Shown: piece by piece, positions 1 to 64,000 of the stretch | How the letters are laid out: each line of letters opens with the position of its first letter | Position numbering within the stretch: position 1 is the first letter of the stretch | NCBI RefSeq assembly: GCF_003473485.1 | Contig: NC_053048.1 | Span: 41,412,755 to 41,476,754 of the forward strand | DNA length: 64,000 bases | From: Medicago truncatula | Lineage: Eukaryota; Streptophyta; Magnoliopsida; Fabales; Fabaceae | Direction of reading: 5' to 3' | Notes under the pieces: model-generated | What the model saw: the letters and a program-made list of their open reading frames with translations, nothing else | What the model was told of the DNA's origin: nothing | Database searches by the model: none | Position numbers and translations under genes: made by a program

Positions 1-660
1 CCTAATTAAAATTTAATGAAATTTAATGGATATACTCATTCTGAACCATTATGGATATATATGTCAATTATACATCATAAATAATCCCGAATAAAGTTTT
101 GATATTATCATGTATATATATTATTTTAAATTTAAAAATTTAGGTTAATATTTAAGATATTATATTTTTAACTTTTTTAAACATATTATATTTTTAACTA
201 AATTATTTAATAATTACATTATTATAAATGATAAATTTAAACCAACATAAAACAATACTGAATGAATTTCACTAAATTATTTTTATTGAATTTTATACTA
301 TATATACTTACTTACTATAATATTTAACAAATGTCTTGTATTTCAAAGTTAAATGCATTGGGCCGTAATATATACATTCATAATATTTAATATATCATAT
401 TATGAATTTACATAAGTTATAGTAGTTTTTATTTTTTTAAGGAATAAGTTATAGTAGTTGCTTTTATTTTAAAGAAGTTATAGTAGTTGTTGTAATATAC
501 ATTAATTGCATAACATTTATAATATTTTATTAAGAAAGTAATATTTTTTAACTAAATGTCAATATTCAGTCAAAACAAAGTAAAATTCAACAACAATGGT
601 ATACTAAATTAACTATGTTCCCATTTATCATATAGAAGTTTCACTAGAAATAATAAAAAA

Positions 661-728
661 AATCATGTTCACATTTATTTTAAATTAATTAAAAAAAATC
701 ATGTTCACATTTATTTTAAATTAATTTA
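661..728. repeat. 36-bp tandem duplication
   Basis: The block starting AATCATGTTCACATTTATTT at 661 is repeated immediately at 697 with almost no change. It is a simple local duplication. Confidence 0.85.
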
Positions 729-743
729 AAATCTAAGTCATTT

Positions 744-1082
744 TTTTTGGTTACAAACGGAAAAAAGAAATGAAAAAGAAAAATAACTAAAAAGAAAACT
801 TAATGCCTAACAAAAGAGATGCCTAGAGCATCAACAAGTAACATGTGAAAGATAAATCTGGAGGAGCTGTATCTAAAAGCACTAATTTCTTAGAACCTTT
901 AGCACCTAACTTAGCCAAACAATCAGCAGCAGAGTTGCCTTCCCGAAGAGTATGACACAAATCAACAATCCAATCTTGACTCAATTCTTAATCTTAATTA
1001 AGCTAATCAAGTTACTAAATTTGTGAAACATATTCGGTGGATCCTGAACCAACTGAATCACATGCAAGGAATCTGAAGAGCT
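744..1082 (-). mobile_element. 5'-truncated LINE tail (RNase H C-terminus) with target duplication
   Basis: Read on the minus strand, about 823-960 encodes HTLREGNSAADCLAKLGAKG followed by about 23 more residues and a stop. This is the C-terminal RNase H region typical of plant L1-type LINEs. Upstream codons (about 960-1080) are frameshifted. A short A tract on the minus strand (about 744-752) follows the 3' end. The 12-base sequence TCTAAGTCATTT flanks both sides (732-743 and 1083-1094), as expected for target-primed reverse transcription. The fragment is dead and 5'-truncated. Confidence 0.85.
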
Positions 1083-1423
1083 TCTAAGTCATTTAATTCA
1101 ATGTCTATAAACATTTTATTTACCACTTAATAAATTCAGCTGTAAATTTTGATTTTATTATATCAAATCTCATATATTTGAGTTAAATAATTTTTTTCTA
1201 TTATTTTTTTTATAAATTCTAAATATATATTAAATGTAGAAATAGAAATTAATTCAAGTTATCAAACATGTCATCTATTATCTATTTGACTTTTAAATTT
1301 TAACGAAATGTATTTAAATATTTGTTTTATATTAATTTTCCGGTAAATTATTATTTCAAAGTGCCCTTTAAAAAACTTGCCCTTAATTTTGGGATTTAAA
1401 TTAACTCATTAGTATTGTTATAT

Positions 1424-1512
1424 ATGTACCTTTATGATAATATTTTGAGTTAATCCATTAGAAAAGTTTTTAAGTTAAAAACAAAATGCGATATTATCAT
1501 AAAGGTACATCA
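1424..1512. repeat. Inverted repeat / small foldback
   Basis: TGTACCTTTATGATAATAT near 1424 is matched by its near-perfect reverse complement ending near 1510, separated by about 40 bases. It could fold into a hairpin and resembles a small MITE. No clear target duplication was found. Confidence 0.6.
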
Positions 1513-1667
1513 ATATCTATACTATATATATATAAGAAAATAACTCCTTTCAGCTTCTTTGCATTGACTTTTTCTCTCTCCCAAAATGCCATCAATTTCA
1601 ATACATATAACACATGTGGCAAATAGATAAAAAGAAATTTCAATATTAAAAAAATGTAACAAACACG

Positions 1668-1800
1668 ATATATATATATATATATATATAGTCAGGATCC
1701 GTTGACACTAGGTGTCAACGGATTCATTGATACCAAATCCCAACCATTTATTTTCTTAATCCAAAGGTCTACAATTGTATGTTAAATTTTCTCAGTTGCT
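1668..1800. repeat. (TA)n microsatellite followed by one end of a foldback element family
   Basis: A TA run (1668-1690) abuts GTCAGGATCCGTTGACAC at 1691. From there the sequence follows the same plan as the left end of the foldback at 24120: GGATC, a GACAC/GTGTC hairpin, then TTGATACCAAATC, CCATTTATTT and TTAATCCAAAGGT. I did not find the opposite end nearby, so it may be a truncated copy or lack its partner arm. Confidence 0.55.
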
Positions 1801-3158
1801 CCTTTCTCTCTTGATTCCTTACTCGTTTTTCGCTGGATTCGTTGGTGCCGATTTTGCTTCGAAATCGTTGGGAAAATGCACGCTCTCTTGGTATTCAGGT
1901 TTCCCACATTTTTTGAGAAGGCAATTGTTGTGCTGATCAGTTACCTAGTTTGGGACACTCGACCCAGAACGCGGTTTGGTTGTTGTGATGTCGCTGCTTT
2001 CCCTTGCAATGTATGTCCTATCTCCTGATTCAGCGAATTAAAAAACTAAAAACAAAGAATATAAGTTATAATATTTTTTGCCTAAAAATTAAATGATATT
2101 TATTTTTTCAAATTAATAGATTACACCGATTCAATACAAATTCACTAAAGAAAAGGATGACACTGCTAGCAATCTCACAAGATCCATGTCAATAACATAA
2201 AACTGCAAATTTTATAAACCTACCAATATATGTTTTGAATACCCATGTCTCAACTAATATTTAACAATCAGTTTTATGAAATGTAACACATAAAAGCTAT
2301 AAGTAAAATTTTAATGCAGTGTCCGTGTAAAACTTTGTCAATAAATCACAAATCGTCCATTTTATAATTGTTATGATAGATATATCAACTAAACTCAACT
2401 ATTATTTTTATGGCCTAACAATTTTTTTAAAATTAATGATCCAACGGTTATAATTGATTAACAACATATCGTTTCCTTAAAAAAAAATATATCATATCGT
2501 AAGAAGAAAAAAAATGTATCATACATATCAATTTTTTTCTTCTTTTTTTGGTGCATATCAATCAAACCCTAAAAGTCTAAAAAGTGTTCATTAGACAGAG
2601 TATCAGGCGGTTTCATCGCACCAAATCAAGAGCAGTTTTATATTGAAGACTTTTCATCGACCACAAACTAAAAAAAGAAGAAAAAAAAATTCAAATATGT
2701 AGTCAATGAATCAAGAGGTTTGATTTAACCAAAACCTATTTTTTGGTCTCAACAGTTGTCACATTCAGATAGGGCCAAGAAATATAAATAGCAGTTACAA
2801 CAGTTTAAAGGTTGTTAGTTAGTTAATAGTACTAAATTAAAACGTTTCATATTTATATACAAAATTAAAATTAAATTTACCTTTTGTGTTAGAGAATATG
2901 CCAAATGTCGTTATGGTGGTTACATAACCAAAAATAGTAACAAAAATAACGTGAGGAGAAAGATATGAAGAGGAGAGGGTGGAAGGGTTGAAAGGGTTTG
3001 TTTGTGTTCTAGAAGAAGTAGGGAAGGAAGGATATTAACGGTGGGAGAGTGGGAGTGAAAGTCGAGTTTTATTTCGATATTACTTCGGCGACGGTTTGAT
3101 TCTCTCGCGCTCCCGTTGCTTCTTGTTTCCCTGAATACCTTTTAACGGTGTGTTCAGG

Positions 3159-3878
3159 GTATGTTTCTCTCTTTTGGTTTTGTTTTGAAATCATTATGGT
3201 ACTGCGATTATTTTCGGCATTTTAAAATTGATCAAGAAGGCATTCGTTACAATTTAACGAATGCCTTCTAGATGCTTGTGAGACATGTGATTGTTGAATC
3301 AGTTTATGTTTCCCTATGTATTTCATTATATGGATATGATGTGAGAAATAAAATCGCAAATATTTGGTTTTGTTTACATTTTGTGTTTGGGGAAATTTGC
3401 AGGTTAATAAGGGATTCAAGAAAAAATATGCAGAGTTTGCCTGCTCTTCTGTTAATTTGGTATCCAAAGTGTAAGCGATGAGTCCAGCTAGCATTTGATT
3501 TTTACCCCTAAAATCAATATACACAGTAAGAAATTTGTTACTATATCTGTTTACTTTTGTTGTCGATGTTCTTGTATGAAAAGAAAAGATAAATACTTAA
3601 GAAACACCGACACAAACACGAATAGTAATGTGAGAAAATTGAATGTAATCATGTGTTTCATTCCTTTAATATGAATTTTTGTTATGAAACATTTACAACA
3701 TATACGAACACCAAACATGTCTTTGATTAGAAATGTTGGTGCTACATTAAACACGTTTTCTAGTAGTAATTGTTCAATGATATAATAAATGTTTGAATAT
3801 TTTCTAGATACTATATTAGTGTTATACCTATTTTAGAGAAGAGTTAAAAACTTGAATGATTGTTTTTGAACATTGCAG
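3159..3878 (+). other. Probable 5'-UTR intron of the PI4K gamma gene
   Basis: A donor GTATGT at 3159 follows a GC-richer leader, and an acceptor TTGCAG ends at 3878, 90 bases before the preferred start codon. The interval has no coding potential and carries a perfect hairpin (3235-3269). An alternative donor GTAAGC near 3470 would give a shorter intron. Leader introns are common in plant signalling genes. This is inferred from splice-site sequence only. Confidence 0.55.
3235..3269. repeat. Perfect 14-bp hairpin
   Basis: AGAAGGCATTCGTT (3235-3248) and AACGAATGCCTTCT (3256-3269) are exact reverse complements around a 7-base loop. It lies in the presumed 5'-UTR intron of the lipid kinase gene. 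Confidence 0.9.
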
Positions 3879-3905
3879 ATGTCATCATCGCCTTCAGAAA
3901 ACTAA
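3879..3905 (+). promoter_or_regulatory. Short upstream ORF (8 codons)
   Basis: The first bases after the presumed splice acceptor read ATG TCA TCA TCG CCT TCA GAA AAC TAA, an 8-codon open frame in a different frame from the kinase and 62 bases before its preferred start. If the leader is spliced as proposed, ribosomes meet this ATG first, so it could dampen translation of the kinase. Confidence 0.5.
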
Positions 3906-3967
3906 CATTGTTGTGAGGGGAATTGGAATGCACTGCTGCTATTCTCACTTGGATGAGATTGTTTGAA

Positions 3968-5272
3968 ATGGCCGTAGCCATTGATCAACAACACCATGGA
4001 TTTAAGCCATTTAGTCGATCCCAAAGATGCAAACTCCAATCCTTTGGTCACCTTGATTACAACAACATTCTTGAACTCAACCAAACTACTTTTCTAGCAT
4101 TTCAAGCCGATAATATTCACCGCAGTTTCTCCACTCCATGTCTACCCTTAACCGGGGTAGAAGATCACAATCCTCCTCATCCGAGGATTGAGATCGTCCG
4201 TGGAAGTGGAGTTCCGGTACATACTCTAGTCGTCGAGGTTGCAGTTGCTATGGCCTCTGGTATTCAACCTATTCCTCTCCCTAGTGGACTTGGTGGTGCC
4301 TATGTCTTTCATAACCAAAATGGTAACAACATTGCTGTAGCAAAGCCAGTCGACGAAGAACCTTTTGCCTTGAATAATCCGAAAGGGTTAAAAAGCACTA
4401 CTCATGAAATGCTAGGTCAACCGGGCTTAAAGCGCTCTATTCGAATCGGTGAAACTGGTATAAGAGAATTAGCTGCTTATCTACTTGATCATGGAGGCTT
4501 TTCTGGTGTGCCTCCAACTGCTTTAGTTAAATTCTGTCATGCTACATTCTCTGATTCTTCTGCCACAGTTAAACTCGCCTCACTCCAACGCTTTGTTGGT
4601 CACGGTTTCGATGCAGGAGAGTTAGGCCCTTCTTTCTTTTCAGTTGATTCTGTTCACCAAATTGGTATTCTAGACATTAGGCTTATGAATCTTGATAGAC
4701 ATGCAGGGAATATGCTTGTTATGAAACATGATCACAATAGTTTTGGTAACGGCGTTGCTGTCGCCGATCTTGTTCCGATTGATCACGGCTTTTGCTTACC
4801 TGAGTGGTTGGATGATCCTTATTTTGAGTGGCTGCATTGGCCACAAGCCTCAATTCCTTTCTCTGAATCAGAACTTGAGTATATTTCAAACCTTGATCCT
4901 TTCAAAGATGCTGATATTCTAAGATCCGAGGTTCCTTCATTGAGAGAATCGTCTATTCGCGTCCTTATCGTTTGCACGGTTTTCTTGAAACAAGCTGCTG
5001 CTGCTGGCCTTAATCTTGCTGATATAGGACAGATGATGACAAGGGAATTTCGCAGCGGCGATGAATCGTCAAGTGAATTGGAAAATATTTGTTTGAAAGT
5101 CAAGGCTAGTATCAACAATGAGAATGGAAAAGAAGAAGATGAAGGAGAGACTAGTTGTGGAATTGGTGGCATTTCTTTTGGTGACATGAACAAAGGTGAA
5201 TGGGAAATGTTTTTGGAGATTTTTAACATGTTTGTGATTGGAGTTTTTGAGGATAAGAAGTGTAAGAATTGA
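3968..5272 (+). CDS. PI4KG: Phosphatidylinositol 4-kinase gamma (type II PI3/4-kinase family, no ubiquitin-like domain)
   Basis: The family is annotated as transferring phosphate from ATP to phosphatidylinositol to give PtdIns4P, although some plant gamma members act mainly as protein kinases. From the ATG at 3968 (MAVAIDQQHHGF) the protein is 434 residues. An in-frame ATG five codons earlier (3953) is possible; MAVAID is chosen because relatives begin this way. Visible motifs: GGAYVFH nucleotide loop (about 109-115), AVAKP with the likely ATP-binding lysine (about 126), RELAAYLLDH (about 166-175), catalytic loop NLDRHAGN (about 241-248) and IDHGF metal-binding motif (about 271-275), then CLPEWLDDPYFEWLHWPQ. 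The coding region is uninterrupted. There are no N-terminal ubiquitin-like repeats, placing it with the short gamma isoforms (Arabidopsis gamma 1/8 type). The C-terminal tail is acidic. A run of 18 A's lies about 95 bases past the stop. Confidence 0.93.
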   Translation: MAVAIDQQHHGFKPFSRSQRCKLQSFGHLDYNNILELNQTTFLAFQADNIHRSFSTPCLPLTGVEDHNPPHPRIEIVRGSGVPVHTLVVEVAVAMASGIQPIPLPSGLGGAYVFHNQNGNNIAVAKPVDEEPFALNNPKGLKSTTHEMLGQPGLKRSIRIGETGIRELAAYLLDHGGFSGVPPTALVKFCHATFSDSSATVKLASLQRFVGHGFDAGELGPSFFSVDSVHQIGILDIRLMNLDRHAGNMLVMKHDHNSFGNGVAVADLVPIDHGFCLPEWLDDPYFEWLHWPQASIPFSESELEYISNLDPFKDADILRSEVPSLRESSIRVLIVCTVFLKQAAAAGLNLADIGQMMTREFRSGDESSSELENICLKVKASINNENGKEEDEGETSCGIGGISFGDMNKGEWEMFLEIFNMFVIGVFEDKKCKN

Positions 5273-5389
5273 AAAAGAAGTTGAAAGAACATCAAGGAAG
5301 ATAGGGAACCAAAGCAAGAGATGATGAATCACTGTCGCTTATAATTGATTGTACATTATTAATATTGTAAAAAAAAAAAAAAAAAATTA

Positions 5390-6295
5390 GGGTTAGGTCG
5401 TGTAGATATGAAGTACCCTATGACAAAGATGGAATAGTGATTGGTTTAGCTTCTAATGCCATCCATTCCATTTTGCAACTATGTCTTTGTTGCATTTGTC
5501 TTTCTTTATCAAAATAGATTTGTACACTAAGTGGTTTCTATAACGTGTGATTATGTAAATTTTTTATTTCGGTGATTCAAATTGTAATGGGATCAACTAG
5601 TTATGTAAATTCTATCAATGTGTACTAGTTGATGTTACTTATATACACTTGTGCACATATTTTCATAATTTTTTGCCTAGCCATAATCTTAAAATTTTAT
5701 GTATATTTCATCGCTTTGAAACTTTATGTCTAGAGTGAGGATCTTTGTAGGACACTCAGGATTTGTCGAAATCAGAATTTTTTAATAGCAACGTGGTTGA
5801 AATTTGAAGTATAGTTCGTGAGACAATAGATACTTTAAGTATAGTTTGTCTTGAAAATATAAAATGTCATTTTTAATCAAATAATAATTATACAATTTTT
5901 TCTTAAAAACTTACTTATTTTGAATGATTAACCAATGTCCATGAGACACCGGATAACATTCTCCTTTTAATACCATCTCCAATTTTAATGCATTAAAAAC
6001 AAATGAAGGCTTGAGATATGCACTGAACTCCCTCGAGTGAAAATTTTACAGAAGAGGAGGAACCCTTACCTTATTAATTAGTGGATATTTTGAGCTACAA
6101 ATAATTTTAGAAAAGTTTCTTTTCCAAGCCTCGTGAATTTCAAGGGAAGATATTGTGATTTTTATAACTACTATTTTATCTTAGCAATGTGGCAGTGTTA
6201 CAAAATTATCACAATCAGTCCTTTTTTAAGGAACAACCGGTCCTTATCTACAATAAACTCATCCGTTTTGTAAAATTCATTACAATAAATCCATT
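5390..6295. other. Intergenic, no gene seen
   Basis: This holds the 3' flank of the kinase gene and AT-rich sequence without recognisable coding or RNA features. Confidence 0.5.
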
Positions 6296-6503
6296 TGAGG
6301 TTGGTTTAGTATAGTTGGTTTGCGATCTTGGAATTTGCTCCTTTCAAAATCTCATGTTCGATTCCTCTTGGTGTCAATTTCGGTGGGAAAGTCCCAGCCA
6401 GAGTAAGCTTTGACTTTAAATGGGGCCTTCGCAAGTGGACGGTAAGATTGATCCACTCTAATTAGTCGGTTCTTAAATTGGATACTCAGTTTTAAAAAAA
6501 AAA
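6296..6503 (+). mobile_element. tRNA-derived SINE
   Basis: The 5' part carries an A-box-like GGTTTAGTATAGTTGG (about 6303-6318) and a B box TGTTCGATTCC (6355-6365), spaced as in a tRNA promoter. A non-tRNA body follows and the unit ends in ten A's (6494-6503). A second, diverged copy of the body and 3' end is at 52322-52770, which shows it is a dispersed family. No clear target duplication was seen. Confidence 0.75.
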
Positions 6504-6554
6504 TGATAAAAATATATTACCTTATTCATCACTCATTTTTTTTTTTTTTTTTAT

Positions 6555-7172
6555 GGAAAATGCTAGAGTTTTTCTATTCACACCCTATATATTTCTGGTT
6601 ACACCCAGTTTTTTAAAAAAGTTTTTGATAATATCAAAATTGTCCTTTTATATAATTTTTTTTAAAATCTTGATTTCATTCATTGTCACTCTAAAATTCC
6701 ACTCTCTTTCACCCACCAACGATCAAAAAATCTTGATGTTCAATTAATCTCTATGCAAGATTAAAGAGTGAATCAAAACATCTTTCATTCATACTCTATT
6801 GCATATAAATAAGTGAATTTTTTCTTCTTTTTTAATAACGCTGGTTTCAATTTTCTTCTTCTTGTTCAACTGCACTGTACGACAGTTTCAGTTTTACATT
6901 GTTGAGGTTAACTTAAATGCAGTTTAAGTAGGTTCATGTAAACTTAGTTTACATAATCTACTTAAATTTAGTTTACATAACCTACTTAAACTGAGTTTAA
7001 GTATGTACACTTAAACTCAGTTTACATGAACCTACTTAAACTGGGTGTAACCAAGAAAAAAGGAAGATGCTTTTTGAAAATTAATTTTATGGAAGAGTAA
7101 TTTTGTCATTTTGGGGTGCAACCAGGATTAAACATGGTGTAATTAGAAAAACTCAAAATGCTAATAAGTGCC
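6555..7172. mobile_element. Non-autonomous inverted-repeat element with internal palindrome cluster
   Basis: The left end GGAAAATGCTAGAGTTTTTC is mirrored by the right end GAAAAACTCAAAATGCT, and GGTTACACC / GGTGCAACC blocks lie inside each arm. Between 6905 and 7045 a motif of the form CCTACTTAAACTSAGTTTA recurs in both orientations. There is no coding capacity. The superfamily is uncertain because no target duplication was found. Confidence 0.6.
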
Positions 7173-7565
7173 CTTATGACACTTGCTAAGAAGTCTAAAG
7201 AAGAAATTTTGTCTTAAAAATGGTGCATTCAATGTATTGAAACTTTTAAAAGTTACTTTTTCTAAGTAAAATTTACCAATTATTTTCATTTTTGTATTTA
7301 TTGTAATTTTCTCCAATTTTTTTTGTTCTTTAGGAAACACAAATATGATTAATGATATTTTTTTCTTTACGCCCTTACAAAAACAAAATAAAATAAATTT
7401 TTCATTTATTACATAATATTAATATGTGTGTCAAAACTCAAACCTTAAAGAAACAAAAAATTAACATGGAGTGTGTCTATATATATATATATATATATCA
7501 AAAAATTAGATATAGACAGACACAAGGAGATTTTTGATTGACGGTGATAGGTTTATTATTTTTAA

Positions 7566-8036
7566 GGCTTAAATACAACTTTGATCTCCCTATTTTTAAT
7601 TTTGTTAATTTTTTATACCCCTATTTCTAAAACCAACATTTTGGTCTCTGGTCTATTTAAAAAGTCAACGGAAATTTTTGGTACCCCTTCACATTAGATG
7701 AGGTGGCGTGCTTATTAATGATGTGGATCCTACGTAACATTATCAAGTCATCAATATGGGGATTTTGCTAAGTTAGGGCTCTTCATTTGTTTAGACATTT
7801 TTCATTTTTTTTTTTATAAATTCTAATTTTTCAACTGTTTAATAGATATTTTTAAATTAATGACATGAAAATGACGTGTCAAATGATTAATGAGTGTGAC
7901 ACATCATCCAGAGAGGAGGGGAACCAAAAAAATTCTTTGATTTTTTAAATAGGGGGACCAAAAAGTTGGTTTTAGAACTATGGGTATCAAAAGTTAACAA
8001 AATTTAAATTAAAGGGATCAAAATTGCATTTAAACC
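7566..8036. mobile_element. Mutator-type MITE (471 bp) with 8/9 target duplication
   Basis: Long arms start GGCTTAAATACAACTTTGATC on the left; the right end reverse-complements to GGTTTAAATGCAATTTTGATC. The flanks are TATTTTTAA and TATTTTTTA, a 9-base duplication with one mismatch, typical of Mutator-like insertions. The end consensus GGYTTAAAT recurs in several other elements of this window. Confidence 0.78.
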
Positions 8037-9844
8037 TATTTTTTATTTAAAGTTTTGTTAACATTTTTTTATTATATTTTGTAGGCATTTGGTATGTATC
8101 ATTGACTAAAATGAGTCAATTATTTACAAAGTCAAAGATTTTTTATGTATGTAAATAATTTAAACATTTTATTGTATATTTAGTAAAAAATTAGTCAACC
8201 AATATTAAATATTTCATAAATTTTTTAAAATAATTTCCCTTATGGACATACTCCATTCACACTCAATTTTTAAATTAATTTCCCTTAAAACAGTCTTTTA
8301 ATTAATTTAAAATTTATTATCATAAAACATATTTTTATATAAAATTAGGAAAATGCTAATAGACACCTTTAATAATTAAGACATTATTTGGGGAATCAAA
8401 AGAGACAAATATTCCATGCATAGAAAATGACTTAGTTATCAATATAACAAATTTTTAGCTGTATTTTCAAGATAAATTTTTCTTTTTATACATTACTTAA
8501 ACAATGTTCTTAAAATTTTTGCTAGCATGATCCATTAAATCAAATGGAGTATATGTGTTTGAAAGTGTTAAGGTGAAAGAAAGAATATAAAATATATAAG
8601 AGAGAGAAATCTTAAACGAAGCTGACATATATGCATGCACATGCACGGGCATACTCCTCGTAGACAACTAAAGTAATGATTCGTTAAATTGATGGATGAA
8701 GATTTAATGAGAATTAAAATCAGTTATTAAATTGTTGAAAATTAATTAAGTGAATACATGGAAGTCAGTAATTAAATTGTTGAAAATTAATTAATTTTCA
8801 CTCTTGTGTACTTTTTTTTTTGCGTGTTTATCCTTGGTTTTCGGAAAAAACTCTAATAGTATGAACTTCGATCGAGATGTAAGTATAGTCTAACAGTAAA
8901 TTGCTCTCTTAAAATATCAAACTTAAGTTTTTTTGAACAATTCGTTCTTAGTGAAACTCATTAACCAATTGAACTCAATTGATTGGTTTGACTTGAGTAT
9001 TTTTTCTACTCATTATTTGTATATGTTTGAACTCGTTTTAAGAGATCTCTACTGTGTTTGTTTGCCATTAGAAAAAAGTTATAAGATATAAACACATAAT
9101 ATATGGTACATATAGTTTTTATTTTATTTTAAACATATTTGTTCATATACAAAAAATTATATTTAAATGAATCATCATTTGATCCTATCTACAAACTTAT
9201 ATTTATTATAAACATAAAAAACAATGAAAAATTATTCATGGAAATAAATTAAACTGTAGTAAACATCGGATGAATCAAAGTTTGAATAAAAATCTTCCCA
9301 ACTTCTTCCTTTTTAATACAAGCCATATGTTAAATATTTATTATGATAATTATTTAAATGAATTAAATTCTTTTCTAATTATCTTTCAATCTATTTCCTC
9401 ATTCGTTAAAGAGAACGCCATAAAGTAAGGATGAAAAAAAAATACACTTTTATATTTATTACTGTTAATTTGCTACAACCTTGCATGTTAATTTGCTACG
9501 AACCTTGCAATTTAGCCCTAAAATAATCTTTCACTCGAAATTAGTTCATGAATTTAGTCGTAATATTGGATTCTTAATTTACGAAATTCGATGGCACATG
9601 TTTGGACAAATGAATAATCATAGCGAAAAGATCACAGTAATCTATCTACTTGAAAAATAAAGTCTACACTTATAAAGGATACATAGATTTGATTATTTCA
9701 TGAAACAAAGTACATAAAGATATGCGGAAAATAAATAAAAAACAAAAACAACATAACAATTAAAAAGAAATTAAACTATTGTGACCATGAAAACATGATG
9801 TCACAAGATGTTCCTAGTACTTTATTATTGGCTAGATAAAACTC
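8037..9844. other. Intergenic, no gene seen
   Basis: AT-rich sequence. A near-exact 33-base repeat lies at about 8719-8798 (AATTAAATTGTTGAAAATTA twice). A segment at about 8935-8975 resembles one at 41484-41525 (GTGAAACTCATTAACCA), so it is part of a dispersed repeat. Nothing coding is recognised. Confidence 0.5.
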
Positions 9845-10711
9845 TTAAAGGGTGAGTTCCAAGTTCAGTTCCTCCTCATTGGGATTTGCCTCATTTATGT
9901 CATCTTCATCTTCATCTTCAATAGGATCATGAGAAGGAATTTGATCAATGAAATTTCTTTCTACACCCTCAGAAGATGGAGGAGGGGTTTGATTAGCTTG
10001 AGCTAAAAGTGCCAAACCCACAGCGTTTGATCTTTGTGGAGTTGGTAATGCAGCAGCATTTTGACCTCCACCCCATAAATTATTCATCCCAAATTGTGGT
10101 GTTGCAAGGGATGAATTTGACAATGGCATCACAAATCGTGATGCAGGAGGTGTATTTGGCATATACATCCCTCCATAGCCACCAGAAGATGAACCACCAC
10201 CAAGCCAAGAAGGCAATGAATTATTCACATGGCCACCAATTGAGTTGGATAGGTTAGCACCACGGAAGTATGAATACCCTTGGTAGTGTGGAGAGCTTGA
10301 AAATTGATAAGGGTATGGAAGGATATTAGATTGATACCTTAGGGCTGAATCGATTACATCCTCTCTCCTTTGTTCTTCCATTTTTTTGAAGACACGCTCA
10401 CGCTTATGAGCGTTTTGGTGTCCTCCAAGCGCTTGAGAAGTGGGGAATTTCTTGTCACAATAAGTACAAGAGAATTCCTTCACTTGCGGCGCAGGTGGAG
10501 GTTCAACATTAGCATTTTGAGATGAACCTGAATGCTCACCCTTCTCCAAGGGTTTGGAAGTGGGATTTGTGCCACCGCCAAGCCTCAAGGTCAAGAAATC
10601 ACCACCATCCGATCCAGAGGTTGGTGGTGTTGTCTTTGGCTCCTTCTCCGATTTCGACTCTTGCACAGGGTCCTCCATCATTTTGCGCTTGAGGTTTTTG
10701 TCCTCAGACAT
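9845..10711 (-). CDS. Single C2H2 zinc finger transcriptional repressor with two EAR motifs
   Basis: A 288-residue plant-type zinc finger protein, intronless as usual for the family. One finger (about residues 80-102: [10 protein letters not shown]...[10 protein letters not shown]) has Cys82, Cys85, His98, His102 and the plant-specific QALGGH helix. LTLRL (about 40-44) and the C-terminal LNLELTL (282-288) are LxLxL EAR motifs, which in this family recruit TOPLESS-type corepressors. The middle is rich in Gly, Ser, Pro and Asn, and an acidic stretch (DEDEDD) precedes the C-terminal EAR. A basic KRK near residue 9 could help nuclear entry. On the minus strand a TATA-like ATAAATACC lies about 90-100 bases upstream. 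Relatives in the ZFP/GIS/KNUCKLES group control organ and trichome development; the exact orthologue cannot be named from sequence alone. Confidence 0.93.
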
Positions 10712-10802
10712 TTTTTAAAGCAAAAAAAAAAAAAGAAAGAAGAGATTTCAAAGTTTTTAGTGAGAAATAAACTTGTGTGATTTCATGATCGCTAGAGAGG
10801 GG

Positions 10803-10811
10803 GTATTTATC
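10803..10811 (-). promoter_or_regulatory. Putative TATA box of the zinc finger gene
   Basis: The minus strand reads GATAAATACCCC here, about 95 bases upstream of the ATG at 10711, a normal plant TATA position. Confidence 0.5.
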
Positions 10812-11257
10812 ATTGGATTAACCACTTATACAAGGAAAAAACATGAAATTAAAATCATATTTTAGGGTCAAACATCAAACAAGCTTTTAAGGAAAATATA
10901 CAATACCATTTGTTTAAAGTCAAGCTTGAGCAATAACGTGATTTAAGATTATTTTAACTATTAAATATTATGTTATATATTAAATATATGTATTAAGATT
11001 ATTATATATTCTTCTAAGAAGAAGATTATTATATATTAAAAACAACTGTCCAAGTTAATTAATTAGTACACAGTATATTTTTTCTCGTTCATGATCTATT
11101 GGTCTAGTCACCCAAAAACATTGTATGTAGCAAATTATTGAAAATGAAACTGGAAACTCAAATTAAGGCAAGAGAAGAAAACAATTATTAATATTATAAA
11201 ATCAGGATTTTTGTTTTTTTAAATAAAAAAGGGGAGTTCACATTTGATACTGCAAAC

Positions 11258-11846
11258 CTGTGAAGCCCGGATACGAGATATAATACTGCACTGATACGGG
11301 AAAATTTCAAAAATCAAGATACGATACGGCTGAGATACGTTAATAAAAAAATTATATAATTAAATGTACAATATAATTATAACCATTTTTTTAATATGCA
11401 AACATATTAACAAACAAAAGAAATCAGTCATAGGCTCGTAGCACATCAACATAAATATAAATAATATTGACGATTAAGAGAGTAACGATTAGTCAATTAC
11501 ATACACAATATATCCCAAAAAAAAGCACCATAAGTGCTATACTATATCCAAAAGAAACATTGTTAGTGCTATACTATATCGATCCAAAAAAGAAGCACTA
11601 TACTCAAGAGTTAAGTTATTTTATTTAATGTTAATTGGGAATTATTAGGGCAGGTATAGGTGCAGAATAATTATCGGATACTTTCCTGATACGTATCGGG
11701 AAGTATCGAATAATTATTTTTAAAAAATTAAAATTTAATCTTCGGATACTCTTCTGATACGTATCGGAAAATATCGGGAAGGTATCAGTGCAGGATACGC
11801 ATGAGATACGATACGTCAACCATTTTGAAGTATCGGGACTTCACAG
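11258..11846. mobile_element. hAT-type non-autonomous element (589 bp) with perfect 8-bp target duplication
   Basis: The ends CTGTGAAGCCCGGATAC and (reverse-complemented) CTGTGAAGTCCCGATAC are inverted repeats. CTGCAAAC flanks both sides exactly (11250-11257 and 11847-11854); 8 bp is the hAT hallmark. Subterminal GATACGTATC palindromes and other GATAC/TATCGG words recur at both ends and could be transposase binding sites. There is no transposase frame. Confidence 0.88.
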
Positions 11847-12427
11847 CTGCAAACTCTTGTATCTAATAAAAAATAATTTTATAATTGTAGAATTTTTTTT
11901 TTTTGACAGGGTTATAACTTATAATTGCAGATTTATTGATATGATCAAAGTGTGTAAGAGTAAGTGAAGTATATGGAAAAATTGAAACCGGTTAACAATA
12001 ACACAAACTTGACCTTTTTTGCATATGATAGTTGTAAACAGTTGTGCTATAGTGTTAAAATAGATTTAAGATATACAACTGCAATAGAAGCATCTTATTT
12101 ATTTTTTGGTCAAGTAAAATCATAATTTTTTTTAGGGGTAAAAGCATCTTATTTGTTGACGGTTAAAATAATTTTAACACTTTTACATTTCTTTAAAAGC
12201 ATTTTTTAACATGTTTTAGAAAGAGTTTGTGAGTAAATTAAAGTATATTACAAATTTTGATATTTTTAACTCACTCTCAAATATGCAACGTGTCCTTTTA
12301 GAAAAAAAGTTGTGTACTCTAAACTAGTTTCCTTTTTTTATTTTATTTTAGGGATCTAAACTAGTTTCCTTTTTACACAAAATCTAGCCGTTAACGTTGA
12401 ATTAGAATATTTTATATGCATCAAAAT

Positions 12428-13104
12428 TAGAGCTGTCAAAACGGGCCGGCCCGTTTAGCCCGAATAAATATAGAGCTTGGGCCTAAAATATTGAGCTCAA
12501 ATTTTAATAGGGTGTTTTAGCCCGGCCCTTAGAAGCCCGGTACCCGTTAGGGCTGGCCCGAATAGGCCGCGGGTAGCCCGTTAGCCCACATAACAAAAAA
12601 AATCTATAAATTATATATATTTTTCAAATAATTATTTACTTAAATGATTATCAAAGTAAAAAACAAAAGTGAAAATTCAATGAATTAACACAAATATAAA
12701 TGTAATATAAAATTATATTTATTCATTTCGTTATTTATAGTTTTAAAGATCGAATATATAAATATCTATAACCATAACATATCTAATTTATTTAAAATCA
12801 TTTTCCTCGTCGTTTTAGTTTACGACGTTTGTACGAAAATGTTTACAATTTACTTTTGTGCTAGACATTATTTAAACATATTAAAAATATTATTTATAAA
12901 AAAATTATAGCAGTGTTTTATAGTACTTTTTAAAAATAAAATAAAATATAATTTTTAATACGGGCCGGCCCGTTTAGTCCGCGGCCCATGTAGGACCGGG
13001 CTCGGGTAGTATATTTCAAGTCCGTTTTATCAACCGGGCTTTTTGGCCCGACCCACTAAAGCCCGAAGCCCGTTAGGGCCGGACCGCCTATTTTGACAGC
13101 TCTA
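12428..13104. mobile_element. GC-ended hAT-like MITE (677 bp)
   Basis: Terminal repeat TAGAGCTGTCAAAA is present at both ends in opposite orientation. Inside each arm are GGGCCGGCCCGTTT and GCCCGTTAG words, sharply GC-rich against an AT-rich core. The end sequence resembles hAT MITEs, but the 8-base flanks do not match, so the copy is old or rearranged. Confidence 0.7.
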
Positions 13105-14220
13105 GCGAGGCTTTGCTAAAAAATAAACTATGGTAAGGTCTCAACAAATTACTTTTTTGTCTATATTTTAATTTATACCTTATATATATAATTCTTGAAA
13201 CCGTTTCTTGTTTTACTAGGATTTGACTTTGACTTTTTAAAATAGGCATTTTCAGTATTTTTAGTTTGACTTTTTAATTACCTGAGAAAATTGATTTTAA
13301 ATTAATTGAAATTATTTATACTCAAAAGACAATATAGTTAAAGTTACTTGTAACCCAAAAAAATATATAGTTAAAGTTACTTTGGATGTGACATAATTGA
13401 CAACACATATTGGACAAGTGGAAGAACCAATTCCATTCCAAATACTAGGGCAAATACCTTTAAAAAAAGCTAGGAGTTTAATTTGGCTAAACCCCATTTT
13501 AAAAATATTGATTGATGGTTTATATATTGATGAACTATGGATAATGGGGAGGAATATATAGGATTGTACCTAGTGGTTTTCTTCTGAAAGGAGATGATAA
13601 GGATGTTATGGGGCTCTTAAAAAAAAGATGTTGTGGGTTCAACACGAACAAAAAAACAATTAATAATTAATTATTATTTACGATTCAAAAAATAAATAAA
13701 TAGTGAAACAAGATACGACAGAGACAAATAAGATAAAAGCGTTTTTATTTTTATGATAAAGTTTGATCCTATCTTGTTTTTTATTTTTGTTGATAATATT
13801 GTATTTAATATATATTAGTAAAAAAAATTATTTAATACTATAGCGAAAAGACGTGTCCGTCTTCCCGCCCTTTTTATTGCGCTAACGTTTGAAAATTATG
13901 AACGATGTTTTTTTACGAAATTTTGATTTAGATTAAAACTAAAAATATAAAATATAAATGTTTGTTGCTTTCAAGTTATAACTAACCAAACTAAATTATG
14001 TATTTCAATGACACTGACAATATAACAAAAAATTATAATCTAATTTTTTTTTTTTAATGACAGCAACATCAATCTTTATTATAGAAAAAATTGTTTAATG
14101 ATATAATTGAGATAATGAAAAAGTAAGTATAAATATACACATCTTGTTTGTTACACTTTTTAAATGATAAAGGAAAAAAATCAGACAAATATATTCATAT
14201 CGTGTTTGTTATTTTTTTAT
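13105..14220. other. Intergenic, no gene seen
   Basis: AT-rich. The segment 13876-13906 (GCGCTAACGTTTGAAAATTA core) is identical over about 30 bases, in opposite orientation, to 32963-32993, so it belongs to a dispersed repeat. Confidence 0.5.
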
Positions 14221-14402
14221 AGTTTAATTATGGTGAGTTGACGGTTCAAAACAGTTTTGCACACACAACCAATCAAAACGTTCTGAATTGTCACATTTGG
14301 CCCACATAAATTAAAATCACTAATTGATGTGACAATTCAGAATGTTTTGATTGGTTGTATGTGCAAAACTGTTTTGGACCGTCAATCCACCACTATTAAA
14401 CT
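14221..14402. mobile_element. Hairpin MITE (about 180 bp)
   Basis: The left arm, GAGTTGACGGTTCAAAACAG onward, is matched almost perfectly by the right arm read in reverse complement (GGATTGACGGTCCAAAACAG) over about 65 bases. Only a short spacer remains, so the whole unit can fold into one hairpin. No coding sequence; superfamily not determined. Confidence 0.75.
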
Positions 14403-14837
14403 CTCTTTTTTAATATATTCTTCTTTTTTTTTTACAAGAAATTTATTCTTATCTTTGTTACATTTATTATTTGTATTGAAAATTTAAGATATTTTTGAAA
14501 TAAAAGAAAGCCAACCTAAAAATGTTGAAAGATGTTATTTTCTTTAAATATATAGTACAGAATAGATATATTATTGTATTAAGTGTTTGAGATAGACCAT
14601 CAATAATATGATATATATTATCATAAAACTCTTGAGGCAAAATGAACTTTAAATTAAATCATTAAATACTCTAAAGTTTAAATTAATTTTGAAATGTTTT
14701 ATAGTTTTACTTTTGATTAAAAAAAATATCAACTTTCATTTTATTTTTAATACTTTTTTTTTTTTTAAATGTTTCAAAACAGTCCAAATATTTAGATTTT
14801 ATAAAATAAAAAAATTAATTATTTAGGTAAAAGGATA

Positions 14838-14839
<2 letters not shown>

Positions 14840-14868
<29 letters not shown>
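14840..14868 (+). repeat. 29-base G homopolymer
   Basis: An uninterrupted run of 29 G's sits directly upstream of a tandem duplication. Long poly-G runs are rare in AT-rich plant DNA and can form G-quadruplexes; the exact length may also be a sequencing or assembly artefact. Confidence 0.85.
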
Positions 14869-14870
<2 letters not shown>

Positions 14871-14881
14871 TGCACTTGGCA

Positions 14882-15267
14882 AGTGTTGGAAAGCCTATTC
14901 CATGATATGTGAGGATAACAAATTAAAACTGATCCCTTTGGCCTCACGTTCTATTCTCGCGATGCAGGGCTCATAGCCCATGATGTATGATTGACAATGG
15001 TGATCACCTTGATTTCCAATTGTATTCATGCAATGCAGGGCTCATAACCCACAATGTGAGATATGCAATAGTGTACTAGTGTTGGAAAGCCTATTCCATG
15101 ATATGTGAGGATAACAAATTAAAACTGATCCCTTTGGCCTCACGTTCTATTCTCGCGATGCAGGGCTCATAGCCCATGATGTATGATTGACAATGGTGAT
15201 CACCTTGATTTCCAATTGTATTCATGCAATGCAGGGCTCATAACCCACAATGTGAGATATGCAATAG
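14882..15267. repeat. Two essentially identical 196-bp tandem copies
   Basis: The segment starting AGTGTTGGAAAGCC at 14882 reappears at 15078 with no difference I can see over 190 bases. Each copy contains two partial copies of GATGCAGGGCTCATA-type sequence, hence an older internal duplication. Near identity means a recent event or an assembly duplication. Its function is unknown. Confidence 0.9.
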
Positions 15268-16766
15268 CTTTTTCCTTGATATCTTCATTCCTTGCTCGAT
15301 TTCTTATCACCAAAACGTTCGTACCACTATGTCCCAACAAACATAGTTCGGTGACAAAGTTATCTAATTCAGGTGGATTTCCATGATTTCAAAGCTTTTT
15401 CCCTCCCATTATCTTTTCATGACTTTTTAAACAGCATCTTTACAAGACTCGACTAAAATAAATATAAACTATATACTTTTATTCTAAATTTCCAATAAAA
15501 GATGACTAAAACCTATATACGATTTCTTGTCATCAAAACCCACACTTGAAATTTTGCTTGTCCTCGTGCCAACTTACTTGTAAATTAAAATTCACATAGA
15601 ATAACACACCTTCGTGAATGATAAGAAATACCAAAAAATAACTTTACCTCTCTGATGATGATGTAGTTGTCGGTGTCTCATACATTTTCTTGCTCAAAAT
15701 AGTGTGGTTCTTCGCACTTGAAGTTAATCGGTCCAAAAGAATGACCACATTGAAGAGAAGCATAACACAATCTTTTTCTACCTAAATCTACTTCCTAATC
15801 ATTCAATAAAGACATTCTCTCAGGTCGACATGCACATGCCAATTGACCATACAATTTGAAAGTATTCTAAACGTGAATCAAAGTATATAAAATACACACA
15901 TGATTAGAGCGATTTGATGGTTTCTAATTTGGCTTAAGTAATGGGTGTATTTTTTCTTTTTTTTGGAGAAGTAGAGTTAAATTAGATTTAGGTTTCTACT
16001 ACTTGTTCCTGGTCTATTAAGTATTTCCACCGCTACTAAGCAATTTATGCCTTTATCATTTCATAATGGGTACAAAGAGAATATGATTTTCTTTTTGGTG
16101 AAGGGACCTATTTTATTTTTATTTTTTGAGGCCTTTTTCCTTTATTTTTTCTCTTTTTGAGAGACCTATTTTTTTAGTTCTCTCTCTTGAATTCTTTGAT
16201 TCTCTTGTACCCCATCCCTAACTTATAATATTGTTGATTCCAGAAGCAGCCCCCAACTAAATTTCAAACATAAGGAGAACATTTAATTCGGAAGGTCTAT
16301 AATAGTTCATATTTTTTTTGTTTGTCACCGAATAAAGGGATACGTATGAAAGCTCAAACTTAGTTTGAAAAGATATTATAATTCAAAGAGTGACTCGAAA
16401 AAGGATCTAGTTACTGAAAAATTGCCTCAATGCTTGTATGTACAACTAATAAGCATTTAAGGAATAAGTGGAAATTTAGGAAATGAACACATGGACGAAA
16501 TAATTTCACCATAAAAAAAAAGTTGCCAATGGAAGTAAACAGTGAAATTTATATATTTATGGCTCAAAGATCTCACCGGTCATGATTTGGTAAAGATTGC
16601 GTTAGTCATTTTGATTTCTCCTTCTTTATTCCTTTACGCTTCTAAGCAGTGTATTTCAATAATATTATTTTCTCCATTTTCTTCTAAATTTCTTTTAAAA
16701 AAAATGGCAGGTGGTCAACAACTGGGATAAACGCTAGAGCACCGGTTGTCCGGTGGCAGCGCGCTG
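15268..16766. other. Intergenic, no gene recognised
   Basis: This may be part of a larger decayed repeat that includes the tandem copies upstream. No open frame has recognisable similarity. Confidence 0.4.
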
Positions 16767-18220
16767 TGTAACACCCCAATTTGTATTATTAGTTTATTAA
16801 TATTATTATGTGATATTAGGAATATTAGTATTATTTAGAAATTTATTTGTTTATTGTTTTCATTATAATATGGCTGAAATAGATAGGTTATTTAGTTATT
16901 GGAAAATAAGAGGTTATAAGAAATTAAAGAGAATAAAGATGTATTAGTAAATAAGATGTTTAAGCGAGTAATTGAGTAGTGTTTTATTAAGTGGAGAGTA
17001 AGCTCGGTAAGGGGATGTGAGAAAAACCGAGCCCAATAAGGAAATATAAATATAGTGAAGTCTTAAGAGAAATAGAGAATTAGAGTTAGAACATTCAAGG
17101 AGCATTTTGAGAGAAGAGACAAGAGGGAAGCTTAGGCTTATGAAGAGAAGAACTCAAGGAGGCTAGAGGAGAAAATTGGAGAGAGATCCATACATAGGAG
17201 AGGCTAGCTTTGGTGATTATATAAACTCACTTACTCATTATATGAACAAATGAGTACTAATGAGTTTGTATAATTCTTCTTTATTTTCATGATCTTATGA
17301 TGAATTGATTCTGAATCCGTGCTCTAAATTGTTTTTGTGATTTTGGGTATGTAATTATTTATGTATTCATGATGTTGATATGTTAAATTCATGTTTCAAT
17401 TGTGGTTATGTTGTATTTCTAAGTTTTATGTTTAAGTGAGTAAGAATCATGAGAATTGATACATAATAAATGTTTTGATGTGTTACAAGTGCTTAATTGA
17501 AGTGTAATAACCTTGGAGAATGTTTTCTACCACTTTGGGTTCAATGGGGATCGAAAAAGGGGATTTTCGGACAATTTTGGTGTATTCCCGAGGGCCAAAC
17601 CATGTTTTCTGTAACAGTCGCAGCACTGTGCTACAATTGGAGCGCCCATCGCCATGTTTAGAAAGATTGTGCCCCAGGATGCCACTTCCTGGCGCCAGGC
17701 GCCCAGAGCCAGGAAAACTTTCGCTGTTTTGGCGCGTTGGGTGCTTGGGGTAGGTTCTGGGAATTCATTTGATGCTGTTTTGCTTATGTTTTGATGATTT
17801 ATTGACTAGTGATGAGTGCTTACAATGAATTGATTACCTTGAGTTACTTTGAAGTAAAATGTGGTTGTTTGTGAAACTTAAAAATGAACTTGAATTGTGA
17901 TTGAACTAGTACATTAAGTTGAATGAATTTTAGGAAGTTTTTGATTGATAGTAGTGGTTGAATTAGTAAGATAATGGATATAAGAATATTGTATATGGTT
18001 AATGAGTATGTATGAACATGAAAATTTGACAAAAGTGAATGTTGGAAATTAAATGATGAATTGAATTGGCGAATTAGTAAATGATGTTTATTTAATGATG
18101 TGCATTTAATGATGTTAATATGATGGATAATTGTAAGATGTTGAAATTAGAAATATGTTTGTAAATTTGTGATATATGAAGATGAGTTTGATACGATGAT
18201 GTGTTGATATATATAGGGAC
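16767..18220 (+). mobile_element. Probable gypsy-type LTR fragment
   Basis: It starts TGTAACACCCCAATTTG, a beginning common among plant Ty3/gypsy LTRs. A TATA-like AAATATAAATATAG lies about 275 bases in, followed by a purine-rich GAGAAGA leader. A GC-rich stretch with GGCGCCAGGCGCCCAG (about 17690) resembles internal LTR sequence of legume gypsy elements. No primer binding site, polymerase or opposite LTR is visible. The right boundary is a guess. Confidence 0.5.
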
Positions 18221-18291
18221 CACTAATTTACACCCATTTGAAAACACTAAGGAGTAAATTAGCAAGCTACATCCACTTGTATTTTACCTAA

Positions 18292-18652
18292 AGCTCTGTT
18301 TGATAAAAATAGCGGATAGCTGATAGTTGAGAGCTTATAGTTGATGACTAATAGCTGATAGCTTATAGCTAATAGCTGATAACACATAGTTGATAGCTGA
18401 TGACCGGTGGCTGATAAGCTAATTCATCTGTCATGGTATTTACGAGCGTAAATGCAAGGACCAGTTGCAAAATAAAACAAACAACAAAGCAAGGTTAAGC
18501 TTGGATTTTAAATAAAATAGTGAGGGTAGATTTGGAATAAAAAATGATAAGCTATAAGCTCAAACGCTATCTAAAATAACATCTGAAAAATAGCTTATAA
18601 ACTCGTGAGATAAGTTATAAGCTCGTGGTAAAAAAATATTACCAAACAGAAT
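18292..18652. mobile_element. MITE with CTCTGTTTG ends and AGCTGATAG-type internal repeats
   Basis: The left end GCTCTGTTTGATAAAAATAG and the right end (reverse complement TTCTGTTTGGTAATATTTT) are inverted repeats. The left arm has many short repeats of GATAGCTGATAG / GCTTATAGCT (18305-18415), and the right arm has the mirrored ATAAGCTATAAGCTC words. This looks like a hAT-type MITE, but no clear target duplication was seen. Confidence 0.6.
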
Positions 18653-18700
18653 TTAAAAATTCACTATATACTATTTTAAACCAATATTGACTAAATGATA

Positions 18701-18994
18701 CTCCCTCCGTCCCTAATTATAAGACCATTTTGAGAATTTTTTTGTCCCTTTTTATAAGACCCCTTTGTTATTTCCAACTACATTAATTATTTCTTTACAT
18801 ACATGCCCCTATTTATTATACATCTTTTTCTTCAATCAACAATAAATAACATGTTGAAAACATAAACTAACATTCTTTCTTAAAGGATAAAATTGTAAAA
18901 ACAATAGTGATTACAAACAACTTTAATACAAATATCCACTATCTTAATTCCCGTGATTTTGGCAAAAGGATCTTATATATAGGGACGGAGGGAG
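18701..18994. mobile_element. Stowaway MITE (294 bp)
   Basis: Terminal repeats CTCCCTCCGTCCC are inverted at the two ends, with TA dinucleotides on both sides (18699-18700 and 18995-18996). These are the hallmarks of Stowaway MITEs moved by mariner-type transposases. A full mariner element starts 251 bases downstream but has a different inner terminal sequence. Confidence 0.92.
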
Positions 18995-19245
18995 TAGTTC
19001 TATAAATTTGTTTTTTTTTTTTTGGTCAAGCTATAAATTTGTTTATACTCATCTACAATATAAACAAATGAGACTTCTTATATTCTCAAGTACACGTGAC
19101 ATGACTCTAAGTTTTTTACAATTAATGATACTAATTCAAATATTTGAAAGTCTACAAGGAAATGAGCTTTCAAAAATATGAAAATCAATTTTCAATGCAT
19201 TCATATCTGCTGCGCAACATTATAGTATATTCTATAAAAAATCTA

Positions 19246-19280
19246 CTCCCTCCGTATCGAAATATAAGCAAAATTCAACT
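19246..19280 (+). repeat. Left terminal inverted repeat of the mariner element
   Basis: It begins CTCCCTCCGTATCG and continues AAATATAAGCAAAATTCA, pairing with the right end at about 22915-22949. Confidence 0.9.
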
Positions 19281-19512
19281 ATCTTACTTGTGACAAAATA
19301 TAAGCAAAATTGACTTTTTTCATCATATTTAAGGCTAATATACCAAAAATGCCCTTAGTTTAATACTCCAATTTCCATCACAGTTTTCCACACGAATGCA
19401 ATTCTCCAAACCAGGTTTTAATGAATGTATTGAAAAACTGAAACGGCTCTCTATACTCCTCTCCCTCTATAGTAACTCCACGAAGCCCAAGCCAATGTTT
19501 TCTTCCACTTAT

Positions 19513-19520
19513 TATAAAAA
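19513..19520 (+). promoter_or_regulatory. TATA box of the accessory mariner gene
   Basis: TATAAAAAG lies about 60 bases before the ATG at 19576, so the small gene has its own promoter inside the element. Confidence 0.6.
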
Positions 19521-19575
19521 GGCTGTTCAGAGAGAAACTTAGTGTTCCTTCTATTCTTCTGCATAATTCAAGAAA

Positions 19576-20025
19576 ATGGCTTTCAAGAAAATGGCTATAA
19601 AAGCACCATCTTTTAGTTTGGGAATTGACTCAGATTCTGAGGATCTGCTGAATCGAATTGTTGAAGACTCGCTAGAGAAAGATGGGGAGGTTGAACAGAT
19701 TCAAAATGTTGAGGGTGAAGTGAATTCTCACCATCATGTTGAAGGTGGAGAAAGAAGCTTCAAACACAACTTTGATCTTAACGAAATTCCTAATGAAAGT
19801 GAAGGTGCTGCTGAAGCTGATGATGTTAATGAAGTTCTTAATCCAGTTGAAGGTGCTGCTGAAGCTGAACTTGATTTAGATCTAAACAAAATGCCCAACG
19901 TGAATGTTGAAAATGAGATTGAAGAGGAGTTGGCAAACCATGAAAAGGATGAGGTTCAGAAAAATGAAAAGTTAAAGAAATGGGTTCATGATATGCTGAA
20001 GATTTATATAGCTGGGTTTCCATGA
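19576..20025 (+). CDS. Accessory protein of the mariner element: acidic, DLNxxP-containing, unknown function
   Basis: A 149-residue open frame with a good ATG (an in-frame alternative is at 19591), preceded by a TATA box and convergent with the transposase. I do not recognise a catalytic or DNA-binding domain. The N-terminus is basic (MAFKKMAIKAPSFSLGID) and the rest strongly acidic. There are two DLNxxP sequences, DLNEIP (about 67-72) and DLNKMP (about 102-107), of the kind known as EAR motifs that bind TOPLESS-family corepressors. An EGAAEA word occurs twice, so part of the protein arose by internal duplication. The C-terminus (KLKKWVHDMLKIYIAGFP) could be a short amphipathic helix. The transposase N-terminus has the same DLN theme. 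It could be a transposition cofactor or regulator, or captured host sequence; all three are inference. Confidence 0.6.
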   Translation: MAFKKMAIKAPSFSLGIDSDSEDLLNRIVEDSLEKDGEVEQIQNVEGEVNSHHHVEGGERSFKHNFDLNEIPNESEGAAEADDVNEVLNPVEGAAEAELDLDLNKMPNVNVENEIEEELANHEKDEVQKNEKLKKWVHDMLKIYIAGFP

Positions 20026-20413
20026 TTTTTTTCGACAATGATAAGAACAAGTGAAAAACTACAACTTTTGCTGCTGCTTTTATTTTTTGTCTTTATCCCC
20101 TAATGTACTAGCTTATGTTAACAATTTGGAGAAGCAACGTGAAGTACTCTTTTTTGTCTTTATCCATGTACTAGCTTATGCCAATCGGTTACTTTAATAT
20201 TTCCTTTTTTTTTTTTGCCTTTCATAAAATAATATAAAGAAGTTTCTATCACCAAAAACAAAATTGCTTTCTATTGAATAAAATACTTGACGTACACAAT
20301 GCATAAAACACAAAAGATAGCTACGAGATATGAGAATAAAATACGCCACGTACAATGCATAAAACACAAAAATGGTTAAGTGACATGAATAATTCTTGAA
20401 CTCCACAAGTCAT
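20026..20413. other. Convergent 3' spacer inside the mariner element
   Basis: This lies between the two stop codons. It contains two direct repeats: TTTTTTGTCTTTATCC with TGTACTAGCTTATG, and AATGCATAAAACACAAAA. It must hold the polyadenylation signals of both genes; several AATAAA-like words are present. Confidence 0.55.
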
Positions 20414-22501
20414 TCACTCCATACCCTGCAAGAGTTCACTAATTTCAGCAACCAATTCTTGATCGCAATTTAGTGTAGTGGGTAGTGTAGCTTGTCTAAG
20501 CATGACATCTTTCTTCATATGAGGAGTCTTGTATTTATTGGACCCTTTAACCTTCATGATTTCAATCATGCACGACTGAAGTGTAAGAAATATTTTGTTT
20601 GAATCCACACTAGAAAATTCATCAAACGAAGTTTGCACTGCTTGAATAAGTTCATCAACCGTCCGTGTCACTTTCTTTTGTTGTAATGCTTGAATGGCTG
20701 CAAAAAATCCCAAATCCAATACATTTAAATCAGGAGAATTAGGTGGCTGATTAATCAAACGGATGTCAAATCCACCTTCAAAAGCCGCTGCTTGAAATTC
20801 TTCGTCATCAACAGAAACATGACACGGTGCATTATCTTGTTGAATGTAAATTGTTTCCGATGCAAGTTCTGGTGGCACTTTTTCTTTGACGGCCGGTAAA
20901 ATCTTGTCTCTTAAGTACATTCGACTAACTTCTCTAGTAATAGAACCGATTGGTTTTGTTTCGAGTGTCCCTGCGGGTCTATTGACACTGGACCTTCTTG
21001 CAGGCACTTTTTCAACTAGAGGCCACACTCCAATTTTTCCCGACCATGTTTCATGACCTGCATAATCAAACCTAGGTCTAGCCACTGCAACTATAAACAT
21101 GACCTTCATTAGATAATTTTTGTTTTTGCACGGACGGTATGGATCATCCTCATCTGCAAGAAGGTAATAATTCTGAGATTTTTTGGTCACATAGAACCAC
21201 TTTTCATCTATGTGAATAACATTGTGCATTGACTTAAACTTTGGCTCAAATGGAATGCTACTTTCCTCCAACATGGACAAACAAAATCTAAGACGAGCTT
21301 TCATATTATCATCTGTCATGTGTGGTTTTAGTGCACTTGAATGCCGACGCAAAACACCTTTTTTTATTAACCTCATTAGTTGTCCAGTGGTACACTCTAA
21401 TGCTTCTGCTAGAGATCGAAGACTACTACGTTTGTGTAGCGGTATTTCACGTATTTTTTCGATATCTATGACTTTTTTTTTCCGACCACATTTTGTTTTC
21501 TTGTGACAAACATCACCTGTTTCAATTTTTTGCCTCCAAATCGCATAAATAACATCTACGGATACTTGATAGGAAGAAGACAACCGTTTAACAACCCCCT
21601 TATTAATTTTTCTACCAGAGCTTGAATTGATCAAAACCTCACAAATATTTTGCCGCTGATAGTTGTCTAAAAAAGTTCGCTTTCTTTTAGATTGTGGCTC
21701 ACTATGAATGTTGTTTCCTGTTTCATTAAATATAAAATCAAAATAGTTATAAAAAATATAAAAATAGAAATTGGTTTCAGTACATAAAATTGCATGCCAT
21801 TGACATTTGACAGGAGTAGTAGCATGCCATAAATTTCATGGTCCATTGATAAAAAAGAATAACAAGGTGGAGTACATGTAACCATGTTGCAACAAAACGT
21901 GTACTCCTACGTCATATACATGCAGTTCATATAAAACGTGGAGAATATTGAGTGCAAAAAGTGGCACAATATAATAAAGACAAGTGCAAAACTAATATAA
22001 ATAAACATTCACAAAATGAAAAAAAAAACTCCATGTACCTATATCTTCTTCGATGTTATTGTAAAAAAGTTCAGCTACATCTTCTTCATCTTCGGAGACG
22101 CTATCTTCAGACTCAAATCCAATATCTTCTTCTTCATCTGATAGATAGTCGAATAAATCATTGCTTGAATAAGTAGCATTCAAATTAGAAGTGTTCAAAA
22201 CACTGCAGGGGATGTTCAAACTAATCTCTAAAGGTACATTTGAGAGGTGGTTAGAGGTGCTCAAATCATTCAAAGGAATGTTTAGATCAATATTAAGAGG
22301 CACGTTTGAGAGGTGGTTAGAAGTGTTCAAGTCATTCAAAGAGATGTTCAAATCAATATTGAGAGGCTCATTTGAGAGGTGGTTAGATGTGTTCAAGTCA
22401 TTCAAAGGGATATTCAAATCAATATTGAGAGGCTCATTTGAGAGGTGGTTAAATGTGTTCAAATCATTCAAAGGGGTGTTTAAATCAATATCAAGAGTCA
22501 T
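20414..22501 (-). CDS. Plant mariner-like (DD39D) transposase, two exons, apparently intact
   Basis: Exons are 22039-22501 and 20414-21717; the 321-bp intron has GT-AG ends (donor GGTACAT, acceptor AAACAG). The phases join exactly (GA|G..GNNIHSEP) to give 588 residues. Residues 1 to about 106 are five imperfect 22-residue repeats of the type LNIDLNIPLNDL..SNHLSN; an acidic stretch (about 112-150) and a KRKR nuclear-signal-like patch (165-168) follow. The next section is the helix-turn-helix DNA-binding region (SSYQVSVDVIYAIWRQK). Catalytic residues are Asp325 in HIDEKWFYV, Asp449 in IQQDNAPCH and Asp489 in VLDLGFF, with exactly 39 residues between the second and third, the plant mariner signature. 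The enzyme would bind the terminal repeats and cut and paste the element at TA. The start is supported by a TATA box about 55 bases upstream. No stop or frameshift was found. Confidence 0.93.
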
Positions 22502-22550
22502 CTTGAATTAACAATGTGAAGCTCCAATTTTCTTGCATTTTTTACCTTCA

Positions 22551-22558
22551 ATTTATAG
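22551..22558 (-). promoter_or_regulatory. TATA box of the transposase gene
   Basis: The minus strand reads CTATAAATTG here, about 55 bases upstream of the transposase ATG, consistent with a short leader. Confidence 0.6.
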
Positions 22559-22914
22559 AAATCAAAGTGACACTCCAGTTTCTAAATTTAAATTTCAGAT
22601 GAATTAGTGTGCCATTTTGTTACCGCCAATTTTTTTATAAAATGAAAGAAAAGCTTGAAAAATTTGCGCCAATTTTTTATAGGAGTAAAGCAGTTTTGGA
22701 AGTTGAAGAGGCAAATAAATTTTGGCTTGAATTTTGGTGTATTATTGAGCAACGTGTTTCCTCTCTTCAATGAAAGAACATGAAAAATAACCAAGCACCT
22801 TAATTAATGTGGTGAGAACATCAACGGTTACAGAAAATCAGAATTCATAAGGGCAAATAAGGTATTTTGACTTAAATTAAATGACAAAGACATCATTTCT
22901 TAAAATATGTGATT

Positions 22915-22949
22915 TGGTCAATTTTGCTTATAAAAAATTACGGAGGGAG
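22915..22949 (-). repeat. Right terminal inverted repeat of the mariner element
   Basis: Reverse-complemented it reads CTCCCTCCGTAATTTTTTAT followed by AAGCAAAATTGA. It matches the left end except for a 7-base window, and TA follows at 22950-22951. Confidence 0.9.
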
Positions 22950-22951
22950 TA

Positions 22952-24083
22952 TATAATACAAAAGCTTACATCTTTGAGCAAAAGTACACGTGGCGTCTCA
23001 AGTTTCTCTCAAGCATTTATTGCTTTTCTAACAAAAATGTTGCAATGCATTGTACATTTGATCGAGAAAGTTGCCTTAATTACATTTTGTGTATATTACA
23101 TTCATTCCATTTATTTAAAATGAAATAATTAAATGTATTATGTACATTTTAATTGCTAATAAATGCATTAGCTTTCCTAATTAGCCTTTAATTTTAGCAG
23201 ATTCCCTCACTTTTTCTATTCTACGATCCACAAATCATGTCTTGCTAACTAATCCACAATTTTAGAAATAGAATAGTGATCTATCTTCCACCAGTTTTAT
23301 ATGTCTTGCTAACTAATTTCAACCTGTTTTTTTAGTGATAGTTGATAATTGATTTTTTGGTTTTGCTTATTTTTTCTATTTTCGTGTATGGTTGATTTGT
23401 GGTAACTATAAACTAACATATTATTCTACTATAGGTTTGTTTAACTATTGTTGGTTTATCAATCAAACAATGTGTGCTTAATTATATCTCTCTTTTTGTT
23501 GTTTTCACTTTTGTGTTTAGATGCTATCTTATCCGGTTTCAAAAAAATAATTGCTAACTACTTTGTTATTTTTTTTTTTTGACAAACTACTTTGTTATTT
23601 GTTCACTTTGTTTTCATAATAGCCGATATACCATATAACTTAGCAGTTAGTAAGACATATTTTGTCAAATTAAACTCATTAAACAAATTCAACTTCAATT
23701 TCAAATATCTAATAAGCACGTATTTCGTCGACTCAATCTAATACATATTTTATCAAATTTCAGATTGACACCACATTTTTATTTGAATTCTTTAGGTTTA
23801 TGTATATGATCATCTTATTTATATGTTATTCAACATCTATTGTTCCATCCATTGTAGAAATTAAACTCAAATTTGACACATTAACATCTCTCTTTCAAGT
23901 GTGCGACTCTCCGTGTCTGTGATAATGTGACATAGTCAAGTAAGATCAAACGAAAGCACAATATGGTCAAAATAGCGATTTGATTGTAATTTAATATAGG
24001 AGGTTTATGTTCTTTTCTTTCATGAGAAACTAAAAATGAAAACTAGAAAAATAAAGAAGATGAAAAAGAAACTTGAGATTGAG

Positions 24084-24085
<2 letters not shown>
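22952..24085. other. Intergenic, no gene seen
   Basis: AT-rich DNA with short repeats such as GTCTTGCTAACTAAT (about 23240 and 23303) and ACTACTTTGTTATTTGTT-like pairs near 23560-23600. No coding or RNA gene recognised. Confidence 0.5.
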
Positions 24086-24121
<36 letters not shown>

Positions 24122-24927
24122 GATAGGATCAAATGACACCATAGTGTCAAAATTAGTTTGACACCAAATCTCATCCATTCATTTCATTTAATCCAAAGGT
24201 TTAAAACTATCACCAAATTAATTAATATACAGCAAATACTCTCTATCACCTAATTAAGAAACATATCTATCATTATTAATTTATAATCAAACATTCCATT
24301 TTTATTTCCCCAAATTTATTTGTTCTTCTTTTTTTTTTCTCTCCAAATTTATAAATTTTCCCAGATTTCTATAATCATACGCAAACTTTTTTTCTAAACT
24401 TTTTTATAAAATGAATGGTTGAACTCATATACCTATGGTTGTTTGAGTAATCATCACCATCAATGATATTTCTTTGTCTTTATCTCATATACTCATATTT
24501 TTTTAATAATTAATTAAATTGTATTAAAAAAAACCAACAAGCTCGACAAATGATTCTTGAATTGCTCATGCTAATTAAATTATTTTGTCACTCATAGGTC
24601 TAATGTTTTTTTAGAGGACTCAGTTGCGTCTCATGTTTAACTGAATTAAGATTTATCATGATTTTATAAAAATTATAAAGTTTGAGTTTGTGCTTATGGC
24701 CAAAAGAAAAAAATTAGGGGATAATAAAAAGGGTTTGAACAAAAACAAGAAGGTATTGTTTGATTATGAATTAATGATGATAGATATGTTTCTTAATTAG
24801 GTGATAGAGAGTATTTGGTGTATATTAATTAATTTGGTGATAGTTTTAAGCCTTTGGATTAAATGAAATGAATGGATAAGATTTGGCGTCAAACTAATTT
24901 TGACACCATGATGTCATTTGATCTTAT

Positions 24928-24968
<41 letters not shown>
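24086..24968. mobile_element. Foldback element (24120-24930) inserted within a (TA)n microsatellite
   Basis: (AT)n runs at 24086-24119 and 24931-24968 enclose an 811-bp unit. Its left arm (about 24120-24294, starting GGGATAGGATCAAATGACAC) is the near-perfect reverse complement of its right arm (about 24756-24930). Each end also contains short palindromes, for example GTGTCAAA..TTTGACAC. No open frame is present. Insertion between TA repeats resembles the Micron type of MITE. A related single end sits next to another TA run at 1691. Confidence 0.75.
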
Positions 24969-24973
<5 letters not shown>

Positions 24974-25186
24974 TTTTTTTAAGGAAGCAAAAAAAGAATA
25001 TTTCCTTATTCTCTTTCCTTATTTCTCGGGAAAACCATAACTGAAAATTAAAACTACCACTGCATAATTGAGTGCATTGTACGTAGTTGTTCTGCAATAA
25101 CAAAAATAAAGGTTATATAATCACTATGCATCCTTGGCATAAACTTTAGGTATAATAACATACTGCAAATATTATAGCCGATAAGC

Positions 25187-25794
25187 TCAAGAAGCAATTC
25201 GGTATGTAATATATGTGCCTGCAGTCTCACTTGGCCTTAGTCCATAATATCTCACAACAGGATCCGACGTCAAAATTCTAGATAGCTGAGTATCTTTGAC
25301 AGTGTATTTCTTGAGCAAAGCTCTCTTCTCAGCCTCAGTGATAACCTGATGTGGAGGTACACATTCGTGCTTTGTAATGTTCACCAGCAGTTCATCCTCC
25401 ATAAACACTTCAAGACGCTTAGAACCAACATGTAACTCATTTCAGTAACAGCACTTCTAGCATAATGAGATAATTTATTCTGACAAACCAAAATCCCACT
25501 ATCAACATTCTCTTGCAATATCCTAGTAATAAAACCTCTAACAATCTTAACACCAAGTTTAGCATCATCAGAGTCAGAGAAGAAAACGCAGATTTTTTCA
25601 GATGGGTTGTTTCTATGTGTTTTGTTGATTTCTAACTGTTCTCGTTTCATGTGTTTGCCGTATTTGAAGATGAAATCTTCTCGAGACATGGTGAGTTCGG
25701 TTTCCTCAACGAGGTAGTTTCTGTCGGATAACATTTGGAGAAGGGTTTTTTGGATTCTGTAGAGTTTTGTTATGTCTTCTTCGGAAAACACCAT
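25187..25794 (-). pseudogene. RPB5-like RNA polymerase subunit, frameshifted and deleted
   Basis: The N-terminal part (MVFSEEDITKLYRIQKTLLQ, then the GKHMKREQL and ICVFF regions and ILVCQNKL) matches the jaw half of eukaryotic RPB5, shared by RNA polymerases I-III; plants have extra copies for polymerases IV/V. The C-terminal part ([58 protein letters not shown]) matches the conserved assembly domain. The two halves are in different frames: reading shifts near 25400, just after SAVTEM. The highly conserved RGQVVKI segment normally between YGL and RPSETAG is missing. The gene is intronless. Taken together it is most likely a processed or decaying pseudogene of an NRPB5/NRPE5-type gene. A sequencing error could explain the shift but not the internal deletion. 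Confidence 0.82.
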
Positions 25795-26090
25795 TGTTGT
25801 TGTGCCCGTGCGTTTCCTTCTGAAACTGTTGTTGCAGTTCTTCTTCAATTGAGAAATATATATGTCTAATGAAAAAAAAAAACTTTAAAATGAGAGATTG
25901 GGTGAGTTGCCGGTAATTTTATGGGTTTATTGAAGGAGTTGGATATTTTTTATGATTAATTTAGAAAAAAGTTAGACACAATTAAAAAAAATGCCACAAC
26001 ATTTAAAAATGTCTAATAAACACAAATTTTGTCAACTCTGTACAATATATTAAGGGGGATGTATTGGATTAGGATTCTATGGAATTTTAA

Positions 26091-26257
26091 AAGACTTTTT
26101 ATTTATGAAAAAGTCTTGTGGTATTCAATCAAGACTTTTTGCAACTTAAAAAAAGTCTTGTGTATTCAATCAAGACTCTTTGTTATTTTAAAAAAGTCTT
26201 GAGGTATTCAATCAAGACTTTTCATTACTTAAAAAAAGTCTTGTGGTATTCAAAATC
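26091..26257. repeat. Array of four hairpin units (40-43 bp each)
   Basis: Four head-to-tail units begin at 26091, 26131, 26172 and 26214. Each has AAGACTTTTT, a short variable loop, AAAAAGTCTTG and a spacer like TGGTATTCAATC. Every unit is itself an inverted repeat, so the array can form four adjacent cruciforms. The surroundings (GGGGGATGTATTGGATTAGG at 26054) look like the end of a MITE that contains the array. Confidence 0.85.
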
Positions 26258-26392
26258 ATTCAAATTTCGAAGGATTGTTTAATAAATTGGATTTTGATGG
26301 ATTTTGTGGGATTTTGTAGTGTAATTTTAACAAGAAAAAGTCTTTCATGAAAAGATGAGATTTCTTGAGATTGTTTTTCTTTTAAAAGTTAC

Positions 26393-26474
26393 AATCTCTT
26401 TCTTCTCTTTTTTTTTTCTTTCTCTCTCTCCCCCTCCTTATTCTCTCCTTTCTCTCTTAGTTTCTCTATCTCTC

Positions 26475-26532
<58 letters not shown>

Positions 26533-26567
26533 TCTCATCCCCCCTCTCTCCCTCTCTCTATCTCATA
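26393..26567 (+). repeat. Polypyrimidine tract with (CT)n core
   Basis: About 175 bases are nearly pure C/T on the plus strand, with a CT dinucleotide run of about 50 bases (26479-26530). It reads as a low-complexity Ser/Leu peptide but is not a gene. Confidence 0.9.
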
Positions 26568-28248
26568 AAAAAATAAAAATTGTATTGTGAATATTATGAT
26601 AGAGAGTATGTCGTAATCAATGTTTTGCAAATCGAGTGTTAACTCTCCGCGATTACCGAGTTTACGTTTTTAGGTACAAAAATCGTGTTAACTCTGAGGT
26701 AAACTGGGTTTCTGGTAAAATCGGAAGACTTAACGAGTTTGACTGAGTTAACACTCGGTAAATTCGTGTAAACTCGACCGATTTGTAATGGCTGACACAA
26801 TTTTTTTTTGAAAGATTTGTAAGTGTTGACATAATTTTAAATATGTACAATTGAGTTTTGTGGAAATAACATTTTTAACAAATAAAAAATGTGTATTGAG
26901 AATAATGTGTTAGAGTGTTTTTTAGTCCCTTAAAATCTTATAAAATCCATAAAATTCTTAAAATTTGAAAATCAATAGTAAAAGAATTTTTAATTGGTTT
27001 TATTTTTCTTTATTCAAACGCTAGAATTTATAAGTATATGAGTCAACTCACTTATATGTTGTTCAACAACTACTCTTTCTTACACTATAATTTTAACTCA
27101 CTTGACACACTATTATCTCTCCATTAAGTGTCAGAGCCTTCGTGTTCGTGATCAATCACCAAGAACCACTCCTTCTCTCCCACAATATTAAACCGGGAAA
27201 TCATACTTCTGATGGGCCTTATGAGGAGTCAACACTGGTGTGGATTCACACATTTGAGAAAGACCAACCAAGTGACAGAGATATCACATCTTCATCCAAA
27301 ATTTTAAGACTTAAGTATGTATTTTGTCACTTATTTGTTGTTCAACGTGCACTATTTTATCCAATATTAAGCTTTAAATGACATTTGATACATCACAATA
27401 TCATCTCCCTTAACCGTACTTGGCACGGATGTCCATACTAGTTAAATTCAAAGATTTTTTTACCTACTATAATTGGTCCTACAACTCATCATTCCTTCCA
27501 TGAAAATCAAATTCAAATCTCTCCATATCTCAGCATTCAAGCCTACAGCATCTCTCCATAACTCTACATTCGATGACTTTGAAAATCGTTAGCCTATATA
27601 AGGCACGTAAAATAAACCTTAGACATCATTGCCACTTTTCTTATGCTTCAATATCAATAATTTCAATTTCAATAATTTGTGTTTATTCTTATGTTTCAGC
27701 GATAATTTTTATAGTGTTTACTCTTCTTATGTTTTGATTTTCTTTCTTTGATTCTTTTTGTGCTTTTTACGATTGAATTTTACCGTAAAAATTTGATTTA
27801 ACCAATTGTTAATTTGTTTTGTACATAGAAATCTTAGACAAAGATGTTGGTTAGCTTTTTTATGATGATTAAATCTTGCTCCTTTTGTTATTTAAAAAAA
27901 ATAAAAAATCTTGCACCTTTTGTTATGTTGGCTATCTTTTTCTCCCTCACCGCTAAACAGCAGCTAGATTTTCTGGAATGAACTCTAACTATCCATTTAT
28001 CACAATACTTGACCAGCATCTTTGAATCTTTATTCCGTAATTGACTTTAAAAAAGTGCTCTTAAAAGAGTTTTTATTTTTTATTTTTTTTATGAATGCTC
28101 TTAAAAGAGTTAAAATTGACGATTTATATTTATTTGAAGTTTAAAAGCTTCAAATAAAAATGATTTCATAATTTCACATAGTTTCATCTAAGAGGTCCTT
28201 TGACTCTACCTGCAATTCATCTTCACGGTGTCACATAGTTAAGTGAGA
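26568..28248. other. Intergenic with degenerate repeats, no gene seen
   Basis: 26620-26790 has many repeats of an ACTCGGTAAACTCG-like word and is probably the end of a DNA transposon. 27130-27330 has moderate coding look, but no start or family was recognised and it is probably repeat-derived. The rest is AT-rich. Confidence 0.45.
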
Positions 28249-28522
28249 CTTCTTCCGTTCCTTTTTAATTGTCACATTTTAATATTTTACATAAATCAAG
28301 ACAATCAACAATTGATACTACTTTTGATGCAATAAGTTATACTTTTACTATAATGACTTTATTCATTTAATATCTCATTTTATATATTTCTCTCTCCGCA
28401 ATAAATAATTAAGGACAATATTGGTAAAACAACATTTAATGTTGTATTGAACTTCGAAAGTAACAGTTAAATAGGAACAAAAAATTTCTTTAAAAGTGAC
28501 ACTTAAAAAGGAACGGAGGGAG
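28249..28522. mobile_element. Stowaway-like MITE (about 274 bp)
   Basis: The left end CTTCTTCCGTTCCTTTTTAA and the right end (reverse complement CTCCCTCCGTTCCTTTTTAA) are inverted repeats, and TA follows the right end. The left flank is GA rather than TA, so that end has mutated. It belongs to the same broad group as the element at 18701 but has a different inner sequence (AATTGTCAC). Confidence 0.82.
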
Positions 28523-29250
28523 TAACTAATACAATACATTTTTTCATTAAAAATATTCATATTCCACATTAACGTGTAAATCAATGTCGGTTAGTAACAA
28601 AAAAAGAAAATCAATGTCGGTTAATAATTACCTCACTTTAATCCACTCTCATTAATTACATTCATTGTTTAAATTTTTAAGTTGACAATATTTCTTTATC
28701 TATGTGCTATTTACATAGCCAATCACTCTAAGGTCCTGGATAAAGATGAGCTGTTCAACATATTATGGGGATGCTCTAAAAAAAATAAAAAATTATGGGG
28801 ATTAAAATCACCATTATTTTCAATTTTACCGAATACATGAATGATTAAATAACAATGATTTGACCAATTAGATAATAGTAAACTTTAATTAAAGACAGAT
28901 TATTTGGAGAATGTGAGTTTAAACCTCGACATGAACAATAATTGATTAACTTTTACTTATATTTAGTCTTTCCGCCAAACTCGTCATTATTTTCTGAAAA
29001 CAAAAATAAAATTTGGATGGGCTTAGGCCCTCTTGTTATCCAAAAATAAATAAATAATAAAATTTGGTTACAATAATCCCCAAAGGATAGAGAGATTTTA
29101 TTCCACACCTAAAAACCAATATATTATTACATATGTTTGATCGAAGACAATGACCTCATCTTATATGATACTATTTACATATTATTATTTATTATGATTT
29201 ATGGTACTTAATACTACATTAAGATATTATTTATAGATTAAATATATATA

Positions 29251-29282
<32 letters not shown>

Positions 29283-29285
29283 TAA
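28523..29285. other. Intergenic; ends in (TA)n
   Basis: No gene seen. A TA-rich microsatellite at about 29244-29282 lies just past the stop codon of the zinc finger gene to the right. Confidence 0.55.
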
Positions 29286-30065
29286 TCAAAGTTTAAGGGT
29301 TAAATCAACTTTGGATGCTTCCTCCTCTTGAGTCTCTTTCTCTTCCTGATCAACTTTATCACTAACAACACCTCCCTCTGAAACTGAATCAATTTCAATC
29401 TCAGACATATTAACTTTTTGATTCATTATGCTTTGATTAGCTTCATTTGCTTCATCTATCTCTGGAATATGCTGCAATGCACCATACAAATTCCCTGCAT
29501 AAAAGTTTGATGACCCTGCATGCTGAATCATATTGTTAAATCCATAATATTGATATCCACACCCCATATGGAATGGAGAGATGGTGTTTAGACTTATCCC
29601 TTGATCACCATTTGAGTAATTTATCCAAGCATTGTTAAAAGTTTGGATCCTTTTTTTGAGACTTCTCTCTAATTTGTGAGAATTTTGATGACCACCTAAT
29701 GCACGTGGACTAGTGAACTTTCTGCCACAAAATTTGCACGAGTAAGCCTTTTGAATTCCTTTCCTGTGATCAACAATGAATCCAAAACGAAGAAATGGAG
29801 AAATTTCTTTGGAAGAATCAGTTGATTCTTCTTCAACAACATCTTTTTGGGGAGTCCTCGAATTCTGAGTTTCAACATAGGATTCTTCCAACACGATTGC
29901 CTTTCTCTTGTTCTCATTATTATGATTTTCCATCATCTTCAAATTGGCTATTGATTCTTCATTCACCTTCTCCTTCCCCTTGTTGCACATGGCATCAGAG
30001 AGAAAGTGAAATGATGGGTTGAGAGATGATTTAAAATGTGAAAATTCTTGTGAATTTAAAGACAT
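29286..30065 (-). CDS. Single C2H2 zinc finger repressor with C-terminal EAR motif
   Basis: From the ATG at 30065 the product is 259 residues; an internal ATG at 29990 (MCNKGKEKVNEE) would give 234. One plant-type finger, YSCKFCGRKF...RALGGHQNSH, has Cys110, Cys113, His126 and His130 and an ALGGH helix where the family usually has QALGGH. The C-terminus ends VDLTLKL, a DLxLxL/EAR repressor motif preceded by an acidic Glu-rich region. The gene has no intron. On the minus strand TTTATATT (about 30104-30111) is a plausible TATA box and CACGTG at 30096-30101 is a G-box, both close to the upstream ATG; the short distance leaves the start uncertain. It shares architecture, but little sequence outside the finger, with the gene at 9845-10711. 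It is probably a nuclear transcriptional repressor of the ZFP/KNUCKLES type; orthology is not resolved. Confidence 0.88.
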   Translation of the reverse strand: MSLNSQEFSHFKSSLNPSFHFLSDAMCNKGKEKVNEESIANLKMMENHNNENKRKAIVLEESYVETQNSRTPQKDVVEEESTDSSKEISPFLRFGFIVDHRKGIQKAYSCKFCGRKFTSPRALGGHQNSHKLERSLKKRIQTFNNAWINYSNGDQGISLNTISPFHMGCGYQYYGFNNMIQHAGSSNFYAGNLYGALQHIPEIDEANEANQSIMNQKVNMSEIEIDSVSEGGVVSDKVDQEEKETQEEEASKVDLTLKL

Positions 30066-30284
30066 GCACTTAGGGCAAATATTATGTGAAGTTTCCACGT
30101 GTAAAATATAAAGCAATCTTGAGGATGGATATCACTTTTAATTAGATTAGATAGATTTCAAATACTACTCTTTCTCTTTATTATTTTTTTAATGACAATT
30201 AATAAAATAAGATCTTGTCAATTTTTTTTAATAAATAAAAATATACTTTTAATAAAAATAAGTAGATTTTTAGTCATTTTGAAC

Positions 30285-30359
30285 TTAACTCAGCTGCTAG
30301 GGATAATACATAATATATACAAGGTCCCGAGGTTTAAACCCCGGACATCACAAAAAAAA
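30285..30359 (+). mobile_element. Very short tRNA-like SINE insertion
   Basis: AACTCAGCTGCTAGGG (A-box-like) and GAGGTTTAAACCCCGG (B-box-like) are followed by nine A's. AGTAGATTTTTAGTCA occurs just upstream (30261-30276) and directly after the A tract (30360-30375), which fits a target duplication. It cannot fold as a normal tRNA and is taken as a retroposed tRNA fragment. Confidence 0.65.
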
Positions 30360-30485
30360 AGTAGATTTTTAGTCAAATTCAATAAATAAGTAGATTTTAA
30401 AAATAATCTTACCTTTTGTTGGCCTATTTATTAATGTAAATGTCAAATAGTCGATAAATTGAGTGGATAATTAATTTAAAAAATA

Positions 30486-30859
30486 GCTTAATTGCATGTT
30501 TATTTTTATTTTATGTGTTAAGTTGGTCTTTTATGTTTTAAAAGTTTATAGTTGGTCCAAAACGTTACTCAAATTATAATAAGTTAATTAATCATTTTCA
30601 TCATTTTACTGTTTAGCAATTTGGGTTGAAAATATATGTGTTGGAATTTAATTAATTTACAAAATTAGGTTTAGATTATTTTTTAATTTCTTATGTTTTA
30701 CGAAATTCAATATTATGTGGCGGAAGAGACTAACTTATTTTAACGTGAACATTTTTTTGAACTAACTTAAAATTTTTAAAACATAAGAGACCAGCTTAAA
30801 ACGTAAAGGACCACCTTAAAACTTAAAATCAATATAAGAGATCAAACATTCTATTAAAC
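30486..30859. mobile_element. Mutator-type MITE (374 bp) with 10-bp target duplication
   Basis: The ends GCTTAATTGCATGTTTATTT and (reverse complement) GTTTAATAGAATGTTTGATC are inverted repeats with long arms containing GGTCYTTTAYGTTTTAA words. TTAAAAAATA flanks both sides exactly. No open frame. Confidence 0.75.
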
Positions 30860-31301
30860 TTAAAAAATAGTTAACAATCTCGCCGTTACTTTTTAAGTGT
30901 TAGACTTGTAGAAAAAAAAATTATTCTAATTTATTTGTTGATTTCAAAGTTCAAAGTTGTATTAATATTGTTTTAATAAAATTATCCTTAAATATTATTG
31001 TCGAGAGAAAAAAGTGAAATAAGATAATAAATAAATGGGTAAAGGGCTTATAGAAAAAAAAAAAAAATTATATCAAAAGCCATTGAAAAAAGTATATAAA
31101 AATAACAAAATTATTAATTTTGTGGATAAGTGTAAATAACCTTTGACATGGCTTGTTAAAAAAAACCCTTTGACATGAAAATTAAAAAGGAACCAATGTA
31201 CTATAACTTCTTTTTTTGACAAAATCCAATGTACTATACTTTTAAAATTTGAAAATTGATAAAGTTTTTAAAAAATATATTAAATACACCTTTTTTTTTT
31301 T

Positions 31302-31678
31302 GGTTTAAATGTGTCATTGGTCCCTGCACTTTCATCAGATTTTGGCATTGGTTCCTGCACTTTTTTTTGTTTGGCATTGGTCCCTGCACTTTGTAAAAAT
31401 ATTGGTATTGGTCCATCTGTTAACTTTCTGTTAAAAAAAAACACAAAACCAACGGAATGCCACGTGGTCCAATCATTTTACGCCACGTGGCACCAATATC
31501 AATATTTTTACAAAGTGCAAGGACCAATACCAATAGTTTTGTGTTTTTTTTTTAACAGAAAGTTAATAGAGGGACCAATACCAATATTTTTACAAAGTGC
31601 AGGGACCAATTCCAAACAAAAAAATGTAGGGACCAATGCCAAAATCTGATGAAAGTGCAAGGACTAAAGACATATTAA
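31302..31678. mobile_element. Inverted-repeat MITE (about 377 bp) carrying two G-box palindromes
   Basis: The left end GGTTTAAATGTGTCATTGGT and the right end are arms of about 160 bases with repeated GGGACCAATGCCAA / TTGGCATTGGTCCC words. The flanks are runs of T, so a target duplication cannot be separated from low complexity. CCACGTGG occurs at 31460-31467 and 31483-31490 in the central loop. The end matches the GGYTTAAAT group seen at 7566. Confidence 0.72.
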
Positions 31679-33407
31679 TTTTTTTTTTTTTTTGTTGATA
31701 AGGCCAGACCAAATAACGTAAGAAAGAGCGGCTCCCAACCCCCTTTTTTTTTTAAAGATACATTAAATACATTAATTAACTAGTATTTTTAAAAAAACAT
31801 TTTAAACGAGGGTAAAAAATATTTTTAAGCAATAAATACACCTTAAATGTTATGACATTTTCTTATTTATATGACCAAAATAATCTTAAAAAATTCTCTT
31901 ATAACTAAGATTAGAGGTATTATGTAATTTTGTGACAAGAAAATTAATGGAATATTTCTAACAACACACTTTTTAACAAAATCTTTATTGATCAAGTTAA
32001 AATGGAAACACAATTTGGATTCATTCAAACTGTTAGTGTAAAAAATGTCAATATATTTTGTCAAATCGAAGTATTGTTTTGTCGGATTATGTTCTATCTT
32101 TATAAAAAAAATGATTAAGTTTGTCAATTTGAAGTGTTGCTGTTGACAATGCCTATAAGAAGCTTTGACTCGAACGCAATTCAAGAGCCATGTCCCCAAT
32201 ACATCTAAGGAATTATCTCCCAAATATAGTTCAAGGGTTATCTTTCGAACCAATCGGTTTGTAAGTCTCAAACACATTATTTAGGGGAAAAATTGAATTT
32301 TGAGAGGCTTATGAATAGTAAAGGGGCCATAAGATCCTTCTTATATATAAGAAAAACTCATCAACTTCCCTCATTTCAAAAATTAAGATTTTCTCCAAAA
32401 AAACTTCTCTCTAACCAACCTACTTTATGTGATTCTTGAAGGTATTTTGGTTGAAATCATCTCATTTCAAAGCCTTTTTAAACACCAAACACAAGGTAAG
32501 GTCGCATTCCTTAAAAAAATGTTCTTTGATTTTTTTTCTTCAGGACATTAATCCAGTTCATATTATATAATCTGAACTAGAGTGTTCCTGGTTCGGGTTA
32601 TATATTACGAGTGTGTTCAATATGTGCTAAAATTACTTGTTTTTGGTAATTTTGTGTACGTATATTGATTTCTATAAGTGATTTAAAAAGTGTAACAAAC
32701 TAGATAAGTGTATCTATATTTACTTTTTCATTATCTTAATTATACCTTTAAACAACAATTTTTTCTATAATAATTTTTTTTTTTAAGAAATAAAGATTGT
32801 TGTTGATGTCATTAAAAAATTTGAATTTAGATATATTTTTTGTTATATTGTTAGCTTCATTCAAATATATAATAATGGTTAGTTTGATCTATTATAATTT
32901 GAAAGAAAAACACATTTATATTTTTACTTTTAATCAATATTAAAATTTTATAAAAAAATAGCGTTCATAATTTTCAAACGTTAGCGCAATAGAAAGAGCT
33001 TAAAAACGGGCACATGGGCTGAATTTTCTCCTTCCAAGTATATCTTTAAACAAATTTAACTATAAAAATGCTATTTGGTTGGTGTCATTCAAAAAGATAA
33101 AATTTATATTATACTATTTATTATAGTTTTTAAAAAGATATTATATTTGTTATATTTTTGATATCATTTAAAATGATAAATATAGTTTGTTATAAATGAA
33201 GAATATCATATCTATTTTCCACACTTCTAGTTTATTCGTGGGCCATCCCTTTACTTAACAAACAAGTCGATAAACAACTCCTATTTAAGAAACCAAACCA
33301 AGCATTCTAAAAGCACTAAAAAAGAGCAACAAAGTAAAACTAAGCTACAAATCTCAAACCCTAAAATAACACACGATTCGTTTTTGTTTCAAGCAATAGT
33401 AGTGAAT
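31679..33407. other. Intergenic, no recognised gene
   Basis: An open frame of 136 codons with ATG lies at 31867-32277 (minus), but its composition (Ile, Asn, Phe rich) is what AT-rich DNA gives by chance and I recognise no family. 32963-32993 is a repeat shared with 13876-13906. A TATA-like CTATTTAAG near 33280 may belong to the cystatin-like gene. Confidence 0.45.
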
Positions 33408-33971
33408 ATGAAGAAGATGAAGTTTCATGCGATCTTTGTTACCGTTTTGCTCTTACTTTTTGGTCTCTTTGAGTTGGGTATGTGCATGAGTTTTGGACGT
33501 AAAATCATGAGAGCAAGCAAGGAAATTCCAGTCGATTCTCCTGAAATCCAAAGGTTCGCTGTTTCCGCCGTTGAACAACACAACATCCAAAAGGTATTAA
33601 TCAAGGGTTTATAATAAATCGTTAGTTTAATATTATTCTTAGCTCATTGATTTAATTTTTTTCTCTGCCAAGTATCTATTATGCTAGAAGACTAGGCCTA
33701 ATATCTAAGATTTAATTATTCAAGGGTTTATGCGTTTATTTATATATATTTCTTTTTTTATGCAGAATGACGTTCTTGAATTTGTAAAGGTATTGAAAGC
33801 CAAAGAACAGGTTGCAGCAGCTAGAATATATCATATTACCCCGGAAAGAGGAAGATATATGAAGCCAAAATATGGGTGCGTCCATGGATGAATGTAAACA
33901 TGACGCAGGTGCAAGAATTCAAACTTGCTCATGACTTCTGTCAAGATGATTTACTAGTAGACAATATGTAA
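33408..33971 (+). pseudogene. Decayed phytocystatin (cysteine protease inhibitor) gene
   Basis: Exon 1 (33408-33593) and exon 2 (from 33766) have clean GT-AG sites and join in phase. The open product would be 103 residues ending at 33891: a hydrophobic signal peptide (about 1-26), the cystatin helix region (RFAVSAVEQHN) and VLEFVKVLKAKEQVAAARIYHIT. In active cystatins this last part carries the QVVAG protease-binding loop; here the loop has lost its glycine (QVAAA). The frame then runs into unrelated sequence and stops. In another frame, from about 33860 to the stop at 33971, the true cystatin end is still legible (KIYEAKIWVRPWM, then VQEFKLAHDF), including the Pro-Trp loop. A small deletion around 33855, removing the usual LEAIDAG-type residues, therefore broke the gene. 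It is most likely non-functional. Confidence 0.82.
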
Positions 33972-34857
33972 TTGGCTAAGATATTTTAGTCTTTTCCAGT
34001 ACCTAGTACTCTATTGTAACTCTTACTTTGAGGAATTTGTCATTCTAATGAAACCCTAGTCGTATTTGTATTTGTTGTTCTATTATCCTTTCTCTCTTAT
34101 TTTTTGTATTGTTAACATTTTTTTTCTTCTAATATATATACTCATGAATTTCGATTATGAGAATAAATATGGAAATTCATATTTTCATATTAAAAAATGG
34201 AAATATGGCTCTCTGACTCTCATGTTGAACCATACAGATTTTTTTACTTTCTTTTGAGTTATAAATGATTTTGCTAGCATTATTGTTCCTCCAAAAGGAT
34301 ACTACTGTCTTTATTTTTAATTATCAATGGTTGTAATTATGAGAAAATGTACTCATTTTAATTATTAAGTCTTTTTCATGATGATCAACTCTCTTTGTCG
34401 ATATGAACTCATATTCTTTAACTAGGAACAACTGAACAAGATCACCCCTGAATGCTATTAAGACACTTGTTTGTGTTGCTGGATACTTGTTGTACGTGTG
34501 TTGGGCACGATGACACTCCTAATCCCAGGTGTGTCTGTGTTTCGGAGATCATGTACATCAATGTGTAATGACCAAAATGTTATAGCAGCATAGCATAAAG
34601 CACTATGACCACTAAGTCAAATTTAACATATTTTTAAGAAGAAAAATTTTCATTACACTGCCGAAACTTCAATCCAAAATCTGAAGGGTGCAACAAAGTC
34701 AAATTTGTCACGAGTCTTACATTTGTCATGAGTCTTAACATAGTTCCTTACATTGTATTCCAATTATAGTTACATAGACACAATGGTAGAAATAAATCCC
34801 ATAAGAAAATTGACTCAACATTTTGAAAAACAGCAACATTGCAGTATGAGAAAAAGA

Positions 34858-37800
34858 TTAGATATCAGCTGTCACACGTTTGTACAACTCCGACGGAAGC
34901 CTAGGAGAGGCCACAACCTGTAATGGAGTCCTCATGTATGTAACCATTCCAGGGTTCTCTGCCATGTCAATCTCCGCTGGGTTCACTCCCTCGGGTGGTG
35001 CCCAGCAGAAATGGTGCAATAGATGACCCAACATGGATGTCACCATATTGATCCCAAGTTGTGCCCCTGGACATACTCGACGACCTGCTCCAAATGGAAG
35101 TAGCCTAAAGTCATGACCCTTCATGTCTACATCCTCCTCAAGAAACCTCTCGGGTCTAAACTCTGTTGCGTCTTTCCAAACAGCTGGATCACGCGCAACA
35201 GCCCATACATTTACGTGGACATTTGACCCTTTGGGAATATCATAGCCCCCGATTTTGACATTGGTGTTAGCACGATGTGGGAGCATTAATGGTGTTGGGG
35301 GGTGCAGCCTTAGAGCCTCCTTGGCTACACATTGTAAATAAGGGAGGCTTGAGAAGTCAGTTTCAGTCATGACTCTTTCAAAACCAATGACCTTGTCTAG
35401 CTCCTCTTGTGCCTTCTGTTGCACTCTTGGATTCTTTATCAGCTCTGCCATGGCCCACTCAACTGATATTGCAGTTGTGTCCATCCCAGCTGTAATCATG
35501 TCCTGTCAAATAAAGAAAAATATGAGCTATGCTTTTAGTTGTGAAATAGACAGATCTAATTTCCATACTTTCGAAAAAGGATGTAGTTGTTTCAATCGGC
35601 AATCAACGCTATTAGATTACGATTATACTACTAGTATCTAAAGACGGTACTCTGAATCATATTTACAAAAATGTACATGTCAATCGTTCAATCTTGATTT
35701 AACGGTACTGATTTGAAGATCGTAGCAGCTGCGTCGTTTTATGAACTTAGGAAATCTCAATTCAATACATAGAGATAAAATAAACCAAAAGAGTTGTTTA
35801 GATTATAAAAATTCTAAGAACCATAAAAAACTTACCCAAAGGAGACCAATGATGGTGTCTTCACTAAGGTCATATTTCTCTTGCAAAGTGAGAAGTGCAT
35901 CTACAAAATGTTGTTTGGCACCACCGGATTTCTGACGTGCCTGCGTATGCTCTTCCATGATGGCTCTGGTGAGCCGGTCCCTACGAGCACCGTGCTTAGC
36001 AAAAGCCTCCTCTTCAAGTGGAAACATCCAGCGCAACCAAGGGATGTGCTCTGCCATAGCTAGAGATGCTCCTAGCTTTAATCCATTTGCCACTATAGCC
36101 TTGAATTCTACTCCTTGCTCATCCATTACACCTTCTGAGTTCACAAATCTTTTCCCAAATGCCAACCTGGTGATGTTGTTGAATGCAACTGCCCCTATAT
36201 ACTTCCTCATCAGTATACCTTTCCCCAAATTTTCTGCAGAAAAACAAGAGAAATAATAATTAGACACACAAAATTGACATCAAATGTCGAGATCAATTTG
36301 AATACGTGCGGTCAATCATGTTTAACAAAGTTGTACAAGTCAATGACCATGAACTAAAATTAAAACAATTTTTAATGTCGTTAACTACAATTTTTAGGTG
36401 TTCAAATATACATAGATCATTAATCATTCAAAATGTGTTCAGATATACATAATAATTTTTAGATGTTCTAATATACATAAGTTAGTAAACATGATTTTGT
36501 GTTCAATATAATTGTGATTAATGAAGCTCAACATCGTGATTATATAATTCGGTAGATAGTTAATGAGTTTTGACACATTTGTTATGGAGCGTAATTAACC
36601 TCATTTTCAACTTGCATTTAATTAAGTAGACACTTATGAGTTGCGAGTTGCGACACTTTGTTCATGAGCATAATTAACCTCATATTTAAATTGTATTAAT
36701 CATCCCATTTGATGTCAAAATCATGTATCAAATTTGATCAAAATATATTATGTGCCAAATTAAGACAACTCCAAACAATATACTTTGGGCTATTGACAAA
36801 ACTTTTATGTGAAAAAACATTGTTACAACAGTTTTTGTACAAGTATGTTTTCCTTGTTACTCCAGAGCCAAAAATTAGGTAGCTCGTCAATTTGTGATAT
36901 GACTAATCATAGAAAACGTGGAAGTAGGGATGGGACAACTAATATTTGTAGTTGCATTTTTTAAGGATGAAGAAAGGCAAAGGAACAATAAAGCATATTG
37001 AATGAACATAATAAAAGAGTCCAGCATTGTATTCATATTTATATATAGGGCAGGCAAAGCTTTTTCAAAAAAATGGTACATAATCGTTTTTCAAACTTAA
37101 TGCATGTTAGGTAAATAAAAATAGTTTATCAGATTAATTGATTTAATTAATAAATTATGATAATAAATCGAGTCGATTCCCATCATCAGTTGAAATATTT
37201 TGTATTTTTTTATTGCTCATTAGTTGAAATATTTCATTGTTGTGACGAAAAAATTGTTCAAAATGGGTGACGGATTTAGAAAGGTAACAAATATAGTGAA
37301 GGGTTCCTCTAAAAAAATTGAATTTACTAAACAACACTACAAATTGAAGACTAAAAAGCGCTTAGATGAAATGATATGGGTCCTTTCTATCTTAATCAAA
37401 CTCCTAAGTTCGAATTCAGCATTGAGCATGCAACAACATTAAAATTCTTAATGAATTTTGTCGCCCATTTGAATCCCACAAAATTCGAAGAATTAATATT
37501 CGCAGTTGCGCACGCGAAAGATATCCAGTTTATAAGAAAATAAATTGAAGTACAAGAAGTATTAAAGAAAATGGGGACAAAAGAGTAGTTGGAGAATTAG
37601 TTAAACCAACGCCATCTCTAAATTTATAGACCTAAAATTCAACAACTAATGAAGGCATGTTTTTTTGACATACAAACTTTACCAACCGAAATAAGACAAA
37701 CAGTTTTCCCAAACCTCTTAACTCATTGCATCATTTGCTATTTCTCCGTTGACATTCACTCACTTATGCATTTTACCTAATTTATTTGCTTAGCTGTTAC

Positions 37801-39073
37801 TACTAACACCCTACCAAACGCATAACAAAACTTAAGAGTAGTTTGCCATATTAAAAGAAAAGTCTAACTTCAAAGGGATTTTATATATAATATTAATAAT
37901 TTAAAAGACATTCAAAACTGTATTTTTGAATATTTTTAATGTTAGGAATTTAAAAAAAAAAGGGGAGAATATAAATTCTTTATAAGTTACTTTTTTTTAA
38001 AGAAATTCTTATAAATTAACGTGTTGCTTATGGTCATTTTACAACAGTTCAAATTTGAACTTTGACCAAAAATTACAATGACAAATTCTTTAGTATTAAG
38101 TTGTCCCCAACAAAAAAGATTTTAAACTAATACCTTTTCACAATTTCAGACATCAATTAAATATTTATTATAATTTTGTGCATTATTATGTCTTGCTGGG
38201 TGACCGTGCTTAGTCTGAATTTACTTTTTTATTTACCTATTCAAATTACTGTTCAATTATAAAAGAGATAAACATAAGTAAAAGATTAATGAGATATATT
38301 CGTCGAGTTCACTTATTAGATTGAGTCTCATTAATTTATCACATGTTTTATATCTTGATAAATATATGAGCAATTCTAAATTTATTCTACCTTCGATATC
38401 GTTCTTAATTATGTAAACAATAAACAAAATAACGTAGAAAACCCAGAATAACTCATCAATGTTCTACTAGTATTAGTAACATAACATCTAGTATTAGTAA
38501 CATAACATTCATGAAAGAAAACGAAACAAAACAGAGTATTAAGAAACAGACATGAAATTAAGAAAACAAAAAGAAAGATAACATACCAGAATTGGTAGAA
38601 TCATTGAAAATGGATTCAACCATAGCAGTAACCTCATCTTCTCTAATAGGCCTCAAAGCTTCAATTCTCTTAGGTGAAAAAAGCTCTAACGTACAAACCT
38701 TCCTAACCTTCACATAATGGGGTCCATAATCAGCCCAAATTAAATCCTGCCCATCTCTACTAAACTTTGCCGCTGACCGACTTCTGTGCCGGTCAGCCAA
38801 CTGCTGATCATTCTCCTTTAAAACTTCTTTAGCCAACTTTGAATTTGAAACGATCACGTTCAGAGTCGAACCAAACCAAACCGATATAATGGGCCCATAG
38901 GATTGGGCCCATTCGGCAAAACACCTGAACCGGACAGGTTTTATGTCGTAGAGGTTTCCAACCACCGGCCACGGTCGTGGACCGGGTGGAAGCTTGAATC
39001 TCAGTCTTTGGAAGAGTGTGTAAAAGAGGAAAATGGCTATGAATGAAAGGGGTATTGTGAGAAACAGAGCCAT
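34858..39073 (-). CDS. CYP98A: Cytochrome P450 CYP98A, p-coumaroyl shikimate/quinate 3'-hydroxylase
   Basis: Three exons (38587-39073, 35836-36233, 34858-35502) join in phase to 509 residues, the normal CYP98A length. The enzyme is ER-anchored and hydroxylates the ring of p-coumaroyl shikimate/quinate, the step to caffeoyl esters in lignin and chlorogenate synthesis. Visible: an N-terminal membrane anchor (1-20), PPGP hinge (29-32), I-helix AGMDTT (300-305), KEALR with Glu357 and Arg360, FRPERF, and heme loop [11 protein letters not shown] with Cys439. Many long stretches match the family closely ([53 protein letters not shown]). The two introns are at the usual CYP98A positions; intron 1 is long (2,353 bp) and contains small tandem repeats but no gene. 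ACCAACC AC-elements, typical of lignin genes, lie 160-190 bases upstream. The gene appears functional. Confidence 0.97.
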
Positions 39074-39233
39074 TGTGATGAATTGTGTGTTTGAACAGAG
39101 AGAAGGTTGGAAACAGGTTGATATTGAATATAGAGAAAAAAAATGGGAGTTGGTGAGAATTGGATTTATGTGTAAACAAACGTATATCTTTTTCTACATG
39201 GTAAAGCATAATGAGTTTGTTTGATTTTATTTC

Positions 39234-39266
39234 GGTTGGTATTGATAATTATTTGATTTACCAACC
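39234..39266 (-). promoter_or_regulatory. Pair of AC elements in the CYP98A promoter
   Basis: ACCAACC is present on the minus strand at 39234-39240 and on the plus strand at 39260-39266, about 161-193 bases upstream of the CYP98A ATG. AC elements are bound by R2R3-MYB regulators of lignin genes. Two copies this close to the start are unlikely to be chance, but function is inferred. Confidence 0.55.
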
Positions 39267-39273
39267 ATATAGG

Positions 39274-42184
39274 TATTGCGTAATTTCCTTTAAAAATAAA
39301 AGGTATTGCATGATATATAGTAAGGGATTAAATCACTTAATTTCTTGACAAAAAAACAAATCACTTAATTTTTTTCCCTTACAAAAATCACTAAATTTTC
39401 TATATTTTATTTATGAAAAATAATAATTTAATTTTAATACAAACATAAAGTTGGTAAAGACCGGAGTTCGTCGGTTACTAAATACTTCATAAAACAAAAT
39501 ACACAAATACTTTTTTTTTTGAGTGAAAAAGTAAATATTCAAATGAAAGTTGAATTTAACGGAATTGGCTAATCCCTTAATTCGAAGATGAAAAATAAAG
39601 TTAAGGCAAATGAAATTGAGTCGTGTATAATAGAGGAAGGCTTTTATATTTTTTGACGTGATAATGAGGTAGGCTGAGTGTGTGTTTTTTTTTGTCTAAC
39701 CGAGTAGTTCTATTCATGTTGACTCAATGTGGAAAATGTATATTGCTTACGCAAAGTAGGTCGTATAGTATTTTTTAAGGTAACCGTAAATAATTGTTTC
39801 TTTTTTAAGAAATACTAACCAATGTCCTACATGTTATGCATTGCAAATTCTGCTAAATTATTTGCAATTTGTAGAATCTTGAACGCATTGCAGTAAAAAA
39901 GATTATGTCAATATTATTTGTGAGAGTTATGGTTTAGAAGCAGTTGACTTGATTATTGATGGTCGTGATCATACCATGTATACTTATGTTACTGACATCC
40001 TTTGTATTAGAAATGATTTACATGGAAATAAATATAACATTGATGTATGTTTAGAGAACAAAATATGTATGCAGATTTTATGTAAGGTACTCTGCTGAAA
40101 AGCTTGAAACTTAATTTTGTTTTTCCCTTTTTTTTTTTTTTTTCTTTCCTTTTTTGTCTCGTTACATTCATGTTGGATGTTGGTACGGCGCACCTTCTTT
40201 TTTTAGCAACATATTGTAAAGAATTGTTATTAATGTTTGTATTTTTGTATATCGCACCGTTTATTTTCAAAAGAACTTATTGTTAAGTCACTGTTTCTTT
40301 CAATCTCTTTCATATATTAAGAAAAGTTTGCAAGGGGTGATGTGTGTTTAATGGGACATGGGTCGCGTTGCGTTAGGATGCATTGAATCATCATGAAAGA
40401 GAGACTTTTTGAACCACTTGTTATGGTTTTGGATTGTTGAAGAAGAATCAAAGTTTGGTGAGAATGTAGAGCCCTCCACATTGTACACACCCCATAAAGA
40501 CACCTCCTCCTAGTGGACTATTGGAGGAAAGGACAATTGATTTTGTTCAGGGTTGGTGTGTTTGTGTGTGAATCACACGCTCAAGTTGTTGCTTTTTTGT
40601 TAGGATATCTTAAGGAAATTAAAATCAAAATATTTTTTTGAGTTAAGGTGAGAAATGTTTAAAATTATTGTTTTTAATGTAAAGTTAAAGTTTCTATTTT
40701 TTGTTTTTTTAACAAATTTTTAAAATACTTAATAGCAAAAACTGTTTTTGTTAGTACTTGATAGTGTTGCTTATATCAATGATGCATAGAGATGCTTTTT
40801 TAACTAATACTTTTAAGATACTTATTAACAAAAATCGTTTTTGTTAGCACTTGATTGTGTTGCTTATGTAAAAGATGCATAGAGAAGTTTTCTTCGGTAA
40901 TATTAACCACTGTCTCAGGAACATTAATTAACGAAATAAAAAGGTAAGTAATTTTACATTAAAAACAACATTTTCCACACTTTTAAATATTTAATTATAC
41001 AAGTTTAATATTTGATTACACAAGTAAAATTTTATTATACTTATTTTCTAAACTAGCGTGTGCGGACACTAGTTAATATTTGAACAACTATTTTAGAGAA
41101 TGTTTTTGATAATTTTTTATTTGTCAAAAACAATATAGAGAAAAAGTAAGAGAGAAAATATATACATAATGTGAGTATCAGAGAGAGTTGTTAAAAATTG
41201 TCACAAAATGATTGTACAAATATCATTTCTCTTTCCTTTTTTGTTTACGTTAGAAGTTGACATCAAATTACACCATATTCGTATCATGAGTATATTGTAA
41301 ATAGACGTTTGATTTCATTTTTTTTTATCTTTTACAAAATATAACACACCAAAATTAGATATTTTTTATGTTAACCCTCCAGTTCATAGGGGAGAGGGAT
41401 TTAAGAAATTTTGAGTTTGGGCACGAGATAAATAAAGTTTGACAAACAATTGTTTCATCTAAAAATTGAACCTAAGTTCTCTTAAACAATTCGTTGTATG
41501 GTGAAACTCATTAACCACTTAAGTTTAATAAGTGGGCTACGGTGTTCGTTACGCTGAAATTAGATACATTATACGGTGCTTGGCATACTATGTTCAAATT
41601 TTGTTGTGTTCAAATATATGGATAAAGTATTAACGTGAACAGCTTGATTCATCCAACAACTCATGTTATTCTACGTCACATTGATACTTAAATGAATCAA
41701 TTGCGTTAGTATTTTTAATAAGAAGTAATACGAGACTAATTTTTCGAGATGAAGATCTCTCTCAACATATTGCTCTTCTATATATAGGCCAAGAATCAAA
41801 CCAAAATTCACACTGCTAATGATGGCATAACTATGGAATTACCAAGTTTGGGACAAATAATATGCACTGCAAATGTGGTGAATGATGACTTAATGAAAAA
41901 GGAAATTGCATGGTTAGAAAAATGATAGCTAGTTATCCTTGGAATTCCTTTATAATTGTTGTCATTTCCCATCATCATTTTTTATGTGTTGGTGATGGGT
42001 GTGTGGGATAAGGCTAATCATGTTAAGAGTTAGGAGGAGGACCCACTCGTGTAGGAGATAGTGGGTTGGTGAGATGCGAAATATTGACCTTTAGAATTGG
42101 AATGAAAGCGAGACATTTTACAAAAGGTTGAATATTGCAGAAATATTTGTAAGATAAAAAAGATGTTTCCATCGGGTGATATAT
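39274..42184. other. Intergenic, no gene recognised
   Basis: It contains an imperfect tandem duplication of about 90 bases at 40715-40886 (TTTTTGTTAGYACTTGATWGTG and GATGCATAGAGA in each copy). A dispersed-repeat segment at 41484-41525 is shared with 8935-8975. No coding similarity seen. Confidence 0.5.
40715..40886. repeat. Imperfect tandem duplication, about 90 bp
   Basis: Two adjacent copies share AATACTT, AACTGTTTTTGTTAGTACTTG-like and GTTGCTTAT...GATGCATAGAGA segments with scattered differences. Confidence 0.7.
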
Positions 42185-42345
42185 AGAGATGTTAAATGGG
42201 CTGATCCGGCCTATCCTGATCCAACCTGGGAGGCCCGACAACATAAATGGGTCAGTCGTGCCCATCATATTTATAATTGGGTCACATATTCTGGAGCATG
42301 GCCCGCTCCATGTGGAACATGGGCCATCCCGGCCCATTTATTGAT
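42185..42345. mobile_element. Short GC-rich inverted-repeat element (hAT-like MITE remnant)
   Basis: The left AGATGTTAAATGGGCTGATC and the right end (reverse complement AATAAATGGGCCGGGATGG) are partial inverted repeats, with several GGCCC words between. It resembles in style the GC-ended element at 12428. Its boundaries are approximate and no target duplication was found. Confidence 0.45.
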
Positions 42346-42675
42346 CTTTTTTTGATTTATTCATTATTTTATGTCTTTTTGCGATGTTAATATATTTCAT
42401 TTTGGCGTTTTAAAAAAAAAGTACTCAAGGAGAAAAAAAAATACTACAACCAGCCAAATAGTAACTTCTAAAATGTTTTTTAGAAGCGAAATGTTTTTTA
42501 ACATCGATTTGGACATAAACACCATATATTTATGTTGAATAATGCTATTTATGTTGAATAATTGCACTAAATGTATTTTTTCTTAATTACAAGAATACCC
42601 TCCCTTGTATTGTGGCAGGAGCAAAATTATATGTTGTAAACGTGTTGTGATTCCGTCGGGATAAAATGCTTCGCG

Positions 42676-44515
42676 AGCTATAGCAATGCTCATTTATGTT
42701 TTAAATTGTTTAATCAGTTCCAAAATGTCTGTCTTTTCTTGGCCAACAAGTCTTCTCAGAGAAATGGAAAAATGGATCAAGAACTTCATATGGAGTGGTG
42801 ATATATCAAAAAGGAAATTGGTTACAGTGGCTTGGAAGAAAGTCTGTGTTGGTTTTGATGAGGGAGGTTTGGGAATAAGGTCTCTTATCTGCCTTAACCA
42901 AGCTTCTAACTTGAAGTTATGTTGGGAGATGTTTCAGCAATGGGCTGACTTACTAAGAAGCAGGGTTTTAAGAGGAAGCACTTGCATTCCGTATCATATT
43001 TTCTCTTCATATGGAGTGATCTGAAAAATGAATTCAATATAATCAAGGAAAGTACTTGCTAGATTATTGGTGATGGTAAAATTATCAATTTTTGGCTTGA
43101 TCATTGGAGTGGGGAGCCTCTTGTTAACTCTTTGCATTATTACCCTCCCAAGTTCAAACATACCCCAAGAAACTTTGCAATTATTTCCAAGATGCTTAGT
43201 GGAGCATACCTATTGATTTGATTCAGGAATTCCCTCTTCTGAGATTGCTTACCTCTCAAGTTATCCTCCCTATTCAGAGTCAAGCTGATAAACTTGTTTG
43301 GAAACACAATGGAACTGGAAGTTTATCACTCAAAGAAGCATATTATTTTAAAAAGAAGCATTTCCCAAAGGTTTCTTGGCCTAAGGTGTCATTTGGTCCA
43401 AGGATATCCCTCCCTCCAAGTCCCTGCTTGTCTGGAGACTCATGTTAAACAAGCTTCCAACATATGAGAATCTTACAACTAGGGGTTGTTACTTACCTTC
43501 TATGTGCTCTCTATGTTGTAAACAAGCAGAATCTTCTTTGCACCTATTTTTTGAATGCTCATATGCAGTTAATTTATGGTGTTGGTTTGCATCTGTTCTC
43601 AACAAAACCCTTCACTTTCAGTCTTTGGAAGACATGTGGTCTCTTTGTAACAGATCATGGAGGTGATTACTGCTACAATGATTAACATCATGAATTCTGT
43701 TTGGTTTGCTAGAAATTAATTGAGGTTCTCCAACAAGAAAATTCATTGGAAGAGTTCTTTGTCCACCGTTATATCAAACACTGCCTTGTTTGATAACTCT
43801 CAAATGCTGTAGCATCTGCTAGCATTTCTAACTTTCTCATTCTTAAGAAATTCAATGTTACTATTCACCCTCCCAAGGCTCCTAAGATCATCGAAGTTAT
43901 CTGGAGACCCCCTATCCCTCATTGGATAAAATGCAACACTGATGGCTCCTCGAGAAGTCATTCTTCTGCTTGTGGAGGCATTTTTAGAAACCATGATACA
44001 GACTTACTCTTATGCTTTGCTGAGAATACAGGTGAATGTAATGCTTTTCATGCTGAGTTACTAGGAGCTATAAAGAGCCATAGAGCTTGCCAAACAAATA
44101 TCATTGGAAGAATCTCTGGCTTGAATGTGATTCTGCTTTGGTTATAAGTGCTATAAGAAATCATTCCATAGTGCCTTGGAGACTAAGAAACAGATGGGAG
44201 AACGGTTTACTCATCACCAGATCCATGAACTTCCTAGCTAATCATGTTTTTAGAGAGGGTAATACTTGTTCTGATGCCTTGGCTAATGTAGGTCTGAATG
44301 TTTCTCATCTCACAGTTTGGTTACTTATCCCTGATTGCGTTAGAGAACCTTTTGTTAAGAACAAATTAGGGATGCCTGATTTTAAGTTTGTTAATTTTTA
44401 AGGAGGTTTTGGTGCTTGTCCCCCTCCTGTCTTGCGTTGCTTTTCATCTTTTTGTTTCAATATATTTTGGTAGTCTAGCACCTTGCTAGCTACTCTTTTT
44501 GGTTTAAAAAAAAAA
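42676..44515 (+). mobile_element. LINE (L1-type non-LTR retrotransposon), 5'-truncated and degenerate
   Basis: Broken frames in order encode the reverse-transcriptase C-terminus (42686-43024: SWPTSLLREMEKWIKNFIWSG, then WKKVC and GGLGIRSL), a zinc-binding connector (43218-43666: LVWKHNGTGSLSLKEAY, NKLPTYENL, CSLCCKQAESSLHLFFECS) and a ribonuclease H domain (about 43900-44400: KCNTDGSS, AFHAELLGA, LECDSALV, FREGNTCSDALAN). The last frame ends in TAA at 44399-44401, and ten A's close the element at 44506-44515. Frameshifts and stops separate the pieces, and the endonuclease and most of the polymerase are absent. It is immobile. No target duplication was recognised. Confidence 0.9.
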
Positions 44516-44856
44516 TTGTTATCTCTCTCTTTAAAACTGGTGTTAGTATTCACACTCAATAGTATATGGTGCTGAGATACGGTGTCGGAAATTGTGTCCA
44601 AATATTACAATCGTTTTTTGAACGCAAAACCAAATTTTGAGTTTATTTCTTAAGTGCATCTGTAATTGTTACAAATTGAATGAAAAAACAACCCCTGCTT
44701 AATCGACTCTTCTTTATTCAAGTATGAAATCCTATTTTGAGGTTGATTTTATGTTTCTGGCTTTCTGCATCAGTAACATTTCGACTATACACAAAAATTA
44801 AAAAGAATGGATGATAATACACTCAGACATATTTCTACTTCATAGAGAAATGGTCA

Positions 44857-47800
44857 CTAATTCATCCTTGAAACCATTGTGCTAAAGATGTCAGCTTCAT
44901 ATTTATTGTATTCCTTTTGCTTCATTTTGAGCTCTTTGTACTCAAGTTTAATTTCTCTGTCAACAAGCCAAGTGAACAAAGAATTATTCATTCTTCAAAA
45001 TAAAAAACAAACTATGTAGCACAAACAAATTAGATTGAAGACATGCTCTATTTCCAACACCGACATGTATAATTACATTCAATTACTTCCATTTTCTTAA
45101 ACTATTAATGGTAAATATGTGTGAGTGCCAATATCATGTCCAGTATCCATGTCTATGGTAGTGGTTTATAGAAAATTATTTTTGTCAATGAAAATTTGTT
45201 AGCATATGATCGTGAATAAATAGGGTAGAGTAGAAAATGCAAATAATTGTACCTGTTATTTGGATCAATAATCAAAGCTCTTTTAATGTCAGCTTCAGCT
45301 TTCTCCAAGTCTGATGTTTTAAGGTATGCTTGGCATCTTCTGTAAAGAGCCTTCACATTTAAGGGATCTTGTTCTAGGACCTGTTTCAAGACATGATCAA
45401 CTTAAGATTTCAACTTTTTGCCTAAGTTAATTTATGTATTTTGATGCATAATCTTAAACGACCCTTAATAACATCTGTTGCATAGAAAACAATTTCTACA
45501 TCTGTCTTAATAGAAAGGTAGATTTGTACTTTAAAAACAGTTTTGTCATTTGAAATAAAAGCATTAATTAAGTGCATTAGGATCAAAGAATACCTTTGTG
45601 CATAGTCTAGTAGCTTCAGTGTACTCTTCCAATTTAAGTTTACAAGCAGCATTGTTCAAATTACAGGATAATCTCAAGGTATTAGCATGACCCTTCTCGC
45701 CGTCGCTGAATGTGTGATCAAATTCAATGTATTTTACAGCCTACAATACCAAATCAATAAAGAATTTCATTCCGTTATGCATCTATTTAAATTGCATTGA
45801 GATCCATCTGTGCATGATTTATCTATGTATACAAGGTTTTAAATTGTTGTCGCATAGACTCAGATCGCGGAAGCAGACCTTTTCATATTTCTTCGATGCG
45901 CGCCTAAAATTTTGAGCTTTGAACAGAAGATTTCCATCATGCTTCTTCTGCTCACAAGCTTCTAGTTTCTCTTGAGTTTCCATTTTCCAAAATGGCTTCT
46001 CCTGTTCACCGAAGTTACGAAAAATTGATTATAGGTAAAAATATAAAACCATGTGTTAATGTTTTGAATTGATGGAACTCATATTAGCAATACATAGAAG
46101 AAGCTAACCTTGGTGAAATCAACTAATTCAACTTCATAGTAAAGGATTTTATTATTGGCCTTGTTTCCTTGCAAATTATTATGGTCAAAAAAATATTCAG
46201 CATTGATAGTCACCAGAGCTTGTTCGGCTTTTTTCATTGTCATTATTGCTCTTTCTAGACCCTCATGCACTTGTTCTGAAAATGCATAGAACAAAGTAGC
46301 ACAAAAATTAATAATAACAGAACAAAAAGCGATAGTAACTACTAACAAATGTACATGACCCTTGTTCTTGTATAACATTAACAATATACCTTCTTGAGTT
46401 GTGAACTCAAAAGGTTCTTCCTTTGACCCTTTCCTCTCAATAATTGTACCATCTTCTCCTTTACAGAAATATATCACTGCACAAAATGAATAAAATCATT
46501 TAACAATCTAAGTCATTTGACAAAGAACGAATGACTCGCATTGCGACTTTGACGAATCGAAAATTGAAATTTCAACCGTCAAATCTTAACAAAAGTCCAA
46601 TCATTGGAAGTAATGACCGTTGACTGCATCAAATCTATTTCCGTATGAAGTATAGGTTACCTTTCACATGCGATCCTTCATTAGGACGATCAAACCCCTC
46701 GCCGGCCTTATTAATCTTTTTCAGTATTTTCTTATCTCCTGTGATATCAGTAACAATTTTCCATGATACCAGCTCAAGTTTGATGTTAATTAAATTAGAA
46801 TCCGATAAATCATCAAGCTCAATGGTTCTATTTGAATTTTGACTAATAAGGCCATCTGCAAAATTATGTTCTGATATTAGTCATATCATTATACAGTTTC
46901 AACGAATAACCTTATGCAACAAAAACAAAAATGAATAAATTATTGCAATACATGCATACTTACAAAAGAATTTCATACTAAGCTCTGCCACCTCGCCTTT
47001 TCTCATTGTCTTTACTGCAATGCTCATGGCTGGACAAAGATAGCCTAATTGAAGCATTTCAGAGATTAATCAGTATTTTATAATTTCAAACAAATGACAA
47101 AATTTCGCATAACTTCTAGATAACACCAACAGTAGTAGATATTCAATGGACCCAAATTCTATGCAGTCAATAATTCTTGCTATTAGTGCGAGCAATCTAA
47201 GTCGTTAGATAAATATCGGATAGTTTATATTGAGACTCTGGCAAATAAAAACTCGAGACCCTCGCTCATCTGATATTCTATCAACAGCTGAGATCATTGA
47301 CTGTAATGACTAGTAACTGCACAAAATCTATTTCTAAAAAGAAGTCTTTAATGCTTGAATAGAACTTACCATCACTTACATTAAACTCCACACCTTTATC
47401 AGACTTGAGAAGCATCCCATTCTCAAGCCTTGCTTCATATTTCACTGTTAAATTAGTAGTATATGTACGGCATTAGTTACATCGACTTTAATCGTAACTA
47501 CTTCTAAATTCAGATATATCATTGTTTGTGATTTGTTAGTTGACAGTTTAAACATATCTTTTTACACTAATAGGGTGTGTAAAAATTAAACTCTTTCGTT
47601 CATTAATGATATAAAAACATTATCATAATTATGATTGTTAGTTACCTAGCACTTCATCAAGCTCTTTTGGAGTAGCCCATCCTTCTCCTTCTCGTATTGT
47701 CTTTTTCATGATTCCTCCATCGCCAGTCAAGTCTCTGATGCTACTCCAACACAACATTTCAATCTCAAAAATGAGAGTTGCATTCGGAGGAATCAACGGT

Positions 47801-48398
47801 GGAGAACCTACTTCCCCATATGCTAAAGAGGATGGTATCTTGAAGATTGCTCTCTCCCCTTTCTTCATCGTAGCAACTCCTTCATCCCAACCTTTGATTA
47901 CTTCACCTGCAACCAAACTCAATAACTTAGCCTAATTTAAGAGTAACATCAAAACCAAAGAATTCCATTTTCATTTCACAAATGATACAAATGTAATATC
48001 TAAAAGAGAGAAATCTTCATTTTTTACTGTCCATAATTTCCGCCGTTAATTCAAATTTTTCTAGAAGTATGCAATAAACAAGGTGCTTACCTTGGCCTAA
48101 CTTGAAATGAAAGGAGGACCCTTTATCATAACTGGATTCTAGAGATGGTCCATTTTCAACTTGTCCTCTGAAATGAACTGAAAGGTGAAAATAATGAAAA
48201 ATTAAGCATAACCTTTTCTAAGAATAGTTTTCCAAGTGGATATAGTTAGAGAGTGATATAGTTTTAACCTTCAACTTGGTCACCAGAAAATGGAGTTTGC
48301 CAAGTGAGACCTTTACTAAGAATCTGTTTAGTGAGACCTTCATTACCAATTTGCTTGAGTGCAAATTCTGAGTCTTCATTTTGTAGAGAGAGTGTCAT
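44857..48398 (-). CDS. Multidomain FKBP peptidyl-prolyl isomerase with TPR domain (ROF/FKBP62-65 type)
   Basis: Twelve exons (48269-48398, 48091-48177, 47646-47906, 47370-47444, 46964-47044, 46661-46855, 46390-46476, 46109-46275, 45879-46001, 45594-45740, 45253-45380, 44857-44956) join in phase to 526 residues. The plan is three FKBP domains (about 44-135, 160-260, 277-360) and TPR repeats (about 370-500), as in heat-stress co-chaperones that bind Hsp90. FKBP1 keeps [32 protein letters not shown]; but the usual Phe-Asp active-site pair is Leu56-Glu57 and the usual Tyr is Phe46. Domains 2 and 3 have lost the tyrosine-glycine and PPN segments and look non-catalytic. The TPR part is well kept ([43 protein letters not shown]). 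The acidic N-terminal leader of ROF1 is absent; the ATG at 48398 is the first in frame after a stop. It is probably a divergent, chaperone-like paralogue. Confidence 0.92.
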
Positions 48399-51003
48399 TG
48401 GAATGAAAATGAAAAGAGATAAAAAGAGAAAAAGGAAGAGGTTCAAGTTTCTAAGAAAGGATAAGCCGTTATTGGTTTCCCTCCTTTTGAAGCTTTCAGT
48501 TGACACATATTTCCTTAATTACCACACATCATTATCTTTTTTTTTTTTTTTTTGAATAAAAGTTTGGGAAAATTATTATTTTCTCTTTTAACTCAATTTC
48601 CAGTAACACTTTCGTTTTTTATATTTTTTTCACATTTAATTTTTTATGTTATAAAATTTCAACATCATTATCTTAATTTAATTTAAAAAATCAAAAATCC
48701 ATAAATTCATAAAAAACATACAGGATTTCATGTTCTTCATTTTCTCTTTGATCAATCAACCTAACATCCTATGTTTGATCAAACAACATAAATTGGTCTT
48801 CATGTTTTTTTCACCCTTTCTTCTTCGATTTTCCTTATGTTTTTGTTTTTGTAACGAGTTGGAATTTGATTATGGTTATTTTTTAGTTTTTATATGATTG
48901 ATTTTTGTTATGAGTGGAAAAAAGATGATTAAGATTTTGTTGAAAAATGGATTTATAAGATTTTTTTTCAATAAAATCTGGATTTCTAAGTTTGTAAGAT
49001 GAGAATATATGAGATTGTTTATGAGTTTAATGATTTGTTTTATGGGTTTTAGATTTATACACTGACGGTGTATATAAATTAATTTATATAAAATTTATAC
49101 TATCTTAACTATTTTTTTTCTTCACTTTACTATTCAAAATATAAACTTGTACTTAAAATATGTAGATTTAAAAACTAAGCCTTCGAATAAAAAAAATTAA
49201 AATCATTAGAAGCTAAATAATTTCATCTGCGATAAATTAAAAATATTTAAGTCTATTTTCTAATTTTATAATAAAAAATGAGATTAGTACTGTCCAAAAA
49301 ATAAAAAATGAGATTAATATAAACTTTATAAAACTATTTCATTTTTTTTTTTTTTGTGTTGACTTTCAAATAATGAATGGATATACAACATCAGGATAAT
49401 AAAATCAAAAGTAAAAAACTGTCCAATAAAGATGATAATAGAAACTTGGGGGTGCTTAAACCAAGATGATTTTCAGTTTGATCACAATTCCTCACCTCTT
49501 TTCTGTTGAAAGTTAAGAATTTGATCTGTCTCTCTTCATTCTTAGCTAGACAATATAACCATGTATTTGATGGATGTATGTATAAGTCACAAGAAAATCT
49601 TATATATTCTGATTTTGTACTTTACCTTAATAGTGAGTGGTTTTTGTACACATGGTGTAATATTGACTTTGTAGCTCTATAAATGAATGTTGACAAAAGA
49701 AAAGAAAGAAATTAACAATATATATCTGCTTCAATTTTTGTGTCTCAACTCTCACCCAAACTATTTACATAGCTAAATAATTATTTTGAGTTTCTTTTTA
49801 GTGAATTCTTCTCTAAAACATATTATAAAATAGTTGTTTATGAGGTGCTTCTAATGGATGGATGTTCACGAATCAATATTTTTTTGTCAATTGAAGGAGA
49901 GTGCCATGCACTATCTAATGTAAATAGGGATTTCAAACATGTCCCCCAACTTAGCCAAACAAATCTAATAGTGGGCATCTAATTATTTGATGGGTCATAG
50001 CTGATGAGATCAGCTTAAGCAGGTTTAGCTTCTATAAAAATGATTGATTAAAATAGATTTTGGCGCATGATGACATAAAAAAAAAAAAAAGGTAAATTAT
50101 ATATATGAAAAAAATATATATAATTTGGATTCTTATGTTATTTATTATTAAGAAAAAAAGAATTTTCCACATTCAATCGTGTCTTTTTATCTTTGTAGTA
50201 TAAAAAAAATTCAAGAAATAAATGACGGTAATAAGATAGAAAAATATGATTAAGCATTTGTGTAATTTTTTGAGAAAGCCAAAATAAAATATATTAAACT
50301 AATAAGAGATCTCAACTTGCATAAGAAGTGCGAAGTATGGATTCAAAAGTTAGGCCGACACCGATAAGAAAAAACAACAACAATACTAACTAGGTAGCAA
50401 AACAAATCATAGCTAGGTAATATGGTTCAAACACCGAAGAGGATTTAGCCATCATGATGAAAATCAAAAGCTAGTTTTTTGTGTTTAGCTTTAAATAATC
50501 AGAAATATAAAAAATTTACTTTATGAAATAGCTAATGTATAGACAATTCTTTTTGTTGAAAAATACAATAGTAATATGGACTTTAAATCTCAATCATGAT
50601 GTTTGAGCTAACATTTTTGATATATTTATCAATTGAGCTATGACTTATGAACAAATTTGATAATAATTTTCTTACATGAAATATTCGTATCATTCACTTA
50701 AAAATTAATATTAGTTTGTATTGAAATACCGAAATGATTCATCATTATTTTTTGAAGTAAAAAAACGTTTTATTATAAGTATTGGAAAACATAGTAACCG
50801 ACCCCCTCTCTCTATTATAAGGACTAAAGTGGATATACAATCAGGTTGCAGTAGGTAATGGACCAAGTGTCTAATGCTAATTAGCCATCACATATGCCTC
50901 ACATCGCAAGCAAATTCAAGTTTTTAGTTTTTTCTATATGATTTGTATTGGTGTTTAATGCATGTAGCCTCAAGTTGTAAGATGATGATGCACGTTCAAT
51001 CAA
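48399..51003. other. Intergenic, no gene seen
   Basis: AT-rich DNA. A promoter for the FKBP gene should lie in 48400-48700 but no clear TATA box was identified. Nothing else recognised. Confidence 0.5.
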
Positions 51004-51631
51004 GGTGACTTTTAAGGTACATAAATTGTTAAATTTATGTACCCATACACAAGTCCATTTGCAACCATTGATTTGTGGATTTAAAAACATATTATATCTT
51101 TAAACATATTTTGTTATTTATTATTATACATATTTTTTTAGGCAGCAGTCGGCATCCATACAATAACAATTAAATTATTTTTTAAATAAACTAATTTGCA
51201 TTATAAAACCAATATACTAAAGATATAACAATTTTTTTTATTATAAAATATGACGGGGGATGTTTTTGAGGAAATTCTAAACTAAAGATATAAGTTTTTT
51301 TTTTAGGGGTAAACGAAAGATATGTTATTAACGTCTTGAATTTTTTACCATATGTTAAGGAAATGACAAATTATTCACTTTTATCAACAAAACAAAAAAA
51401 AAAAACACTCATTCTTCATTATTAAATATAACATTTTATTCTAATTTAATTATTTATAATTCTAAGGTATATAGTGTAAATTGATATTTTATAACCAACA
51501 AATCTATACTATATCTTATGTTCTTCTTACAAAATCATATCATTGAACTTTTGAACTCATAAACCTATGGTAGATAATGGACTTGTGTATGGGTACACAA
51601 ATTTAAGTATTTGTGTACCCTAAAAGCCACC
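51004..51631. mobile_element. Mutator-like non-autonomous element (628 bp), perfect 9-bp target duplication
   Basis: The left end GGTGACTTTTAAGGTACATA and the right end (reverse complement GGTGGCTTTTAGGGTACACA) stay similar for about 68 bases, including an identical run CCCATACACAAGTCCATT. TTCAATCAA flanks both ends (50995-51003 and 51632-51640). Nine-base duplications are the Mutator hallmark. The internal 490 bases have no open frame. Confidence 0.9.
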
Positions 51632-52321
51632 TTCAATCAATAGACTAGTCTAGAAATCATGCATTTTGTAAGACCACGATAAATTGCCATGTGAACCGGA
51701 TATCCTTCCCGCATAACTGTAGAGAATAATCACTCGAATCGAATAAGACCACGATGATGAATGACAAGAGATTTAACATTTATGTATTCCTTATATTGCA
51801 TCTAAACCAGAACCCCTAGTTAAGCCGGAAAAAATCACTTACATCTAATAAAAAATCAAAATGCTCCTAGGTTGATTACTTTTATTTATTTTCTCATATT
51901 TGTGTGTTCGGATGAAGTATAAATTTCTCCATCAAAACGGCGACTAGTTAATTGACACATGTTGGTGCCCCGGATATTAGATTTTGCAAAAGAGAATTAA
52001 GAATCAGAATATGTTGTAAGCACTTTGCGGATGTGCAAATCTGTATCTCTAAGTGGTTAATAAATTTCATTTCTGCATTGCATCACTTGGAATGAATTTG
52101 TGACGTAATTATTCCACCCTAGACAATTTACCAGTATGGGGGAATCTATTACATAACATATGCTGTATTTGTATCACGTTGGATACTTGGATGCTTATAT
52201 TGAGATATAGAAGAGAACATATAGGTCGACACACTCAAATAGGGTATAAATAATGTTTTCACTGCTCTTAACTAATTCCTCAGAATGAATACTCAACGGA
52301 TTGATTAGACAAAAAATGTTT

Positions 52322-52770
52322 ATTTTTAACATATTCTTCCTCCGGGTGTCATGTTTGATTCCCCTTATGTCAATTTCGATGAACTAAGTTCATATTAACT
52401 TTAAATGGGTCTTCCGCAAGTAGACGTTGAAATTGATTACCTCGATTTAGTCTGTTCTTAGATTGAAGAGAAATTCTTGTGTAGGAACGAACTTAACATA
52501 TCATTCTTACAAACAACAAATTAAAACATGACACGTCATTGTTTTATTTTAAAATAATTAGGAAATAATTTAGGAAATGAAAAATAACTGTTCCTCCTCT
52601 CTCAACCATTATTTGCGGTTAGTATTCACCACCACCAATCAATCATGGTTAAAAGAAAAAAAATATGACGTGCCATGTTTTAATTTGTTGTTTGTAAGAA
52701 TGATAGTTAGGTTCGTTCTTACACAATAATTTCTCTAGATTGAATACCAAATTTTAAATAAAAAATTGTT
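52322..52770 (+). mobile_element. SINE copy interrupted by a MITE
   Basis: The body (B-box-like TCATGTTTGATTCCCC, then TGTCAATTTCGATGAA, ACTTTAAATGGGTCTTCCGC and GCAAGTAGACG) matches the SINE at 6296-6503. Its 3' end resumes after the inserted element at 52736 (GAATACCAAATTTTAAATAA). The 5' part with the A box is missing or diverged. Confidence 0.7.
52468..52735. mobile_element. Mutator-type MITE (268 bp) nested in a SINE, perfect 9-bp target duplication
   Basis: The arms begin GAGAAATTCTTGTGTAGGAA (left) and, reverse-complemented, GAGAAATTATTGTGTAAGAA (right), staying alike for about 70 bases through AACAACAAATTAAAACATG. TAGATTGAA flanks both ends (52459-52467 and 52736-52744). Confidence 0.9.
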
Positions 52771-53417
52771 CTGTTTTGAGGTTATGTTATAAAAGATGCA
52801 TTTATTAGTTCATCCACATGTCTAGACTCTATATTCTAATAAAATGCATTGTTATATATTCAAGTCGTGTTTCAAATCTTAAACACTCCACTTATTTATT
52901 TTAAAAGATGAATTCTAGTAATTAGATTACTTGAAGAAAAAAAAAAGAAAAAAAAACGGTATTTTTCTTAATAACAGAACACAACAAGTAGTAAGACAAT
53001 TCCTCAGTATAATTTCCTTTTAAGCAAATTATATATAAAGATTGTGGTGCAAACCTAAACATCAACTTATTCATTTAAAAGGTGAATTATGATCATTAGA
53101 CTATTTAAAAAAAATGACATTTTTTTAAATAACTGAAAATAAGTAGTAAGAGAGTCCCTCAATGTAATTTCCTTTTGAACAAAGTATGCAAAATTTAATT
53201 AAGTTACATTATGGACAACCGGGCCCACACTTAATGGTCCTAATCAACCACCAAAAATGCTTTACCAAAGTTTTCCAAAGAAAGGTAGTGATGATAATGA
53301 GGATGAAGAAGGTACGAAAAAACAAAACCCCTCCCAATTTCTCAACTCTACGTGATCATTTTTTTCATTGCACATTTTTTTTTTGTTATTCTTCTCTTCC
53401 TAACAATATCTACATAT

Positions 53418-55820
53418 TTAAACTTTTGGAACACTAATAATTGCTACCCTCAAAACTTTAGTAGCTTCACCCTTTTGCATTTCAATATCATTTGTTTCTT
53501 CAACACCTTCAATCACTGTTTCCAATATTACTCCATTTTCTACACAACACTTCATTCCCTCAGTTATTGTCTCTTCTTCAATCTCTTTATTTTCTTTGCT
53601 TTTGCCCCATAGAACTGAGTAAAGTCCTATTACGATCAAAATTGCTCCAATAACACTGCAATAAAAAATTAAATTAATTAATTAATAATGACACCAAATT
53701 GTTTACCACCGTTCCTATATATGTGCTTTTTTATGATTGTGATATTTCCTTTTAAATGCTTTTTTCTTTGTTTTATGATAAGAAAATGATAGAAAGCATA
53801 GAGAAGAAACCGCATGAAAGTGAAATTTCTTTCTCACTAAAACTTGATATGTTCATAGTTCATTGGATTGAACAAGGTTTTAATTTTATTTGTGGTCCAC
53901 TTGTGATGCAATATTAAAGTTTGAGATGTATCACATCGCAATTATAATTGTGGCTGCATTATTCACATTTGTCACCAATTATTTTTCCCCAAAATTATAA
54001 TGGAGATAAATGCCACTTCCATTACAAAATAAAATAAAAAACTTTATTATATAACATGGACTTACCCTCCAAGATATAATTTTTCTGCAAGGATGAAAGT
54101 GCCCATAATTGCTACAATGATCATCATCAAAGGACTGAAAGCAGTGACAAAAACTGGCCCTTTCTTTTGCATGACTATCCCTTGAACATAGTAGGTAAGA
54201 CCTGATGATATTATACCCTGCTCACCAAAATTTACATCCATTAATACCCTCAATAAATTCATAAACAAGCATAAAAAATAGGGCTAAAAACGATATATCG
54301 ACTGCGATCATGGGCGCGACACATTGTTTTTTTTGTTAGTGCCACCAGAAATGTCTCTCCATATCCGTTACTAAATTTAATGACGAGAAAAATAGTGAAT
54401 TTTTTTTTTCGTCACTAAAATTTTGATTCAACCCGCGACTGCAAGTTAAAACTTTGCTAACGAGGAGCGACTTACAGCATATGCTGCAGCTAATAGGTTC
54501 ATGTCCCAACCAATGCTCCAAGCATTTGGGTTATGCTCCATAACAAAAGTCACAGCAATTGATTGAAGTGTGCCCAAGGAACACACTATTGCTGTAAGTG
54601 AGAGTTGAGCTGAATATTTCCTTAATGTCACAGCCTGCATTAATCACAAAAAAGAATTTCAATATTCAAATAATGTATAATTTCAATTTTATTCTCCATT
54701 TTCTTAATTTTATAAACAGTTACATACCTGAAGTATGAAGAAAGAAGCCCAAGCAAAAGTAGCAATTATGAGCAAAATGGAACCTTTAACCCAATCTTTT
54801 TCACCAGAATCAGTAATGTTTTCAGGTTCATAATTTTTAGGATGATGCATGTATTGAGAACTCAATATATTAATAACTTGTCCTTTGTATAATGTCATCA
54901 ACATGGCCCCAGCAACTGTGATTACAGTTCCAATCACCTTTACTTGGCATCTTAATTTTCTCATGTCCAATTTCTCCATCCTAATTTATTCCAAATAAAC
55001 CAGGTTAAATCATTTAATACCAAAACATACAAAGAATATAAAGGAAAAGGAAGACATATCATATTATTATCATTATTAATTAGTTAATTGTGTATATATA
55101 CCTGAAAATAACTGCCATGACAAATGTCATTGCTGGTAGAATATTGCTAATAGCACATGAGTAGGTTGGGGAAGTGAATTTCAATCCAGCATAGTATAGA
55201 TTCTGATCAATCACAGGCCTAATAAAAACAATAACAAATTTTAGAACATTTTTCGATGGCACATATGTTTTAGAAAGAATGAACACAAGCGGATTCCTCG
55301 CGATCAGTAATCTTGACAATTGATTTAGACTAGACTACTTTGATTTATCAAAATCACGTTGTAAGCCATTCAATATCTACAACAGTCAAGATACCGACGA
55401 CTGAAGTGCTTGTAGGAAATTTCGACTGCAGGAATACTCGTAATTCTAAAGCGAGAAAAGTACTAACCCGAGAAGTCCCAAGACGAACATTTGCATAAAC
55501 ATAAGAAATGTGATCCTTGGCCTTATCTTCCTGCAAATGACAAGAAAGAAAGATTGATGAGAAAATGATTCAAATATTAAGCTAATGATTTTTCTACCAT
55601 TGAGAATAAATGATGGATACCTTTCAAGAACAATAGCAAATGGAGCAATAACAGCAGTAGCAAAAGCATGTCTATAAACAACAAGAACATAGTGACTCAT
55701 TCCACGGTTGAGTGAAACCTTTGTTATTATGTTCATACCAGCAAATCCAAATTGTAGAGAAATCATAGCTATGTAAGGTTTGCATCTTTGAAAAAAACTT
55801 GAACATTTATCTCCTTCCAT
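53418..55820 (-). CDS. WAT1-related / nodulin MtN21-family EamA transporter
   Basis: Seven exons (55621-55820, 55468-55530, 55102-55218, 54728-54980, 54476-54634, 54066-54217, 53418-53655) join in phase to 393 residues. The family are ten-helix membrane proteins of the drug/metabolite transporter superfamily; characterised plant members move auxin or amino acids across vacuolar or plasma membranes. Family signatures: KPYIAMISLQFGFAGMNI (about 14-31), SHYVLVVYRHAFATAVIAPFA (first EamA domain), LGPVIDQNLYYAGLKFTSPT, NILPAMTFVMAVIFRME, GSILLIIATFAWASFFILQ, VTFVMEHNPNAWSIGWDMNLLA, the GIISSGLTYYVQG region, KKGPVFVTAFSPLMMIIVA, AEKLYLGG and GLYSVLWGK. An acidic Glu-rich cytosolic tail of about 60 residues ends the protein. 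The N-terminus is short, and TATAAATA lies about 126 bases upstream. Closest in style to the Arabidopsis At2g37460/At2g39510 group; the substrate cannot be told from sequence. The gene looks intact. Confidence 0.95.
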
Positions 55821-55945
55821 TTTTTTTCTCTATTAGTACTAAGGTACTCAAAAACTAGGAACAGAGTTGTGTACAGAGGAAGACAAGAACACTTGAATTT
55901 GTTTGTGTTGTGTCTCCTAAGTGATAAACGTCACGCATTCTATTG

Positions 55946-55953
55946 TATTTATA
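55946..55953 (-). promoter_or_regulatory. TATA box of the WAT1-related gene
   Basis: The minus strand reads CTATAAATACAATAG, about 126 bases upstream of the ATG. Confidence 0.6.
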
Positions 55954-56906
55954 GGCCTCCACTCACATAGAGATGTTATGTTAGAATTGTCCTAAAAAAT
56001 ATAATTATAGATATAAAATAAAAATTGTTAGAGGAACCTTTTTGATTTAATTTGAAGCGTGTAAGAAATGATATCATCATCAATCTCACACGTGAACTTC
56101 TTTTAGTAATAAGATTATAAGATTAATAATACGTGAGGCCTTGGATATTCTTATTTGTTGTGTGTGCATGAACAATATGGATTCCACGTGGCAATAATTG
56201 CATTGTTTTTTTTGGAAGAAAATTAGGTGAATGGCGATCACTTTTTTGTGTGGAGAGTTAATTGAATATATATTATATTACTTTAAATCAGTGAGTGTTC
56301 AATTTGGTGGAGAAAAAGAATTTCTCATATTATGTTAAAAATGCCAAATTGGATGACCATATGACATGAACATTGTTTATGAATAGAGGATGATATTCAT
56401 CTTGGAATTTTATTTTGTGAGGTTAATTAGTTTGAACAAATATTTATAATTGTTGAGCTAACTACATCAAGTAAGTTGGGTCACACTCTCATGGAGCGAA
56501 AAAATAAAAAATAAAAACATACAATATTTGACGATGAAGTTCAATTAATTTTACAAATGTTTTTGATTGTACAAAACTTTAGTTCCTTTGTATTATCTTA
56601 CTGTTTTTAAGCAATAATGTAACAATGATATGATTAAATTTGGTGTTCAAATAATAAGACTAGTGGATAGCACTTTGTTTCATGATGGAGTGAAGTGCTT
56701 GCTGATGCCAATCATTGGGGCCAATTACCATCTCTGCCTAGTTTTGATTTTGGCTACGCGGCGAGTCTCTGCCCCATCTTATCCATCGGTACAGTGCTGC
56801 TGACAGAAACTAAACATACATGCTTCGATATTTTTGTGTTAACTTTCTTTCTCAGATAAATGGTTGCAGATGATATCAAGTTTAAACACAAGGTAAATAA
56901 ATTCTA
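55954..56906. other. Intergenic, promoter side of the WAT1-related gene
   Basis: No gene seen. It is expected to contain upstream regulatory DNA of the transporter gene. Confidence 0.5.
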
Positions 56907-57550
56907 GGTTAAATATCACTTATGCTCATTTTAGTTTGACAGAATTCTCAAGTTAATCTTTTACGTTTCAAAAGTTTCAATCATATTTTAGTTTGACAAA
57001 ATTCTCAAGTTAGTCTTTAAGTTTCAATAGTTTTAAATATGTTATTTTAGTTGATAAACTATTTCACTGTTATCCCTGTTGTCAGTCTCCATTTAACTGA
57101 TGTTGATGTAGCCGTTAAGTTGTTGATTTGGATCAAAATGCTTTCTTTTAAAAGTTAGAGGGTGTCAAAACAGTACGTTTAATGGTCACAAATGATTATT
57201 TATAGTGTTAGAAAGGCAACAATTTACAACAACAAATGTTTTTCTACCACTATTAAACGACACTTATAGTGCTAAAATGATCATTTGTGACCCTAGAGCT
57301 TTTAAAAGGCAGCGTTATGATCCAAGTCAACAACTTAACGGCTACATCAGCATCAGTTAAGTATTAACTGACAGCAGAGGTAAAGGTGAAATAGTTTATC
57401 AACTAAAATGACCTATTTGAAACTTTTGAAACTTAAAGGACTAACTTAGGAATTCTGTCAAACTAAAAAAACCTAATTGAAACTTTCGAAACTTAAAAGT
57501 TTAACTTAGGAATTCTGTCAAACGAAAAGGACCAAACGTAATATTTGACC
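56907..57550. mobile_element. Mutator-type MITE (644 bp), perfect 9-bp target duplication
   Basis: The ends GGTTAAATATCACTTATGCT and (reverse complement) GGTCAAATATTACGTTTGGT are inverted repeats. Long arms hold repeated TTAGTTTGACAGAATTCTCA-type units, two per arm. TAAATTCTA flanks both sides exactly (56898-56906 and 57551-57559). No open frame. Confidence 0.9.
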
Positions 57551-57559
57551 TAAATTCTA

Positions 57560-59429
57560 ACAAAAAAATTGTTCTAACAAAAATTAAACTCAAATTTTTT
57601 TAAATAATTCATCGTTGAAGGAGCTCGTTAAGTCATATATGCTATCTTTTTTTAAAGGTATTGGAAAATCTAAAGTTATAGTGACATTATGTGATCATTG
57701 TTCCTGTTTTAAAAAAATTTACCGTCTATGAAATGAGTTTGGATCGCTACACACTTCATTCTTTTCGGGACAGAACTAAACACTTCAGTAGCCTAGCCAT
57801 AATATATTGTCAATATAATTGCGATTTTCAAATTTTGTTATGTTTACCTTTTGATTAGGAAACAAAGAAAAAAAAAATTATAGTATTGAATAATTTTTTA
57901 TCTTATACAATTTTTGGTGGATAGAAAACTATTTTTATATTTTAGATAACTTGTACATTGTATAAAAAGTTGTGATGTGATTTAGTAAGGGACAAAAATT
58001 TATATTTTTTCCTTCAATTTATTTTATTTATATTTTTGTTATGTTTCTTACCTCTAGTTTGTCGTGTCGTAGAAACAGTTTTACAAATTAAACGTTGTAT
58101 AACTAAAGTTATCATATCATATCGCTCATTTTTTAACCTATCAAATGCACCTTAAAGAAACTACCGGATTACCACCAATCATGACAAATAATTTTGGGGA
58201 AGTAATTTAAGGAAGAAAATAAAAAGGAATATATGTCATTATATTTTATGTCTCACTTTTGTCTTTATTTTAAGGAAAGAAAGGTATGAGTCTTGCATGT
58301 ACCACTTAAACTAATTTTGCACTCAAAGGACATATGTCGATACAGAAAATAAAATAAAAAAATTAAAGTTTGTTCATGAATCATGATGCATTATTATTTT
58401 AAGGGTGACAAAGTGGAGTACTTTGTTTGTTAATAAATGAAGGGCAGATGCATTCGTGCTCACACCATACATTCAAATTCAGAAATCTTACCAATAAATT
58501 ATGTGGCTGCTCTTTTTTACAGCCATAATTCAAGAAATCTTTAAAATAGTTACCAAAGTGAATTGAAACAATATTTAGTTATTCACGTTCTCACAAACAA
58601 AAATTGATCTTATCATATAACTATATTTCGTAGAACTAATCGAATAGAACCGTAATACCTAACAAAGATCTTTTTTAAGAGATTAATTTCTTAAGGCTGG
58701 AGTCAAATTTAAATTTGATTAAAATAAATTAACCATTAAAAATTAGTTGCAGATTTTTTTTTTTTAAGGAAAATTAGTTGCAGGTTTAAAATTAATTCTT
58801 TACACGTATTTTTTTCTTACCTAATGTGCCCATACACTCACACAAAATTTGAGAACAGAGGAGTGCCTAAACTGGTTATAATATGTTGATAGATATTTTT
58901 TTTTTCTGATGACATCACCAAACTTATAGCATATGATAAAAAGAATAATTGAAGATTTAAAATTCCTTATTGCTTGATGATATGCTGCTGCATTGATTCT
59001 TGACAAGATAATAAATGTGTATACAAATCATTCATTTCAGTCACTCTCTTAAGATATCAACACTAGCAATGTAGATGATGAGGAATTTCCCTTAATCGAT
59101 AGAATATTCGTTTAATATGCAATGTGATTTTTGGATATGGGAAAAGTTCAAGCTCAAATTCTCGAATACATTATGCTCTGTCTCAAAAAATTCATAAGTT
59201 TACATACCACCTTTTTCTCACTCATTTCCACATTTCTATATGCTTTTCACAATATAAGAGAAAAGTGGAAAAAAAAATTATCTCTTTTAAAAAAAAAAAT
59301 CTTTATCACTGATCATAATTCCTCAGCAACAGCAAGTACTTACAGATTAGTTTAATTAAGGAATGCTAATATAACTACAAAGTAACACTGTTAAAAAAAT
59401 AGCATGATAATTATTGTTGGGTGGAATAC
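57560..59429. other. Intergenic, no gene seen
   Basis: AT-rich sequence without recognisable features. A segment near 57590-57640 resembles the dispersed repeat at 8935 and 41484. Confidence 0.5.
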
Positions 59430-59439
59430 ACCTTTTTAG

Positions 59440-59680
59440 CTTGAAGATCCATTTTAATCCTTTAAATTTCATGCAGATCATTTTAGCATTTGACAAAAAT
59501 AAAACATAAAGTAGTCTCCGAAATATTATACTAAGGACAAATTAGTCTTTTTATTATATTGAATTGGGAACTAATCTATCTTCGGTGTAAAAATGTCATG
59601 AACTACTTTGGATTTTTTTCAAAGACTAAATTGGCACGCATGAAAATTGTAAAGAAAAAAATAGATCTACACTCATATTT
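59440..59680. mobile_element. Degenerate inverted-repeat MITE (about 240 bp)
   Basis: The left part (GAAGATCCATTTTAATCC, TTTCATGC, AAGTAGTC) is mirrored by the right part (reverse complement GTAGATCTATTTTTTTC, TTTCATGCG, AAGTAGTTC). It is similar in build to the other legume MITEs here but more decayed. No target duplication recognised. Confidence 0.5.
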
Positions 59681-60154
59681 CTATTAACTCTTCTTGTTGC
59701 ATCCAGATTTTTTAGGCCCATCTGCCCATGGAAGTTTTTTTTTTTTTTATATATAATTTCATATTTTTCTCTCTTTTAAAAATATCAAAAAATCCATATT
59801 TTTTGTCCAAAAAGGGTCATGGATTCTCTGCATACAGCCATGAGTGACACCAAAGAATTTGTGTTCAATATATGCAATAGTATACTCTATCCGATCTTAA
59901 ATATATAAAAAAAAATTAGGTTTATTAAATAAATTGATGTATTCGATTTATATATAGATCAGATACATCACATTCAATGAATTTAAAAAATATTCTCCTG
60001 TTTAATACTTGATTGAGTTTTAAGCAAAATTAAATCACTGGTGCAAAAAAGCACTATCTATCTGTGTCACATTAATTAGTTTTTGAAAGCTAGCTTAGAT
60101 CCTAGGTTTCCATATAGTATGACATGATTCATGCGCTTTATAGGTGAATAAAAA

Positions 60155-60463
60155 CAGGGGCGGAGCCACCCCCAACTAGTTTGGGCTAGTGCCCAGGCTC
60201 GGTTCCAACTTTCTTTGTAGCAAGTCTAACCATTACTAGAATTTTTAGCTTTTCCTGCGGATTTATCTGCGGATTTTTGTGTAAATTCCGCAGGAAACAT
60301 ATTTCCTGCAGATTTTGCCAATGATTTAGGTTCCGCAGGAAAGATATATCCGTAGGAAATGTGAAATTATCTGCAGGAAATGTGAAATTATTCGTAGGAA
60401 GGAAGTAACGTTTTGCGATAAAATTTTTGCCCAAGCTCTATAAAATTTCTGGCTCCGCCACGG
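60155..60463. mobile_element. hAT-type MITE (309 bp) with perfect 8-bp target duplication
   Basis: The ends CAGGGGCGGAGCCA and (reverse complement) CCGTGGCGGAGCCA are inverted repeats. AATAAAAA flanks both sides (60147-60154 and 60464-60471). The inside has several TTCCTGCGGAT / TTCCGCAGGAAA words in both orientations. Confidence 0.85.
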
Positions 60464-60471
60464 AATAAAAA

Positions 60472-63318
60472 GATGATAATATGCTATATCGATCTCAAAA
60501 TCTTCATATGAATTGGATTAATACACCAATCTGGCTAACAGCTATATTTTCTAGAAAAGAATAATATTCTATTTATGCAAAAATAAAGATATTGATTGAT
60601 AAATGAATTACATGAAGAGCTAGGACCACATACATCAGAAAAACACAAACACGTTATCAGCAGAATTTCCACATAATCGCATGAAAGCGCAATGATTTGA
60701 GTGCACTACAATTTGTCTGAATGCATGATATGAGTACATTTATCTCTAACAAACAAATAAATAAAACAAAAACATACTAGGATTTCTATAACTTGCTGCA
60801 ATTGCTGGTTTCATGGAGAATCTCTAGTCCTACTAGTACATTTTCAGAATTAGCTAGATTTTTTAGTCTAGTAGTAGTTAACTTCACGGTGATTCAATTT
60901 CAATGCATGTCGACATGGAGTACAATTTTTATTTTCCAAAACATATGAGTACTTCATCATACTTCCCAAAATCATTACATTAGTAAGGTGAACTAGATTC
61001 TATTAAATATACATATCTAACACAGTACGGCAAAAATTAGTTTTCAAAGTGAATTTTGTGTTATGTAGATTTGAAATGGTGACACTTAGCTTTTTGCATG
61101 GTTGATGACCCGAGTCTTGACGACATAATCACAAGGTCGGTCCAGTAATCATTAAAAGTTAGCGAGACCTAAAGTAAGTTTTACTTTCCCGTTTTAAAAG
61201 AATTGCATATTGCATTTTGAACATCCAGAAACTGATCCAAATTAAACCGTTTATATTTGGATATGATCGGATTTTTTTTTAAATAGTCGTCCATACCGAA
61301 CAACAGTTAACTTGTATTTTGGATCGGATGACTGTTTACCTTAAAACCGATCCAAACCGCAGAGCGAACACCTCTACATAACATAATACTTGAATAATTT
61401 CCCCGTCAACATAAATTGTTATGCTATCTGCTAGAAACCCATTCATCATCTTAATCTTGATAATTTTCATTGCTAAAAAAGATCTCTTAATTGTGACCGT
61501 AAGAACCGGAAGATTCATGATAAAGCACAACATGTAGTCTATCAATCAAGAAGTAAATATCTCTCTCTTCAATTGTAACCGAACACAAGTATGATTCTTG
61601 ACTAGTTGATAAATTCTTTAAATTTGATGCTTGCCAACATGAATGTTAAGATTTTTGTTAGGATGTGATGTCTAATTCACTTGTGTAGTTGACTTTGGCA
61701 CAACATAGATGATCCCTTTGACTCTGTTCACGACCCAATAGGTACAAAGAGAGTTGCATGTAGGTGTGGTATGCTAGTGTTACTAGTGTCATACATGTAA
61801 TCCAATAAGAAAACAATGTATAGTTGTTATATATTCACTAGATTTCCTTTGTCTTATTGTTTGCCAAATCATACATATCACGCACTATCCAATTATGCAT
61901 TTGCCTGTTTCACTTTTTATCCCATCATTAAAATCCACAATGTTTCAAACATACATGAGCAAGAGAAAATAATGAAAATCAAAGACCACACAATATACTC
62001 ATACTAATATCCCCCATAGCCACCAATTAAATAGTTTACTTTACTTCATCATAGCCATTATGCATAGTACATACCATTTTGTTTTCTTCTATTCTCATAA
62101 TTCAACTTGGAGGAAGAATTTCTACTTGTGAAATGGCTTAAATGCCCTTCCTTGCATCAGCACAACAACAAACAGTTCCCAAGTGGCTGGAACAGGTGTT
62201 TGTGCATAAGTGGAACATCATATTAGAAGAAAAATGGAAATCTAATCAGTAAACACATGCCAAACATCACGGCTTTTTTTGTATCTAAATGTTACATTTG
62301 CACATATAACTAGGTCCAATAAACATTTTTCAGGGACCAACTTGGAATGATCTACATTGATTTGTCATTTTCAGAAGGAGAATATTGATATTTTCACTTT
62401 ATCTTTAGTCTAAGGTTTTAACTGCATGTTGTATCAGTAACTTAACGAAGCGACCATATTCTGGTAAATTATTGTGATGTCAAGCATACATTTAGTAAAT
62501 TATGGTCGTTGTAACTTTGTGACAGTTGATTTGTAAACAAAATTTTGAACTTTCATTAAATGGCCGAGTTCAATTGATTAATTAATCAACTTTATTTAAA
62601 GTCAAAATCTTAGTTGAAACAGTTTTTGAACAAGCTTTATTTCTGGTCAAACTTTGAATTATCAAGTCTCTTTTTTAGTTGTAGACGTCTTTAGTATCAT
62701 TTTTAGAGAGAATTGTAATCAAATACGGCTGATGCAAACTATAATGTCGCATCAACGATTGTTATAGATATTTTTAAAACTCTAATTTAATTATCTTTTC
62801 AATTTAAAATAAAATCATGTACCATGAAGAAAAAGAAAAGGTAGAAGAAGAGACAAAGAGGTTAGGTGCCCTTTACTCAATTTGAAGGAAATGAACAAGT
62901 GGTAGTGGGAAGCATGGAGCTGTAAGGGGTCCTCTCAAGTAGCATATGTTGGAGAGTCGACTGAAGCAGTGAGAAGCCAATGGGGATCTCTTTCTTCCAC
63001 ATTGATTGTGTGTGTCCTATTTTCACTTTCCCTTTTGATTGCTCTTATTTCTAACTTGTTGTGGTAAAGACTTATCTACTATAGGGTATGAGAGATTCCA
63101 CTACGATAGTATAGGACTTTCAATTGGTTTTGTGATGGGTTCTAGCCTCTCAAAAGCAACCTTAATTTTTTGAAAATTGCTTCTTCTTTCTTTTTTTTTT
63201 TTCCAGCAATTTATAAAGTGATTGAACACTCTTAAAAATATCGAACAATAGCTAACTACCGTTAGAGAGTCGAACGATGCTTAAGTGTTGAAATCGACTC
63301 AAAATTTGATGGATGAAA
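60472..63318. other. Intergenic, no gene recognised
   Basis: 61195-61375 contains GATCCAAA/CCGATCC words and ends in CGAACACCTCTA, typical of one end of another hAT-type MITE; the other end was not identified. The rest has no recognisable coding, tRNA or rRNA sequence. Confidence 0.45.
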
Positions 63319-63470
63319 TGTTGATAAAAATATAAAGGATTTGTTTCAAATATATTTTGTGCTTCCAAAAGATTGAACGCTCTTAAAAGTATGAAAGAAG
63401 ATTTGATGCAAATATATGTTTAAAGGGAATATTTGATGCAAATATATTTTGAAGGAGGAAAAAAAGAAAA

Positions 63471-63653
63471 GTATCTTCAGCGTAATATCCATTCCAAATT
63501 TATAAGTATATTTCTCTATAAATATAGACCTTGTATCAGATGTAAACTTTGAGAGAGAGGCGAGTAGTGAGAAATGTATCTTCAGCGTGATATCCGTTCC
63601 AAATTTATGAGTTATATTTCTCTGTACATATAGACCTTGTATCAGATGTAAAC

Positions 63654-63680
<27 letters not shown>
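63471..63680 (+). repeat. 105-bp tandem duplication with promoter-like sequence
   Basis: The unit starting GTATCTTCAGCGT at 63471 recurs at 63576. Each copy holds a TATTTCTCTRTA...TATAGACC segment and GTATCAGATGTAAAC; the first has TATAAATATA, the second is altered to TACATATA. A GA run follows (about 63655-63690). Confidence 0.85.
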
Positions 63681-63692
<12 letters not shown>

Positions 63693-63916
63693 CAAGTAGA
63701 GCCAGAAAACAAGGGCTTAGAAGCCAACATAAAACTAGGGTTTGTAGAGAATTCTCTTGGCAACAAACACTAGGGTTGGGATTAATTCACCTTGGAGAAA
63801 CACTATTAGATATGAGTCTCTTGGTCACGGGAAGAGATTCAGGACTTTGGGTAGAATTAGATTTGAAACTAATTCTTATAACCCTTTTGGAATCTTTTCT
63901 AAAATTACTCACAGCG

Positions 63917-63917
<1 letters not shown>

Positions 63918-64000
<83 letters not shown>
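63918..64000 (+). repeat. (TC)n microsatellite at the window end
   Basis: An uninterrupted TC dinucleotide run of at least 80 bases continues to the last base. It may mark an assembly end or simply run on. Confidence 0.95.

Follow-up and report, generated by a model that had tools for sequence, protein, structure and literature searches.

Plant mariners, together with the Stowaway MITEs mobilized by them, rank among the most abundant DNA transposons in plants. The PlantMar elements Soymar1, Osmar, Ppmar and Dcmar1 have a TA target site, ends of the CTCCCTCCGT type and a DD39D transposase. PlantMar elements are 2 to 6 kb in size (excerpt of PMC7325037), and plant mariners are described with one transposase gene in the passages of PMC4423477 and PMC6696609 that deal with them. 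A second element-encoded protein beside the transposase is reported for PIF/Harbinger and CACTA (excerpt of PMC4423477), which share this two-gene plan but belong to other superfamilies with other target sites. In plants, an accessory protein, VANC, is also encoded beside the transposase of VANDAL elements (excerpt of PMC13317346); these are Mutator-type. Within the Tc1/mariner superfamily, the ciliate elements Tec and TBE have extra ORFs (excerpt of PMC7325037), but they differ in their DD34E transposases and their hosts. Pack-Mariner elements are likewise mariners with extra coding DNA (excerpt of PMC8903248), but they are non-autonomous and carry pieces of host genes, whereas in the element described here an old extra gene accompanies a transposase that is intact.

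Structure and coding content of the element

The window, the whole 64-kb stretch of Medicago truncatula DNA that was analyzed, contains a mariner element at 19246-22949. At 3,704 bp, it falls within the PlantMar size range. Its ends read CTCCCTCCGT...ACGGAGGGAG, the likeness between them spans approximately 112 bp, and the softer end-to-end alignment was matched by none of 300 random resamplings. The terminal inverted repeats are short and of the CTCCCTC type, the consensus given for rice Mariner in Table 1 of PMC4423477 (source seen in excerpt). TA flanks both ends in all nine near-identical copies found in the genome. By its TA target, CTCCCTC-type ends and DD39D transposase, the element is a PlantMar-type plant mariner. 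It departs from the usual single-gene description in having a conserved second gene, which also sets it apart from Soymar1, Osmar, Ppmar and Dcmar1, going by the descriptions of these elements. The two genes are convergent, the transposase on the minus strand and the small gene on the plus strand, each running inward from one end.

The spliced transposase is a stop-free protein of 588 aa, in which D325, D449 and D489 make up the DD39D triad, D489 lying within SPDLNVLD. Its intron in the window copy lacks 8 bp that are found in eight of the nine copies. DLN motifs occur in the transposase N-termini of families A (that of the window element), B and D and of the L034 group. The predicted structure of exon 2 had a mean pLDDT of 35 and was too poor to use.

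The small ORF is a coding sequence, because its three-base periodicity exceeds that of all 1,272 window tiles; it also exceeds that of all 2,000 resamplings. The codon score of its frame was 51 bits, compared with -20.0 and -2.5 for the other two plus-strand frames, which contain 10 and 30 stops, respectively. Most of this score reflects amino-acid content, the synonymous-only part being 3.7 bits. The ATG stands in the context AAAATGGCT. TATAAAA-like boxes were also present upstream of the small gene at L016, L018 and L034, and none was seen at L023, L032 and L036, where they were looked for. Taken together, these data bear out the sequence-only reading of this element, which had described matching terminal repeats with TA on both sides, an intact spliced DD39D transposase of 588 aa, and a separate, inward-pointing gene of 149 codons with its own TATA box.

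Table 1. Positions of the features of the mariner element within the window.
Feature	Position	Strand	Basis
Left target site TA	19244..19245		read in sequence
Left terminal inverted repeat	19246..19275	+	repeat search
Inner repeat motif AAATATAAGCAAAATTGAC, second copy, behind the left end	19296..19314	+	direct and inverted repeat
TATAAAA upstream of the small gene	19513..19519	+	read in sequence
Small gene, 149 aa, acidic (pI 4.39)	19576..20025	+	ORF reading, periodicity, codon score
N-terminal module PSFSLGIDSDSEDLLNRIVEDSLE, IVEDSLE-type, conserved	19606..19677	+	protein alignments
DLNEIP (DLNxxP motif)	19774..19791	+	motif scan
DLNKMP (DLNxxP motif), overlaps LDLDL	19879..19896	+	motif scan
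C-terminal motif LKIYIAGFP	19996..20022	+	protein alignments
Transposase exon 2, HTH and DD39D catalytic part	20414..21717	-	domain and residue reading
Transposase intron, GT-AG, 321 bp	21718..22038	-	splice reading
Transposase exon 1, 66-bp repeat array and seven DLN motifs	22039..22501	-	ORF and repeat reading
Right terminal inverted repeat	22920..22949	-	repeat search
Right target site TA	22950..22951		read in sequence

Distribution and conservation of the small gene

Copies and homologues were searched for in the element's own genome, that of Medicago truncatula. The nine near-identical copies of family A differ pairwise by 8 to 19 substitutions and all carry the small gene, which is intact in eight of them; the transposase frame is intact in six. 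This low divergence and the six intact transposase frames support recent mobility of the element, as judged from the copies themselves, and we infer that it may still move. The family A copies of the small gene differ by one synonymous and five nonsynonymous changes, numbers too small to reveal any constraint. Between L016 and L018, which represent two subfamilies, the small gene is under purifying selection (dS 0.217, dN 0.059, dN/dS 0.27, Fisher p 1.1e-4); the corresponding transposase values are dS 0.211 and dN 0.038. Ratios of 0.71 for A-L010 and of 1.26-1.34 for L018/L019-L021 come from pairs of which one member is deleted or broken. The silent distance between families A and B, which is near saturation, is 1.46-2.19 for the small gene and about 0.97-1.00 for the transposase.

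The small gene occupies the same position, and points the same way, in families with approximately 50-65% transposase identity, the two-gene layout being shared by families B and C (62-65%) and by further groups (50-58%). Our tally comprises 40 transposase-bearing loci (L001-L009, L012, L013 and L015-L043) and leaves out at least 10 further transposase places in the genome; for L041-L043, only the flank was read, their transposases being known from the genome-wide transposase listing. The small gene or a remnant of it was present at 32 of the 40 and missing at L012, L015, L025, L033, L035, L037, L038 and L040, eight loci at which the transposases are broken, truncated or fragments. At each of the 16 loci where the catalytic part of the transposase is full-length and free of stops, the small gene or a recognizable part of it was present; these include three loci that were retrieved after its presence had been predicted (three of three positive). 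Among derivatives without an exon-2 match, which lie outside the tally, L010, L044 and L045 retain the small gene wholly or in part, and L011 and L014 lack it. The deepest matches to the small-protein profiles are of modest strength, and ORFs of transposase exon 1 come close to them in score (E 0.0016, compared with 5e-4 for family B), so that part of the profile signal reflects what the two have in common, the DLN motif and an acidic composition. As a control, 1,300 ORFs located elsewhere in the window were scored, with a best E of 2.6.

A two-gene mariner lineage had been proposed from the window sequence, with the expectation that several copies would hold the two genes within the same pair of ends and that the small gene would be under purifying selection. 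The nine copies and the L016-L018 comparison agree with this proposal, and the pairing extends beyond one lineage, to transposases of approximately 50% identity. Such a lineage almost certainly exists, and the small gene is an old component, inherited along with the rest of these elements.

The small protein and its possible role

DLNxxP is known as one of the EAR-type motifs by which proteins dock on TOPLESS corepressors. The EAR-type motifs of the window small protein are two DLNxxP and one LDLDL, and two exact DLNxxP were not reached in 100,000 shuffles of this protein. DLNxxP is present in seven of eight aligned small proteins, the exception (L034) having DLN without the P; the L041 protein has no DLN. 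The C-terminus of the small proteins is LKIYIxxFY-like, and this motif is absent from L036. We found no recognizable catalytic or DNA-binding domain in the small protein, no family resemblance in Pfam, NCBIfam, PHROGs or PDB sequences, no relative in viral and prokaryote collections or PDB sequences (one match, E 0.47), and no likeness by Pfam to the second protein of PIF/Harbinger or CACTA. A genome-wide protein search with the window small protein returned 27 matches, 24 of them in mariner copies or derivatives and two beside transposase pieces; among the 24 of 27 matches that were read, the best candidates from one query, there was no relative outside mariners.

Duplication of exon 1 was rejected as the origin of the small gene, as in the window copy the DNA similarity was not above resamplings and no significant protein alignment was obtained. 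In relatives, residues 65-141 of the small protein weakly match transposase exon 1 (E 0.006-0.007). Given these weak matches and the profile scores of the exon-1 ORFs, the small protein and exon 1 may share a DLN domain or be remotely related.

The small protein is probably an accessory regulator of some kind, and a two-gene lineage that includes such a regulator is, on balance, the reading that we favor. We propose that the small protein would regulate the transposase through a host partner bound by the DLN motifs of both element proteins. End-bound transposase would recruit a corepressor, perhaps TOPLESS, and this would shut both element genes; the small protein, having no recognizable DNA-binding domain, would compete for the corepressor and thereby tune the feedback. 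Docking of the small protein on TOPLESS, suggested by its DLN motifs, is put forward tentatively. The full proposal, in which the second gene would be a general, ancestral and overlooked part of plant mariners and both proteins would engage a host corepressor via DLN in an element-encoded feedback on their own expression, is more speculative still. With a conserved second gene in plant mariners, assays and annotations would so far have dealt with only part of the coding content, and this gene would offer a direct genetic handle on plant mariner regulation; the DLN motifs common to both proteins make the feedback model testable.

Instead of regulating, the small protein might be directly required for transposition, joining the transposase at the ends and being needed for excision or insertion in plant cells, as with PIF/Harbinger ORF1 and CACTA TNPA. 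Its retention at each of the 16 loci where the catalytic part is full-length and free of stops, the purifying selection that it shares with the transposase and the need of PIF/Harbinger for two element-encoded proteins (excerpt of PMC2836001) are in line with such a role. However, in yeast the Ppmar transposases of bamboo mobilize non-autonomous elements, with no second element protein named in the excerpt of PMC6696609, and a DNA-binding domain was not found in the small protein; we regard a required factor as rather unlikely. A role in anti-silencing, in which the small protein would relieve the family of DNA methylation as VANC does for VANDAL, is more doubtful. Such systems do pair a transposase with a second, conserved protein encoded by the element (excerpt of PMC13317346), and a recent burst produced nine copies, but VANC recognizes DNA motifs and no domain for this was seen here, the database searches revealed no family resemblance, and DLNxxP suggests repression rather than relief, unless the motifs act as decoys.

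The small gene could also be a captured piece of a host gene, a Pack-Mariner-like passenger with no role for the element. Rice and maize have Pack-Mariner elements that captured host DNA (excerpt of PMC8903248), and by codon score the small gene is more host-like than the transposase. Against this stand the genome matches, of which 24 of 27 were read and lie in mariner copies or derivatives and two more lie beside transposase pieces, although one query with its best candidates might overlook a distant host relative, and the presence of the gene, under constraint, across families at 50-65% transposase identity. A passenger is very improbable, and recent host capture is largely refuted, as the one-query search gave no match outside mariners among those read; an ancient capture that turned useful is compatible with the accessory regulator that we favor. 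That the small ORF arose by chance is hardly credible. An ORF of at least 149 codons did appear in 30 of 20,000 resamplings of 19246-20413, but a chance frame was rejected on the periodicity above all tiles, the homologues in many families and the purifying selection, and the frame has been kept even though silent sites are near saturation.

Structure and recent copies of the element

The sequence-only reading had described a mariner with matching ends flanked by TA, a spliced 588-codon transposase of the DD39D type and a separate 149-codon ORF preceded by a TATA box, and this structure proved correct. The similarity between the two ends continues for about 112 bp. The transposase lies on the minus strand in two exons, is stop-free across its 588 codons and is interrupted by a 321-bp GT-AG intron, with catalytic residues at D325, D449 and D489. 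In Pfam, it barely exceeded the cut-off for DUF7769 and fell under those for HTH_Tnp_Tc3_2 and DDE_3; its IS630-type transposase match in NCBIfam was also under the cut-off.

Features of the window and of related loci (window positions unless a locus is named)
Feature	Position or loci	Strand	Description
Mariner element	19246-22949		3,704 bp; TA on both sides; inverted ends of CTCCCTCCGT type
Small ORF	19576-20025	+	149 codons; TATAAAA upstream; ATG context AAAATGGCT
Stowaway MITE-like element	18699-18996		298 bp; TA and ends of CTCCCTCCGT type; about 250 bp before the mariner
Solitary end	28524	-	CTCCCTCCGT type; no partner at one mismatch
Two long ORFs	9845-10714; 29286-30131	-	LNLELTL and VDLTLKL as EAR-like tails; no relation to the mariner; presumably C2H2 zinc-finger-like proteins
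Family B	L016-L021; remnant L022		ends TA-ACACCCTCCGG; small gene in the same place, facing the transposase
Family C	L023, L024; remnants L026, L039		small gene in the same place, facing the transposase
Family A deletion derivative	L010, oriented 1025-2537		1.5 kb; no transposase catalytic part
Cysteine-rich ORF	L036, 2631-2924		98 codons; runs into the mariner left end at 2906

A search of 429.9 Mb in 42 contigs identified nine full or near-full-length copies, termed family A, all flanked by TA and differing pairwise by 8-19 substitutions, which indicates that family A moved recently. The check proposed at the outset, for several copies with both genes between the same ends, thus returned nine: the small ORF is unbroken in eight, the exception being L009 with a one-base insertion, and the transposase in six, with frameshifts in L004, L006 and L008. 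L009 also lacks the final 6 bp of its right end. Within family A, changes were too few for a selection test (1 synonymous and 5 nonsynonymous in the small gene, 10 and 18 in the transposase). To its left, L004 borders on sequence similar to the inner portion of the family A end (ATAAGCAAAATTGACTTTTTTCATA), as though this copy had inserted into a relative. The deletion derivative L010 retains a long small-gene frame that continues into a remnant of transposase exon 1.

Coding character and distribution of the small gene

The 3-base periodicity of the small ORF was the highest of 1,272 window tiles and exceeded 2,000 of 2,000 resamplings. Scored with codon frequencies trained on six coding regions in the window, the ORF ranked fourth of 179 window ORFs and first among those outside the training set, a score derived mainly from amino-acid content (synonymous part, 3.7 bits). 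The encoded protein is acidic (pI 4.39) and contains two exact DLNxxP motifs; among 100,000 shuffles, 287 had one and none had two. No match was found in NCBIfam, the best Pfam hit (E 0.19) was far short of the cut-off, and the single PDB match had an E of 0.47.

Using tblastn with the small protein, we found matches beside transposases about 63% identical to that of the window. Unbroken small ORFs, from ATG to stop, are present in L016-L020, L023 and L024, while L021 is disrupted near the start. Further small genes accompany transposases at about 50-58% identity in L030, L032, L034, L036 and family D (L027, L028, L029, L031), the last recognisable in the C-terminal half only and with no ATG seen. 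Among 2,009 ORFs, a profile of families A, B and C recovered L034 at E 0.007 and family D at 0.03-0.04; one built from L034, L032 and L036 recovered family D at 1e-5, family B at 5e-4, L010 at 9e-4 and family C only at 0.065. Both profiles score transposase exon-1 ORFs almost as highly (L021 exon 1, 0.0016), and acidic composition and the DLN motif therefore account for some of the signal in the deepest links; shared place and orientation support them further. A profile of all eight small proteins gave nothing below E 2.6 among 1,300 window ORFs outside the element. In L036, the cysteine-rich ORF appears as if a host gene had been hit by the insertion.

The transposase census of the genome comprised 87 matches. 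Of 40 transposase-bearing loci read, 32 carry the small gene or a remnant, and the transposases of the other eight are all broken, truncated or fragmentary. All 16 census loci with a full-length, stop-free catalytic part carry the small gene, whole or in clearly recognisable part (L001-L005, L007, L009, L016, L018, L019, L020, L027, L028, L041, L042, L043); it is partial in L027 and L028, where the C-terminal half is present, in L009 (frameshift), in L042 (no visible ATG) and in L043 (split over two frames). Three of these had served as a prediction test: picked unread, at 50-53% identity, because their catalytic parts are full-length and stop-free, and examined on the expected side alone, all three yielded the gene (L042, E 7e-10; L043, 8e-8; L041, 2e-4, the last with a large composition correction).

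Searching the genome with the window protein, with the best candidates scored, gave 27 matches at E up to 1. Read individually, 24 lie inside mariner copies or their deletion derivatives, including weak matches in L044 and L045, family C derivatives without a listed transposase; two more (C2:3061304 and C8:28497190) adjoin transposase pieces from the census, and the remaining match is C3:58824415. Recent capture from the host was rejected on these locations, and the small gene is evidently not a recent acquisition, though a one-query, best-candidate search could miss a remote host relative.

Selection and co-inheritance

Purifying selection on the small gene, which the sequence-only reading had called for, was found between L016 and L018 (dS 0.217, dN 0.059, ratio 0.27; Fisher p 1.1e-4 from rounded counts of 20/109 synonymous and 26/449 nonsynonymous sites). 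The transposases of this pair have a dS of 0.211 and a dN of 0.038, and the near-equal silent divergence argues that the two genes were inherited together. Between families A and B, silent sites are near saturation and the frame is retained, with unequal silent distances (small gene, 1.46-2.19; transposase, 0.97-1.00). Ratios of dN to dS between families ranged from 0.24 to 0.64; contrary values (A-L010, 0.71; L018-L021, 1.26; L019-L021, 1.34) each come from a pair with a deleted or broken member. Over eight families, small-protein and transposase distances were correlated (Spearman coefficient 0.46, with 115 of 5,000 permutations as high).

Comparison with other elements and possible role

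The account of PlantMar elements in PMC7325037 names no second gene, whereas the window mariner has a conserved one; the extra ORFs described in passages of that paper are those of ciliate Tec and TBE elements, which the window mariner resembles in having a gene beside its transposase. No title or abstract opening among the matches listed in the open-access literature mentions a second gene in plant mariners. The gene is thus likely, though not certainly, new.

DLNxxP belongs to the EAR-type motifs, through which proteins dock to corepressors of the TOPLESS family. The small proteins have one or two such motifs (except L034 and L041), and DLN motifs recur near the N-terminus of the transposases, where the window copy has seven, family B has DLNVQP and DLNVAP, and family D and L034 have others. 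With such motifs in both proteins, the small protein is most likely an accessory regulator sharing a host partner with the transposase. In the proposed model, both would engage this partner through their DLN motifs, and the small protein would compete for a corepressor at the element ends. The main rival readings would make it a directly required transposition factor or an anti-silencing factor. Beyond the DLN motifs, the small proteins share an acidic stretch and an N-terminal module bearing IVEDSLE, which occurs four times each in L032 and L036 and was not observed in family D, and most, L036 excepted, end in an LKIYIxxFY-like C-terminus. In family B, an acidic repeat of ELKDEELENGLEI type close to the C-terminus differs in copy number between L016/L017/L020 and L018/L019, giving lengths of 186-242 aa.
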